Source: Halothiobacillus sp. (GTDB lineage Bacteria > Pseudomonadota > Gammaproteobacteria > Halothiobacillales > Halothiobacillaceae). From it: a stretch of DNA of 55,178 nucleotides. Shown one piece after another: positions 1 through 55,178 of the stretch. Numbering within the stretch: position 1 is the first letter of the stretch; the number at the start of each line of letters is the position of its first letter. The DNA lies in NCBI GenBank assembly GCA_011389965.1, contig JAABTF010000002.1, positions 1 to 55,178 on the forward strand, read 5' to 3'. The position numbers were made by a program, and so were the translations under genes. The notes beneath the pieces were generated by a model. That model searched no databases. It was not told the DNA's origin and worked only from the letters and a program-made list of their open reading frames with translations.

Positions 1-981
1 GAAGATCGCGCGCGCGACCAGGGCGGCCATGGGGATCATCACCAGCAGCGGCGAGAGGAAGACCACCAGCACCAGCAGGTAGACGCCCGCCAGCAGCGAC
101 GACAGTCGCGTGCGGCCGCCGGATTTGATGTTGATTACCGACTGGCCAACCATCGCGCAGCCGGCCATGCCACCCATCGAACCGGAGACGATGTTGGCAA
201 TCCCTTGGCCCTTGCACTCGCGGGCCTTGTTGGTCTTGCTGTCGGTCAGGCCGTCGACCAGGTTCTGGGTCATCAGGGATTCGAGCAGGCCGACCACCGC
301 GATCGCCGCCGAGTACGGCAGGATGATCATCAGGGTCTCGAGGTTCAGCGGGATCTCCGGGAATAGGAATACCGGCAGGGTGTCGGGCATCTGGCCCATG
401 TCACCCACGGTGCGCACGTCGAGGTTCATGTACCAGGCGATCAGGGTGAGCACCACGATGGTGATCAGTGGCGAGGGGATCACGTTGGTGAGCTTGGGCA
501 GGCCGTAGATGATCAGCAGGCCCGCGGCGGTCATCACGTAGACGTGCCAGGTGACATTGGTCAGCTCGGGCAATTGGGCCATAAAGATCAGGATGGCCAG
601 GGCGTTGACGAAGCCGGTCATCACCGAGTTGGAGATGAACCGCATCAGCCGGTCGAGGCGGATGTAGCCCGCCCCGATCTGCAGCACCCCCGCCAATATC
701 GAGGCGGCCAGCAGGTATTCCAGCCCGTGGTCGGCCACCAGGGTGATCATCAACAGCGCCGTGGCGGCCGTGGCGGCCGAGATCATGCCCGGTCGGCCAC
801 CGGTGAAGGCGATCACCACCGCGATGGCGAACGAGGCGTACAGACCCACCTGCGGATCGACGCCGGCGATGATGGAAAAGGCGATCGCCTCCGGGATCAG
901 TGCCAGGGCCACCACCATGCCCGCCAGGGCATCCCCCCGAATGTTGGAAAACCATTCCTGCTTGATGCGGTACCAGTTCAT
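1..981 (-). CDS. SulP family inorganic anion transporter (partial, C-terminus outside window)
   Basis: This membrane protein would carry sulfate, bicarbonate or another anion across the inner membrane. The frame is open for all 327 codons from the ATG at 981 to the left edge, so the C-terminal part, including any cytoplasmic STAS domain, is missing. The N-terminus reads [17 protein letters not shown] and is followed by the SulP signature around [20 protein letters not shown] (residues about 34-53). Many hydrophobic segments follow, which fits the transporter core. A weak ribosome site (GGACAGAG) lies upstream of the ATG. It is divergent from helD across 334 bp. The substrate cannot be told from sequence; sulfate and bicarbonate are both possible in this family. 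Confidence 0.9.
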
Positions 982-1315
982 CGTGTGTCTCTGTCCAGGG
1001 TGTTGTCTTGTTGTCGAGGCGCCGCCCGGCTCGTCCGCGGCAAAACGCGCGAACGACCATCATCGAGGCACGATCGGGCACCGCGTCCGCGCGCTGCCCT
1101 CATCCATGCATCGATGACCATCCCTTGATCAAGCGGCCTGGCCGAACGGCAGGACCGCGCCCACTTTTGCGTGGCAACGGCAGTTCGACCCGACAAATGA
1201 GGCGCGGATTTTACCAGATCAAGGGGTTGCTTTCACATGGCAGCGAACTGACGGTGCATCGTTTTCAGCCCTGTGACAGGATACGCGGGGCCCATGACAA
1301 CAAGCTGACGCCGGT
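982..1315. other. Divergent intergenic region between sulP and helD
   Basis: This 334-bp stretch separates two divergently oriented genes and must hold both promoters. I looked for -35/-10 pairs in both directions and found none convincing. Open frames here lack family resemblance and look like shadows. There is no tRNA and no strong terminator-like hairpin. Confidence 0.5.
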
Positions 1316-3382
1316 ATGGACAGCAAGCGAATCGAAGAAAACGACCAGCTCGAGCGGGTACTTGACCGCCTGCACCGCAACCTGCGCGACACGGAGAAAC
1401 GCCTGCAGGCCTACGAGCGCGATGTCCAGGAGCAAAAGCGCTACCTCTGGGAGGCGCGCGACGAGATGGATCACGTCGAGAAGATCGCCACCCGCGAGTC
1501 GATCGACCAGGCGATCAAGGGCGGAGAGATGCTGCTCGACAAGCGCCGTCGACTGACCAAGATCCGCCGCTCGCCCTACTTCGGTCGTTTCGCCTTGCGT
1601 CGCAACGACCAAGCCACGCCGGCGCGCTTCTACATCGGCGTGCACCACTTCCACGACGACGAGGCAGGCGAGACGATCGTCTACGACTGGCGTGCCCCGG
1701 TGGCCAGCCTGTTCTACGACTACGAGACCGGCCCGGCCCGCCACGAATCCCCGGATGGGCCGGTCAAGGGCGAGGTCCATCTCAAACGGCAGTTTCGCAT
1801 CGCCGGCACCCGTATCGAGCTGATGATCGACAGCGCGGTGCACGTCGTCGACGACGTCCTCCAGGAGGAACTGGGCCGCGCCAGCGACGAGGGCATGAAA
1901 CAGATCGTCGCGACCATCCAGCGCGACCAGAATGCCATTATCCGCGACGACGAGACCCGCGAGCTGATCATTCAGGGTGTGGCCGGCTCGGGCAAGACCT
2001 CGATCGCCCTGCACCGCATCGCCTATCTGCTGTATCGCTTCAAGGACACGCTCTCTTCCGAGGACATCCTGATCATTTCGCCCAACCGGGTATTCTCCGA
2101 CTACATCGCCAACGTGCTGCCCGAGCTGGGTGAGGAGACGGTCCGCGAGGTGAGCATGGAGGACGTCGCCGAGACGCTGCTCGAGGGCCAGTACCGCTTC
2201 GAGACTTTTTTCGAACAGACCAATGCCTTGCTGGAACGCGATGAGCCGGCCAAGACACATCGCCTGTCGGTCAAGGCCACCCCGTCATTCCTCGGCAAGC
2301 TCAAGGAATACGCCATAGAGGTGGAGAAGAACCGCTTTGTCGGCGAGGATGTCTGGCTCTCGGGCCGGTTGGTACCCAGCTTTCTGTTCGAAGAACTGTT
2401 CGAGAAGCAGGGCCGTTCGCTGCCCATCGACGAGCGCCTCAAGCGCGTCGCCGAGATGGCAGAGAAGAAGGTGGGTGTGCAGTACCACTACGACCTGACC
2501 GTCGAGGATCGACGCAAGCTGAAAGAGGCGGTGCGCGGCATGCGTCACGAATCGACCCTGCGCGAAACCTACCGGCAGTTCTTCGACTGGCTGGGCGAAC
2601 CGGAACTGTTCCGCACCGCCAGCCGGGGCCGCCTGGAATATGCCGACGTCTTCCCGCTGATCTATCTCAAGATGCGCCTGAACGGCATCCGCTCGCCGTA
2701 CCGGAACATAAAGCACCTGGTGATCGACGAGATGCAGGACTACACCCCGGTGCAGTACGCGGTGCTCGGCCAGCTGTTCGACTGCAACAAGACCATCCTC
2801 GGCGATGCCTGGCAGTCGGTGAACCCGTACAACGCATCCACCGCCGAACAGATCGAGAGCGCCCTTCCGGCCGCCTCGGCGGTGACGCTCAACAAGAGCT
2901 ACCGCTCGAGCTGGGAGATCGCCCGCTTCGCCCAACGCATCTCGCCCAACCCGGAGCTCGAAGTGATCGAACGCCACGGCGAAGAGCCGCAGGTGATCGC
3001 GGCAAGGACCGCCCGGGAAGAGATCGAGCACATCCGGGAGATGATGGAGGGATTCACCCACTCGGAGCACAACAGTCTCGGCATCATCACGCGCACGCAG
3101 CGCCAAGCCCATCGGCTGGTCGAGCAGTTGGCCGAATCGCATGCTGAGGTCCGACTACTGGATACCAACACCGCCCATTTCTCCAACGGCGTGCTGGTAT
3201 GCAGCGCCCACTTGGCCAAGGGGTTGGAATTCGACCGCGTGATCGTCCCGCAGGCCACCGCGAAGAACTACGCCACCACGATGGACCGCAACCTGCTGTA
3301 TGTGGCCTGCACACGGGCCATGCACCACCTGGCGTTGACGCACCACGGGCCGACGACATCCTTCATCGAGGCCCGGGACTAG
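1316..3382 (+). CDS. helD: HelD-like superfamily 1 helicase (RNA polymerase recycling factor family)
   Basis: This 688-aa UvrD/Rep-type ATPase resembles HelD, which binds stalled RNA polymerase and uses ATP to release it from nucleic acid. The first 100 or so residues are charged and coiled-coil-like (RNLRDTEKRLQAYERD), as in the HelD arm that enters the polymerase secondary channel. Walker A (GVAGSGKTS) is near residue 221, the DE-box (VIDEMQDY) near 470, and the motif VI region (LLYVACTRAMH) near 660. The length matches HelD rather than UvrD. No good Shine-Dalgarno precedes the ATG. It stands alone, divergent from sulP and convergent with the asparaginase gene. Helicase IV is a related family; the N-terminal coiled coil favours HelD. 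The polymerase role is inferred from the family. Confidence 0.82.
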   Translation: MDSKRIEENDQLERVLDRLHRNLRDTEKRLQAYERDVQEQKRYLWEARDEMDHVEKIATRESIDQAIKGGEMLLDKRRRLTKIRRSPYFGRFALRRNDQATPARFYIGVHHFHDDEAGETIVYDWRAPVASLFYDYETGPARHESPDGPVKGEVHLKRQFRIAGTRIELMIDSAVHVVDDVLQEELGRASDEGMKQIVATIQRDQNAIIRDDETRELIIQGVAGSGKTSIALHRIAYLLYRFKDTLSSEDILIISPNRVFSDYIANVLPELGEETVREVSMEDVAETLLEGQYRFETFFEQTNALLERDEPAKTHRLSVKATPSFLGKLKEYAIEVEKNRFVGEDVWLSGRLVPSFLFEELFEKQGRSLPIDERLKRVAEMAEKKVGVQYHYDLTVEDRRKLKEAVRGMRHESTLRETYRQFFDWLGEPELFRTASRGRLEYADVFPLIYLKMRLNGIRSPYRNIKHLVIDEMQDYTPVQYAVLGQLFDCNKTILGDAWQSVNPYNASTAEQIESALPAASAVTLNKSYRSSWEIARFAQRISPNPELEVIERHGEEPQVIAARTAREEIEHIREMMEGFTHSEHNSLGIITRTQRQAHRLVEQLAESHAEVRLLDTNTAHFSNGVLVCSAHLAKGLEFDRVIVPQATAKNYATTMDRNLLYVACTRAMHHLALTHHGPTTSFIEARD

Positions 3383-3386
3383 CTTT

Positions 3387-3929
3387 TCACCCGAGAATAG
3401 GGCGAAACAGGCCCGCTTCCCGATCCTTCTCCAGCTCCCCCAGCGGACGCACCAGCCCGTTCATCGCCAGATAGACCCCCGGTCGGGCACTCCCTTGCAC
3501 GAACCCCAGGGCCATCCCCAGATTCAGGGCCGGCTCGACCGGATCGATCTCGAACGGTCGCATGCTGCCGGTCAGCACCACCAGGCGGTCGGGCAACGCG
3601 CGATCGAGCCATGCCGCCGTCTCGGCCATGGTGTCCGTCCCGTGAAGCAGCACGACAGGGGCGTTGGCCCATCGCCCCTCGAGTGAATCCACGGCGTGGA
3701 CGATCTGGTCGCGGTCATCGTCCGTCATCTCCAGGCTGTCCTTGCAGACCGGCTGGCCCCAGTGCAGATCGAGATTTGCCGTGGCACTGGCCAGAATCGC
3801 CCGCGCGGCTGCGGAGCCGGACTGGACGACGAGATTCCCCCCGACGGGGTCATAGCGCTTACTGAACGTCCCGCCGGTGTCCATCAGGACCACCGGCATC
3901 CGCTTATTCGCCTGTTTCGCGTCCGTCAT
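3387..3929 (-). CDS. Single-domain asparaginase-like protein
   Basis: This 180-aa protein contains only the N-terminal catalytic-type domain of bacterial L-asparaginases, which normally have about 330 aa in two domains. The nucleophile loop (LMDTGGTF, Thr21) and the HGTDT motif (residues 96-100) are intact, and GSMRPF follows at 121-126. The ATG at 3929 is chosen because GGAGT lies about 8 nt upstream and the homology starts there; a longer frame reaches 4070 but has no supporting features. The stop is 5 bp from the convergent helD stop. The full two-domain enzyme places part of its active site at the subunit interface, so activity of this short form is uncertain. Short asparaginase-domain proteins exist in other Gammaproteobacteria, so it is probably not a truncation. 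Confidence 0.8.
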   Translation of the reverse strand: MTDAKQANKRMPVVLMDTGGTFSKRYDPVGGNLVVQSGSAAARAILASATANLDLHWGQPVCKDSLEMTDDDRDQIVHAVDSLEGRWANAPVVLLHGTDTMAETAAWLDRALPDRLVVLTGSMRPFEIDPVEPALNLGMALGFVQGSARPGVYLAMNGLVRPLGELEKDREAGLFRPILG

Positions 3930-4062
3930 CGGCTCAGACTCCTTATTTCTTTTGTCTCTTGGGCGAAGGCCGGATGCGTTTGTCGCCCAACTCAAGTAAA
4001 ATGGTGGATTGATTCTAATCGACCCACCCAACATCGGTGCACGCCGAGCAAGCCACGACTTC

Positions 4063-4404
4063 ATGGACAATCAGCCGAAACGCTACATCGTCGAGTCAGT
4101 GACCAAGGCCGGCGCCCGCTTCCGACCCAGTGACTGGATCGATCGCATTTCCAGTTGGGATGCGACGTTTGCCCAGCACCGCCTGGTCTATTCGCAGCGG
4201 TTGCACCCCGTCATGCTTAACGGGCAGAAGGTCCTGGCCATTGAGCCGAGCCTCAAGACGGACAACCGGCAGATGTTCGATGCCGTGATGCAGTTCATCG
4301 AACGCAACAACCTCAAGATGCACGTCCAGTACGACGACGGTCATATGGAGGAGTACAGCGGGGACAACGCCCCCACCCAGCCGGACAGCCGCAACGGATC
4401 ATGA
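4063..4404 (+). CDS. DUF3579 family protein
   Basis: This 113-aa protein of unknown function matches the DUF3579 pattern: an N-terminal FRPSDWIDR-like segment, then YSQRLHPV and a C-terminal helix ([17 protein letters not shown]). It is predicted soluble, with no signal peptide. The ATG at 4063 starts just before the conserved region; a TTG at 4009 in frame is less likely. No clear ribosome site is visible. Its stop overlaps the rimO start by 4 bp (ATGA), so the two are probably translationally coupled and this is the first gene of the DUF3579-rimO-DUF3565-moaB operon. Confidence 0.75.
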
Positions 4405-5786
4405 CCCACAATCCTCCCCGCATCGGTTTCGTCTCCCTGGGCTGTCCCAAGGCCCTGGTCGACTCCGAACGCATCCTGACCCAGTTGCGGGCCGAGGGCT
4501 ACGCCCTCTCCGATAGCTACGACAATGCCGAACTGGTGATCATCAACACCTGCGGCTTTATCGACTCGGCCGTCGAAGAATCGCTGGACGCCATTGGCGA
4601 GGCCTTGGCCGAGAACGGTCGCGTGATCGTCACCGGCTGCCTGGGCGGCCGCGACGAGGGGGATCTGGTGCGCCAGACCCACCCCAACGTGCTGGCCGTG
4701 ACGGGCCCGCAGGCCTACCAGGAAGTGATGGATGCGGTACATCAACATCTGCCGCCGCGCTTCGACCCCTTCGTCGACGTGATGCCCGAGCCGGGCAGCC
4801 AGGCTCGCCACCAGGCGACGGGCGGCGAGACGCCCGCCCTGGAAGATGCCGTGGGCGTGAAGCTCACCCCGCGTCATTACGCCTACCTCAAGATTTCCGA
4901 GGGCTGCAACCACCGTTGCAGCTTCTGCATCATCCCCAGCCTGCGCGGCGACCTCGACAGTCGCCCCATCGGCGAGGTGATGAGCGAGGCGGAGAACCTG
5001 GTCAACGCCGGCGTGCGCGAGCTGCTGGTCGTCTCGCAGGACACCAGCGCCTACGGCCTCGACACGCGCTACAAACTCGGCTTCTGGGGCGGCAAACCGC
5101 TCAAGACCCGCTTTGCCGAGTTGGCCCGCGCGCTGGGCTCCCTGGATGCGTGGATACGGCTGCACTACGTCTACCCCTATCCACATGTCGACGATGCCGT
5201 GGAACTGATGGCCGAAGGCCTTGTTCTGCCGTACCTCGACATTCCCTTCCAGCACGCGAATCACCGCATCCTCAAGCTGATGAAGCGGCCGGCCTCCAGC
5301 GAAAACGTCCTGGCTCGCATCCACAAGTGGCGCGAGATCTGTCCGGAGATCACGATCCGCTCGACCTTCATCGTCGGCTTTCCCGGCGAGACCGAGGCGG
5401 AATTCCAGGAGTTGCTCGATTTCCTCGACGAGGCCCAGCTGGATCGTGTCGGCGCGTTCGCCTATTCCCCCGTGGATGGGGCGACAGCCAACGAACTGCC
5501 CGACCCGGTAGCCGAAGACGTCAAGCAGGAGCGGCTGGCCCGGTTCATGGAAAAGCAGGCCGCCATCAGCGCGGCCAAGCTGGCACGGAAGGTCGGTCAG
5601 CGCCTGCCGGTCCTGGTGGACGCCGTCGATGAATCCGGCGCCGTGGCCCGCAGCATGGCCGATGCCCCGGAGATTGATGGCGTGGTGTACCTGCCAGAGG
5701 TTACCGATGTCCAGCCGGGGGATTTCGTCGAGGTCGAGATCGTCGAGGCCGACGAGCACGACCTCTGGGGCGTGCCGGTTCCCTGA
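4401..5786 (+). CDS. rimO: Ribosomal protein uS12 methylthiotransferase RimO
   Basis: RimO is a radical-SAM enzyme that adds a methylthio group to an aspartate of ribosomal protein S12. The 461-aa protein has the usual order: an N-terminal methylthiotransferase domain starting [16 protein letters not shown] with iron-sulfur cysteines (CPK, NTCGF, GCLGGR), the radical-SAM cluster motif CNHRCSFC near residue 169, and a C-terminal TRAM domain ending at [13 protein letters not shown]. Length and motifs match the family. It overlaps the DUF3579 gene by 4 bp upstream and the DUF3565 gene by 1 bp downstream (TGATG), so all are probably translated together. Confidence 0.97.
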
Positions 5787-6064
5787 TGCTGGCCTCGGGG
5801 GAAAAGATACCCCAGCGGGCCATCACCTCCTTCCATCGCGACGCGGAAGGGCACTGGTTCGCGCGGCTCACCTGCGGTCACAATCAACACACCCGGCACG
5901 ATCCGCCCTGGATCAACCGACCTTGGGTGGAGCACAGCCTCGGACGTATCGCCATGATCGGCCAGCCACTGGCCTGCCGGAAGTGCGCTGCCGGGGCAGG
6001 CTGTGATCCGGAGCCACACGGCGCAAGCCGCGATTCGTTTTCCGACCGAGGGGATGTTTCATGA
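5786..6064 (+). CDS. DUF3565 family protein, probable zinc binder
   Basis: This 92-aa protein matches DUF3565: RAITSFHRDAEGHWFARL, then CGHNQHTRHDPPW, then NRPWV, then a C-terminal CRKC. The CGH and CxxC elements could bind zinc; this is inferred from residue spacing. The last 25 or so residues beyond CRKC are polar and poorly conserved in character. The start overlaps the rimO stop (TGATG) and its stop overlaps the moaB start (ATGA). The function is unknown; the operon hints at ribosome or cofactor-related work but does not define it. Confidence 0.75.
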   Translation: MLASGEKIPQRAITSFHRDAEGHWFARLTCGHNQHTRHDPPWINRPWVEHSLGRIAMIGQPLACRKCAAGAGCDPEPHGASRDSFSDRGDVS

Positions 6065-6582
6065 GCACAGATCGCCCATTCAAGCCATTGAACGTCGCGG
6101 TACTGACGGTTTCCGACAGCCGCACCCTCGCCGAGGACCGTTCCGGCGACCTGCTGGTGGAGCGACTCGAAAATGCCGGCCACCGCCTGTTCGATCGCCA
6201 GCTGCTGCCGGATGACATCTACGCCATACGCGCCGCCGTGTCGCAATGGATCGCCGCGACCGACTGCGACGTGGTCATCAGCACCGGGGGCACCGGCCTG
6301 ACGGGCCGCGATGGCACCCCCGAGGCGATCATTCCCCTGTTCGACAAGACCATCGATGGCTTCGGCGAGATGTTCCGTTGGCTGTCCTTCGAACAGATCG
6401 GCAGCTCGACCTTGCAGTCGCGTGCGACCGCCGGGGTGGCCAACCGCACCTACCTGTTCGTGCTGCCCGGATCCACGGGGGCCTGCCGAGATGCCTGGGA
6501 CAATTTGATCGCCAGTCAACTCGACTACCGCAAGCGCCCCTGCAACCTGGTCGAGTTGATGCCTCGGCTGAACGAGCGCTAG
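6061..6582 (+). CDS. moaB: Molybdenum cofactor biosynthesis protein MoaB
   Basis: MoaB/MogA-fold proteins act at the molybdopterin adenylylation step of molybdenum cofactor synthesis. The 173-aa protein has the family motifs: LTVSDSRTLAEDRSG near the N-terminus, STGGTGLTGRDGTPEA (residues about 75-90) and LPGSTGACRDAW near 140. It is the last gene of the rimO operon and overlaps DUF3565 by 4 bp. Its TAG stop lies in a CTAG palindrome that also gives the stop of the convergent pgpA. No other molybdopterin gene is in the window. Confidence 0.93.
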   Translation: MSTDRPFKPLNVAVLTVSDSRTLAEDRSGDLLVERLENAGHRLFDRQLLPDDIYAIRAAVSQWIAATDCDVVISTGGTGLTGRDGTPEAIIPLFDKTIDGFGEMFRWLSFEQIGSSTLQSRATAGVANRTYLFVLPGSTGACRDAWDNLIASQLDYRKRPCNLVELMPRLNER

Positions 6583-7106
6583 CCCCACCACCCCGCGACC
6601 CAGAGGGTTGCCCATAGGGCCGCCAGGGCATATATCCCAGCGAGCATGTCGTCGATCATGATCCCCATGCCCCCGGCGACATGCCGATCAATCCAACCGA
6701 TCGGCCAGGGCTTGATTACGTCGAACACGCGGAACGAGGCGAAAGCCAGCAGCACCTCCCACCATTGCGTCGGCAGCAGCACGAAGACCGGCAGCACACC
6801 TACGATCTCGTCGAAGACGATGCCGCCGTGGTCATGCACACCCAGACGCCGACTGGCCTGGTCGCAAAGCCAGACTCCCAGGGGAAACAGCGCAGCCGTC
6901 AGAAACAGGATGACCGCGATCGTCGCCACCTCGCCCAATCGCGGGGTGAGCAGGATGACCAGCAGCCAGCCCAGCAGCACACCGGGAATGGTGCCCGCCG
7001 TGCCCGGTGCCCTGGGCGCGAGGCCGGACCCCAGTCCGAAGGCAAGCCACATCGCCGGGCTTCGGCCCAGTTCGCCCACCCGCACGTGGCGCTTGTCCTC
7101 ATCCAT
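6579..7106 (-). CDS. pgpA: Phosphatidylglycerophosphatase A
   Basis: PgpA removes the phosphate from phosphatidylglycerophosphate to give phosphatidylglycerol in the inner membrane. The 175-aa protein has the family landmarks GLGSGLAPRAPGTAGT (residues about 23-38), the acidic HDHGGIVFDEIVG motif and DVIKPWPIGWID, with several membrane segments. I choose the ATG at 7106, which overlaps the thiL stop by 8 bp, over the in-frame extension to 7190. It is the last gene of the long glyA-to-pgpA operon. Confidence 0.94.
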   Translation of the reverse strand: MDEDKRHVRVGELGRSPAMWLAFGLGSGLAPRAPGTAGTIPGVLLGWLLVILLTPRLGEVATIAVILFLTAALFPLGVWLCDQASRRLGVHDHGGIVFDEIVGVLPVFVLLPTQWWEVLLAFASFRVFDVIKPWPIGWIDRHVAGGMGIMIDDMLAGIYALAALWATLWVAGWWG

Positions 7107-8097
7107 TGGCGTTATCCCCTTTGTCGGCCGAGGTGGAGGGAAAATGGGTATAGCCGCGCCGCTCTGGCAGCGCGCGTCCCTGGGCCTCACGGATCTCGCC
7201 GACTGGCCCGTCGATCAGCCTGCCAATGACCGTCACCCCCCAAGCCGGGTCGATCTCGACTCCGGGCGGCAAGGCCACGATCAATTCGTAGTCGTCCCCG
7301 CCGGTCACCAGGCGAATCCAGTCGGCCGGGCGGCTCTCGAGCCATTCGGCGGCCGCTGGCGAGACGGGAAGCGCATCGATGTCGATTTCGGCAGCAAGGT
7401 CACTGGCGGCGAGCAGATGGCCAATGTCCTGCAATAGACCATCCGAACAGTCCAGCGCGGCCGAGGCATGGGTCAACAACGCCCGGCCCGTGCTTACCCG
7501 CGGTTCCGGGTAGTCGAGACGTTCGCGCAGGAAGGCCGCGGCCGAGGGGGAGAGAGCGGGGGGCGACTCCTCTCCGAGCGCGAGGACCAGACCCAGTGCG
7601 GCATCCCCGATACTGCCGGTCACGGCCAATCGGTCGCCCGGCTTTCCGCCGCCGCGGGTCAGGGCCTTGCCCGTGGGCAGACTGCCGATCACGGTGACCG
7701 AAATCGTCAGGACGGGACTGCCCACGGTGTCGCCACCGATCAAGTCGCAGCCCCAGCGTTCCGCCCCTGTTCGTAGTTGGGCGGCGAACCGGGTCAGCCA
7801 GTCGGCCTGGGTCTGCGGCAGACCCAGCGACAGGGTGAAACCCAGTGGCGTCGCCCCCATGGCCGCCAGATCGGAGAGATTGACGGCCAGTGCCCGGTGG
7901 GCGATGGCTTCGGGGGCCGAGTTGAGAGGGAAATGCCGACCGGCGATAAGCATGTCGGTACTGACGGCCAGACGGGTGCCGGGCTTGGGGTCCAGCAAGG
8001 CCGCGTCATCGCCTACCGCCACGCTGACCTCTGAATGCCGGGCGGGCCAATCGAAATGGCGCGCGATCAACTCGAATTCGTCGACGGGGCCGGCCAT
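7099..8097 (-). CDS. thiL: Thiamine-monophosphate kinase
   Basis: ThiL phosphorylates thiamine monophosphate to the active cofactor thiamine diphosphate. The 332-aa protein begins MAGPVDEFELIARHF and shows the AIR-synthase/PurM-like fold motifs VGDDAALLD, STDMLIAGRHF, NLSDLAAMGATP and GGDTVGSPV, with the C-terminal TGGDDYELI. The ATG at 8097 is preferred over the adjacent TTG at 8100. It lies 27 bp after nusB and overlaps pgpA by 8 bp, the usual gammaproteobacterial order nusB-thiL-pgpA. Confidence 0.96.
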   Translation of the reverse strand: MAGPVDEFELIARHFDWPARHSEVSVAVGDDAALLDPKPGTRLAVSTDMLIAGRHFPLNSAPEAIAHRALAVNLSDLAAMGATPLGFTLSLGLPQTQADWLTRFAAQLRTGAERWGCDLIGGDTVGSPVLTISVTVIGSLPTGKALTRGGGKPGDRLAVTGSIGDAALGLVLALGEESPPALSPSAAAFLRERLDYPEPRVSTGRALLTHASAALDCSDGLLQDIGHLLAASDLAAEIDIDALPVSPAAAEWLESRPADWIRLVTGGDDYELIVALPPGVEIDPAWGVTVIGRLIDGPVGEIREAQGRALPERRGYTHFPSTSADKGDNANG

Positions 8098-8124
8098 CAA
8101 TGATGTGGGACGGGCGGGCGGGCG

Positions 8125-8673
8125 TCAGCGACCACGCGCGGGTTCGCCGGGCCGCAGGTCATCCGCCAGCTGGTCGAGCACGCCATTGACGTAACGGTGA
8201 CCATCGGTGGCACCGAACCGCTTGGCCAGTTCGACCGCCTCGTTGATCACGATGGCACGCGGCACCTCCTGGGCATGCATCAATTCGAAGGCGCCCAGGC
8301 GCAGGATGGCGCGCTCGATGGGGTCGAGCTCGTCGACGGGACGATCCAGATGGGGCTCGATGACCGCGTCGAGTGCGGCACTGTGCTTCTCCACGCCGCG
8401 CAGGATGCGGCGGAACAACTCAAGGTCGATGCGCAGCATGAAGGCATCCTCCATGAACTGCGACTCCAACTGCTCCAGCGGGATGGGGTTCATCAACTGC
8501 TGGTAGAGTCCCTGAGCGGCCCGTTCACGCGCCCAGCGGCGTTTTTTGCGTGCCGGCGTGGCGGTAGGCCCGCGGGAGGACGACTTGCGCTCGCTCCGCT
8601 CATCGCCATTCGAGGGCGACTCGTCCGGGCGATGCTCGACATCCTGTTCGTCTGATGGAAACTGTTTGATCAT
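8125..8673 (-). CDS. nusB: Transcription antitermination factor NusB
   Basis: NusB, with NusE, binds boxA RNA and supports antitermination of rRNA operons. The core fold is clear (ARERAAQGLYQQL, then DELDPIERAILRLGAFEL and PRAIVINEAVELAKRFG). The protein is 182 aa, longer than the usual 140-160, because of a charged, low-complexity N-terminal extension of about 40 residues rich in Ser, Arg and Glu. The ATG at 8673 lies 4 bp after the ribH stop; a TTG at 8685 overlapping ribH is an alternative. The extension is probably disordered. Confidence 0.94.
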   Translation of the reverse strand: MIKQFPSDEQDVEHRPDESPSNGDERSERKSSSRGPTATPARKKRRWARERAAQGLYQQLMNPIPLEQLESQFMEDAFMLRIDLELFRRILRGVEKHSAALDAVIEPHLDRPVDELDPIERAILRLGAFELMHAQEVPRAIVINEAVELAKRFGATDGHRYVNGVLDQLADDLRPGEPARGR

Positions 8674-8677
8674 GTGC

Positions 8678-9160
8678 TCAGGCAATCTGGTCGATCTGGT
8701 CGAGAAGGTTGACCATCTCGATGGCGGTGACGGCCGCTTCGGCGCCCTTGTTGCCGGCCTTACTGCCGGCCCGTTCCATCGCCTGCTCGACCGTGTCGGT
8801 GGTCAGCACACCGAAAATCACCGGCATGTCGAAGTCGGTGGCCACGCCCGCGATACCCTTGGCCGCCTCGCCCGCCACATAGTCGAAATGCGGCGTGGCG
8901 CCCCGGATGACCGCGCCCAGGCAGACGATGGCATCGAATTTCTCGCTTGCCGCCACACGCTGGGCCACCAGCGGCAACTCGAACGCGCCCGGCGCGGTCA
9001 CCACCGTGATCTGCTTGGGATCGACACCGTGACGGCGCAGGGTGTCGATTGCGCCGTCGCGCAGCCGGTCGACCACTTGGGCATTCCAGCGCGTGGTCAC
9101 GATGGCATAGCGCCCCGTCTGGACGGTCAGCCCGCCTTCGATCACCTGAACCTCATTCAT
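8678..9160 (-). CDS. ribH: 6,7-dimethyl-8-ribityllumazine synthase
   Basis: RibH condenses 3,4-dihydroxybutanone 4-phosphate with the ribitylamino pyrimidine to give lumazine, the step before riboflavin synthase. The 160-aa protein has the family motifs [12 protein letters not shown] (residues about 53-64), [16 protein letters not shown] (about 80-95) and [12 protein letters not shown]. It is 24 bp downstream of ribBX and 4 bp upstream of nusB, so it belongs to the riboflavin part of the operon. Confidence 0.97.
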
Positions 9161-9184
9161 GCTGCTCTATCCCGTTTGCGGCGG

Positions 9185-10297
9185 TCATTCCGCCTCGTCG
9201 TGTATGTAGTCAACCACTTCCAGGCCGAACCCGGCCAAGGCGTGGAAACGCTTGGGCGCACTCATCACGCGCATCTTGCGCACGCCTAGGTCCTTGAGAA
9301 TCTGTGCCCCGACGCCGTAGTTCCGCAGTTCTTCCACCTCAGCGGCACCGGCAGGTGGCGATGCCTCCTCCCAGCCCTGCAACTGGCGAAGTAGCTCGTC
9401 TTCGCTGGGGGTCGAGCGCAACACCACGGCCACCCCGGTATCCATGTCCGCCAGCCGGGCGAGAACGTCGGAGAACGGCCAGCCGCAGTCACGATCCCGC
9501 GGCTCGAACAGATCGCAAACGGCGTGGTGCACATGCACGCGCACCGGCGTGGCCGTCTCCGCGTCGGGGGTGCCGCGCACGGCCGCAAACTGCAACTGGC
9601 CGCTGGTGAAGTCCTTGTAGGCATGCAGCGTAAAGCGGCCGTGGCGCGTGTCGATCTCGGTGGCGAACTGGTGTTCCACCGAGCGCTCGTGGCGCATCCG
9701 GTAGCGGATAAGATCCTCGATCGAACCGATCTTGATGTCGTGCTCGGCGGCAAAACGCTCCAGATCCGGCCGACGCGCCATCGAGCCGTCCTCGTTGAGT
9801 ATCTCCACGATCACCGCCGAGGGCTCGCGCGCCTCGGACAGTCGCGCCAGGTCCACGCCCGCCTCGGTGTGGCCGGCACGCGCCAGCACGCCGCCGGGAC
9901 GGGCCATCAACGGGAAGACATGTCCCGGCTGGACCAGGTCGAGGGGCTTGGCCTCGGTGGCCACCGCCGTGCGAATGGTCGTGGCCCGGTCCGCAGCGGA
10001 AATGCCGGTGGTCACGCCGCGCGCCGCCTCGATCGAGACGGTGAACGCCGTCTGGAAGGCCTCGCGCGTGCGGCTGACCATCAACGGCAGGTCCAGTTGC
10101 TCGCAACGTTGCTGGGAGAGCGTCAGGCAGATCAGGCCGCGCCCGTACCGGGCCATGAAATTGATATCCTCGGGCCGCACCTGCTCGGCGAGCATGACCA
10201 GGTCACCCTCGTTCTCGCGATCCTCGTCATCGACGATGATGACCATGCGCCCAGCACGCAGGTCGTCGAGAATGTCATCGATGGGACTAAAACTCAT
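9185..10297 (-). CDS. ribBA: 3,4-dihydroxy-2-butanone 4-phosphate synthase with degenerate GTP cyclohydrolase II domain (RibBX type)
   Basis: The N-terminal 200 residues are a complete DHBP synthase: [14 protein letters not shown] (residues about 23-36), RYGRGLICL and the catalytic [11 protein letters not shown]. It converts ribulose 5-phosphate to the four-carbon riboflavin precursor. The C-terminal half aligns with GTP cyclohydrolase II but has lost the zinc site. Where the active enzyme reads HSECLTGD and RCDCG, this one has [10 protein letters not shown] and RDCG, and the RQEGRNIG region is absent. This RibBX architecture is known in Proteobacteria and implies a separate ribA elsewhere in the genome. 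A 104-bp gap upstream holds a possible internal promoter. Confidence 0.92.
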
Positions 10298-10343
10298 AAG
10301 GCTCTCTCAGCGCCGTTCGGACCGCCATCGCGGGCAATCCGTG

Positions 10344-10352
10344 ATTGTATCA
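10344..10352 (-). promoter_or_regulatory. Putative extended -10 promoter for ribBX-ribH-nusB
   Basis: On the minus strand the sequence TGATACAAT (TACAAT at 10349-10344 preceded by TGA) resembles an extended -10 element. It lies in the 104-bp gap between ribE and ribBX, the largest gap inside the operon. The -35 region is weak. I see no FMN riboswitch here; the gap is too short for a full one and lacks its conserved core. Confidence 0.35.
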
Positions 10353-10401
10353 TTGCCGGCCCGACTGTAGACCATCGCCGCCCGAGGCCGGCAACGGCGA
10401 T

Positions 10402-11052
10402 TCAGGACAGGTCCTGGTAGGGGCTTTGCGCACCACCGGCCGCCGAACCGGATTGGTGGTCCCCGGCCTGCAGCAGACGTTCGAGGTAGCGGGCCATCAG
10501 ATCCACCTCGAGATTGACCTGATGGCCGGGCCGGTAATCCCCCATGATCGTGGCCTCGAGGGTATGCGGGATGATCGTCAATCGGCAGCGCACCCCGCTG
10601 ACCTCGTTGACCGTCAGGCTGACCCCGTCGATGGCCACGGAGCCCTTCTGCGCCACATAACGGGCCAGCTCGGGCGGCACCCGCAGCCAGAACTCGGTGG
10701 CCCGCGCATCGCTGCGGCGCGCATCGATCACCGCCAGGCCGTCGACATGTCCGCTGACCAGGTGACCGCCCAGGGGCGTGGCCAGTGTCAATGCCGGCTC
10801 GAGGTTCACCCGCGACCCCGCTGCCAGTTGGCCCAGCGTGGTGAGCCGGAGGGTCTCGTTCGAGCAGTCGACCGAAAAGCGTGAGCCGGATAGCTCGGTC
10901 ACCGTCAGACAGACGCCGTTGACCGCGATACTGTCACCGACACGGGTCGCGTCGAGGTCGAGCCCACCCGCCTCGATGGTAAGGCGGCTGTCGCCCCCCA
11001 TGGGGGCCTGCTCCACGAGGGTGCCGACCGTCTGGATGATTCCGGTGAACAT
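10402..11052 (-). CDS. ribE: Riboflavin synthase alpha chain
   Basis: This enzyme dismutates two lumazines into riboflavin. The 216-aa protein starts MFTGIIQTVGTL, the hallmark of the family, and has two lumazine-binding repeats with the paired motifs GDSIAVNGVCLTV (residues about 37-49) and KGSVAIDGVSLTVNEV (about 135-150). The segment GGHLVSGHVDG lies between them. It is 30 bp downstream of ribD. Some naming schemes call this gene ribC. Confidence 0.97.
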   Translation of the reverse strand: MFTGIIQTVGTLVEQAPMGGDSRLTIEAGGLDLDATRVGDSIAVNGVCLTVTELSGSRFSVDCSNETLRLTTLGQLAAGSRVNLEPALTLATPLGGHLVSGHVDGLAVIDARRSDARATEFWLRVPPELARYVAQKGSVAIDGVSLTVNEVSGVRCRLTIIPHTLEATIMGDYRPGHQVNLEVDLMARYLERLLQAGDHQSGSAAGGAQSPYQDLS

Positions 11053-11082
11053 GGGTTTCTCCGTGGTGATGAATCGATGGCG

Positions 11083-12222
11083 TCAGGCCGACGCGGGCCG
11101 GGGACGCAATGTCAGGCGCAGGTCGTCATCGATGCGTCGCTCATCGACCAGTTGCCAGCGCGCAATGTCCGCCAAGCCGTCCGGCTCCGGCAGGGCCAGC
11201 GCGGGGCGCGCCTGGTGTCCCAGCAGCAGGGGCGCCTGGTAGACCACCAACTCATCCACCAGGCCGGCGGCGACGAATGCCCCGGCAAGCTTGGCGCCCG
11301 CCTCCACCAGCAGGTCGTTGATCCCGCGCGCTGCCAGATCGGCGAGGATGAAATCGAGATCCATGCCAAGCCGCGGTACAGGCGGGGCCTCGATCAGGGT
11401 CGTCTCGCGCTTGATCAGCGCTTCGTGATGCACCCCGTCCGATACATCCCGGGTGTAGATCCACACCGGCGCCGGCTCGTCAAAAATGGCGGCGAACGGC
11501 GGCAGACGCAGCCCCGAGTCGAGCACCACGCGGCTGGGCTGGCGCACCTCGCCCTCAATGTCGAGCTCTTCGGCCGACAGGCGCACGTTCAGGCGGGCGC
11601 TGTCGGTCAGGACGGTGTCGATGCCGCTCAGGACCGCGCATTGGCGAGCCCGCAGGAACTGGACGTCGCGGCGCGAGCCCGGCCCCGTGATCCACTGACT
11701 TTCGCCGCTGGCCAGCGCACTGCGCCCGTCGAGCGACTGGGCAATCTTGACCGTGATCCAGGGCCGCCCCCGCTCCATGCGCGAAACGAAGCCTCGATTG
11801 AGCTCGCGGGCCGCCGTGGGAGCGATGGCCTCGGTGACCGACACCCCGGCCTCGCGCAACAAGGCGTGGCCGCGGCCGGCAACCCTCGGGTCGGGATCGA
11901 CCATCGCGCTGACTACCCGCTCGACCCCGGCGGCAACCAGTTGCGGTGCGCAGGCGGGTGTCCGCCCCACATGGCTGCATGGCTCAAGCGTGACGTAGGC
12001 GGTGGCTCCGCGAGCACGCTCGCCCGCTTGGGCCAAGGCTTCCACCTCGGCATGCGGGCCGCCCGCCCGCGCATGAAAGCCCTCGCCGACGACCTGGCCG
12101 TCACGGACGATCACGCAACCGACGTGCGGATTGGGCGAGGTGGTGTACAGCCCCCGCCCGGCCAGGGCCAGCGCCCGGTTCATCCATCCGCGGTCGACCG
12201 ATGTCACCGGATCAGTTGGCAT
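11083..12222 (-). CDS. ribD: Bifunctional diaminohydroxyphosphoribosylaminopyrimidine deaminase / reductase
   Basis: RibD deaminates and then reduces the pyrimidine intermediate of riboflavin synthesis. The N-terminal deaminase has NPHVGCVIVRDG, GGPHAEVEAL (zinc His and catalytic Glu) and LEPCSHVGRTPAC (zinc Cys pair). The C-terminal reductase has TVKIAQSLDGRSAL, ITGPGSRRDV and NDLLVEAGAKLAG. Length (379 aa) is normal. The ATG at 12222 overlaps the end of nrdR by 11 bp, which suggests translational coupling. Confidence 0.97.
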   Translation of the reverse strand: MPTDPVTSVDRGWMNRALALAGRGLYTTSPNPHVGCVIVRDGQVVGEGFHARAGGPHAEVEALAQAGERARGATAYVTLEPCSHVGRTPACAPQLVAAGVERVVSAMVDPDPRVAGRGHALLREAGVSVTEAIAPTAARELNRGFVSRMERGRPWITVKIAQSLDGRSALASGESQWITGPGSRRDVQFLRARQCAVLSGIDTVLTDSARLNVRLSAEELDIEGEVRQPSRVVLDSGLRLPPFAAIFDEPAPVWIYTRDVSDGVHHEALIKRETTLIEAPPVPRLGMDLDFILADLAARGINDLLVEAGAKLAGAFVAAGLVDELVVYQAPLLLGHQARPALALPEPDGLADIARWQLVDERRIDDDLRLTLRPRPASA

Positions 12223-12712
12223 CGCCGATCAGAGGCAGCTGGCGGTCGGGATCGCTGATGACGTCGTTGGCGAGCGACTCGATCGCCTCGCGGAAGGCCT
12301 CGACGCTGTCGAAACTCAAATACACCGAGGCGAAACGGATGTAGGCGACATGGTCGAGCCGTCGCAACTGGGCCATCACCAATTCACCGATCTCGCGCGC
12401 CGGGATCTCGCGCTCGCCGCGACTACGCAATTGCCGCTCGATCTGTTCGATCGCCTCCTCGATCCGGCGCGTCGGCACGGGGCGCTTTTCCAGCGCCCGC
12501 ATCAAGCCGTCGCGCAGCTTGCGCTCGTCGAAGTTCTGACGGGCGCCGTTGGATTTGACCACGCGCGGCATCTGCCGGTCGGCACGTTCATAGGTAGTGA
12601 AACGCTGGCCGCAGGCGGCGCATTCGCGCCGACGGCGGATACCCTCGCCCGCGTCGACCGCGCGGGAATCGATCACCCGCGTCTCGCTATTGCCACAGAT
12701 CGCGCAGTTCAC
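12212..12712 (-). CDS. nrdR: Transcriptional repressor NrdR
   Basis: NrdR is an ATP/dATP-sensing repressor of ribonucleotide reductase genes. The 166-aa protein has an N-terminal zinc ribbon (CAICGN with CAACGQRFTTYER) followed by an ATP-cone domain (RVVKSNGARQNFDERKL). The start is GTG at 12712, 7 bp after glyA. No nrd gene or obvious NrdR-box target lies in the window. Confidence 0.97.
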   Translation of the reverse strand: MNCAICGNSETRVIDSRAVDAGEGIRRRRECAACGQRFTTYERADRQMPRVVKSNGARQNFDERKLRDGLMRALEKRPVPTRRIEEAIEQIERQLRSRGEREIPAREIGELVMAQLRRLDHVAYIRFASVYLSFDSVEAFREAIESLANDVISDPDRQLPLIGDAN

Positions 12713-12719
12713 GGCAGAC

Positions 12720-13982
<1,263 letters not shown>

Positions 13983-14320
13983 GATTCGGCTCCTGAAAGG
14001 TCAATTCAAACTCTCGGACACCGCCCGACGCGGCGCCTGCAAACAACAGCGGCCGCCCCGCAGCGGGGCGACCGATTAATGGGCTAAATTCTAGCATGAC
14101 CCGACCGGTCGACTCGCCCGGACTGCCCACCGGCATTTTGGGCGTGTTGCGCGTGCCATCCAAGCGCGCCGATCGCATGCTAAACATGAACCGCACTGGA
14201 GGCGCCCCGCCCCGCCGGGTCGGCTTGCGACGGACAAGATCGACAAAATGCCGCGCTGTCGCGACAATGAGGGCAATCAGACCTGCCCGAATTCCAAACT
14301 TGACTGGGAGCCCGAACGCG
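13983..14320. other. Divergent intergenic region between glyA and the CNB-domain gene
   Basis: Apart from the glyA promoter and leader hairpin, I see nothing firm in the 338 bp. The plus-strand frame that runs through it into the CNB gene starts near 14096, but the upstream part is rich in Arg and Pro and has no family resemblance, so I treat it as non-coding. A promoter for the plus-strand gene must lie here but no good -35/-10 pair is evident. Confidence 0.45.
14057..14096 (-). promoter_or_regulatory. Putative glyA promoter and leader hairpin
   Basis: On the minus strand TGCTAGAAT (14096-14088) reads as an extended -10 element about 105 nt upstream of glyA. Just downstream in the transcript lies the inverted repeat CGCCCC/GGGGCG (14057-14073 region). 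No convincing -35 is seen. The hairpin has no U-run, so it looks more like a leader structure than a terminator. Confidence 0.4.
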
Positions 14321-14809
14321 ATGATGACCGAAAACGACCGCGACGCACTGGTCGACTTCCTTGCCCGCCACGTCGACACGCAGATCCTCACATATGCCGA
14401 GGTGACCGCCTTTCTCGATTTCTGTGATTTCGAGATCATCGAGCGCAACCGGATCATCGCCGACATCGGCGAGGTGGGCGAGTCGATCTATTTCCTGCTC
14501 GAGGGCACCGCCGAGCTGATCGTCGGACCGACCACCAACGAGGTGCCGGTCGGCCAGATTCACGCCGGCGAGATGCTCGGCGAAATGAGTTTCTTCGACC
14601 GCCAACCGCGCAATGTCCGCATGCGCGCCCGCTCCGCCGTCCGGCTGCTACGCCTGCCGCGGGTCAAGTACAACCGGCTACGGTTGGAGCACCCCGTCTT
14701 CACCGTGCTGCTGCTCGAGTACGCCATCGTCAGCCTGGATCACCTCTACCGGCGCACCAGCACGGACGTAGCCCAACTTAACCAGTACATCCACAGCATG
14801 GGTGGCTAA
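14321..14809 (+). CDS. Stand-alone cyclic nucleotide-binding domain protein
   Basis: This 162-aa protein is a single cyclic-nucleotide-binding (Crp-like) beta-roll: RNRIIADIGEVGESIYFLLEG, then VGQIHAGEMLGEMSFFDRQPRNVRMRA, where GEM and the Arg of QPRN sit at the phosphate-binding cassette positions. No helix-turn-helix or enzymatic domain follows; the last 40 residues are helical (VFTVLLLEYAIVSLDHLY). GGGAG lies 10 nt before the ATG at 14321, and a second ATG follows at once. It may be a sensor partner or a degenerate regulator. The ligand is unknown. Confidence 0.75.
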   Translation: MMTENDRDALVDFLARHVDTQILTYAEVTAFLDFCDFEIIERNRIIADIGEVGESIYFLLEGTAELIVGPTTNEVPVGQIHAGEMLGEMSFFDRQPRNVRMRARSAVRLLRLPRVKYNRLRLEHPVFTVLLLEYAIVSLDHLYRRTSTDVAQLNQYIHSMGG

Positions 14810-14825
14810 TTAAGGAAGACCTGCC

Positions 14826-17273
14826 CTAGCCCCGGCGCAGCCGAAGGGCATTGCCGATCACCGCGATCGAGCTGACCGACATGCCGATGGCCGCCAACCA
14901 TGGCTGGACGAACCCCAGGGCGGCGATCGGGATGGCAATGGCGTTGTACCAAACCGACCAGGCGAGATTTTGGTGGATGACGCCCATGGTGCGGCGTGCA
15001 TAGGCGACGGCAAAGGCCGTTTCCGCCACCCGGTCATTGAGCAGCACCATGTCCGCGCTGTGCTTGGCCACCGTCGTGCCGCCCCCCATGGCCATGGAGA
15101 CGTCCGCCCGCGCCAACACCGGCGCGTCGTTGACCCCGTCACCTACCATTAGTACCCGGCCGCCGGCTTGCTGGATCTCGGCGACTCGCTCCATCTTGTC
15201 TTCCGGCAGCAGGCCGCCCTCGGCCCGGTCCACGCCCAGGTGCTCCCCGAGCATCTCGGCCCGACTCGCCTGGTCGCCGGAGAGCAACCAGACCTTCACT
15301 CCCTGGGCCTGCAATCGCTCCACCGCAGCCGCGGCGTCCTCGCGCAACTCGTCACCCAGTATGGCTTGGGCAATCAATGCATTGCCCTTGGCCACCCAGA
15401 CCACCAGCTCGTCGACGCGGCTGGGCGTATCCGGCAGCGCGACCCCCAATTCATGCATCAACCGGGCATTGCCTACGGCGAACTGCTCACCATCGACCCA
15501 TCCGGTCACGCCGCGACCGCTGCGGCTCTCGACGTCGGTCGCACCGATGCCCGCAGCCCCCGTGGCCCATCCACACAGGGCCCGGCCCACGGGATGATCC
15601 GCGTACTGTTCGAGGGCGACGACGATCGACTTGAGAAACCCCTCGTCCACCGAGCCGAAGCGGTCGACCCGCCGGACGGCCAACTCGCCGGTGGTCAGCG
15701 TGCCGGTCTTGTCGAAGACGACATGGGTAACCTTTGCCAGCGTCTCCATGGCTCGGCCGCGCGTGACCAGCAGTCCGGCCCGGGTCAGCCGCCCCACGGA
15801 GACTGCAATGGCCGCTGGCGTCGCCAGCGATAGCGAACAGGGACAAGTGATCGCCAAGATGGCCACGGCGATCCAGAAAGCGCGCGCCGGCTCGATCCAC
15901 AGCCATGCCAAGGTCACCAGCGCCGTGGTCACCAACAGGCCGATGACGAACTTGCGGGCGAATCGATCCGCAACCTCGGCGAGTTGCGGCTTTTGTGCCT
16001 GGGCGCGATCGATCAGTCGCACGATCGAGGAAACCATGGTGTCCTGGCCGACTTGCTCCACCTCGACCACCAACGGGCTCTCGGTATTGACGGTGCCGGC
16101 CGAGACCCGATCGCCGACCGATTTTGTCTCCGGCATGCTTTCGCCGGTGAGCATGGCAGCGTTGATACCACTCTCGCCCTCGCGAACCACCCCGTCGGCG
16201 GGTACCGGCCCACCAGGGCGCACCAGGATGCGATCCCCCGGAACCAGGTCAAAGGCCGGAATCACCGCCACCGAGCCGTCGGCCTCGAAGCGGTTGGCCA
16301 CCTGCGGCACCAGCTTGTTTAGCGACTCGCTGAGTTCACCGGCCTTATGTCGGGCCCCCTGCTCCAGGAACCGTCCGGCCAGTAGCAGGAAGATGAACAT
16401 GGTCACCGAGTCGAAATAGACCTCCCCGCTGTGACTGACGACCGCGTAGACGCTGCCGCCGTAGGCCAACAGGATGCTCAAGGAGACAGGCAGATCCATG
16501 CTGATCCGTTTCTGGCGCAGGTCACGCCAGGCCGGCTGGAAGAAGGCCTGCCCCGAATACAGCACGATGGGGGTGGAAAGGACGAGGGCCACCCACCAGA
16601 AGAAGTAGCGCAACTGGTCGGAAAGATCGAGAAAATCGCCGAAATATAGCGACAACGAGATCATCATCACCTGGAGGTAGACCAGGCCAGCCACCGCGAG
16701 GCGGCGCATCATGTCGTGGCGTTCGCGTCGGTACACCCGATCCTGACGGTTCGGGTCGTAGGGATAGGCACGGTAGCCGATCTCGGTGATCGCCTTGAGG
16801 ATCTCGCTCAGGTGTACCTGACGGTTATCCCAGACCACCTGGGCGCGGTGGGTGGTGAAGTTGACCGAGAATGACTCAATCCCGGGCAACTGACGCACAT
16901 GCTTTTCGGACAGCCAGATGCAGGCGGCGCAGACGATGCCCTCGAGGATCAGGGAGGCCTCGCGTCGGTCTCCTTCGCGGTTCGCGACGAAGGATTTCTG
17001 CATTTCCGGACGATCATAGATGGAGAGCTCCTCGAGCACGCGCTCGAGGTCGTCATCCGGCCGCGCGGAGGGCTCGCTACGTTGCCGGTAATAGTCCTCC
17101 ATGTCGGCTTCGACGATCGCCTCGGCTACCGCCTGGCAGCCAGGACAGCACATATCCCGCGACTCACCCAGAATCCACGCGCGGTAGTCGGCACCAGGCG
17201 GAACCGGTAGCCCGCAATGGAAACAGCTGGGTGCCGCGTCGAGGTCGGTTTGGGAGACCGGCGATTGGCTCAT
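14826..17273 (-). CDS. ccoI: Copper-translocating P1B-type ATPase CcoI (FixI) for cbb3 oxidase
   Basis: CcoI exports copper across the inner membrane for the binuclear centre of cbb3 oxidase. The 815-aa protein has an N-terminal cysteine-rich segment (CFHCG, CCPGC), a heavy-metal-binding domain with CAAC at residues 115-118, the intramembrane metal site TCPCSLSLATP, the phosphorylation motif DKTGTLT and the hinge GDGVNDAPVLA. The N-terminal Cys cluster is typical of the FixI/CcoI branch. It follows ccoH by 45 bp in the order ccoG-ccoH-ccoI. No ccoS gene follows. Confidence 0.94.
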   Translation of the reverse strand: MSQSPVSQTDLDAAPSCFHCGLPVPPGADYRAWILGESRDMCCPGCQAVAEAIVEADMEDYYRQRSEPSARPDDDLERVLEELSIYDRPEMQKSFVANREGDRREASLILEGIVCAACIWLSEKHVRQLPGIESFSVNFTTHRAQVVWDNRQVHLSEILKAITEIGYRAYPYDPNRQDRVYRRERHDMMRRLAVAGLVYLQVMMISLSLYFGDFLDLSDQLRYFFWWVALVLSTPIVLYSGQAFFQPAWRDLRQKRISMDLPVSLSILLAYGGSVYAVVSHSGEVYFDSVTMFIFLLLAGRFLEQGARHKAGELSESLNKLVPQVANRFEADGSVAVIPAFDLVPGDRILVRPGGPVPADGVVREGESGINAAMLTGESMPETKSVGDRVSAGTVNTESPLVVEVEQVGQDTMVSSIVRLIDRAQAQKPQLAEVADRFARKFVIGLLVTTALVTLAWLWIEPARAFWIAVAILAITCPCSLSLATPAAIAVSVGRLTRAGLLVTRGRAMETLAKVTHVVFDKTGTLTTGELAVRRVDRFGSVDEGFLKSIVVALEQYADHPVGRALCGWATGAAGIGATDVESRSGRGVTGWVDGEQFAVGNARLMHELGVALPDTPSRVDELVVWVAKGNALIAQAILGDELREDAAAAVERLQAQGVKVWLLSGDQASRAEMLGEHLGVDRAEGGLLPEDKMERVAEIQQAGGRVLMVGDGVNDAPVLARADVSMAMGGGTTVAKHSADMVLLNDRVAETAFAVAYARRTMGVIHQNLAWSVWYNAIAIPIAALGFVQPWLAAIGMSVSSIAVIGNALRLRRG

Positions 17274-17318
17274 CGGACTTTCATCAGGCAGGTCGGCAGC
17301 GGACGGCTGACCAAAGTA

Positions 17319-18119
17319 TCAAGGAGACTGGATTTCGGTCATGCCCCGCATCTGGTGGGTCTCGCCTTCGCGTTCGACATCGATAATCACCTCCCAGAGA
17401 CCGGGGTGGCTCGCCTTGATCATGGCCTGGTAGACGCCGGGCTGGATCTCGGCAAGCGGAACACGGAAGTCGAGTCCCTCGCTGGAGAAACGCAGGAACT
17501 CGGCAGAAACCTCCGCGCCCCGGATGGCCTCACCTTCTCGGTCCCGTACCTCCACCCGTAGCGGGGTCTCCTCGCCGACCACCGGCTCGGCCAACCAGCC
17601 GCGCTTGACCTGCCAACCCCGCTCGGACTGCTCTTCGCGGGCGGCATCATAGTCCTCGAAGGCACGTACCTTTTCCTGATAGTCGTGTGCCACCGTCCCC
17701 GGGAAAAACGATGTCGCAACTGGCCCACCCTGCGGCTCGGGCAGGATCTGGCGAGCGACGTTTTCGCTGAGCCCATGGGTGGCGATCGTCAGGAAGATCG
17801 AGTCGAGCAGGATGATCACCGCGAAAAACGCGATGATGGTGGCCGGGCCGGCGTGGAATCCCATCTTCTGCGAAGCGGCATTCCTCGGGGGAGAAATCAG
17901 GCCCAGAATGAAGGCGGTCATCACGAGGATGGCCGCCACCATCGCGACCACGTCCAGCCCCGGCCAGTTGATAATCGCGTACGGGGCATAGGCCGCCAGC
18001 GACAGCACGCCCAGAATGAAGGCGATCTGCCTTCCGGCAGCGGGGAACCGCCAGCGCAGCAGGAAAAACAGCAACGGGATCACGGTCATGCCGAGCCCGG
18101 CAGGCAAAAGTACCGCCAT
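17319..18119 (-). CDS. ccoH: FixH/CcoH-like cbb3 oxidase assembly protein with extra N-terminal membrane segments
   Basis: The C-terminal 170 residues resemble FixH/CcoH: one membrane segment (IIAFFAVIILLDSIFLTIA), a periplasmic HDYQEKVRAFEDYDAAREEQ stretch like the family DDYY motif, and a beta-rich domain ending in a PGLWEVIIDV pattern. FixH is usually about 150-180 aa with one membrane helix. This protein is 266 aa because about 85 residues with three hydrophobic segments precede the FixH part. The position between ccoG and ccoI supports the assignment. Confidence 0.8.
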   Translation of the reverse strand: MAVLLPAGLGMTVIPLLFFLLRWRFPAAGRQIAFILGVLSLAAYAPYAIINWPGLDVVAMVAAILVMTAFILGLISPPRNAASQKMGFHAGPATIIAFFAVIILLDSIFLTIATHGLSENVARQILPEPQGGPVATSFFPGTVAHDYQEKVRAFEDYDAAREEQSERGWQVKRGWLAEPVVGEETPLRVEVRDREGEAIRGAEVSAEFLRFSSEGLDFRVPLAEIQPGVYQAMIKASHPGLWEVIIDVEREGETHQMRGMTEIQSP

Positions 18120-18182
18120 GGATTACAACCTGGTTATTGACACCCGGGGGGCCTCGCGGGACCGGGTGATCTGGATTAACGA

Positions 18183-19607
18183 TCAGCGAAAGACGAACGT
18201 CGCGTCATGTTCCAACGGCTCGATGCGGCCGTCCTCTTCGGTCAGAACGAACTCGAGATCCTTGCGCTCGACGCCGCTTTCGGGTCGTGCACGCACGTGC
18301 ACCAGAAACTTGCGGGAACTGTCCGCGGGCACGCTCAACCCCTCAAAGTCTCCGACGACGCTGACCTTGGCGTCAGGCAACCCTTCAACCGCGAGACGGA
18401 AATCGAGCTCCTCTTGAAGCTTGTTGTTGATCTTGACGTTGTAGTTGTTCTGGATCTCGCCACTGGCCATGACGGTGAAAAGCGGCTGGCGCACCTGTTG
18501 CACCGAGACGTCCGCCGGGGCCCGGGCAAAGATACCGTAAAGCAGCAGCACTGTCGCCGCGAATGTCGCCAAGCCATAACCGATAGTGCGGAACTTCAGC
18601 AGATTGGGCTTCTCGCCCGTCTCCAACTCCAGCTCGGAAGCATAGCGGATCAATCCGGTCGGCCACCCGCGCTTGGTCATGATCTCATCGCAGGCATCAA
18701 TGCACAGCCCGCAGGAGATGCATTCGAGCTGCAACCCATCCCGGATATCGATCCCGGTGGGACAGACCTGAACACAGAGATTGCAGTCAATACAGTCCCC
18801 CACACCCTGGGCATGGCGCTCCTCGAGTGTTTTCAGTCCCTGCTTGAGCGGTGCACGCCCGGCCTCACCCTCACCGCGCTTGGCGTCATAGGAAACCACC
18901 AGGGTTTCCTTGTCGAACATCACGCTCTGAAAGCGGGCGTAGGGGCACATGTAAATGCACACCTGCTCTCGCGCAAAGCCCGCGAAAATCAGGGTCGTGG
19001 CGGTCAGGATGCCCGTCGTGATGTAGGCCGCCTTGACCGCATCCCCGGTGAAGAAATCAACGAACAGTTGCGGGGCGTCGGCCCAGTATGACGTGAAGGT
19101 AAAGCCGGTCCAGAAGGCGATCACCGTCCAGATGGCGACGGTCAACCCCTTCTTGGTGAGCTTCTCCACGTTCCAGGGCTGTTTTTCCAGCCGAAGCCGC
19201 TTGTTGCGATCGCCCTGCACCAAGGCCTCGACCTTCATGAACAGGTCAGTCCAGAGCGTCTGGAAACAGAAGTAGCCGCAGAAGGCGCGCCCCACCAACC
19301 CGGTGACGAAGAACAACAGCCAGGCGGCCAGTATCAGAAAACCGGCCAGCAGGAACATGTCCTGCGGGTGAATCACAAGATCGAACAGGTAATAACGACG
19401 CGACGGGATGTCGAACATGACGGCCTGGTCCGGCCCGACGCCACGATCCCAGCGGATCCAGGGCAGCAGGAAGAAAAACCCATAGGCCACAAGCAAGACG
19501 ATGTTCTTGAACCGGCGAAACCGCCCGTGGATCGCCTTGGGATGAATCGGCTCACGCGCGGCATACAGCGGTTCAGCGTTGTAGCTCAGGTCATCGTTAT
19601 TGGCCAT
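18183..19607 (-). CDS. ccoG: Cytochrome c oxidase accessory protein CcoG (RdxA/FixG)
   Basis: CcoG is a membrane iron-sulfur protein implicated in copper reduction during cbb3 oxidase assembly. The 474-aa protein has several membrane segments, the FCGYFCFQTLWTD and CIYMCPYARFQ motifs, and a dicluster ferredoxin region with CIDCNLCVQVCPTG and CISCGLCIDAC (residues about 272-310). An Ig-like C-terminal domain follows from about 360. It lies downstream of the ccoP terminator, so it probably has its own promoter. Confidence 0.96.
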   Translation of the reverse strand: MANNDDLSYNAEPLYAAREPIHPKAIHGRFRRFKNIVLLVAYGFFFLLPWIRWDRGVGPDQAVMFDIPSRRYYLFDLVIHPQDMFLLAGFLILAAWLLFFVTGLVGRAFCGYFCFQTLWTDLFMKVEALVQGDRNKRLRLEKQPWNVEKLTKKGLTVAIWTVIAFWTGFTFTSYWADAPQLFVDFFTGDAVKAAYITTGILTATTLIFAGFAREQVCIYMCPYARFQSVMFDKETLVVSYDAKRGEGEAGRAPLKQGLKTLEERHAQGVGDCIDCNLCVQVCPTGIDIRDGLQLECISCGLCIDACDEIMTKRGWPTGLIRYASELELETGEKPNLLKFRTIGYGLATFAATVLLLYGIFARAPADVSVQQVRQPLFTVMASGEIQNNYNVKINNKLQEELDFRLAVEGLPDAKVSVVGDFEGLSVPADSSRKFLVHVRARPESGVERKDLEFVLTEEDGRIEPLEHDATFVFR

Positions 19608-19642
19608 GGGTCACACTCCGGCTTGAACAGGTCGGCATATAT

Positions 19643-19669
19643 CTTATACCCCATAGGAAAAATGCTTAA
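19643..19669 (-). promoter_or_regulatory. Putative promoter for ccoGHI
   Basis: Reading the minus strand, TTAAGC (19669-19664) is followed after 15 bp by TATAAG (19648-19643), about 36 bp before the ccoG start. Spacing is slightly short. The segment is clearly AT-rich compared with its surroundings. No FNR/ANR box (TTGAT-N4-ATCAA) is visible. Confidence 0.4.
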
Positions 19670-19714
19670 GCGGAATCTCGGGACGTTCGGATCGAGCGGT
19701 TTTCTTCGCGCCCC

Positions 19715-19743
19715 ATAAAAGAACACCGGCCAGCGGCCGGTGT
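19715..19743 (-). terminator. Intrinsic terminator after ccoNOQP
   Basis: A perfect 9-bp stem ACACCGGCC/GGCCGGTGT with a 3-nt loop (19723-19743) is followed on the minus strand by TTCTTTTATGG. It lies 38 bp after the ccoP stop and separates the structural operon from ccoGHI. Confidence 0.85.
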
Positions 19744-19780
19744 CTTCAAAGCTCAGCGGCAGCGCCCGATCGCAAGGCGA

Positions 19781-20704
19781 TCAGTTCCCGCCCAACTGTC
19801 GAACGTAGATAGCCAGCATGCGAATCTGGGTCTCGCTCAGGCGATCGCCAAATCCCGGCATCTGGCGCTGGATACCATTGTTCACTACGTAATTGATCTC
19901 GTCGACCTTGCAGCCGACATCATCACCGCAGCCCGGCACGTCGGCCACGCCCCAGATGGCGTCGGTCAAGTTCGGGGCGCCCAGCGCCTCGTTGCCCTTG
20001 CCATTGGCACCGTGGCACCCAGCACAGGAGGCGAACGCCTGCTTGCCACGGCTGGCCGCCTCACCACTGACCTCGGCGTTGCCGGACAGGCTCAGCACAT
20101 ACTTGGACAAGTCGTCGATGGTATCCTCGGGCACGTTCTGCGCCGGCATCATGCCCTGAATGCCATTATGGATCTTGTTGACAATGGTTTCGTAAGAGTT
20201 GCCGTACAGCCAGGCGTTGTCTGCCAGGTTCGGATACGCGCCGACCTTACCTTGGCCGCCCGCGCCATGACAGGCTGCGCAGTAATCGCCAAAAGTGACA
20301 TGGCCCACGGACATGGCGAACTGCAGGGTGTCTGGATCCTGCTCGATTGCCTCGAAGCTCATGTCCTTGACCTTGCCAACCCACTCCTGCTGGGCCAGTG
20401 CCGACGGACTGGATTGCATGTCGCGTGTGAACAGGGCACGAGTGTTCCAGGGCTCCGAGACCGTCTTCTCTTGGCCATCCTCGCCCTCCACCGTGTACTC
20501 GACCGTGCTGATGCCCTTGGTGTAGGAATCACCATATGGCCAGGCTGGGTAAAGGATCCAGTAGACAACCGAAAAGACGATCGTGACGTAGAACGCCCAG
20601 AGCCACCAGCGCGGCAACGGGTTGTTGTATTCGCGCAGATCCCCGTCCCAGACGTGCCCGGTGGTCTCGACCTGCCCCTTCTTATTTTCCGTTTGTTGAC
20701 TCAT
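19781..20704 (-). CDS. ccoP: cbb3-type cytochrome c oxidase subunit III (CcoP, dihaem)
   Basis: CcoP passes electrons from soluble cytochromes to CcoO and CcoN. The 307-aa protein has a soluble N-terminus with the family HVWDGDLREYNNPLPRWW motif, one membrane anchor (residues about 33-55) and two haem c sites, CAACH (about 140) and CAGCH (about 227). An additional Cys pair (PGCGDDVGC) near residue 265 may form a disulfide. Its start lies inside the end of ccoQ (23-bp overlap). Confidence 0.96.
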   Translation of the reverse strand: MSQQTENKKGQVETTGHVWDGDLREYNNPLPRWWLWAFYVTIVFSVVYWILYPAWPYGDSYTKGISTVEYTVEGEDGQEKTVSEPWNTRALFTRDMQSSPSALAQQEWVGKVKDMSFEAIEQDPDTLQFAMSVGHVTFGDYCAACHGAGGQGKVGAYPNLADNAWLYGNSYETIVNKIHNGIQGMMPAQNVPEDTIDDLSKYVLSLSGNAEVSGEAASRGKQAFASCAGCHGANGKGNEALGAPNLTDAIWGVADVPGCGDDVGCKVDEINYVVNNGIQRQMPGFGDRLSETQIRMLAIYVRQLGGN

Positions 20705-20915
20705 CTTTCTTCACCTGTTGTTTCTTTTGCCGCGTGGGGTCGAGCTCGTCGTCTTCCATAAAGGGAATGTCCTTGTACGACTCCAGACGCTGTTTGCGCC
20801 GCTTGCCCGTGTAGACGTACAGGATGATTCCGACAAAGGCACTGAAGAACAGGATCAGCGCCAGCGGCTTGCTGTTCTCCATGTCGCCCAACCACGCAAA
20901 GATATCGCCGATCAA
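20682..20915 (-). CDS. ccoQ: cbb3-type cytochrome oxidase small subunit CcoQ
   Basis: CcoQ is a small single-span protein that stabilises the cbb3 complex. The 77-aa product has one membrane segment (LALILFFSAFVGIILYVYTG, residues about 18-37) followed by a basic and acidic cytoplasmic tail (KRRKQRLESYKDIPF), as expected. It lies between ccoO and ccoP and overlaps ccoP by 23 bp in another frame. Confidence 0.9.
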   Translation of the reverse strand: MIGDIFAWLGDMENSKPLALILFFSAFVGIILYVYTGKRRKQRLESYKDIPFMEDDELDPTRQKKQQVKKDESTNGK

Positions 20916-20947
20916 GAGATCACCCCGAATTGTGGCGGTTTAAACAA

Positions 20948-21682
20948 TTAACGGAACTGGTTGAAGTGGCCGTCTTCGTACTTCGAGAAGTCGACCATCG
21001 TCCCCAGCATCTGCAGGTAAGCCACAAGTGCGTCCATCTCGGTAATCCGGTCCGGATCGCCGTCCCAGTTTTCCGCCGCTGCCTGCGCCTCGAGCACTTC
21101 GACACCGTTTGAGACGTGCAACTTGTCCGCCATCTCCTGGCCAAACTGCTCGACGTTGGCTTCGTACTCCGACTGAGTGCGAGAGTAAGGAACACCGACA
21201 CGCGCTTGGGCGACCATGCGCGCCTCGATCTGGCTGTAATCCAGCTCGTCCTCGAGAAGCCAGGGATAGCCCGGCATGATCGACTCGGGCACCAGCGACT
21301 GCGGGTCGACCAAGTGCTGCGTCTGCCACTCGTTGGAGTACTTGCCACCCACGCGCGCCAGATCCGGACCGGTGCGCTTGGAGCCCCACTGGAACGGGTG
21401 GTCGTACTGCGACTCGGCCGCCAGCGAGTAGTGGCCATAGCGCAGCATTTCGTCGCGGAACGGACGGATCATCTGCGAATGGCAGGTGTAGCAGCCTTCA
21501 CGGACGTAGATGTCCCGCCCTCGCAACTCAAGCGGGGTATAGGGACGAACCCCGTCCACTTCCTCCACCGTTTCCTCGATGTGGAACAGCGGGACGATTT
21601 CGACCAGGCCGCCAATACTGATGACCATCAGCGTCAGGACGATCAGCAGGCCGGAGTTAATTTCAATGCTTTCGTGTTTCAT
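20948..21682 (-). CDS. ccoO: cbb3-type cytochrome c oxidase subunit II (CcoO, monohaem)
   Basis: CcoO is the membrane-anchored monohaem subunit. The 244-aa protein has an N-terminal anchor ([19 protein letters not shown]), the haem site [14 protein letters not shown] (Cys near residues 68 and 71) and the downstream [18 protein letters not shown] typical of CcoO, with the axial-ligand region [11 protein letters not shown]. It is 18 bp after ccoN. Confidence 0.97.
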
Positions 21683-21700
21683 TCACCTAACCTCAATCCT

Positions 21701-23158
21701 TTAGCGTGCGGCGGCAGCCACGGCGTCGCGACCTTCGGTGGATGCCGACTGACGGGCACCCGAGATGGTCATGTACAGGTTGTACGACATCAGCAGCATG
21801 CCCGACAGGAAGAAGGCACCGCCGATAGCACGGACGACGTACGGGATGTGCATGAACGTCACGGTCTCGATGAAGGTATAGGCGAGGTTGCCGTACTGAT
21901 CGAAGGCCCGCAGCATCAGACCCTGGCCGATACCGGCGACCCAGAGCGCGACGATGTAGAGCACCACACCGATGGTGGCCAGCCAGAAGTGGACGAACAC
22001 CAGCTTGGTGGAGTACAGCGTCGTCCCCCAGAGCCGCGGAATCAGATGGTAGAACGAACCGATGGTGATCATGGCCACCCAGCCCAGTGCGCCGGAGTGG
22101 ACGTGACCCACGGTCCAGTCGGTGTAGTGCGACAGGGCGTTGACCGACTTCAGCGACATCATCGGGCCTTCAAAGGTCGACATGCCGTAGAAGGCCAGCG
22201 CGGTGATCAAGAACAGCATGATCGGATCCGTGCGCAGCTTCTCCCAGGCACCCGAGAGGGTCATGATGCCGTTGATCATGCCGCCCCAGGACGGCAGCAG
22301 CAGGAGAATGGAGAAGGTCGCGGCAAGGGTCGAAACCCAGTCCGGAAGCGCGGTCCAGTGCAGGTGGTGAGCACCAACCCACATATAAAGGAACGACAGC
22401 GCCCAGAAGTGGACGATCGACAGGCGGTAGGAGTAGATCGGGCGACCAGCCTGCTTGGGCACGAAGTAGTACATCATCCCCAGGAAGGCGGCAGTCAGGA
22501 AGAAGCCGACCGCGTTATGGCCGTACCACCACTGGGTCATCGCATCCTGCACCCCGGCAAACAGCGAGTAGGACTCGAGGCTGTTCCAGGCAACCGGCAC
22601 CTGCAGGTTGTTGAAGATGTGCAGCAGTGCCGTGGCCAGGATGAAGGCCATGAAGAACCAGTTGGCCACGTAGATGTGCGGCTGACTGCGCTTGACCAGG
22701 GTCATCGCGAAGACGGCGAAGTAGATCACCCAGACGACGGTGATCAGCAGGTCGATCGGCCAGACGAACTCGGCGTACTCACGGCCTTGCGTGTAACCGG
22801 CCATGTAGGTGATCACGCCCAGCACCAGCGCCAGCTGCCAACCCCAGAAGGTCAACTCAGGCAGCAGCCTACCGCCCCACAGGCGCGCCTGGCAGGTACG
22901 CTGCACGATGTAATAGGACGTCGCGAACAGCGCACTGCCACCAAAACCAAAGATCACCAGCGTCGTATGCACGGGGCGCAGACGACCGAAGGTGATCTCG
23001 GCGATGTTGAAATTCAAAAACGGCCATGCCAGCTCACTGGCAATATAGACACCGGCAAGCATCCCCAACACGCCCCAAATCATGGCCATGATGGCGAACT
23101 TCTTGACGATGCCGTAATTGTACTGCTCGGTCGCTACCGGCACTGCATTGGTGGACAT
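21701..23158 (-). CDS. ccoN: cbb3-type cytochrome c oxidase subunit I (CcoN)
   Basis: CcoN is the catalytic haem-copper subunit that reduces oxygen with high affinity. The 485-aa membrane protein has conserved His motifs [14 protein letters not shown] (about residue 63), [11 protein letters not shown] and [13 protein letters not shown], and [14 protein letters not shown] (haem ligands). GGAGG sits before the ATG at 23158. It is the first gene of ccoNOQP. The 272-bp upstream region has a weak -10-like TATCAT but no recognisable FNR box. Confidence 0.98.
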
Positions 23159-23430
23159 CGTGACCCCTCCAGACTTTTAGGTTCATCCCGGCCAGCTCGG
23201 CCAGACCCTTTTTTCTTCAGCGCGCAATGATAATCGAATCGCCCCCGGACAAAAACCTATGAATTTGGTTGCCTACTCGCGCCAGGACGCGCCGGGACAC
23301 CGACTATCAACCAGTTACCTCCGCAAAGGAAACCTTACGCAAGGAAAGACAATTGTTTGCGCCGAGCCGCGACTGTTGCGCGCCCGCCACAACCAGGTGC
23401 AAGTCATGGCACCGCTCGGAATGTTGCCCT

Positions 23431-24282
23431 TTAGTCGCCAGCCACCTGGCCATGCAGCATCTCCTCGCGCAGCGGGGATACACCTGCCCCCCAAGCCAGA
23501 CCATAGACGATCTCGTAGGTCAGCGGGATCTGGCCGTCCACCGCCTGGGCGGCCAGCGCCCCCTTGAAGCGCCGCCATGCCGCCGGCCCCGTCATGCCGG
23601 AAGAGCGCCCCTCCTGAGCATTGCCGACCCCGACCCCACGCAGATCGGCCAGCAAGGCATCCACACTCGGGTAGGTCACGGTCACCGTCTCGCGATCCAT
23701 CACGGGGTCGGCCAGCATGGCGCGTACCAGTGCATCACCGAGATCGTGCATGTCCATGAAGTGATGCACGTGGGGGGTCTGATCGATCGCCGCCCAGGCA
23801 CGGCGTATTTCCTGAAGGCTGTCCGGCCCCAGCGTGGCGAAGGAAAACGGCGACCCTGACGAGAGCACCCGCGCCACTTCGGCAAACAACAAATCGGGCC
23901 GATCACTCCACTGCACCGCGAAATTGGAAACCACTGCATCCATCGTGCCGCCGACAAGTGGCAAGGCATGCATGTCCGCGGCCACGCCCATCCGCTGTCG
24001 CGACCACCAGCGCGTCCGAGGGAGCTGGCGGAGCATGTTTTCCGCCAGATCGAGGCCCACCACCTGCGATTGCGGATAGCGGGCGCGCATCGCGCGCACC
24101 ATCTGCCCGGTCCCCGCGCCGAGATCGAGAATGCGGGACGGCTCGAGCTTCAACCAGCCAAAGCGCTGCTCCAGCCGGCGGCCAATCTCGCGCTGCACGG
24201 CGGCATAACGGTCATAGTCGGCAGCGGCCCGGTTGAAGCGGGCGCGCACACGGCGCAAGTCGAAAGAAGGCAGGGAAGACAT
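23431..24282 (-). CDS. bioC: Malonyl-[acyl-carrier protein] O-methyltransferase BioC
   Basis: BioC methylates malonyl-ACP to start pimeloyl synthesis for biotin. The 283-aa protein has the N-terminal VRARFNRAAADYDRYA helix typical of BioC, the SAM motif LDLGAGTGQMVRAM (residues about 52-65), GLDLAENML, and FATLGPDSLQEIRRAW near residue 150, a BioC signature. The BioH-like hydrolase lies 91 bp upstream on the same strand. No other bio genes are present. Confidence 0.88.
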   Translation of the reverse strand: MSSLPSFDLRRVRARFNRAAADYDRYAAVQREIGRRLEQRFGWLKLEPSRILDLGAGTGQMVRAMRARYPQSQVVGLDLAENMLRQLPRTRWWSRQRMGVAADMHALPLVGGTMDAVVSNFAVQWSDRPDLLFAEVARVLSSGSPFSFATLGPDSLQEIRRAWAAIDQTPHVHHFMDMHDLGDALVRAMLADPVMDRETVTVTYPSVDALLADLRGVGVGNAQEGRSSGMTGPAAWRRFKGALAAQAVDGQIPLTYEIVYGLAWGAGVSPLREEMLHGQVAGD

Positions 24283-24373
24283 GTCGTACGATTAAGGACT
24301 CATTTAATAGGAATGCATGTGCCACACCAGACCGGCCGACCGAGGGCTCAAGATGGGCCTGGGTGATGGGATT

Positions 24374-25042
24374 TCAGGCAAGCCGGCCGGCCAGTTCCGA
24401 CCAACACTCGAAAATCGCCGCATGCCCCGGCCGGGACAACCGCCTGACAGTCACGGCGGGCGAAAGGGAAAGCGAGTCGACCCACACGAGCGGGATCAAT
24501 GGATCATCGGCGGCGAGCCAGACCTCGATCGGAGTCGATGCCCCCCCCAGCAGGGCACGCGCATCAATACGCGCCAGCCAGTCCAGCCCGGCGACGTCCG
24601 CGCTGTTCTCCACGGGAAATGCGTCAACGTCGCCAAGCGAAAAGCGGTGACGAAACCCCTGGGCCGCGACCCGGGGATCTCGCCGAGCCGCCTGCCTCAA
24701 GGCACGCCACTCGGCGCGCGACACCCCGGGCCAGCCCTCTTCGGCCAGAAACCGGGGTGTGGCACTCACCAGGATCAGCCGTTGGGGACGAATCCGGCCG
24801 CGCGCCAGGGCCTCGAGCAACAACCCGCCCCCCAGCGACCACCCCAGCCAGACATCGGGACCCGCATCCTCCGCCCCGCAGGGGGCCAACCACTCCCGGG
24901 CAAACGAATGCCAGTCGTATACGTCGAAAGACACCCCGGGCCGGCTCTCCAACAAGGGGGTGAACATGTCGGCCGAAAAGGACCAGCCGCCCACCAACCC
25001 GATGCGGGGAGCCCGGCGTTGATCGTCAGCATCCTCCGTCAT
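24374..25042 (-). CDS. BioH-like alpha/beta hydrolase, probable pimeloyl-ACP methyl ester esterase
   Basis: This 222-aa alpha/beta-fold hydrolase has the oxyanion and nucleophile motifs GGWSFSADMF and GWSLGGGLL (catalytic Ser), a late acidic residue in LAADDPLIP and the catalytic His in RPGHAAIFE. It lies just upstream of bioC on the same strand, which favours a role in cleaving the methyl ester after pimeloyl-ACP synthesis. The ATG at 25042 has AGGAG 8-12 nt upstream; a TTG-type extension is less likely. BioH and other hydrolases share these motifs, so the role rests on context. Confidence 0.75.
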   Translation of the reverse strand: MTEDADDQRRAPRIGLVGGWSFSADMFTPLLESRPGVSFDVYDWHSFAREWLAPCGAEDAGPDVWLGWSLGGGLLLEALARGRIRPQRLILVSATPRFLAEEGWPGVSRAEWRALRQAARRDPRVAAQGFRHRFSLGDVDAFPVENSADVAGLDWLARIDARALLGGASTPIEVWLAADDPLIPLVWVDSLSLSPAVTVRRLSRPGHAAIFECWSELAGRLA

Positions 25043-25055
25043 GACGCGGCTCCTG

Positions 25056-25089
25056 TCATGTCCGAGCGCCATTCATGTCCGAGCGCCAT
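25056..25089. repeat. Two exact 17-bp tandem repeats in the bioH-like/plsY divergent region
   Basis: TCATGTCCGAGCGCCAT occurs twice in a row at 25056-25072 and 25073-25089. The copies are identical and lie in the 103-bp region between the divergent bioH-like gene and plsY. They could be a recent slippage duplication or an operator pair. Confidence 0.85.
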
Positions 25090-25145
25090 GTCTGACGAAC
25101 ACGGCGAAGCCGTCGAGTTTGCCGCCAGCGGCTGGCAACGGGATA

Positions 25146-25811
25146 ATGGCCGGCAAATTCAAACCCCGGGATCAACACTTGACTGCCCTCGACTGGCCCT
25201 TGCTACTCATCGTTGCCGTCGCCGCCTACCTGGTCGGCTCGCTTTCCACCGGCGTGATCACCGCCCGCTTGCTGGGACTGCCCGACCCTCGATCGGCAGG
25301 CTCCGGCAACCCCGGGGCGACGAACGTGCTGCGACTGGGGGGCAAGAAGGCGGCCATTGTCACGTTAGTGGGCGATCTGCTCAAGGGGTTGCTGCCCGTG
25401 CTGGTCGCTTACATGGCAGTGGATACCCCCATGCAGCTGGCCGCGATGGGCACCGCAGGCCTGTTCGCCTTCCTCGGCCACTTGTACCCGGTTTTTTTCG
25501 GCTTCAAGGGCGGCAAGGGAGTGGCCACCGCCGCCGGCGCCATCCTGGGAATGGCACCACTTATCGGGCTGATAGCCATCGTGGGCTGGGCGAGCACCGC
25601 GGCCGCCACACGTTATTCATCGCTCTCGGCGCTTTTCGCCGCCGTGGTTGCCGCGACGCTGGCGACATTCCTGTCACCGCCACCCATCGCGTTGGCCATA
25701 TCGGTGATGGCCTTGCTACTGATCATTCGCCACCACGGCAACATTCGGCGACTGGCACGCGGCGAGGAGCCGCGCATCGGGGCCAAGAGCAAGCAAGCGG
25801 ACGACGAATAA
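25146..25811 (+). CDS. plsY: Acyl-phosphate:glycerol-3-phosphate acyltransferase PlsY
   Basis: PlsY makes lysophosphatidic acid, the first step of phospholipid synthesis, in the inner membrane. Motifs are clear: LVGSLSTGVITARLLGLPDP, then SAGSGNPGATNVLRLGGKKAA, GHLYPVFFGFKGGKGVAT and RHHGNIRRL. The ATG at 25146 gives 221 aa but has only a close-set GGGAT before it. A TTG at 25179 (reading MTALDWP) would fit family length better. It runs divergently from the bioH-like gene and is convergent with tsaD. Confidence 0.93.
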   Translation: MAGKFKPRDQHLTALDWPLLLIVAVAAYLVGSLSTGVITARLLGLPDPRSAGSGNPGATNVLRLGGKKAAIVTLVGDLLKGLLPVLVAYMAVDTPMQLAAMGTAGLFAFLGHLYPVFFGFKGGKGVATAAGAILGMAPLIGLIAIVGWASTAAATRYSSLSALFAAVVAATLATFLSPPPIALAISVMALLLIIRHHGNIRRLARGEEPRIGAKSKQADDE

Positions 25812-25827
25812 CCGAAAAGCCGCCTCG

Positions 25828-26847
25828 TCAGGCCACCGCGCCGGGCGGTCGCAAGGCACTCAGCGGCCAGCGGGCACGCACGGAGAACCCTGCGGCGGAA
25901 TCGCATTCCCCCGCCCGCAGCCGGAGAAAACCCGCCAATGCAATCATGGCGGCGTTATCGGTGCACAACTCCACTTCGGGAAAGTGGACCGTCCCACCCC
26001 GCTCGAGCATGAGTGCGCCCAGCCGCGCGCGCAAGGGACGATTGGCCGCCACCCCGCCGGCCACGACCAGGCGCTCGAGGCCCGTCTGATCCAGCGCCCG
26101 TCCGAGTTTGATCACCAGCGTGTCGATAACGGTCTTCTCGAAGGAAGCGGCCACGTCCGCATGCGGCGCCCCGGACGCGACCGCGTTGGCCACGGCGGTT
26201 TTGAGCCCACTGAAACTCAGGTCCAACCCCGGCCGGTTGATCATGGGGCGGGTAAACCGTATCGCCTCAGCATCGCCCTGCTCGGCTAATCCCGACAACG
26301 CCGCGCCGCCGGGGTATCCGAGCCCCATCAGCTTGGCTGACTTGTCGAAGGCCTCGCCAATGGCATCATCGATACTCTCGCCCAGCAGGCGGTAGCGACC
26401 GACTCCCAACACCTCGATCAACTGGCTGTGCCCCCCGGAAACCAGCAGGGCAAGAAATGGAAAAGCGGGCGGGTCATCCCCCAGCAACGGCGCAAGGATA
26501 TGCCCTTCCAGGTGATTGACCCCCAGTGCCGGCACCCCGCGGGATGCGGCAATCCCCTTGGCGAACGCCGCCCCCGTCATCAGGGCGCCGGCCAGGCCAG
26601 GCCCGGAGGTATAAGCCACCGCATCCACGGCCTCGAAGCCCAATCCCGCATCCATCATGGTCTGGCGAGCCAGCCACGGCAGACGCCGCATGTGATCCCG
26701 TGCGGCCAGCTCCGGCACCACGCCGCCGTAGGCCGCGTGCACTTCGGTCTGCGAGTGCACCCGATGAGCGAGCAACTCGCCTTTCGGCCCGTCATAAACG
26801 GCAACCGCCGTTTCGTCGCAAGAACTCTCGACCGCCAGAACACGCAC
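25828..26847 (-). CDS. tsaD: tRNA N6-adenosine threonylcarbamoyltransferase TsaD
   Basis: TsaD transfers the threonylcarbamoyl group to A37 of ANN-decoding tRNAs. The 339-aa protein starts with GTG ([17 protein letters not shown]) and has the metal site [11 protein letters not shown] (two His), [10 protein letters not shown] and [13 protein letters not shown]. It is divergent from rpsU, the arrangement found at the rpsU-dnaG-rpoD locus in other Gammaproteobacteria. Confidence 0.97.
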
Positions 26848-26897
26848 TCAACTTCACCTCAGGTTGTCGTCCCATGTCGCGCAGGCATGCATCGCTC

Positions 26898-26925
26898 TTG
26901 CACACCGCGGGGAACGCTTTATACT
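26898..26925 (+). promoter_or_regulatory. Putative sigma-70 promoter of rpsU
   Basis: TTGCAC (26898-26903) and TATACT (26920-26925) are separated by 16 bp, close to consensus. The start of transcription would be near 26932, giving a leader of about 70 nt. This is among the best promoters in the window. Confidence 0.7.
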
Positions 26926-27002
26926 ACAACACCTTTTATTTTGGCCCCTTCACCGGGTCCAAGCGAAAACCTTTCACATTTATATCGAGGTGTAACGCAT
27001 TC

Positions 27003-27218
27003 ATGCCTTCTGTACGTGTTCGTGAAAATGAGCCTTTCGAGGTTGCAGTTCGTCGTTTCAAGCGCTCCTGCGAGAAAGCCGGCATCATCAGCGAGATGCG
27101 CGAGCGTGAGTACTACGAGAAGCCGACGGCCGCTCGCAAGCGCAAGGCTGCTGCCGCGGTCAAGCGCAATCAGAAGCGCCTCTCCAAGGAGCAAGCGCGT
27201 CGCGTTCGGCTCTTCTGA
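27003..27218 (+). CDS. rpsU: Small ribosomal subunit protein bS21
   Basis: The 71-aa basic protein reads [19 protein letters not shown] and continues through [19 protein letters not shown] to a [10 protein letters not shown] end, the standard length and pattern of bS21. It functions in the 30S subunit during initiation. The true start is the ATG at 27003; the longer open frame upstream is not coding. It leads a short unit with yqeY, but dnaG and rpoD, which often follow, are about 19 kb away. Confidence 0.97.
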
Positions 27219-27239
27219 TCGGCTGGTAGCGAAACACGC

Positions 27240-27689
27240 ATGAGCACGATCAAGGCGCAACTGACCGCCGACATGAAAACGGCCATGAAAAGCGGCGACA
27301 AGCCGCGTTTGGCCACGATCCGCATGCTGCTCGCCGCGATCAAGCAAAGGGAAGTCGATGAGCGCCGCGAGCTCAGCGACGACGAGGCCATGGCCATACT
27401 GACCAAACAGGCCAAGCAGCGACGAGAGTCGATCGCCCAGTACGAATCTGCTGGGCGTGACGACTTGAAGGCCGTCGAGGAGGCCGACCTCGAAATCATC
27501 GAGACCTACCTGCCACAGCCGCTTTCCCCCGAGGAAGTCCAGGCGGCGGTGGACGAGATCATCGAGTCGGAGCAGGCGACCGATCTCAGCCAGATGGGCG
27601 CCGTGATGAAGGTAGCCCGTGAACGGCTGAACGGTCGCGCCGACATGGCCGCGGTCAGTCAGGCCGTACGCCAGCGCCTCTCTGCCTGA
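27240..27689 (+). CDS. GatB/YqeY domain protein
   Basis: The 149-aa protein belongs to the YqeY family, related to the tail domain of GatB. It reads MSTIKAQLTADMKTAMKSGD, has KQREVDERRELSDDEAM in the middle, IETYLPQPLSPEEVQAAVDE near residue 90, and ends in GRADMAAVSQAVRQRLSA. The family may interact with tRNA; the exact role is unknown. It starts 21 bp after rpsU, the usual position in rpsU-yqeY-dnaG-rpoD loci. Confidence 0.93.
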   Translation: MSTIKAQLTADMKTAMKSGDKPRLATIRMLLAAIKQREVDERRELSDDEAMAILTKQAKQRRESIAQYESAGRDDLKAVEEADLEIIETYLPQPLSPEEVQAAVDEIIESEQATDLSQMGAVMKVARERLNGRADMAAVSQAVRQRLSA

Positions 27690-27693
27690 ACCA

Positions 27694-27739
27694 CGGGGAG
27701 CGCCCGGGCGCGATCTGGCCCGAAAGGGCGCTCGCCCCG
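27694..27739 (+). other. Long GC-rich hairpin between yqeY and gltD
   Basis: GAGCGCCC (27698-27705) pairs with GGGCGCTC (27726-27733), and flanking GGGG/CCCC bases extend the stem with a small bulge. No U-run follows, so it is not a classic terminator, but it could weaken read-through. It marks the junction where dnaG would be expected. Confidence 0.5.
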
Positions 27740-27752
27740 GGCTCCGCATTGA

Positions 27753-29189
<1,437 letters not shown>

Positions 29190-29194
29190 GCCTC

Positions 29195-30256
29195 ATGACC
29201 TCCCCGCTGAAGAACGACCGCCTGCTGCGCGCACTGGCCCGCCAACCGGTGGATCGCACCCCGATCTGGATAATGCGGCAGGCCGGGCGCTACCTCCCAG
29301 AATACAAGGCCACGCGCCAGCGGGCCGGCAGCTTCATGGATCTGTGCCGATCGGCCGAACTGGCTTGCGAAGTCACGCTCCAGCCACTGGAACGCTATGA
29401 CCTGGATGCGGCGATTCTGTTTTCCGACATCCTGACCATCCCCGATGCCATGGGTCTGGGTCTGAAGTTCGTTGCCGGCGAAGGCCCCGTCTTCGAAAAT
29501 CCGGTGCGCAGTGCCGCCGACATCCAACGGATAAAACAGCCGGACATGGGCAGCGATCTCGGCTACGTCATGAATGCCGTATCCACGATCCGCGAGGCGC
29601 TCGACGGCGGCGTACCGCTGATTGGCTTCACCGGCAGTCCGTGGACACTGGCGACCTACATGGTTGAAGGGGGCGGCACCAAGGATTTCGCCAAGGTCAA
29701 GGGCCTGGTCTACAGCGATCCCAAGGCGGCCCACCTGCTGCTGGACAAGCTGGCCGACTCGGTGACGGATTACCTCAACGCCCAGATCGAATCCGGCGCC
29801 CAGGCACTGATGGTGTTCGACACCTGGGGCGGCGTGCTCGCCCCGCACGACTACCGTGAATTCTCGTTGCAGTACATGCAGCGTATCGTCGATGGGCTGC
29901 ACCGCGAGCGTCCGGACGGCACCTATGTGCCGGTGACGCTATTCACCAAGGGCGGCGGTCAGTGGGCCTCCTGGATTGCCGATACCGGCGCCGACGGCAT
30001 CGGCCTGGACTGGACAGTCACTCTGGACAGCATCCGCGAGCAAGTGGGCGACCGTGTTGCACTGCAGGGCAACCTTGACCCCAGCGTGCTTTACGCGCCC
30101 GATGAGGTGATCGAGCGCGAAGTGGCCCGGATTCTGGGCGAGTTTGGCCCCCACCCCGGTCACGTGTTCAACCTGGGGCACGGCATTCACCAATACGTGA
30201 ATCCGGACAAGGTCAAGGTGCTGGTCGACGCCGTGCACCGGCTCAGCGCCCGCTAA
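29195..30256 (+). CDS. hemE: Uroporphyrinogen decarboxylase
   Basis: HemE removes four carboxyl groups from uroporphyrinogen III to give coproporphyrinogen III in haem synthesis. The 353-aa protein has [17 protein letters not shown] (residues about 21-37), [28 protein letters not shown] and [11 protein letters not shown] near the C-terminus, all diagnostic. It follows gltD by 5 bp, the gltD-hemE order known from Pseudomonas. Confidence 0.98.
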
Positions 30257-30310
30257 ACCACCTGCCCCCAAGACCAGCCGGCGAAGCGACAAGGCTCCGG
30301 GGCATCGGCC

Positions 30311-30910
30311 TCAGCCCGCCTCGTCGGCCAGCAGTGATTCAAGCCGGCCCCGCGAGGCCCGCCGGAGCTTGGTTCCACCCCCTCCCGGCACCAACGGCGC
30401 CTCCCGGATGCGTTCGGCAGGAAACACCTCCAGGACCACCTGGTGGTCTCCTGCACCGAAGGCAAACACCGACACGCGTTCGCTGTGGCCGTCTCCGTAG
30501 TGCCAGGTCCGCTCCGATTCCTCGAAGGGAATTCCCCGCTCCAGCAACCGCTCGATCACCTGCTCGGGTGTATCGGCAAACAGGTGCAGGACGATGGGCG
30601 AATGTTCGTCTGCCGTGCCGGACAACACATCCCCGACCAGGCGCGGCCGGAACTCGGCGAAAAAATCCATCGCTTGCAGCGCGGATTCGCGCAATTCCCG
30701 GAGCTGACGGCGTTGTTCGGGGCGGAAAGTAGCCTGATACTGCCGCAGCTCCCATTCCAGACGATCAAGATCGGCGGCCAGGTATCGTCGGTCCAGCGAC
30801 AGACCCAGCGATTCGGCCGCGGCCTCCAACACCTGACGCCGAGATTGCCCGGGCGAGTCGGCCGCCATCCGCGCGGCCACCCGCAGCACTTCGAGCGGCG
30901 CAGCTCCCAT
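30311..30910 (-). CDS. Conserved hypothetical protein, possibly nucleotidyltransferase-like
   Basis: The 199-aa product is soluble, with a helical, Arg-rich first half and a second half reading LVGDVLSGTADEHSPIVLHL followed by LLERGIPFEE and VLEVFP. The G-x-(x)-S/T-G-T and downstream acidic/hydrophobic pattern recalls minimal nucleotidyltransferase domains, but I cannot confirm the catalytic carboxylates. I recall similar proteins in Beta- and Gammaproteobacteria carrying doubtful names. A strong AGGAGA lies 6 nt before the ATG at 30910, which decides the start. It lies between hemE (convergent) and ponA (same strand, 61 bp upstream). Confidence 0.7.
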   Translation of the reverse strand: MGAAPLEVLRVAARMAADSPGQSRRQVLEAAAESLGLSLDRRYLAADLDRLEWELRQYQATFRPEQRRQLRELRESALQAMDFFAEFRPRLVGDVLSGTADEHSPIVLHLFADTPEQVIERLLERGIPFEESERTWHYGDGHSERVSVFAFGAGDHQVVLEVFPAERIREAPLVPGGGGTKLRRASRGRLESLLADEAG

Positions 30911-30971
30911 CTCCTCTCTCCTGATAGTCGGACACCGGCGGGGCCCCATCAACCGGGCCACCCCTCCGATG

Positions 30972-33347
30972 TCAGAATAGGTTTTCCATCACCTCCCGCG
31001 AGGTGCCGGAGGCGGCCGAGGCATCTTCTGGCGGCAACTCCGCGCGCGGGTTGGTGGTGTCGAAATATTCCCGGATGGCGTCAGGGTGGTCTTCCGTCAC
31101 CCGCCGCCCCGTCTCGGGGTCGATCCATGCCTCGACAATGCCTTCCGGCGGCACCTCCTCCCCCTGCGGTGGCGGTAGGACGTCTCGCATGAAATCCACC
31201 CACATCGGCAGGGCGGCGCGTCCGCCGGTTTCCCGACGGCCCAGCTCGCTGTTGTCGGCAAACCCCACCCAGGCCGTGGCCACCCAATCCGGCCCAAAGC
31301 CGGTGAACCAGGCATCCCGCTGGTCATTGGTGGTGCCCGTCTTCCCACCGATGTCGGCACGTTCCAGCGCCCGCCAGGCACGAACGCCGGTTCCCCGGCG
31401 CACGACACTCTGCAATCCCGTCCGCATCAGGAAGGCATTCTGCGGGGTGATGACTCGCGGCGCGAGACTCGGGTCAACCGTATCCATGGGGCAATCGTCA
31501 CAGACGCTGACCCCGGGGTGAGAATATACGACGCCATCGTCCGGATTTTCCGTTTCGGTGACCAGATAAGGGGAGATGCGATAGCCGCCATTCGCGAACA
31601 CCGCAAACCCGGCCACCTGATCCAGAGGGGTCAGGGTGTAACTGCCCAGGGCCATGGACAGGGTGGGCTTCCACTCTTCGACCGGCAGGCCGAAACGCGC
31701 GGCATAATCGAGTACGCCCTGCGGCCCCACGGCTTGCGCCAGGCGCACGGAGACGAGGTTCACCGACTTGGTCAGCGCCTCGCGCATGCGGCGCATACCG
31801 CTGAAGCTGCGGCCGTAATTGCTCGGGCGCCAATCGATACCCTCACGCACGCCGTCTTCGATCACCACCGGCGAGTCATTGATCATGCTTGCCCAGGTGA
31901 AGCCGTGGTCCAGGGCAGCGGAATAGAGATACGGCTTGAAACCCGACCCAGGCTGGCGCTCGGCCCGGGTGACGTTATTGAATTCGCTCTCGTGAAAGAA
32001 ATCGAACCCGCCGACCATGGCTCGGATCGCGCCGGAGCGAGGCTCCAGTGAGGCGAATGCCCCCGTTACCTCAGGTATTTGCGCCAAGCGATACGTCTCT
32101 TCCCCCCCGTCGGCATCGACCTCGAGACGAACCAGGTCCCCTGGAGAAAGGACCTGGTCGACCGCCTGGGGCTTGGGGCCGCAGCTATCCACCGACCGAT
32201 AAACACAAGCCCAGTCGACGGACGCCAAGCCCAGGCGGGCCTCGCCACGTTCCTTGACGAGCAGCACGGCCTCCTTCGCATCAGCCGACAAGACCACCGC
32301 CGGCAACAGGCCACCCACCCCGTCAAGGTCGGCCAGCTGCTCGGCCAGCGCATCCTGATCGGCCAATCGATCGCTCCAGTCAGCCTCGGGACCACGGTAG
32401 CCGTGGCGGCGATCATAGGCGATCAGTGCGCTGCGCAAGCCGGCACGGGCGGCACGCTGCGCAACGGGGTCGATGGTGGTCTGTACGGACAGTCCCATGC
32501 TGTAGGCCTGCTCGCCATACTGTTCGAGCAGGTCACGACGCACCATCTCCGCGGCATAAGGCGCGCGGGTGTCGATGGTGCTCGTGGTATACAGCTGCCC
32601 GGGCAAGGTTTCCTGCATGGCACGATCGAATTCGGCCTGATCGATCTTGCCCAACTTGAGCATCCGTCCCAGCACGTAGGCCCGTCGGGCCAGGGCACGC
32701 TCGGGATCACTCACCGGATTGGTGGTCGACGGCGCCTTCGGCAGGGCTGCCAGCATGGCTGCCTCTGCCGTGGTCAGCTCCGAAAGCTCCTTGTCGAAGT
32801 AGACCTTGGCGGCCGCCTTGACGCCATAGGCACGGTGTCCCATGAAGATCTTGTTCAGGTACAGGGCGAGAATCTTCTCCTTGCTGAAGGCGTGATCGAT
32901 CTTCACCGCCAGAAGGATCTCGTAGAACTTCCGGGTATAGGTCTTCTCCCTCCCCAGATAGAAGTTTCGCGCCACCTGCATCGTGATGGTGGACCCGCCC
33001 TGGGCCTTGTCACCGGTCCGAATCAGCTCCACCGCCGCCCGAGCCAGGCCGAGAAAATCCACGCCGACATGCTCGAAAAAGCGGTCATCCTCCGCCGCAA
33101 CAAAGGCATCGATCACCACCGGCGGCAGATCGTCGAAGCTCACCGGGAAACGTCGTTGGTCACCGAATTCCGCAATCAAGCCGCCTTCGCGGTCGTGAAT
33201 TTGCATTGGCATCTGGTAACGAACCTCGCCGAGTTCGTCGATGCTAGGCAGCTGAGTGTTGTACAAATGATACAGAACACCTAGGCCCGCCAGAGCCACA
33301 ATAAGGCCCAGACCAATCAGATAGGAGAGAATCTTGATAAGCTTCAT
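30972..33347 (-). CDS. mrcA: Penicillin-binding protein 1A (bifunctional glycosyltransferase/transpeptidase)
   Basis: PBP1A polymerises and cross-links peptidoglycan at the inner membrane. The 791-aa protein starts MKLIKILSYLIGLGLIV (membrane anchor). The glycosyltransferase domain has EDDRFFEHVGVDFLGLARA and GGSTITMQVARNFYL. The transpeptidase has the catalytic SGFK (PGSGFKP), a KSVN motif and KTGTTNDQRDAWF. Between them is an OB-like insertion, as in PBP1A. The ATG at 33347 starts at the anchor; the frame extends to 33452 without similarity. It is divergent from pilM, as in Pseudomonas where the gene is called ponA. Confidence 0.95.
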   Translation of the reverse strand: MKLIKILSYLIGLGLIVALAGLGVLYHLYNTQLPSIDELGEVRYQMPMQIHDREGGLIAEFGDQRRFPVSFDDLPPVVIDAFVAAEDDRFFEHVGVDFLGLARAAVELIRTGDKAQGGSTITMQVARNFYLGREKTYTRKFYEILLAVKIDHAFSKEKILALYLNKIFMGHRAYGVKAAAKVYFDKELSELTTAEAAMLAALPKAPSTTNPVSDPERALARRAYVLGRMLKLGKIDQAEFDRAMQETLPGQLYTTSTIDTRAPYAAEMVRRDLLEQYGEQAYSMGLSVQTTIDPVAQRAARAGLRSALIAYDRRHGYRGPEADWSDRLADQDALAEQLADLDGVGGLLPAVVLSADAKEAVLLVKERGEARLGLASVDWACVYRSVDSCGPKPQAVDQVLSPGDLVRLEVDADGGEETYRLAQIPEVTGAFASLEPRSGAIRAMVGGFDFFHESEFNNVTRAERQPGSGFKPYLYSAALDHGFTWASMINDSPVVIEDGVREGIDWRPSNYGRSFSGMRRMREALTKSVNLVSVRLAQAVGPQGVLDYAARFGLPVEEWKPTLSMALGSYTLTPLDQVAGFAVFANGGYRISPYLVTETENPDDGVVYSHPGVSVCDDCPMDTVDPSLAPRVITPQNAFLMRTGLQSVVRRGTGVRAWRALERADIGGKTGTTNDQRDAWFTGFGPDWVATAWVGFADNSELGRRETGGRAALPMWVDFMRDVLPPPQGEEVPPEGIVEAWIDPETGRRVTEDHPDAIREYFDTTNPRAELPPEDASAASGTSREVMENLF

Positions 33348-33496
33348 TCGGATTTCGAGAAAGGGCCCAGTGACCGTTGTTGCGTAAACGCCTTCGGCAT
33401 CGTTGTCGACAAACGCGGCAGTTTTGCCATAGGATGCATTTCTGGGACGCAAGGTGCGTGTGTGCGAAACCTTAACGCACGCTCAAAAGGAAGGGA

Positions 33497-34591
33497 ATGA
33501 CCGTGCCACTATTCAACGCAAAACCTGCCCGCCTCGGGGTCGACATCAGTTCGACCGCGGTGAAGATCATCCAGCTGGAAAAACGCCGCGGCGGCTACCG
33601 CACTACGGGATTTGCCATAGAGCCTCTCCCCCAAGGGGCGGTGCAAGGCAAATCGATCACGGACACCGAGGCCGTCGCCGCGGCCCTTGCTCGCGCCGCT
33701 CAGCGCGCTCGGGGCAAAGGCAAGCACCTCTGCATGGCGGTGCCGACCTCCTCGGCAGTCAGCCGGGTGTTGCATATCGACAACCCCGGTGACGAGTTCG
33801 AACTCGAAGAACAGGTTCGACTCGAGGCCGATCAATACATCCCCTTCCCCATCGACGAGGTCAACTTCGACTTCGAGCCGGTGCAGACGGACATCCTCGG
33901 CAAGCAGAAGAAACGTCGCACCGGGGGCGAGGAAGGCATTGACGTGCTGATGGCCGCCACCCGGACCGATAACGTCGACAGCCGAGTGGCCGTGGCCGAG
34001 GCCGCCGGCATGTCGGTCGACGTGGTGGACATCGAGTCGTTTGCCCTGCAGAACGCCTTCACCGAGATCATCGCCCCGACGCTGGATCCGGAAGAACGCT
34101 CTCAACCCGTCGCCGTCTTCGATCTGGGTGACACCACGACCACCCTGAGCATTTTCGTCAATGACGACATCGTCTACACGCGGGAACATGAAGGGGGCGG
34201 ACAGCAGCTGACCAGCGAGATCGCCGCGCAGTACGGTCTCAGCCTGCAGGAGGCGGAAGAGCGCAAGCGTGACGACAGCCTGCCCGAGGACTACCAGCGC
34301 AAGGTGCTGCAACCCTACCTTGACTCGCTGGCGATGAATATCGAGCGATTCCTCCAGTATTACTACTCCGAATCGAGTGGCAGCACCGTCAACTTGATCC
34401 TCCTCGGGGGCGGAGCGGCCAACACCGCGGGCGCCGTCGAGCGGATTAACAACGAGACCGGGGTCGACACCCGGTTGGCGAACCCATTCGCCGCACTCGC
34501 CAAGGGACCTGGCGTGTCTACCGAGCATCTGGTTCGGCATGGCACCGCAATGCTGATCGCCTGCGGGCTTGCGTTAAGGAGCTTCGACTGA
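33497..34591 (+). CDS. pilM: Type IV pilus assembly protein PilM
   Basis: PilM is an actin-like cytoplasmic ATPase-fold protein that binds the PilN tail in the pilus alignment subcomplex. The 364-aa protein starts TVPLFNAKPARLGVDISSTA and shows the actin-like motifs VFDLGDTTTTLSIFV and LILLGGGAANTAG. AAGGAAGGG lies right before the ATG. It is the first gene of pilMNOPQ. Confidence 0.97.
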   Translation: MTVPLFNAKPARLGVDISSTAVKIIQLEKRRGGYRTTGFAIEPLPQGAVQGKSITDTEAVAAALARAAQRARGKGKHLCMAVPTSSAVSRVLHIDNPGDEFELEEQVRLEADQYIPFPIDEVNFDFEPVQTDILGKQKKRRTGGEEGIDVLMAATRTDNVDSRVAVAEAAGMSVDVVDIESFALQNAFTEIIAPTLDPEERSQPVAVFDLGDTTTTLSIFVNDDIVYTREHEGGGQQLTSEIAAQYGLSLQEAEERKRDDSLPEDYQRKVLQPYLDSLAMNIERFLQYYYSESSGSTVNLILLGGGAANTAGAVERINNETGVDTRLANPFAALAKGPGVSTEHLVRHGTAMLIACGLALRSFD

Positions 34592-35190
34592 TGAGACGGA
34601 TCAACCTCCTCCCGTGGCGCGAGGAACGGCGCCAAAAGCGGCAACGAGACTTTGTTATCCACCTGGTGCTGGCAGCGGTTGCCGCCGTGGTTGTGGCGTT
34701 CGGCATTCACAGCTACATGCAGGCGCAGATCGACTACCAGAACGAACGCAATGCCTATCTCGAAAGCGTGATCAAGAAGCTGGACCGGCAGATTCAGTCG
34801 ATCAATGAACTGAAAAAACGCAAGGCTGAACTGACCGCGCGCATGCAGGTGATCGAAAAGCTGCAATCCAGTCGGCCGACCATCGTGCATCTGGCAGAAA
34901 ACCTGGTGGCCACCCTTCCGGACGGGGTACAACTCACCGATGTGACGGTAACCAACGACGAGTCCCTCAGCCTCCAGGGCGAGGCGGACGCCCAGGCACG
35001 GGTTGCCGCCTATCTCCGCCGGCTCAACGATGCGGGTTATATCGGTGACGCCAATCTGGTGGGCTCGGGAATCCTGGCCCAAGCATCGGCTGAAGAGGTC
35101 GGCTCGAGCGCCGGGCGCTATGTCTTCTCGATCAAGGCCAAGGTCCAACCGCCCAAGGAAGACACCACCGCTGCGGACAAGGAGAACTGA
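34591..35190 (+). CDS. pilN: Type IV pilus assembly protein PilN
   Basis: PilN is a bitopic inner-membrane protein; its N-terminal tail binds PilM. The 199-aa protein has the diagnostic RRINLLPWREERRQKRQ tail, a membrane segment (HLVLAAVAAVVVAFGIHSY) and a coiled-coil region (YLESVIKKLDRQIQSINELK). The start overlaps the pilM stop by 1 bp. The C-terminal extension (PPKEDTTAADKEN) is polar. Confidence 0.96.
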   Translation: MRRINLLPWREERRQKRQRDFVIHLVLAAVAAVVVAFGIHSYMQAQIDYQNERNAYLESVIKKLDRQIQSINELKKRKAELTARMQVIEKLQSSRPTIVHLAENLVATLPDGVQLTDVTVTNDESLSLQGEADAQARVAAYLRRLNDAGYIGDANLVGSGILAQASAEEVGSSAGRYVFSIKAKVQPPKEDTTAADKEN

Positions 35191-35192
35191 GC

Positions 35193-35810
35193 ATGGATCT
35201 CAATGAACTGAGAAACCTGGATTTCCAGACCATCGGTCTGACCTCGCTCGGAACCCGGCTGGTAATATTCGTCTTCGTCTTCGTCCTGATCGTGGGCGCG
35301 GTGGTCTATTTCGACACCCTGCCGCAAAAGGAGTTGCTGGAGCGGGCACAGCGGGAAGAAAAGTCCCTGCTGCAGACCGTGGACCAGAAACAGCGGCTGG
35401 CAGCCAACCTCCAGGCCTACGAGGAGCAGATCAAGGAAATGGAGACCCGCTTCGGCGAATTGCTGCGGCAACTGCCCAACAAGCGGGAGGCGGAAAACCT
35501 GATCGACAACGTGGCCCAGACGTCGCTCTCCAATGGGCTGAAGAACGAGCAGATCCGGCCCGGCAACGAGGTCAAGTACGACTTCTATGCCGAGATGAGC
35601 TACCACCTCACGCTACGAGGCACCTATCGGGAACTGACCCAGTTCATCAGTGACACGGCCAACCTGCCGCGGATCGTCACCCTGCACAACCCGGCCATCA
35701 AGCCACGTAACGCGGCGGCCGAGGACGGCGAATCGCGCGATCTCACGATGAACATTGCGGCCAAGACATACCGTTACCTGGAAAGCGGTGAGCAAGGAGG
35801 CGGCCAATGA
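35193..35810 (+). CDS. pilO: Type IV pilus assembly protein PilO
   Basis: PilO pairs with PilN in the periplasm to link the motor to the secretin. The 205-aa protein has a membrane segment (LVIFVFVFVLIVGAVVYF, residues about 23-40), a coiled coil and the ferredoxin-like core (YHLTLRGTYRELTQFISDTANLPRIVT). It is 2 bp after pilN and overlaps pilP by 4 bp. Confidence 0.96.
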   Translation: MDLNELRNLDFQTIGLTSLGTRLVIFVFVFVLIVGAVVYFDTLPQKELLERAQREEKSLLQTVDQKQRLAANLQAYEEQIKEMETRFGELLRQLPNKREAENLIDNVAQTSLSNGLKNEQIRPGNEVKYDFYAEMSYHLTLRGTYRELTQFISDTANLPRIVTLHNPAIKPRNAAAEDGESRDLTMNIAAKTYRYLESGEQGGGQ

Positions 35811-36355
35811 CCACCGGCAACAAGTACGACTGGCGGGCACGGCTGGGGCTGATCGCATCGAGCCTGCTCCTGGCAGGGCTTGCCAGCGGCTGCGCACAGG
35901 ACATGGACGATCTCGAGCAGAAGGTCGCCAAGCTGGAAGCGCGGCCGGGAGGCAAGATCGAACCCATCCCGGAGATGAAGCCCTTGCCGAAATACGCCTA
36001 CAGCGTTCCAGCTGACGTACGCACCCCGTTCATGCTGCCGGAGGACGACTCCGTCGAGCGAGCAGATGGGCTCACGCCGGATGTGGACCGCCCCAAGGAA
36101 CCGCTCGAACAATTCCCCCTGGATGCGCTGGCGATGCGGGGCATCATCACCCGGGAGGAAAACACGTTTGCGCTGATCCGTGACGGCAATGGCGTCATTC
36201 ACGAGGTCGCACCAGGTGAGCATATGGGGCGGAACTACGGTGAGGTGATCGAGATTGGCGAGACCAGCGTGACGCTGGAGGAAATCGTGCCCGATGGACA
36301 GGGTGGCTGGAGAAAACAGACAACGGTCGTCAAGTCACAGAGCGGCCGGAGCTAA
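35807..36355 (+). CDS. pilP: Type IV pilus assembly lipoprotein PilP
   Basis: PilP is an inner-membrane lipoprotein joining PilNO to the secretin PilQ. The 182-aa protein has a signal peptide with the lipobox LASGC (Cys near residue 29), a linker (KLEARPGGKIEPIPEMKPLP) and a beta domain (MRGIITREENTFALIRDGNG). It overlaps pilO by 4 bp, and pilQ starts at the next base. Confidence 0.95.
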   Translation: MTTGNKYDWRARLGLIASSLLLAGLASGCAQDMDDLEQKVAKLEARPGGKIEPIPEMKPLPKYAYSVPADVRTPFMLPEDDSVERADGLTPDVDRPKEPLEQFPLDALAMRGIITREENTFALIRDGNGVIHEVAPGEHMGRNYGEVIEIGETSVTLEEIVPDGQGGWRKQTTVVKSQSGRS

Positions 36356-38566
36356 ATGATGGGAAGCAGCGATATGGACAACCTCAAGAAACCTTCACGC
36401 CTGAGCATCGGCCTGCGTCGAGGGCTTGGCCTCCCCGCCATCACCATGGCTGCCGCCCTGGCCCCTTGTCTCAGCGTCGCCGGCGATCTCAACGAGATCA
36501 GCTATGACCGCACCAGCGAAGGTAAGGTCATGGTCCATTTCACGCTATCCGAGCCGCTAGCCGGCGAGCCGGGCAGCTTCAAGATCGACAACCCCGCCCG
36601 GGTGGCGATCGATCTGCCGGACGTGGAAAACAACACCGGCAGTCGACGCACCAGCATCGGCCTGGGTGCAGTCGAGTCGGTCATGCTGGCCCAGACCGGC
36701 GAAAAGACGCGTGCGGTATTCAATCTGGACGAGTCCGTGCCCTACACCATCGCTCAGGATGGCAGTCGCGTGACCATCTCTTTCGACGAGATCCGGCAGG
36801 CGACAACCACGGCCAGCGGACTGGCGGTCACGACCCAGGGCAGCTCAAATGCCACGGCCATGGATGCCGGTCAGCCGATCGATTTCCGGCGCACTGCCGA
36901 CGGCGCCGGTCGACTGCTTCTGAGCGTCGGCGGCACCGACGCCCCGATGGACATTCGCCGCCAGGGCAGCGAGATCATCGTTCGCCTCCCCGGCACTCGC
37001 CTCGAACCGGGTCGTTACAACGTCAACGACTTCGCCACTCCGGTGGAGCGCGTCGACGTCCGCCCGGAGGGCAACGGCAGCCGTGTAACGCTCAAGACTC
37101 ACAACGCTGGTGAACACCTCGCTTACCAGACCGGTGAGCGCCTAGCTGTCGAAGTCCAACCGATCCCGGTCGAAGAGGAGCGCACCTCTCTGGGCAAGAA
37201 GGAATATAGCGGTGAACGCCTGACCCTCAAGTTCCAGGACATCCAGGTCCGTCCGCTGTTGCAGCTGATCGCCGATTTCACCGGCAACAACATCGTGGTT
37301 AGCGATTCGGTCCAGGGCTCCATCAGCCTGCGGCTGGAGAACGTGCCCTGGGACCAGGCACTCGATCTGATCCTGACCACCAAGGGCCTCTCCTCGCGGG
37401 AGAACGGCAACGTGATCTACGTGGCCCCGACCGACGAGGTGGCCGCCCGCGACAAGGCCGAACTCGCCGCCCGCGAGCAGGCCCAGCAGCTGGCCCCGCT
37501 GATCACCGATATCGTGCAGGTCAATTACGCCAAGGCCGGCGACATCGCCGCTCTGGTGCGCCAGAGTTCCGGACTGGGTCAGGGCGAAAGCGACAAGAAG
37601 AGCGACGGCAACTTCCTCAGCCGCCGCGGATCGATCACGGTGGACGCCCGAACCAACACCCTGATCGTCACCGACACCACTGAGGCACTGGATCGTGTCC
37701 GCGGCCTGATCGACCAGATCGACAAGCCGGTCAAGCAGGTGCTGATCGAGACGCGGATCGTCATCGCCACCGACAACTTCTCTCGTGAGTTGGGCGTGCG
37801 ATGGGGCGTGAATGCCGGCTTCAACCGGGCGGGAAGCACCGTAGGTCTCGGCTCGCAGGTACCCAGCGTCAGTGGTTCCAGCCCCCTTCCGGGAGACGGG
37901 ACCGGCCAGACTATCTCCAATGCCGGCAACTCCGGGGATAACTGGATGGTCAATACGCCTATCGCGGGTGATCCCACCGGCTCGCTGGGCTTGGCCATCC
38001 TCGGCTCGAACGTCCTGCTCAACCTGGAACTGCAGGCGATGCAAAGCGAGGGTACGGGCAAGATTGTCTCCAATCCGAAGGTGATCACCACCAACGGCCA
38101 CAAGGCAACCATCTCGCAGGGTGTCGAGATCCCCTATCAATCCCAGACAGCCTCTGGGGGCGGCGCCATCTCGAACATCGAGTTCAAGGAAGCCCTGCTC
38201 AAGACCGAAGTCACACCTCAGATCACGCCCAATGACAGCGTGATCATGGATATCCTGGTGATGAAGGAAGAGCCGGACTACACCCGCGCGATCAACGGCG
38301 AACCGCCGATCAACACCCGCGAGGTGCAGACCAAGGTGCAGGTGCAGAATGGGCAGACCGTGGTCCTGGGCGGCATCTACGAGTTCGAGAACGTGACCCA
38401 GTTGGAAAAGGTGCCCTTCTTCGGCGACCTGCCTGGTCTGGGCAACCTGTTCAAGAACCGTATTCGTGACGACTCACGCTTCGAACTGCTGATCTTCGTC
38501 ACGCCGAAGATTGTCGAGCGGGGCAGTCTTTCGAGCCACAACCGCGGCGTAATGATCAACAACTAG
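36356..38566 (+). CDS. pilQ: Type IV pilus secretin PilQ
   Basis: PilQ forms the outer-membrane pore for the pilus. The 736-aa protein has a signal peptide (ending near AGDL), two AMIN domains (VRF-like VMVHFTLSEPLAGEPG and the later RLLLSVGGTDAPMDI), the secretin N-domain (RPLLQLIADFTGNNIVVSD) and the secretin core (VQVQNGQTVVLGGIYEFE, ELLIFVTPKIVERG). It starts directly after the pilP stop and is followed by a perfect intrinsic terminator. Confidence 0.97.
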   Translation: MMGSSDMDNLKKPSRLSIGLRRGLGLPAITMAAALAPCLSVAGDLNEISYDRTSEGKVMVHFTLSEPLAGEPGSFKIDNPARVAIDLPDVENNTGSRRTSIGLGAVESVMLAQTGEKTRAVFNLDESVPYTIAQDGSRVTISFDEIRQATTTASGLAVTTQGSSNATAMDAGQPIDFRRTADGAGRLLLSVGGTDAPMDIRRQGSEIIVRLPGTRLEPGRYNVNDFATPVERVDVRPEGNGSRVTLKTHNAGEHLAYQTGERLAVEVQPIPVEEERTSLGKKEYSGERLTLKFQDIQVRPLLQLIADFTGNNIVVSDSVQGSISLRLENVPWDQALDLILTTKGLSSRENGNVIYVAPTDEVAARDKAELAAREQAQQLAPLITDIVQVNYAKAGDIAALVRQSSGLGQGESDKKSDGNFLSRRGSITVDARTNTLIVTDTTEALDRVRGLIDQIDKPVKQVLIETRIVIATDNFSRELGVRWGVNAGFNRAGSTVGLGSQVPSVSGSSPLPGDGTGQTISNAGNSGDNWMVNTPIAGDPTGSLGLAILGSNVLLNLELQAMQSEGTGKIVSNPKVITTNGHKATISQGVEIPYQSQTASGGGAISNIEFKEALLKTEVTPQITPNDSVIMDILVMKEEPDYTRAINGEPPINTREVQTKVQVQNGQTVVLGGIYEFENVTQLEKVPFFGDLPGLGNLFKNRIRDDSRFELLIFVTPKIVERGSLSSHNRGVMINN

Positions 38567-38597
38567 GCATTGCACCCATCAGAAATCGGCTCGACAA

Positions 38598-38618
38598 CCC
38601 CGCTTCGGCGGGGTTTTT
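38598..38618 (+). terminator. Intrinsic terminator after pilQ
   Basis: CCCCGC-TTCG-GCGGGG followed by TTTTT (38598-38618) is a textbook UUCG-tetraloop terminator 31 bp after the pilQ stop. It separates pilMNOPQ from aroK. Confidence 0.95.
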
Positions 38619-38634
38619 CCGTGGCCTTGGCAGG

Positions 38635-38640
38635 TATAAT
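38635..38640 (+). promoter_or_regulatory. Perfect -10 element directly upstream of aroK
   Basis: TATAAT occurs at 38635-38640, 7 bp before the aroK ATG at 38648. The normal distance from -10 to the transcription start would place +1 at or next to the ATG, suggesting a leaderless or nearly leaderless message. The -35 region would lie in the T-run of the pilQ terminator and is weak. Confidence 0.5.
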
Positions 38641-38647
38641 CGCCACC

Positions 38648-39205
38648 ATGCGCAATATCATCCTGATCGGCCCGATGGGAGCCGGCAAGACCACCATCGG
38701 CCGCATTCTCGCCAATCGGCTGGGCTGGCAGTTCCGTGATTCTGATCGCGAGATCGAGAGACGTACGGGCGCCACCATCCCCCTGATATTCGATATCGAG
38801 GGCGAGGCCGGCTTTCGCCAACGGGAGCACGACATGCTTGCCGAGTTGGTATCCGGGGATCGAGTGGTGCTGGCCACCGGCGGAGGCGCGGTGCTGCGTC
38901 CGGAAAACCGCACCCTGCTGCAGGAACATGGGCTGGTGGTCTATTTGTATACCCCGGTCGAGCGCCAGTTCGAGCGCACGCAACACGACACGCAGCGCCC
39001 GCTACTGCAAACCGGCGACCGCCGCGCCACACTGCAGCGCTTGATGGCCGAACGCGACCCCTTGTATCGGGAGACCGCCCACCTGGTAATCGAAACCGGA
39101 GGGCAATCACCCCGCGCCATGGCCGAGCGCATCCTAGCCGCCAGCCGCGCGGCGCAAGAGGATCCTCCGGCGGGCAATGAGAACAATTCAGCCACCCGGC
39201 ATTGA
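38648..39205 (+). CDS. aroK: Shikimate kinase
   Basis: AroK phosphorylates shikimate in aromatic amino acid synthesis. The 185-aa protein has Walker A ([14 protein letters not shown], residues about 5-18), the shikimate-binding DSDREIERR and the [14 protein letters not shown] loop, with the lid [10 protein letters not shown]. The ATG at 38648 starts at MRNIILIGP; the longer frame from 38570 runs through the terminator and is not used. aroB follows after 80 bp. Confidence 0.97.
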
Positions 39206-39285
39206 TGTAAGATGCAGGCTGAATGGCACCGTTGTGGCCAGACCGACATCCAACTTTTTGGCGATCGAGATAGGGCCCGTCGATC

Positions 39286-40413
39286 ATGAGCATGAGTGAC
39301 CCCCAAGCCGCTACCGTCTCCCAACCCACCACGGTCAACGTGGACTTGGGGGAGCGCAGCTATCCGATCTTCATTGCCGCCGGATTGATCGATGGGGATA
39401 CGCTGGCACCCTTCATCCCCTCGGACCGGGCGATCGTGGTCAGCAACACCACCGTCGCGCCCCTGTACGCCGAGCGGTTGATGCGCGCCCTGGAGGCCGC
39501 CGGCAAGCGGGTCGAGCTGCTGGCCCTGCCGGACGGGGAACAGTACAAGAATCTCGAGACACTCGAGCAGGTCTACGATTTTCTGATGGAAAAGCAGGTC
39601 GACCGCAAGACCACCCTGATCGCACTGGGGGGCGGCGTGATCGGCGACCTCACCGGCTTTGCCGCCGCAAGCTTCCAACGCGGGGTGCCCTTCATCCAGG
39701 TGCCCACCACCCTGCTTGCGCAGGTGGACAGCTCGGTGGGCGGCAAGACCGGCATCAACCACCCCCGCGGCAAGAACATGATCGGGGCGTTCTACCAGCC
39801 ACGCTGCGTGTTGGCCGATACCGCCAGCCTCGACACCCTGCCTGATCGCGAGCTTTCCGCCGGACTGGCCGAGGTGATCAAATACGGGCTGCTCTGGGAC
39901 GAGGACTTCCTCGACTGGATCGAGAGCAACATCCAGGCGCTGCGCGCCCGGGACTCCCGGGCCTTGACCGAGGCCATCCGCCAGTCCTGCCTGATCAAGG
40001 CAGAAATCGTCCGCCAGGACGAGCGCGAGGGCGGCATTCGCGCCCTGCTCAACCTGGGCCATACCTTCGGGCACGCCATCGAGGCCGGCATGGGTTACGG
40101 CCGCTGGCTACACGGTGAGGCGGTGGGTGCCGGCATGTGCATGGCCGCCGACCTTTCGCAGCGACTCGGATTGCTCGACGGCGCCGCCTGCCGACGCATC
40201 GAGGCCCTGGTCGCAGCCGCCGGACTGCCTACCCACGCTCCCGCGGAGCTGTCCGCCGGGCGCCTGCGCGAACTGATGGACAGCGACAAGAAAGTGGAGA
40301 ACGGCCGTCTGCGCCTGGTGCTGCTGGGGAGACTGGGCCAGGCCCGCCTGATCGACCGGGTGCCGGAAGATGCCATCATGGCTACCATCCAAACCCTGCG
40401 CTCCACCCATTGA
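39286..40413 (+). CDS. aroB: 3-dehydroquinate synthase
   Basis: AroB cyclises DAHP to 3-dehydroquinate. The 375-aa protein has an N-terminal NAD-binding region ([19 protein letters not shown]), the [19 protein letters not shown] motif (residues about 108-126), [19 protein letters not shown] and the metal His residues in [14 protein letters not shown] and WLHGEAVG. The ATG at 39286 is followed by a second in-frame ATG at 39292. aroK-aroB-damX is a standard gammaproteobacterial order. Confidence 0.97.
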
Positions 40414-40449
40414 CCCTCCGGCCAACTGCTTAACGACAAGGAATCAGCC

Positions 40450-41853
40450 ATGACCGACGCGACGGAACACGCCATCGAGCAAGCCGAACGAATCGTCCAG
40501 TACGCCAAATATTCCGACCGATTCATGGTTGTCGAAGGAGACTCGGTTGCCGAGCGGCGCGCCTTCGTCAAGCTCATCGGTCAGAAACTGCCTCGACAAG
40601 TCCGCCCCGTGGTCATGCGAGCCGACGCAGGCAACGGCGCCGACACCCTGATCGAGCAGTTGAGCACTCTGCTGCAGCTCTCGGCGGGCATCGAGAGCAC
40701 CGGCCAGTTGATCACTGCCGCAACGGCCGCCCTAGAAGGCCAGGACCGACTCCTGATCGTCATCGAGAATGCCGATCAGTGGCTGGGTTCGGAGAGCAGC
40801 GACGCCCTTTACGATCTCATCAACCAGGCGCATGACCAGGCCCGCGAGCGCATCCTGTTCCTGCTGGTCGGCTCGGCGGGACTGTGCGAGCGCGTCGAGA
40901 CCGCACAACCTCTCGCCGGCCTGATCGCCGACCTGCATTGCGCCAAGCTGCTAGGCCACGCCCACACGGAGAGCGCTGCCGCAGCAACGGCGGCAGCCCC
41001 CTCCCCGTCGCAGGCCGCCACGACGCCACCCGTCGGACAAGCACCAGACCCCGCAACGGCCCAGCCGACCACATCAGGTCGCCGGCCGATCTGGAGCAAC
41101 CCCACTGTACTGGTCGGCACGGTGGTCGGCATTGCCGTGATCACCGCTGGCGTCTTTGTCTTGCTGAGCCGTTCGGAGGGCCCATCGCAACCGGCACCGA
41201 CAGGCGCTATCACGGCGAGCAGCGAGGAGAACCAAGCCGCAACCATGCAGGGCGAAGGGGAGAACCAACAAACACGCCTGGCCGCCAAGGAAGACGCTCC
41301 CTCGGCCGATGCGAATGAGCAGCCCGCCACCCGGCCGGCCGAGGAAAAGCTCGAGGCACTCGAGCCTTATGCCCTGCCCCCGCACATTCCCTTCCCGCCC
41401 GAAACCGAGCAGGAGGCATCGCAGCCCAGCACGGAGATGGCAAGCGCCGCCTCGACACCCGAGACGTCCGCGTCAACCACCGAAGAAGAGCCCACCCCGG
41501 CCGCAGCCGACACTCGATCGACGACAGTCAACGCCCAAGACGCCGAGGTCGAAAACCCCTGGTTTGCCGACCAGCCTCGCGCTCGGGCCGTCATCCAGTT
41601 GGCCGCCTTTGGCACACTCGATGGGGCCCGCCAGATGATCGAACGGTTTGCCAACCAGGATCTGCCGGCGGCGGAATGGCGCGTTTATACCCAGACGATC
41701 GATGGCAAGAAGCTGTATACCGTGACCTTCGGCGATTACGCCTCCAGCGAACGAGCCCGCCACGCCATCGACCCCCTGCCCGACAATTTACAGGCACTCG
41801 AACCCTACCCGCGCTCCGTCGGCACCATCCAGGATCGCATCGCCGGCGAGTGA
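40450..41853 (+). CDS. damX: DamX-like SPOR domain protein
   Basis: DamX proteins bind septal peptidoglycan through a C-terminal SPOR domain and affect cell division. The 467-aa protein has an N-terminal region resembling AAA ATPases (DRFMVVEGDSVAERRAFVK, LLIVIENADQWLG) but without a canonical Walker A, then an Ala/Pro/Thr-rich linker, one membrane segment (VLVGTVVGIAVITAGVFVLL, residues about 220-239), a long acidic linker, and a SPOR domain (VIQLAAFGTLDGARQMIERF). AAGGAA precedes the ATG. It lies between aroB and gltB as in Pseudomonas. Confidence 0.9.
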   Translation: MTDATEHAIEQAERIVQYAKYSDRFMVVEGDSVAERRAFVKLIGQKLPRQVRPVVMRADAGNGADTLIEQLSTLLQLSAGIESTGQLITAATAALEGQDRLLIVIENADQWLGSESSDALYDLINQAHDQARERILFLLVGSAGLCERVETAQPLAGLIADLHCAKLLGHAHTESAAAATAAAPSPSQAATTPPVGQAPDPATAQPTTSGRRPIWSNPTVLVGTVVGIAVITAGVFVLLSRSEGPSQPAPTGAITASSEENQAATMQGEGENQQTRLAAKEDAPSADANEQPATRPAEEKLEALEPYALPPHIPFPPETEQEASQPSTEMASAASTPETSASTTEEEPTPAAADTRSTTVNAQDAEVENPWFADQPRARAVIQLAAFGTLDGARQMIERFANQDLPAAEWRVYTQTIDGKKLYTVTFGDYASSERARHAIDPLPDNLQALEPYPRSVGTIQDRIAGE

Positions 41854-41880
41854 TCCGACCTGGGCGTGGCTCGCGCCGAT

Positions 41881-41909
41881 TTGCCTGATCCCCGCTGGGC
41901 CGGTAAAAT
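41881..41909 (+). promoter_or_regulatory. Putative sigma-70 promoter of gltB
   Basis: TTGCCT (41881-41886) and TAAAAT (41904-41909) are separated by 17 bp. Transcription would start near 41916, giving a leader of about 160 nt before the gltB ATG at 42075. Confidence 0.6.
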
Positions 41910-41995
41910 TTCGGCCCATTTTGTCCAAATCTCAGCGATGCGGGCACACAACGAACAACGGTCGGCTCTCCTGGCAACCCGCACATTGGGCGCTT

Positions 41996-42044
41996 TTGCC
42001 GGGCCGCCAAGCCGAGAGCGGGACGAGCGTCGCTCGCCCGGCAA
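41996..42044 (+). other. Structured leader of gltB
   Basis: TTGCCGGGC (41996-42004) is exactly complementary to GCCCGGCAA (42036-42044), enclosing a smaller hairpin CGAGC-GTC-GCTCG. The stem ends 30 nt before the start codon. It may be only a strong leader hairpin; no known riboswitch is recognised. Confidence 0.45.
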
Positions 42045-42074
42045 GCCGGAAGAATCCACGAGGTTGCGAAACTC

Positions 42075-45000
42075 ATGAGCCAAGCCCCCACTCAAGGTCT
42101 GTACCACCCCAGCTTCGAGAAAGAGAACTGCGGCTTCGGACTGATCGCCCACATGGACGACCAGGCCAGCCACGGCTTGGTATCGACCGCGATCGGCGCG
42201 CTGGCACGCATGACCCACCGCGGCGGCATCTCCGCCGACGGCAAGTCCGGTGATGGCTGCGGCCTGCTGTTGAAAAAGCCCGACGGCTTCTTCCGCCAGG
42301 CGGCCGCGGATCTGGGCATCGACCTGCCGGAAACCTACGCCGTGGGCGTGGTGTTCTTCAGCCTCGACGAGACCAAGCGTGAACGCGCCCGCGAGGCCCT
42401 GATCGGCGCGATTGCCGAACAAAACCTCAACCTCGCCGGCTGGCGCCAGGTACCGGTCGACCCGTCCGTGCTCGGCCAGATGTCTGCCGACAAGCGCCCC
42501 GAGATCGAGCACCTGTTCGTCACCCCGGCCGAGGATATGGACGAGCGCCAGTTCAATGCCGCCCTGTTCGTCGCACGCCGCGACGCCGAGAACCTGATCC
42601 AGAACGACCCGGACTTCTACATCCCCTCGTTCGCCAGCCAGGTCATCTCCTACAAGGGCCTGCTGATGCCCGAGGACCTGCCGCGCTTCTACCTGGATCT
42701 CAACGACGAGGCCCTGCAGTCCTCGCAGGCCGTCTTCCACCAGCGCTTTTCCACCAACACCTTCCCGGAATGGAAACTCGCTCAGCCGTTCCGCTATCTC
42801 GCCCACAACGGCGAGATCAATACCATCCGCGGCAACCGTAACTGGGCCCTGGCGCGCGCTGCCAAGTTCTCCTCGCCGCTGATCCCGGACATGAACCGCA
42901 TCCAGCCGCTGGTCAACACCACCGGCTCGGACTCGTCGTCCATGGACAACATGCTCGAGGTGCTGATCACCGGTGGGCTGGACATGATCCACGCCATGCG
43001 CCTGATCGTGCCGCCGGCGTGGCAGAACGTCGAGCACATGGACGCCGATCTGCGCGCGTTCTATGAATTCAACTCCCTGCACATGGAGCCGTGGGACGGC
43101 CCGGCCGGCATCGTCATGTCCGATGGACGGTTCGTCGCCTGCGCCATGGACCGCAATGGCCTGCGCCCGGCCCGCTGGGTAATCACCAAGGACCGCCACA
43201 TCACGCTCGCCTCCGAGATCGGTGTCTGGGACTACGATCCGGCGGACGTGGTGCAAAAGGGGCGTGTGCGTCCGGGCCAGATGGTTGCCGTCGACACCGC
43301 CGAGGGCAAGTTGATGCTGCCGCCGGATATCGATGGCCAACTCAAGACCCGCAAGCCGTACCGCCAGTGGCTTCGCGAACAGTCGGTCCGACTGAAAAAC
43401 TCGGTCACCGACGAGGAAGTCCTGTCCCTGGAACCGATGGACGACGACACGGTACGTACTTACGAGAAGGCTTTCCTGCTGTCCTTCGAGGAGCGCGACC
43501 AGATCATCCGCGTGCTGGCAGAAAATGGCCAGGAAGCCATCGGCTCGATGGGCGACGACACCCCCATGGCCGTGCTGTCACAGACACAGCGCTCGCTGTT
43601 CGACTACTTCCGCCAGCAGTTCGCCCAAGTAACCAACCCGCCGATCGATCCGCTGCGCGAGGCAGTGGTCATGTCGCTGGAAACCCTGATCGGCCGCGAG
43701 CGCAACGTCTTCGAGGAAACCCCGGAACACGCCCATCGCGTGCAGTTGGAAAGCCCGATCCTCACCCCGGCCCGCTTCGAGGCGCTGACCCGACTGGCCG
43801 ACACCGAGTTCGCCTCGCAGCGCATCGATCTCAATTACCGGCCCGAGGAAGGGCTGGAGGCCGCCGTCCGCCGCATCACCGACGAGGCCGTGGCCGCCGT
43901 TAAGGGCGAGCATGTCGTGCTGGTGCTCTCCGACCGCGACATTGCCGCCGACCGCCTGCCGGTACACGCCCTGCTGGCCACCGGCGCGGTCCATCACCGC
44001 CTGATCCGTGAAGGCCTGCGTACCGACGCCAACATCGTGGTGGAGACCGCCAGCGCGCGGGATCCGCACCAGAACGCGGTACTGATCGGCTACGGTGCGA
44101 CCGCCGTCTTCCCGTACCTGGCGTTCGAAAGCATCAACGACATGCGCCGGCGCAACCAGGTCGACGTCAAGCAGGCCAGCACGCTGGCCAGCAACTACGT
44201 CAAGGGCATCAACAAGGGCCTGAAGAAGATCCTGTCGAAGATGGGCATCTCCTCGGTCGCGAGCTACCGCGGGGCGCAGCTGTTCGAGATCATCGGCCTG
44301 GCCGACGAGGTGGTCGATCTCTGCTTCAAGGACACCACCAGCCGCGTGGCCGGCGCCCACTTCAGCGACCTGGAGGCCGATCAGAAAATCCTGACCAAGG
44401 AGGCCTTCATCAAGCGCAAGCTGCCGCGTCAGGGCGGCCTGTTGAAGTACATCGACGGTGGCGAATATCACGCCTACAACCCCGACGTAGTCCAGACCCT
44501 GCAAAAGGCCGTCAAGGAAGACGACTACCACGCTTGGGAGGAGTACGCGTCCTACGTCAACGAGCGCCCGGTGGCCGCCTTCCGTGACATGTTCCATCTC
44601 AAGGGCGATGCCAAGGCGATTCCTCTCGACGAGGTCGAGCCGATCGAGTCGATCGTCTCGCGTTTCGACTCGGCCGGCATGAGCCTCGGCGCCCTCTCTC
44701 CGGAGGCCCACGAGACCATCGCCGAGGCGATGAACCGGCTAGGTGCGCGCTCGAACTCTGGTGAAGGCGGCGAAGACCCGGCCCGTTTCGGCACGCCGAA
44801 GATGAGCAAGATCAAGCAGATCGCCTCGGGCCGCTTCGGCGTCACGCCGCACTACCTGGTCAACGCCGAGGTACTGCAGATCAAGGTCGCCCAGGGCGCC
44901 AAGCCCGGCGAAGGCGGTCAGCTGCCCGGCCACAAGGTCGACGAGTTCATCGGTCGGTTGCGGTATGCCCGTCCGGGCGTGGCGCTGATCTCGCCGCCGC

Positions 45001-46538
45001 CGCACCACGACATCTACTCGATCGAGGATCTGGCCCAGCTGATCTTCGACCTCAAACAGACCAACCCGCAGGCACTCGTCTCGGTCAAGCTGGTCTCCGA
45101 GCCGGGCGTGGGCACGGTCGCCGCCGGCGTTGCCAAGGCCTATGCCGACCTGATCACCATCTCCGGCTACGATGGCGGCACCGGCGCGAGCCCGATGACC
45201 TCGGTCAAGTATGCCGGCAGCCCATGGGAGCTAGGCCTGACCGAGGCGCACCAGACCCTGCGCGCCAACGACCTGCGCGACAAGGTCCGCCTGCAGACCG
45301 ACGGCGGCCTCAAGACCGGTCTCGACGTGGTCAAGGCCGCGATCCTGGGCGCTGAGAGCTTCGGCTTCGGCACCGGTCCGATGATCGCCATCGGCTGCAA
45401 GTACCTGCGCATCTGTCACCTGAACAACTGCGCTACCGGCGTGGCCACGCAGAACAAGGTACTGCGCCTGGAGCACTTCAAGGGTGAGGTCGACAAGCTG
45501 GTCAACTACTTCCGCTTCATCGCCGAAGAGGCCCGCCACCTGATGGCCAGCGTGGGCGTGCGCTCGATCGAGGAGTTGATCGGTCGCACCGACCTGTTCG
45601 AGTTGCGTGAGCCGGCCACCGACAAGCAGCGCCACCTGGACCTGTCCAAGCTGCTCTCGGATGCGGGCATGACCTCGGACACGCCCAACTGCTGCGTCGC
45701 GCCGCAGAACGACCCGCACGACAAGGGCCTGCTGGCCGAGAAGATCGTCAAGGACGTCATGCCGGCGATCGAAGGCAAGACCGGCGGGGAGTACAGTTAC
45801 CCGATCCGCAACACCGATCGTTCCATTGGGGCGCGGGTCTCCGGCGAGATCGCCCGCCGCCACGGCAACCAGGGCATGAACGATCACCCGATCAAGCTCC
45901 GCTTCACCGGCATCGCGGGGCAGAGTTTCGGCGTGTTCAATGCCGGCGGGCTGCATCTGGAGCTCGAGGGCGATGCCAACGACTACGTCGGCAAGGGCAT
46001 GGCCGGTGGCGAGATCGTCATCTACCCGCCCAAGGGCAGCACCTTCGCCTCTTCGGACACCCCGATCATCGGCAACACCTGCCTGTACGGCGCGACCAAC
46101 GGCAAGCTGTACGCCGCAGGCCAGGCCGGCGAGCGCTTCGGCGTGCGCAACTCGGGCGCCCAGGCGGTGGTCGAGGGCTGCGGCGATCACGGTTGCGAGT
46201 ACATGACCGGCGGGGTGGCCACCATCCTCGGCAACACCGGCATCAACTTCGGTGCCGGCATGACCGGTGGCTTTGCCTATGTGCTCGACGAGACCAATGA
46301 CTTCGTCGACCGCTACAACCACGAACTGGTCGACATCCACCGCCTGCAGGCCGCCGAACTCGAGTCGCACCGCCAGCACCTGCGCGCGATTCTCGAGGAG
46401 CATGCCCGCCGCACCGACAGCGCTCGGGCCCACGAGATCCTGGCGGACTTCGATGCCTTCCTGCAACGCTTCTGGTTGGTCAAGCCCAAGGCGATGGAGA
46501 TTGGTGACCTGCTCGATCTGCTTAACAAAGCGGCGTAA
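42075..46538 (+). CDS. gltB: Glutamate synthase (NADPH) large subunit
   Basis: GltB makes glutamate from glutamine and 2-oxoglutarate. The 1487-aa protein has an N-terminal amidotransferase whose catalytic Cys is residue 19 ([13 protein letters not shown]), so 18 residues would be removed. The FMN synthase domain ([30 protein letters not shown]) and the 3Fe-4S motif [12 protein letters not shown] follow, and the C-terminal beta-helix has repeated GxxG-type turns ([16 protein letters not shown]). A terminator lies downstream, and dnaG, not gltD, is the next gene. Confidence 0.98.
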
Positions 46539-46579
46539 GGCCATGCGCGGGTCGGGCCACGCTCGAGCCGTCGTGCAAA

Positions 46580-46620
46580 CGGGACCGGCCACCCTTCCCG
46601 GGGCGGCCGGTCCCGTCGTT
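46580..46620 (+). terminator. Intrinsic terminator after gltB
   Basis: CGGGACCGGCC (46580-46590) pairs exactly with GGCCGGTCCCG (46605-46615), an 11-bp stem with a 14-nt loop, followed by TCGTTT. It lies 41 bp after the gltB stop. The T-run is short. Confidence 0.75.
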
Positions 46621-46658
46621 TCCGGTGCTCGGATGAGTGACAAGGACACCCCATCGCC

Positions 46659-48284
46659 ATGAGCCGTATTCCAGAAGCATTCGTCGAGGAAGTCGTCACG
46701 CGCTCGGACATCGTCGAGGTGATCGGAGCGCGTGTGCCTTTGAAGAAAAAGGGCAAGGAATTCGCTGCCTGCTGTCCCTTCCACCAGGAAAAGACCCCCT
46801 CGTTCTACGTCACCCCCGACAAGCAGTTCTATCACTGCTTCGGCTGCGGGGCGCACGGGAACGTAGTGGGTTTCCTGATGGAATACGACCACCTCGACTT
46901 TCCGACCGCGATCGAACACCTGGCCGGACGGCTGGGGCTGGAGATCCCGCGTGAGAAGGGCGACCAGGAAAAGCTCGACCGTATCGGACGGCTTCGTCAG
47001 GTCACGGCCACGGCGGCCGACTGGTTTCGCGGCAACCTGCGTTCGCATCCCGAGGCGATCGACTTTCTCAAGCAACGGGGACTGACCGGCGAGACCGCCG
47101 CCCGTTTTGCCCTGGGCTTCGCTCCCCCCGGCAACCATCTCGAGTCGGCCTTGGGGAGCAAGGCGAGCGGGGAGGAATTGGTGGCCACCGGGCTGCTGGT
47201 CGAACGCGATGACGGCCAGCGCTATGACCGCTTTCGCGCCCGGGTAATCTTTCCCATCCGGGATCCGCGCGGCCACGTCATCGGTTTCGGTGGCCGGGTG
47301 ATCGGAGCGGGCGAGCCCAAATACCTCAATTCGCCCGAAACCGAACTGTTCCACAAGGGCCAGGGCGTCTACGGCCTGTACGAGTCACGCCGCGTCGATC
47401 AGCGCCCCGAGGCCCTGCTGGTGGTCGAGGGCTACATGGACGTGATCCTGCTCGCCCAATACGGCATCCCTCATGTCGTCGCCACGCTGGGCACCGCCAC
47501 CACCACCGAACAGCTCGACCTGCTGTACCGGCAGACCGATCGGCTGGTTTTCTGCTTCGATGGCGACTCGGCCGGCCGCCGGGCGGCGGTCAAGGCGCTC
47601 CAGGTCGCCCTGCCGCTGCTGCAGGACGGACGGGACCTGCGCTTTGCCTTCCTCCCCGAGGGGGAAGATCCCGACAGCTTCGTTCAAGCCAATGGCCGCG
47701 ACGGTTTCCAGCGCTTCGTCGAGCACAATGCACTTGGATTCGACCGCTTTCTGACGCTGCATCTGGACGAGGCGACCCCCTCCGACGACACCGCGGCGCG
47801 TGCACGCAAGAACAAGCAGGCCCACCAGTTGATCGAACGCATGCCCCAGGGAAGCCTGCGCCGCCTGACCGCCCGGCAGGTCGACCGGCACCACGGCCTG
47901 TTCGGTCGCCCCATGCGCGAGCAGCCAGCCGCGCCGGGCCCCACCGCTGCACGACGCCCACCGCCCCAACGATCGGAAGAGCTGGCCCTGCTGCATCTGC
48001 TGCTGGAGCACCCCCACCTGACCGAGCGGGTCCGATCGCCCGACGTTTGGCACGCGGGCACCCCGCCGGCCGTGATCGAGCGACTGCTGGCCGACGCCTT
48101 AACCGAGGCGGATCGACTCGCCGCAGCAGAGCAACGCATCGTCGGTATTGAAAACCCGGAAATCGCCGCCACCATGTTGAGCGACATCCTGGAAAAGCGC
48201 CGACAACGGCAGGTACTGGTGGAAAAGAAACGCCGCCAGCGATCCGGACTGGCCGGAGAGGAAAACGGGCAGGATTCCCCCTGA
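46659..48284 (+). CDS. dnaG: DNA primase
   Basis: DnaG makes RNA primers at the replication fork. The 541-aa protein has the zinc-binding motif [11 protein letters not shown] with [15 protein letters not shown] (residues about 40-72), the TOPRIM core [18 protein letters not shown] (residues about 255) and [16 protein letters not shown]. It is somewhat shorter than the 581-aa E. coli enzyme, and the C-terminal helicase-binding region is divergent but present. It begins 120 bp after gltB across the terminator and is followed by rpoD. Confidence 0.97.
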
Positions 48285-48324
48285 GTCGATAAAAGCGACT
48301 AGGGCGGGGACATACCTCGGCCCT
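48284..48324 (+). terminator. Possible weak terminator after dnaG
   Basis: Two small hairpins follow the dnaG stop: AGTCG-ATAAAAG-CGACT (48284-48300) and AGGGC/GCCCT (48301-48324) followed by TTCCCC. There is no good U-run. They would at most attenuate dnaG transcription ahead of the rpoD promoter. Confidence 0.35.
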
Positions 48325-48388
48325 TTCCCCCACGCTCTCTCGGGGCGGACGAACCAGCGCGCTCAACCGGGCAAGGAGCGGCCTTCGA

Positions 48389-48417
48389 TGGACGAAATGG
48401 CCGCCAGACGGTATAAT
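48389..48417 (+). promoter_or_regulatory. Putative rpoD promoter
   Basis: TGGACG (48389-48394) and a perfect TATAAT (48412-48417) are separated by 17 bp. Transcription would begin near 48424, about 207 nt before the rpoD start codon. Confidence 0.6.
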
Positions 48418-48423
48418 TCCGTG

Positions 48424-48630
48424 TTCCCCAACGGGAAAGCCTGCGAAGCAGACCGGTCCAGTGACCGTCTCCCGGGCCTTCCCCACGCGAGGCCCGGACG
48501 TCTCCTCGCGCAGCCAGACACAAGCGATGTCGGCCATCCGGCTCCCCGGAGTGGCCATTCCAAGCGCCCGCACAATCGCGGCGCGAGGATCCGACGTTTT
48601 CACCGAATTGCCAAAGCAGGTTTCACGCCG
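48424..48630 (+). other. Structured 5' leader of rpoD with mutually exclusive hairpins
   Basis: The leader can form an outer stem CGGGA/TCCCG (48432-48436 with 48470-48474) enclosing two hairpins, CTGC-GAA-GCAG (48441-48451) and CGGTC-CAGT-GACCG (48454-48467), like a three-way junction. Its 3' arm overlaps a second perfect stem, CCGGGCCT/AGGCCCGG (48472-48479 with 48490-48497). That stem overlaps a third, CGCGAGG/CCTCGCG (48486-48492 with 48504-48510). A second CGCGAGG is at 48582-48588. A fourth hairpin, GGCCATCCGG with CCGGA-G-TGGCC, is at 48532-48556. No known RNA family is recognised. Confidence 0.5.
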
Positions 48631-50445
<1,815 letters not shown>

Positions 50446-50454
50446 TCATGTCCA

Positions 50455-50493
50455 GGCCGGCTCTCCGCCGGCCTTCAATGGCCAACCGGCCAT
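50455..50493 (+). terminator. Double hairpin after rpoD
   Basis: GGCCGGC-TCTCC-GCCGGCC (50455-50473) and ATGGCC-AACC-GGCCAT (50478-50493) follow the rpoD stop. Neither is followed by a U-run. They may be processing or partial termination signals between rpoD and the tRNA gene. Confidence 0.4.
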
Positions 50494-50499
50494 CAATCC

Positions 50500-50576
50500 G
50501 GGCCCATAGCTCAGCTGGTTAGAGCAGTCGACTCATAATCGATTGGTCGCAGGTTCAAGTCCTGCTGGGCCCACCA
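50500..50576 (+). tRNA. tRNA-Ile2 (anticodon CAU, read AUA after lysidine modification)
   Basis: The 77-nt cloverleaf has a 7-bp acceptor stem GGGCCCA/TGGGCCC, the TAGCTCAGCTGGTTAGAGC D-arm, anticodon stem GTCGA/TCGAT with loop CTCATAA (anticodon CAT at 50534-50536), the GGTTCAAGTCC T-arm and an encoded CCA. The CTCATAATCG-TTGGTCG region resembles bacterial tRNA-Ile2 rather than elongator or initiator tRNA-Met, so C34 should be modified to lysidine by TilS. It lies 54 bp after rpoD. Confidence 0.88.
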
Positions 50577-50804
50577 CTTCCTCCGGTCGTGCTGAACCTC
50601 AGCGGACTATTCCGGCCCGAAATCCCAGATTTCGGTCGCTCCAGCGGCGCGAAGCGATGCTTCGCCCAAATGCCGCTTACGCCCTGCTGGGCCCACCACT
50701 TCCTCCGGTCGTGCTGAACCTCAGCGGACTATTCCGGCCCGAAATCCCAGATTTCGGTCGCTCCAGCGGCGGGGAGCAATGCTTGACCTCGATGCCGCTT
50801 TCGG
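50561..50804 (+). repeat. 122-bp tandem repeat that includes the tRNA-Ile2 3' end
   Basis: The 89 bases from 50561 to 50649 recur exactly at 50683-50771, then identity decays but the outer arms AGCGGC and GCCGCT are kept. Each copy starts with the last 16 nt of the tRNA (CCTGCTGGGCCCACCA). Inside are hairpins GCTGA-ACC-TCAGC, CCGAAATC-CCA-GATTTCGG and, in copy 1, GCGAAGC-GAT-GCTTCGC nested in AGCGGC/GCCGCT. No open frame of note is in the repeat. Confidence 0.92.
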
Positions 50805-50807
50805 CCG

Positions 50808-50816
50808 TGTTACACT
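50808..50816 (+). promoter_or_regulatory. Putative extended -10 promoter for glycerate kinase
   Basis: TGTTACACT (TACACT at 50811-50816 preceded by TGT) resembles an extended -10 element about 100 bp upstream of the glycerate kinase ATG. A TTGACC at 50783-50788 is 22 bp away, too far for a normal -35. It lies right after the second repeat copy. Confidence 0.35.
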
Positions 50817-50916
50817 CCGTATTTCACGCTATCCTCCCAATGCCTCGACACAGAAAAGGTCTGTTGACCCACCAAGAATCAGTCTTGACCTTTGTTGCCG
50901 ATCACACGGGAGTCTT

Positions 50917-52062
50917 ATGTCACGCCACCGCGACATTCTGCTCTGCCCGGACAGCTTTAAGGGCAGCCTGACGGCTGAAGACGTTGCCACCGCCATGGCG
51001 CGCGGCGTTCACGTCGCCGATCCGCAGACGCAGATCCGCGCCCTGCCTATGGCCGATGGTGGCGAGGGCAGCGCCGAACTGGTCACGCAAACGCTGGGCT
51101 GGGAATGGCATCTCTCCGACGTCCACGGCCCTACCGGGACACATCTGACCGCCGGATGGGGCTACGACCCGGAACGGCGGCGCGCCGTGATCGACGTGGC
51201 CTCGGCCTGCGGGCTGGACCTGGTGCGTTCCGGGCACCGCAACCCCTGGCAACTCGACAGCCGTGGCGTGGGCGAGTTGATCCGCTCGGCACTCGACGCC
51301 GGGGCCATGCACCTGCTGATCGGTCTGGGCGGCAGCGCCACCGTGGATGGCGGCGCCGGGATGCTCCAGGCGCTCGGGGTGCGCTTTCTCGACCACGCAG
51401 ACGCCCCCCTGCCCACCCGACCCGGGGGCCTGGTGGGATTGGAGCGGGTGGATTTTTCCGGGCTCGATCCCAGGCTCCGGGATGTCGAGATCACCGTCCT
51501 CAATGACGTGGACAATCCCCTGACGGGCGAGCACGGCGCGGCTCGGGTGTTCGGCCCGCAGAAGGGTCTGGCGGCTGAAGACATCGAAACCATGGATGCC
51601 CACCTCGGCCGGCTGGCCGAACTGATCGATGCATCGGGGCACTTGCAGCGAGCACCGGATACCCCGGGCGCCGGCGCGGCCGGCGGTCTGGGGTTCGCCC
51701 TGGCCTGCGTGCTGGAGGGGGAAGCGCGGATGGGGGCGGCCTATCTCGCCGACCTGATCGGGCTGGATGCGGCGATCGCCGCCGCCGATCTCGTGATTAC
51801 CGGCGAAGGCCAGATCGACAGCCAGACCTCGCGCGGCAAGGTGGTCGCCGAGGTGGTCGCCCGGGCCCGCCGGCAGGGTGTGCCGGTGCTTGCCGTGGCC
51901 GGATCGATCAGCGCCTCCGTCGAGGAACTCGCCGAGTTCGGCCTCGCCGACGCCCGCGCCCTGGTCGAGGGCGACGTGACCGTGGAACAGGCCATGGCCG
52001 AACCGTCCAGCTGGATTGCCGTGCGTACGCAGGCCTTGCTGGAAGATTACCTCGGCAGCTAA
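50917..52062 (+). CDS. Glycerate kinase (GarK family)
   Basis: The enzyme phosphorylates glycerate, probably for photorespiratory or glyoxylate-derived carbon. The 381-aa protein has LLCPDSFKGSLTAEDVATAM near the N-terminus, MADGGEGSAELV, IGLGGSATVDGGAGMLQALG (about residues 137-156), LNDVDNPLTGEHGAARVFGPQKG and the C-terminal ITGEGQIDSQTSRGKV. GGGAG lies 4 nt before the ATG at 50917, which decides this start over the frame from 50779. It stands alone and is convergent with the oxidoreductase. Confidence 0.93.
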   Translation: MSRHRDILLCPDSFKGSLTAEDVATAMARGVHVADPQTQIRALPMADGGEGSAELVTQTLGWEWHLSDVHGPTGTHLTAGWGYDPERRRAVIDVASACGLDLVRSGHRNPWQLDSRGVGELIRSALDAGAMHLLIGLGGSATVDGGAGMLQALGVRFLDHADAPLPTRPGGLVGLERVDFSGLDPRLRDVEITVLNDVDNPLTGEHGAARVFGPQKGLAAEDIETMDAHLGRLAELIDASGHLQRAPDTPGAGAAGGLGFALACVLEGEARMGAAYLADLIGLDAAIAAADLVITGEGQIDSQTSRGKVVAEVVARARRQGVPVLAVAGSISASVEELAEFGLADARALVEGDVTVEQAMAEPSSWIAVRTQALLEDYLGS

Positions 52063-52114
52063 AGCCAAGCCGCTCGAAGCATGCATCAATGCGACAGTCG
52101 GCCTGGCGTCCGAC

Positions 52115-52198
52115 GTTGGACTGAAGTCCAACCCCCACCTCACCGCTTTTCTGAATACGGAAAAGCACCCTGCGCTTGTGGGCCGGCTTCAGCCCGCC
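52115..52198. repeat. Inverted pair of REP-like palindromes around a symmetric hairpin
   Basis: On the minus strand GTGGG precedes the palindrome GTTGGACT/AGTCCAAC (52115-52132) with a CTTCAG centre. On the plus strand GTGGG (52178-52182) begins the imperfect palindrome GGCCGGCT/AGCCCGCC (52181-52198), again with CTTCAG in the centre. Between them GCTTTTC (52145-52151) pairs with GAAAAGC (52160-52166), a stem that could stop transcription from either side. The pair lies between two convergent genes, as REP/BIME elements often do. Confidence 0.6.
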
Positions 52199-52225
52199 AG
52201 CCGCCCGGCCAGGTGGTACCGCGGG

Positions 52226-53272
52226 TTACGCCCCGTCGAATCCGGCCAATGTTAGCTTGCCGATCATCCGCCCGCCTTCGAGCAACCGGTGTGCCGCACG
52301 CAGGTTGTCGACATTGATCGCGCCCAGGGTCTGGGTACGCGTCGAGCGCAGCCGCCCCTCATCGATCATCGTCGCCACGCGATCGAGGATCTCGCCCTGA
52401 CGATGCTTGTCGGGCGTATCGAAGCGTGGGCGCGTGAACATGTATTCCCAGAAGAATCCCACGCTCTTGTCGCGCAGCTCCTGGAACGGCAGGGGCGCCT
52501 TGTTGCCGACAATACTGGCCAGCCGCCCCTGGGGTGCCACGAGCGCAGCCATGGCCGGGTAGTGACGATCCAGGTCGTTGAAGCAGGCGATGGCAGGAAC
52601 CTCGTGGATGCCCCGCTCGGCCAGTTGTGCCGGCAGGTCGCCGAAGTGATCGACCACCTCGTCGGCCCCCAGGTCGCGGCACCATTGTCTGGATTCGGCC
52701 CGCGAGGCGGTGGCGATCACCTTGAGACCTGCCGCCCGGGCCAGCTGGATGGCGACCGATCCCACGCCGCCGGCCCCGCCGATCAGCAGCACCGGCGTGC
52801 CCGCATCGGCACCCTCTGGCGAAAGACCCAGCCGATCGAACAGGGTTTCCCAGGCGGTAAGCGCGGTCAGCGGCAAGGCAGCGGCCCCGGCGGCCTCTAT
52901 GGAGCGCGGCGCGTGCCCGACGAGGGCCTCGTCGACCAGCTGGTACTCGGCATTGCTGCCCGCCCGGCCGATATCCCCCGCGTAGAAGACCCGGTCGCCA
53001 GGTCGAAACCGGGAGACTGCATCCCCGACCGCATCGACCACTCCCACGGCATCGAAACCCAGCACCTTGGGTGATGCCGTGACGCGATTTTCGGCGGCGT
53101 CCGGGTCGACGGCCTTCGGCGCACGCACCTTGGTATCCACCGGGTTGACCGAGACCGCCTCCACGGCCACGCGCAGATCATGCGGCCCGGGCTCGGGGAA
53201 CGGCAGGTCGAAGGCGCGAAAGGCCTCGGGGTGGTCGACGGGCAGGTGACGTTCGAATCCGATCGCTTTCAT
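52226..53272 (-). CDS. Zinc-type alcohol dehydrogenase family oxidoreductase (MDR superfamily)
   Basis: The 348-aa medium-chain reductase resembles ZADH/quinone-oxidoreductase-like proteins. It begins MKAIGFERHLPVDHPEAF, has the N-terminal GROES-like domain with VSVNPVDTKVRAP, the nucleotide-binding LLIGGAGGVGSVAIQLARAAG (about residues 158-178) and a C-terminal EGGRMIGKLTLAGFDG. Cys ligands for structural zinc are not evident, so it is probably zinc-free. AGGAG lies about 9 nt before the ATG at 53272, which overlaps the methyltransferase stop by 4 bp. The substrate is unknown. Confidence 0.85.
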   Translation of the reverse strand: MKAIGFERHLPVDHPEAFRAFDLPFPEPGPHDLRVAVEAVSVNPVDTKVRAPKAVDPDAAENRVTASPKVLGFDAVGVVDAVGDAVSRFRPGDRVFYAGDIGRAGSNAEYQLVDEALVGHAPRSIEAAGAAALPLTALTAWETLFDRLGLSPEGADAGTPVLLIGGAGGVGSVAIQLARAAGLKVIATASRAESRQWCRDLGADEVVDHFGDLPAQLAERGIHEVPAIACFNDLDRHYPAMAALVAPQGRLASIVGNKAPLPFQELRDKSVGFFWEYMFTRPRFDTPDKHRQGEILDRVATMIDEGRLRSTRTQTLGAINVDNLRAAHRLLEGGRMIGKLTLAGFDGA

Positions 53273-53985
53273 GAGAGTCGCTCCTTCTGAGTGAATCCGT
53301 GACCGTCCATCGGCATCTCGAAGACCGCGACGGGGGCGGCGATCTCGACCACCTGCCAGCCGCGCGAGGCTGCCAGCCACTCGAATGTCGCCGCACGGAA
53401 GAAAATCACATGGGTGGGATCGCGCCAGTAATGCCAGCCAGCAAAGGCTGGTTGCGCCTCGGGGGCGAAGCCCGTCTGGATCACCAACCGCGCGCCCGGG
53501 CACAGCAACCGTTCGAGCTGCTGCATCACCTCCATGGGCCGGTGCAGGTGCTCGACCGTTTCCGTGCAACTGATCACATCGTAGTGGTTGTCACGCAGGA
53601 CCGTCGCGTCCGGATGGAATACGGGATCGAAGAGCGCCATCGGCATGCCGGCCTCGGCGGCCTGGGCGGCGATGGCCGAATCCGGGCCGCAGCCGAAATC
53701 CAGTCCGCGCCCGCCGTGCTGCAGGCAGGATTCGATATGGACGAAGGCGGGGGCCAGAAAGCGCCGATAACCCGGGTCCGTCGCGTCGTTCTGGTGGGTG
53801 CGGTAGTACGCCCGCTCGGCCGCGCGCGTCGGCCAGGCATCGGGGTCCCGCACCACCAGCCGGCAGTTCGGACACTCCAGGAATGCCAGCGGACGAGGGG
53901 CCGCCTTCCGCCCGGCCCACACGGTGGTGAATGGGGCCAGCGACGCCCCGCAGAGCGGGCAAGACCTGGCAGTCTCCGTGGCCAC
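53269..53985 (-). CDS. Class I SAM-dependent methyltransferase with N-terminal zinc ribbon
   Basis: The 238-aa protein starts with a probable zinc ribbon (CPLCG and CPNC near residues 9 and 38), then a methyltransferase fold: LDFGCGPDSAIAAQAAEAG (SAM site, about residues 95-113), ISCTETVEHLHRPMEVMQQL and VIQTGFAPEAQPAFAGWHYW. The start is GTG at 53985, one base after the antiporter stop, so it is likely coupled. No ribosome site is clear. The substrate is unknown. Confidence 0.8.
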   Translation of the reverse strand: MATETARSCPLCGASLAPFTTVWAGRKAAPRPLAFLECPNCRLVVRDPDAWPTRAAERAYYRTHQNDATDPGYRRFLAPAFVHIESCLQHGGRGLDFGCGPDSAIAAQAAEAGMPMALFDPVFHPDATVLRDNHYDVISCTETVEHLHRPMEVMQQLERLLCPGARLVIQTGFAPEAQPAFAGWHYWRDPTHVIFFRAATFEWLAASRGWQVVEIAAPVAVFEMPMDGHGFTQKERLS

Positions 53986-53986
53986 G

Positions 53987-54958
53987 TCAGGCGATGAAGG
54001 TAGTGCTCAGCAGGTAAGCGGTATAGGCGACAAAGGCCGCCAGCAACGCCCCGCCCTCGATGCGGTTGATGCGCCCCTGGCCCCGAAAGCCGTAGGCGAA
54101 GAAGAACAGCGCCAGGGTCAACGCGCCCATCACCAGCATGTCGCGGCTGAACACCTCCGCCTCCACCGTCATAGGGTGGATAACCCCGGCCAGACCGACC
54201 ACGGCGAGGGTGTTGAACAGGTTCGAACCGATCACGTTGCCCAGGGCCATGTCGTGCTCCCCCTTACGCAGGGCGGCGATCGACGAGGCCAGTTCCGGCA
54301 GCGAGGTGCCGATGGCCACCACGGTCAGGCCGATGACGAGATCGCTCACCCCGAAGAACTGGGCGATATCCACCGCGCCCCACACCAGCAGCCGCGAACT
54401 GGCCACCAGCAGAACCAGCCCGACGGCCACCCACATCAGGGCCTTTTTCATCGGCAGGGGATGGGCGGCCAATTCCTGCTTGACCTCACCACCCAGGGGG
54501 TCCACTTGGCCACGGCGCCCCTGGTAGATGTTCCAGCCGAGCAGCGCCACCAGCAGCACCAGCAGCACAATCCCCTCGGCACGGGTGATTTCGCCGTCGT
54601 AGACCTGGAACGCGGCAAGGGCGGTTACGGCAAGCAGGATGGGCAGTTCACGCCGAATGACCTGGGAATGGACCAGGATCGGGGCGATCAGCGCGGTAAG
54701 CCCCAGGATGAGCGCAATATTGGCGATGTTCGAACCGTAAGCATTGCCCAGGGCGATGGCGGGACTGCCGTCCATCGCCGCCATTACCGAGACCACCATC
54801 TCGGGCGCGGAGGTGCCGAACCCCATGATCACCATGCCGATCAACAGGGGCGACATGCCCAGGTGCTTGGCCGTCGCCGCAGCACCTTCGACAAAGCGGT
54901 CAGCACTCCAGACCAGCACGACCAGCCCCAACAAGACCGCCAGCACCGCAAATTCCAT
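53987..54958 (-). CDS. Ca2+/Na+ antiporter (YrbG-like, CaCA family)
   Basis: The 323-aa inner-membrane protein has about ten membrane segments and two inverted alpha repeats typical of CaCA exchangers: IMGFGTSAPEMVVSV with GNAYGSNIANI (first half) and VAIGTSLPELASSI with GNVIGSNLFNTL (second half). An amphipathic linker (GRRGQVDPLGGEVKQELAAH) separates the halves. It is the first gene of the antiporter-methyltransferase-oxidoreductase operon. The preferred ions are not deducible from sequence. Confidence 0.93.
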   Translation of the reverse strand: MEFAVLAVLLGLVVLVWSADRFVEGAAATAKHLGMSPLLIGMVIMGFGTSAPEMVVSVMAAMDGSPAIALGNAYGSNIANIALILGLTALIAPILVHSQVIRRELPILLAVTALAAFQVYDGEITRAEGIVLLVLLVALLGWNIYQGRRGQVDPLGGEVKQELAAHPLPMKKALMWVAVGLVLLVASSRLLVWGAVDIAQFFGVSDLVIGLTVVAIGTSLPELASSIAALRKGEHDMALGNVIGSNLFNTLAVVGLAGVIHPMTVEAEVFSRDMLVMGALTLALFFFAYGFRGQGRINRIEGGALLAAFVAYTAYLLSTTFIA

Positions 54959-55149
54959 CGCCCTTCAGCCCTTTTTTGTGGTTTTTCGCCGACCGACGCA
55001 AGAATGCCCCGGTTTCCACGCGGCACTCTACTGCATTCGCCCCAGACGGACATCCATAAACGACCCCTGATTCCAGCGTTGGGCACCACCTTCGGCCTGT
55101 CCAAGGACTACCGCCTGAACAAGCGCGACAAGCGCTAGACCAAGCCCCC
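54959..55149 (+). other. Right-edge region with possible remnant coding segment
   Basis: A plus-strand frame ends at 55138 with the codons for GTTFGLSKDYRLNKRDKR and a TAG. The last 18 codons have the GC-ending usage of genes in this window, but upstream the frame is not gene-like, with no start that fits. An ATG at 55006 would give a 44-residue peptide. It may be the 3' remnant of a decayed gene, a small protein, or chance. The minus-strand promoter for the antiporter must also be here. Confidence 0.3.
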
Positions 55150-55178
55150 CCCCGGCAAGGTCGCCCTTGCCGGGGTTT
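55150..55178 (+). terminator. Intrinsic terminator at right edge
   Basis: CCCCGGCAAGG (55150-55160) pairs with CCTTGCCGGGG (55165-55175) around a TCGC loop and is followed by TTT to the window edge. The minus strand has no U-run, so it serves a plus-strand transcript. Confidence 0.8.

Follow-up and report, generated by a model that had tools for sequence, protein, structure and literature searches.

A tandem hairpin repeat at a tRNA gene of Halothiobacillus sp., probably an array of a small non-autonomous insertion element

The repeat found at the 3' end of a tRNA gene in Halothiobacillus sp. belongs to a widespread family of hairpin elements whose third hairpin covaries. We consider it probable that a small (about 85–106 nt), non-autonomous insertion element with three hairpins stands here as a tandem array of two units, and that a target duplication restored the tRNA. 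Our confidence in an insertion element was slightly reduced by the weaker covariation measures and by a phylum sample poor in tRNA genes, both of which are given below.

The repeat and its neighbourhood

The window (the whole stretch of 55,178 nucleotides that was analysed) showed the following features around the repeat.

48388..50445, + strand: rpoD (sigma-70), upstream of the tRNA (six sigma-70 Pfam domains; ORF list); the true start may lie inside this reading frame
50500..50576, + strand: tRNA gene, anticodon CAT (ARAGORN 'Met, CAT'; Rfam tRNA, 74.6 bits)
50561..50682, + strand: unit 1, the 16-nt tRNA 3' end with element copy 1 (repeat search, copy alignment)
50561..50576, + strand: target copy A, within the intact tRNA (junction before CC, at the border of T loop and T stem)
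50585..50608, + strand: hairpin 1 of copy 1 (fold)
50613..50638, + strand: hairpin 2 of copy 1 (fold; comparison with G013)
50643..50677, + strand: hairpin 3 of copy 1, outer arms AGCGGC/GCCGCT (RNA and DNA fold; family covariation)
50683..50804, + strand: unit 2, the duplicated tRNA end with element copy 2, inner hairpin 3 decayed (repeat search, fold, alignment)
50683..50698, + strand: target copy B, the duplicated tRNA 3' end (repeat search, alignment)
50765..50799, + strand: hairpin 3 of copy 2, outer arms retained, interior diverged (fold, alignment)
50917..52062, + strand: glycerate kinase gene, downstream of the array (PF02595, E 1.6e-128; ORF list); the start codon is likely at 50917

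The tRNA is likely tRNA-Ile2 rather than tRNA-Met, judging from its CAT anticodon and the rpoD neighbourhood. Unit 1 started exactly 16 nt from the tRNA 3' end, and units 50561–50682 and 50683–50804 stood in tandem with a period of 122 and identity at 112 of 122 positions. The first 89 nt of both units (16 nt of tRNA and 73 nt of flank) were exact, a repeat far beyond chance; to the left of 50561 there was no match, and all ten mismatches fell within the last third, 50650–50682. The sequence-only reading had described this exact repeat after 122 bp, followed by a diverged part keeping the outer arms AGCGGC/GCCGCT, and the alignment bore out both statements: the arms were retained and the inner hairpin of copy 2 was changed. 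Its suggestion that the second copy is what remains of a tandem tRNA gene did not hold. The repeat took in no more than 16 nt of tRNA, starting at a point seen again at other tRNAs; the identity of the units began only at nt 62 of 77, and neither ARAGORN nor Rfam detected a second tRNA on the + strand.

Unit 1 folded into three hairpins and was better than its shuffles both as RNA (50577–50698, z −3.4) and as DNA (50577–50682, z −4.0). Copy 2, having lost the interior of hairpin 3, folded no better than shuffles (z −0.76). Terminator prediction gave no site on the + strand and one weak site on the − strand. An inverted-pair search of 50300–51100, limited to arms of at least 12 nt so that short ends would be missed, gave none. 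At the gathering cut-off and at E<=10, the Rfam matches of the window unit were the tRNA, two families antisense to the tRNA (below cut-offs) and one sRNA at chance level. The sequence 3' of 50804, after element copy 2, held no third copy of the tRNA end; at this locus, therefore, the original target duplication is indistinguishable from a tandem duplication. The distal end of copy 2 (50779–50806) had a 22-nt exact match in the same genome (G000, C115:3864-3885) and a 28-nt match at 93% in G006, and this segment is possibly another dispersed motif.

The same unit in relatives and a wider element family

A search of 40 genomes (own and relatives) found the unit downstream of the same tRNA in G004 and G013, one divergent copy in G006, and unit remnants 15–16.5 kb from the tRNA in G001 and G023. 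The distribution was patchy, as the covariance model R1, built from nine units, matched 6 of the 27 family genomes at E<=1e-5. A scan of genome contigs with an exact pattern returned two records, a lower bound: Marinobacter sp. SS21 and a Halothiobacillaceae MAG (the same as G004). In G000, G004, G013 (first two units) and Marinobacter SS21 the tRNA-end copy was spelled as the host's own tRNA, which means that the copy arose locally or is kept alike there. Hairpin 2 of G013 had a different sequence and was still a hairpin. That the repeat is a structured element rather than a random duplication, as had been proposed from the letters of the window, was confirmed by the recurrence of the unit at the same tRNA and by the fold of unit 1. 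The opposite outcome, a unit present nowhere else and relatives without insertions at this tRNA, was not observed: other Halothiobacillaceae and Marinobacter had the unit behind the same tRNA, and two relatives carried integrase-bearing islands at the tRNA.

R1 was then run over 369 genomes of the class. It includes six nucleotides, CCACCA, which give a small bias towards tRNA 3' ends. Beyond its training set, R1 matched G001, G233, G119, G330, G102, G265, G254 and G246 at E<=1e-4, several times at other tRNAs and sometimes with no tRNA nearby. At E<=0.1 per genome, about 37 of the 369 genomes would be expected by chance and 21 were seen; the weak matches L068 and L071 had no flanking repeat and look like noise. 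Region counts below use E<=1e-4 only.

The second covariance model, R2, was built from 24 diverse cores drawn from the R1 hits, the window included, and it contains no tRNA sequence except the final CC. It replaced a first alignment of 28 cores, in which L067b was misaligned and from which G013, L059b and L061 were dropped as gap-rich. RNAalifold returned hairpin 3 only, and its outer stem was added by hand; hairpin 2 was not alignable in one register and is unpaired in R2. At E<=0.01, R2 matched 54 of 369 class genomes and 46 of 271 genera (own included), with up to 13 matches per genome in other genomes. In a 398-genome phylum sample, which takes in the own class, ten genomes matched at E<=1e-4, own included, and nine of these belonged to the same class. 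The own genome, G000 (85% complete), gave no second copy of the unit, its best further R2 match having an E of 0.5.

In hairpin 3 with its outer stem, 89% of cells were paired (72.9% in shuffles), and 53 double-change cells were counted against 18.8 in shuffles, a value reached by 0 of 500 shuffles. Two of the five covariation measures were weak: double-change pairs numbered 9 against 6.5 (13/500), and further pair types 19 against 15.9 (21/500). The outer stem itself was paired in only 73% of cells.

Position, junctions and flanking duplications

All R2 hits of the class at E<=1e-4, except those of G000 and G233, gave 84 regions. A tRNA gene was present in 38 of these regions, which came from 29 of the 35 genomes; 46 regions had none. 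With the 40–60 tRNA genes that a genome usually has, one would be expected in a few regions per hundred. Element copies lying no more than 400 bp from a tRNA numbered 62 (tandem copies included, thus not all independent), and 61 pointed away from the tRNA, 39 at its 5' side in antisense and 22 at its 3' side. The one exception, L169, lay between two tRNAs and had its direct repeat in the tRNA on the element's 5' side. Arrays pointing outward were found on both sides of a tRNA in G265 (L059/L187, four and two copies) and in G043 (L133, seven and two copies). Only 2 of the 11 regions fetched from the phylum sample (L232–L242) had a tRNA, so the tRNA preference is not universal.

A direct repeat of score >=15 flanked the element in 43 of 83 regions, compared with 1 of 316 control positions taken from these regions. 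It was present in 34 of 38 regions with a tRNA and in 9 of 45 without one; the other 36 non-tRNA regions had no flanking repeat of this score. Among the 40 tRNA junctions, 27 were antisense at the 5' end, where the repeat began at nt 19 from the tRNA 5' end in 21 cases. Among the 13 sense cases it began 16 nt from the tRNA 3' end in 10, and the window junction (50561) fits this recurrent position. The exceptions were tRNA-Ser, tRNA-Ala, tRNA-Pro, one tRNA-Met and one tRNA-Arg. The repeat opened with CC in 36 of 40 tRNA cases, the preceding tRNA letters being mostly AAT, TAT, CTA or TAA, and the element end before it read CAC (21) or CGC (12) in 33 of 40. Exact repeats ranged from 17 nt to 57 bp, and longer ones contained mismatches; the short repeats were probably cut by decay outside the tRNA.

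Insertions were also found in protein genes. In G109, the start of atpC was present twice: an element interrupted the first copy after 12 codons, and a 57-bp duplication supplied a second ribosome site, start codon and gene beginning, followed by an intact atpC whose product has ATP-synthase epsilon domains. The same atpC insertion was present in G232, a congener of G109, where the duplicate had decayed and another contig showed a similar junction; in G334, of another genus, there was no duplication at the atpC site. In L203 (G333:C1:599344-601444) the element lay in a duplicated gene start of at least 75 bp, an intact gene followed, and the whole unit was repeated; we take this gene from its translation to be rng (RNase G). 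An insertion into a gene end would be tolerated when the duplication is long enough to rebuild the gene, and this may explain the outward orientation at tRNAs.

Arrays appear to have formed in two ways, judging from their copies. Units in L059 and L133 were near-identical, which suggests growth by tandem duplication. Adjacent units in L067 and L064 had different hairpins and so seem to stem from independent insertions into one duplicated target. The two copies of the window, with 89 exact nt in common, seem to have arisen by tandem duplication, after which the distal one decayed.

From these observations we propose that an ancestral element inserted within the T arm of the tRNA gene, just before C61 and 16 nt from the gene's 3' end. 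The target duplication would run outward through the tRNA end and some flank, leaving a complete tRNA upstream, so that the insertion would be harmless, and a copy of the tRNA end beyond the element. The unit would then have been duplicated at this locus. The element presumably moves or moved, through an enzyme that would connect the ...TCAC at its 3' end with CC, which is GG on the opposite strand; tandem copies may arise by unequal recombination or re-insertion. A tie between the tRNA-end copy and an insertion event, also raised by the sequence-only reading, is most likely.

A precise 3' junction with a shared CC and a variable duplication would fit target-primed copying; it is also what a transposase whose target duplications vary, or template switching during replication, would produce. 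Two candidate machineries were compared in 28 genomes, and neither was associated with the elements. Of the 14 genomes with several elements, 4 had a reverse transcriptase (RVT_1) and 10 a Y1 transposase (Y1_Tnp); of the 14 without an R2 match, 5 and 8 had them, respectively.

Known systems, alternative explanations and meaning

MITEs and other non-autonomous transposons have no genes, form hairpins and are flanked by direct repeats. The hairpin family shares these three features, and target duplication was evident in the family as a whole, while at this locus it is inseparable from the tandem repeat. It differs in the variable length of its duplications. The window region had no inverted arms of 12 nt or more, shorter ends lying outside the search, and G000 had one locus instead of the many copies per genome of MITEs. 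REP/BIME elements and REPINs are short palindromic interspersed elements without genes, to which the hairpin family is similar in all these respects; it differs in lying often at tRNA ends and in its long flanking duplications. REP/RAYT systems have a conserved 5' tetranucleotide, GTAG/GGAG, and the Y1_Tnp counts given above showed no association with the elements. In one genome, G106 (L150–L153, L155, L157), dispersed and very similar inverted element pairs with ends like ACAGGATTnnCAGGGCGA and no tRNA were seen, which are REPIN-like.

SINE-like retroelements are eukaryotic and use target-primed reverse transcription; we know of none in bacteria. The hairpin family resembles them in its one precise 3' junction with 2-nt homology, its variable target duplication and its variable 5' part, and differs in having no association with reverse transcriptase, although a past or unlinked enzyme is possible. 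It is a long shot that these elements are SINE-like retroposons of bacteria. In that case a structured RNA with ...CACC at its end would be copied at a nick after GG, primed by the nicked strand, with GG^AT in the tRNA T and D loops as the nick site. Such copying would account for the single exact 3' junction, for target duplications of variable length and for a tRNA bias, and the tRNAs would survive by the duplication. If true, the tyrT/RtT repeats of E. coli would form another family of this class.

The closest known arrangement is RtT (RF00391). In E. coli tyrT/tyrV, structured units follow the tRNA, each ending in its last 16–19 nt, with the same T-arm boundary AAT|CC as in the hairpin family; our search found four RtT matches there, with the final 19 nt of the tRNA at the end of each. 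Like RtT, the window repeat lies after a tRNA and carries a copy of its 3' end. RtT differs in sequence and fold, ending in ...GUAAU where the hairpin family ends in ...CUCAC, and the hairpin family also occurs at tRNA 5' ends and in protein genes. No RtT match was found in the window (50490–50900) at E<=10 or in G000 at E<=0.01, and 7 of 25 genomes tested had RtT at E<=0.01. When three units were aligned directly with E. coli tyrT, the scores were low (19, 21.5 and 15) and the alignments full of gaps, and homology to RtT is therefore not claimed; the ten matches listed for the Marinobacter unit with its tRNA against E. coli were to tRNA-Ile only. In G232 (L072:1501-1912), a tRNA-Ser carried the hairpin element on its 5' side and RtT on its 3' side (46.3 bits, gathering score 45). 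One report places rtT-like elements upstream of several enterobacterial genes and assigns them to BIMEs (PMC2965389). In Actinobacillus, RtT RNAs near tRNA genes are visible on northern blots, according to another (PMC4986893). Our literature search, with most subscription journals outside its reach, found no description of the hairpin element.

An RNA function has been proposed for the tandem repeats of the E. coli tyrT operon, and the window repeats could likewise yield, as part of the tRNA transcript, a processed RNA or an attenuator whose function preserves them. The common layout with tyrT/tyrV, the structured RNA of unit 1 and the tRNA-Ser of G232 with both kinds of element speak for such a tail. 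We nevertheless regard it as unlikely, since most tRNA junctions were antisense at the 5' end and not in the sense of the tRNA transcript, more than half of the regions held no tRNA, and the window gave no RtT match. A simple local duplication of the tRNA 3' end and flank by replication slippage, with no further meaning, would agree with the 89 exact nt of the window copies, with the sole locus found in the genome, and with the near-identical multi-copy arrays L059 and L133, which must partly be tandem expansions. This reading accounts for the second copy, but not for related hairpin elements with the same junction at other tRNAs and at atpC, and we judge it improbable.

The relic of a phage or genomic-island attachment site in the tRNA 3' end, which the sequence-only reading had considered, is very improbable and was not borne out. 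The tRNA-end copies were only 106 nt apart with no integrase or island genes between them, elements also lay antisense at tRNA 5' ends and in protein genes, and BLAST of the window unit against phage and plasmid records gave no match at E<=0.01. In its favour, the hairpin flank is displaced from the tRNA in G001 and G023 by stretches of about 15 and 16.5 kb that contain tyrosine integrase genes. These islands at the same tRNA (L039, G001:C18:7500-24500; L040, G023:C35:2500-20900; tyrosine integrases PF00589) are probably prophages and have a duplicated tRNA 3' part at their far end. This duplicated part is longer than the one in the hairpin unit. The tRNA is thus an island site in relatives, which is a separate matter from the hairpin unit.

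tRNA genes are classic docking sites of phages and islands, which carry integrases. The insertion-element reading adds gene-less hairpin elements that use tRNA genes at two recurrent points, the T arm and, in antisense, the D arm, and that seem to survive by rebuilding the end of the tRNA gene. With it, repeats of tRNA ends, among them E. coli tyrT/RtT, for whose origin we know of no explanation, could be explained in one way. The junctions of the elements also point to a putative joining enzyme, which could be searched for by strain comparison.
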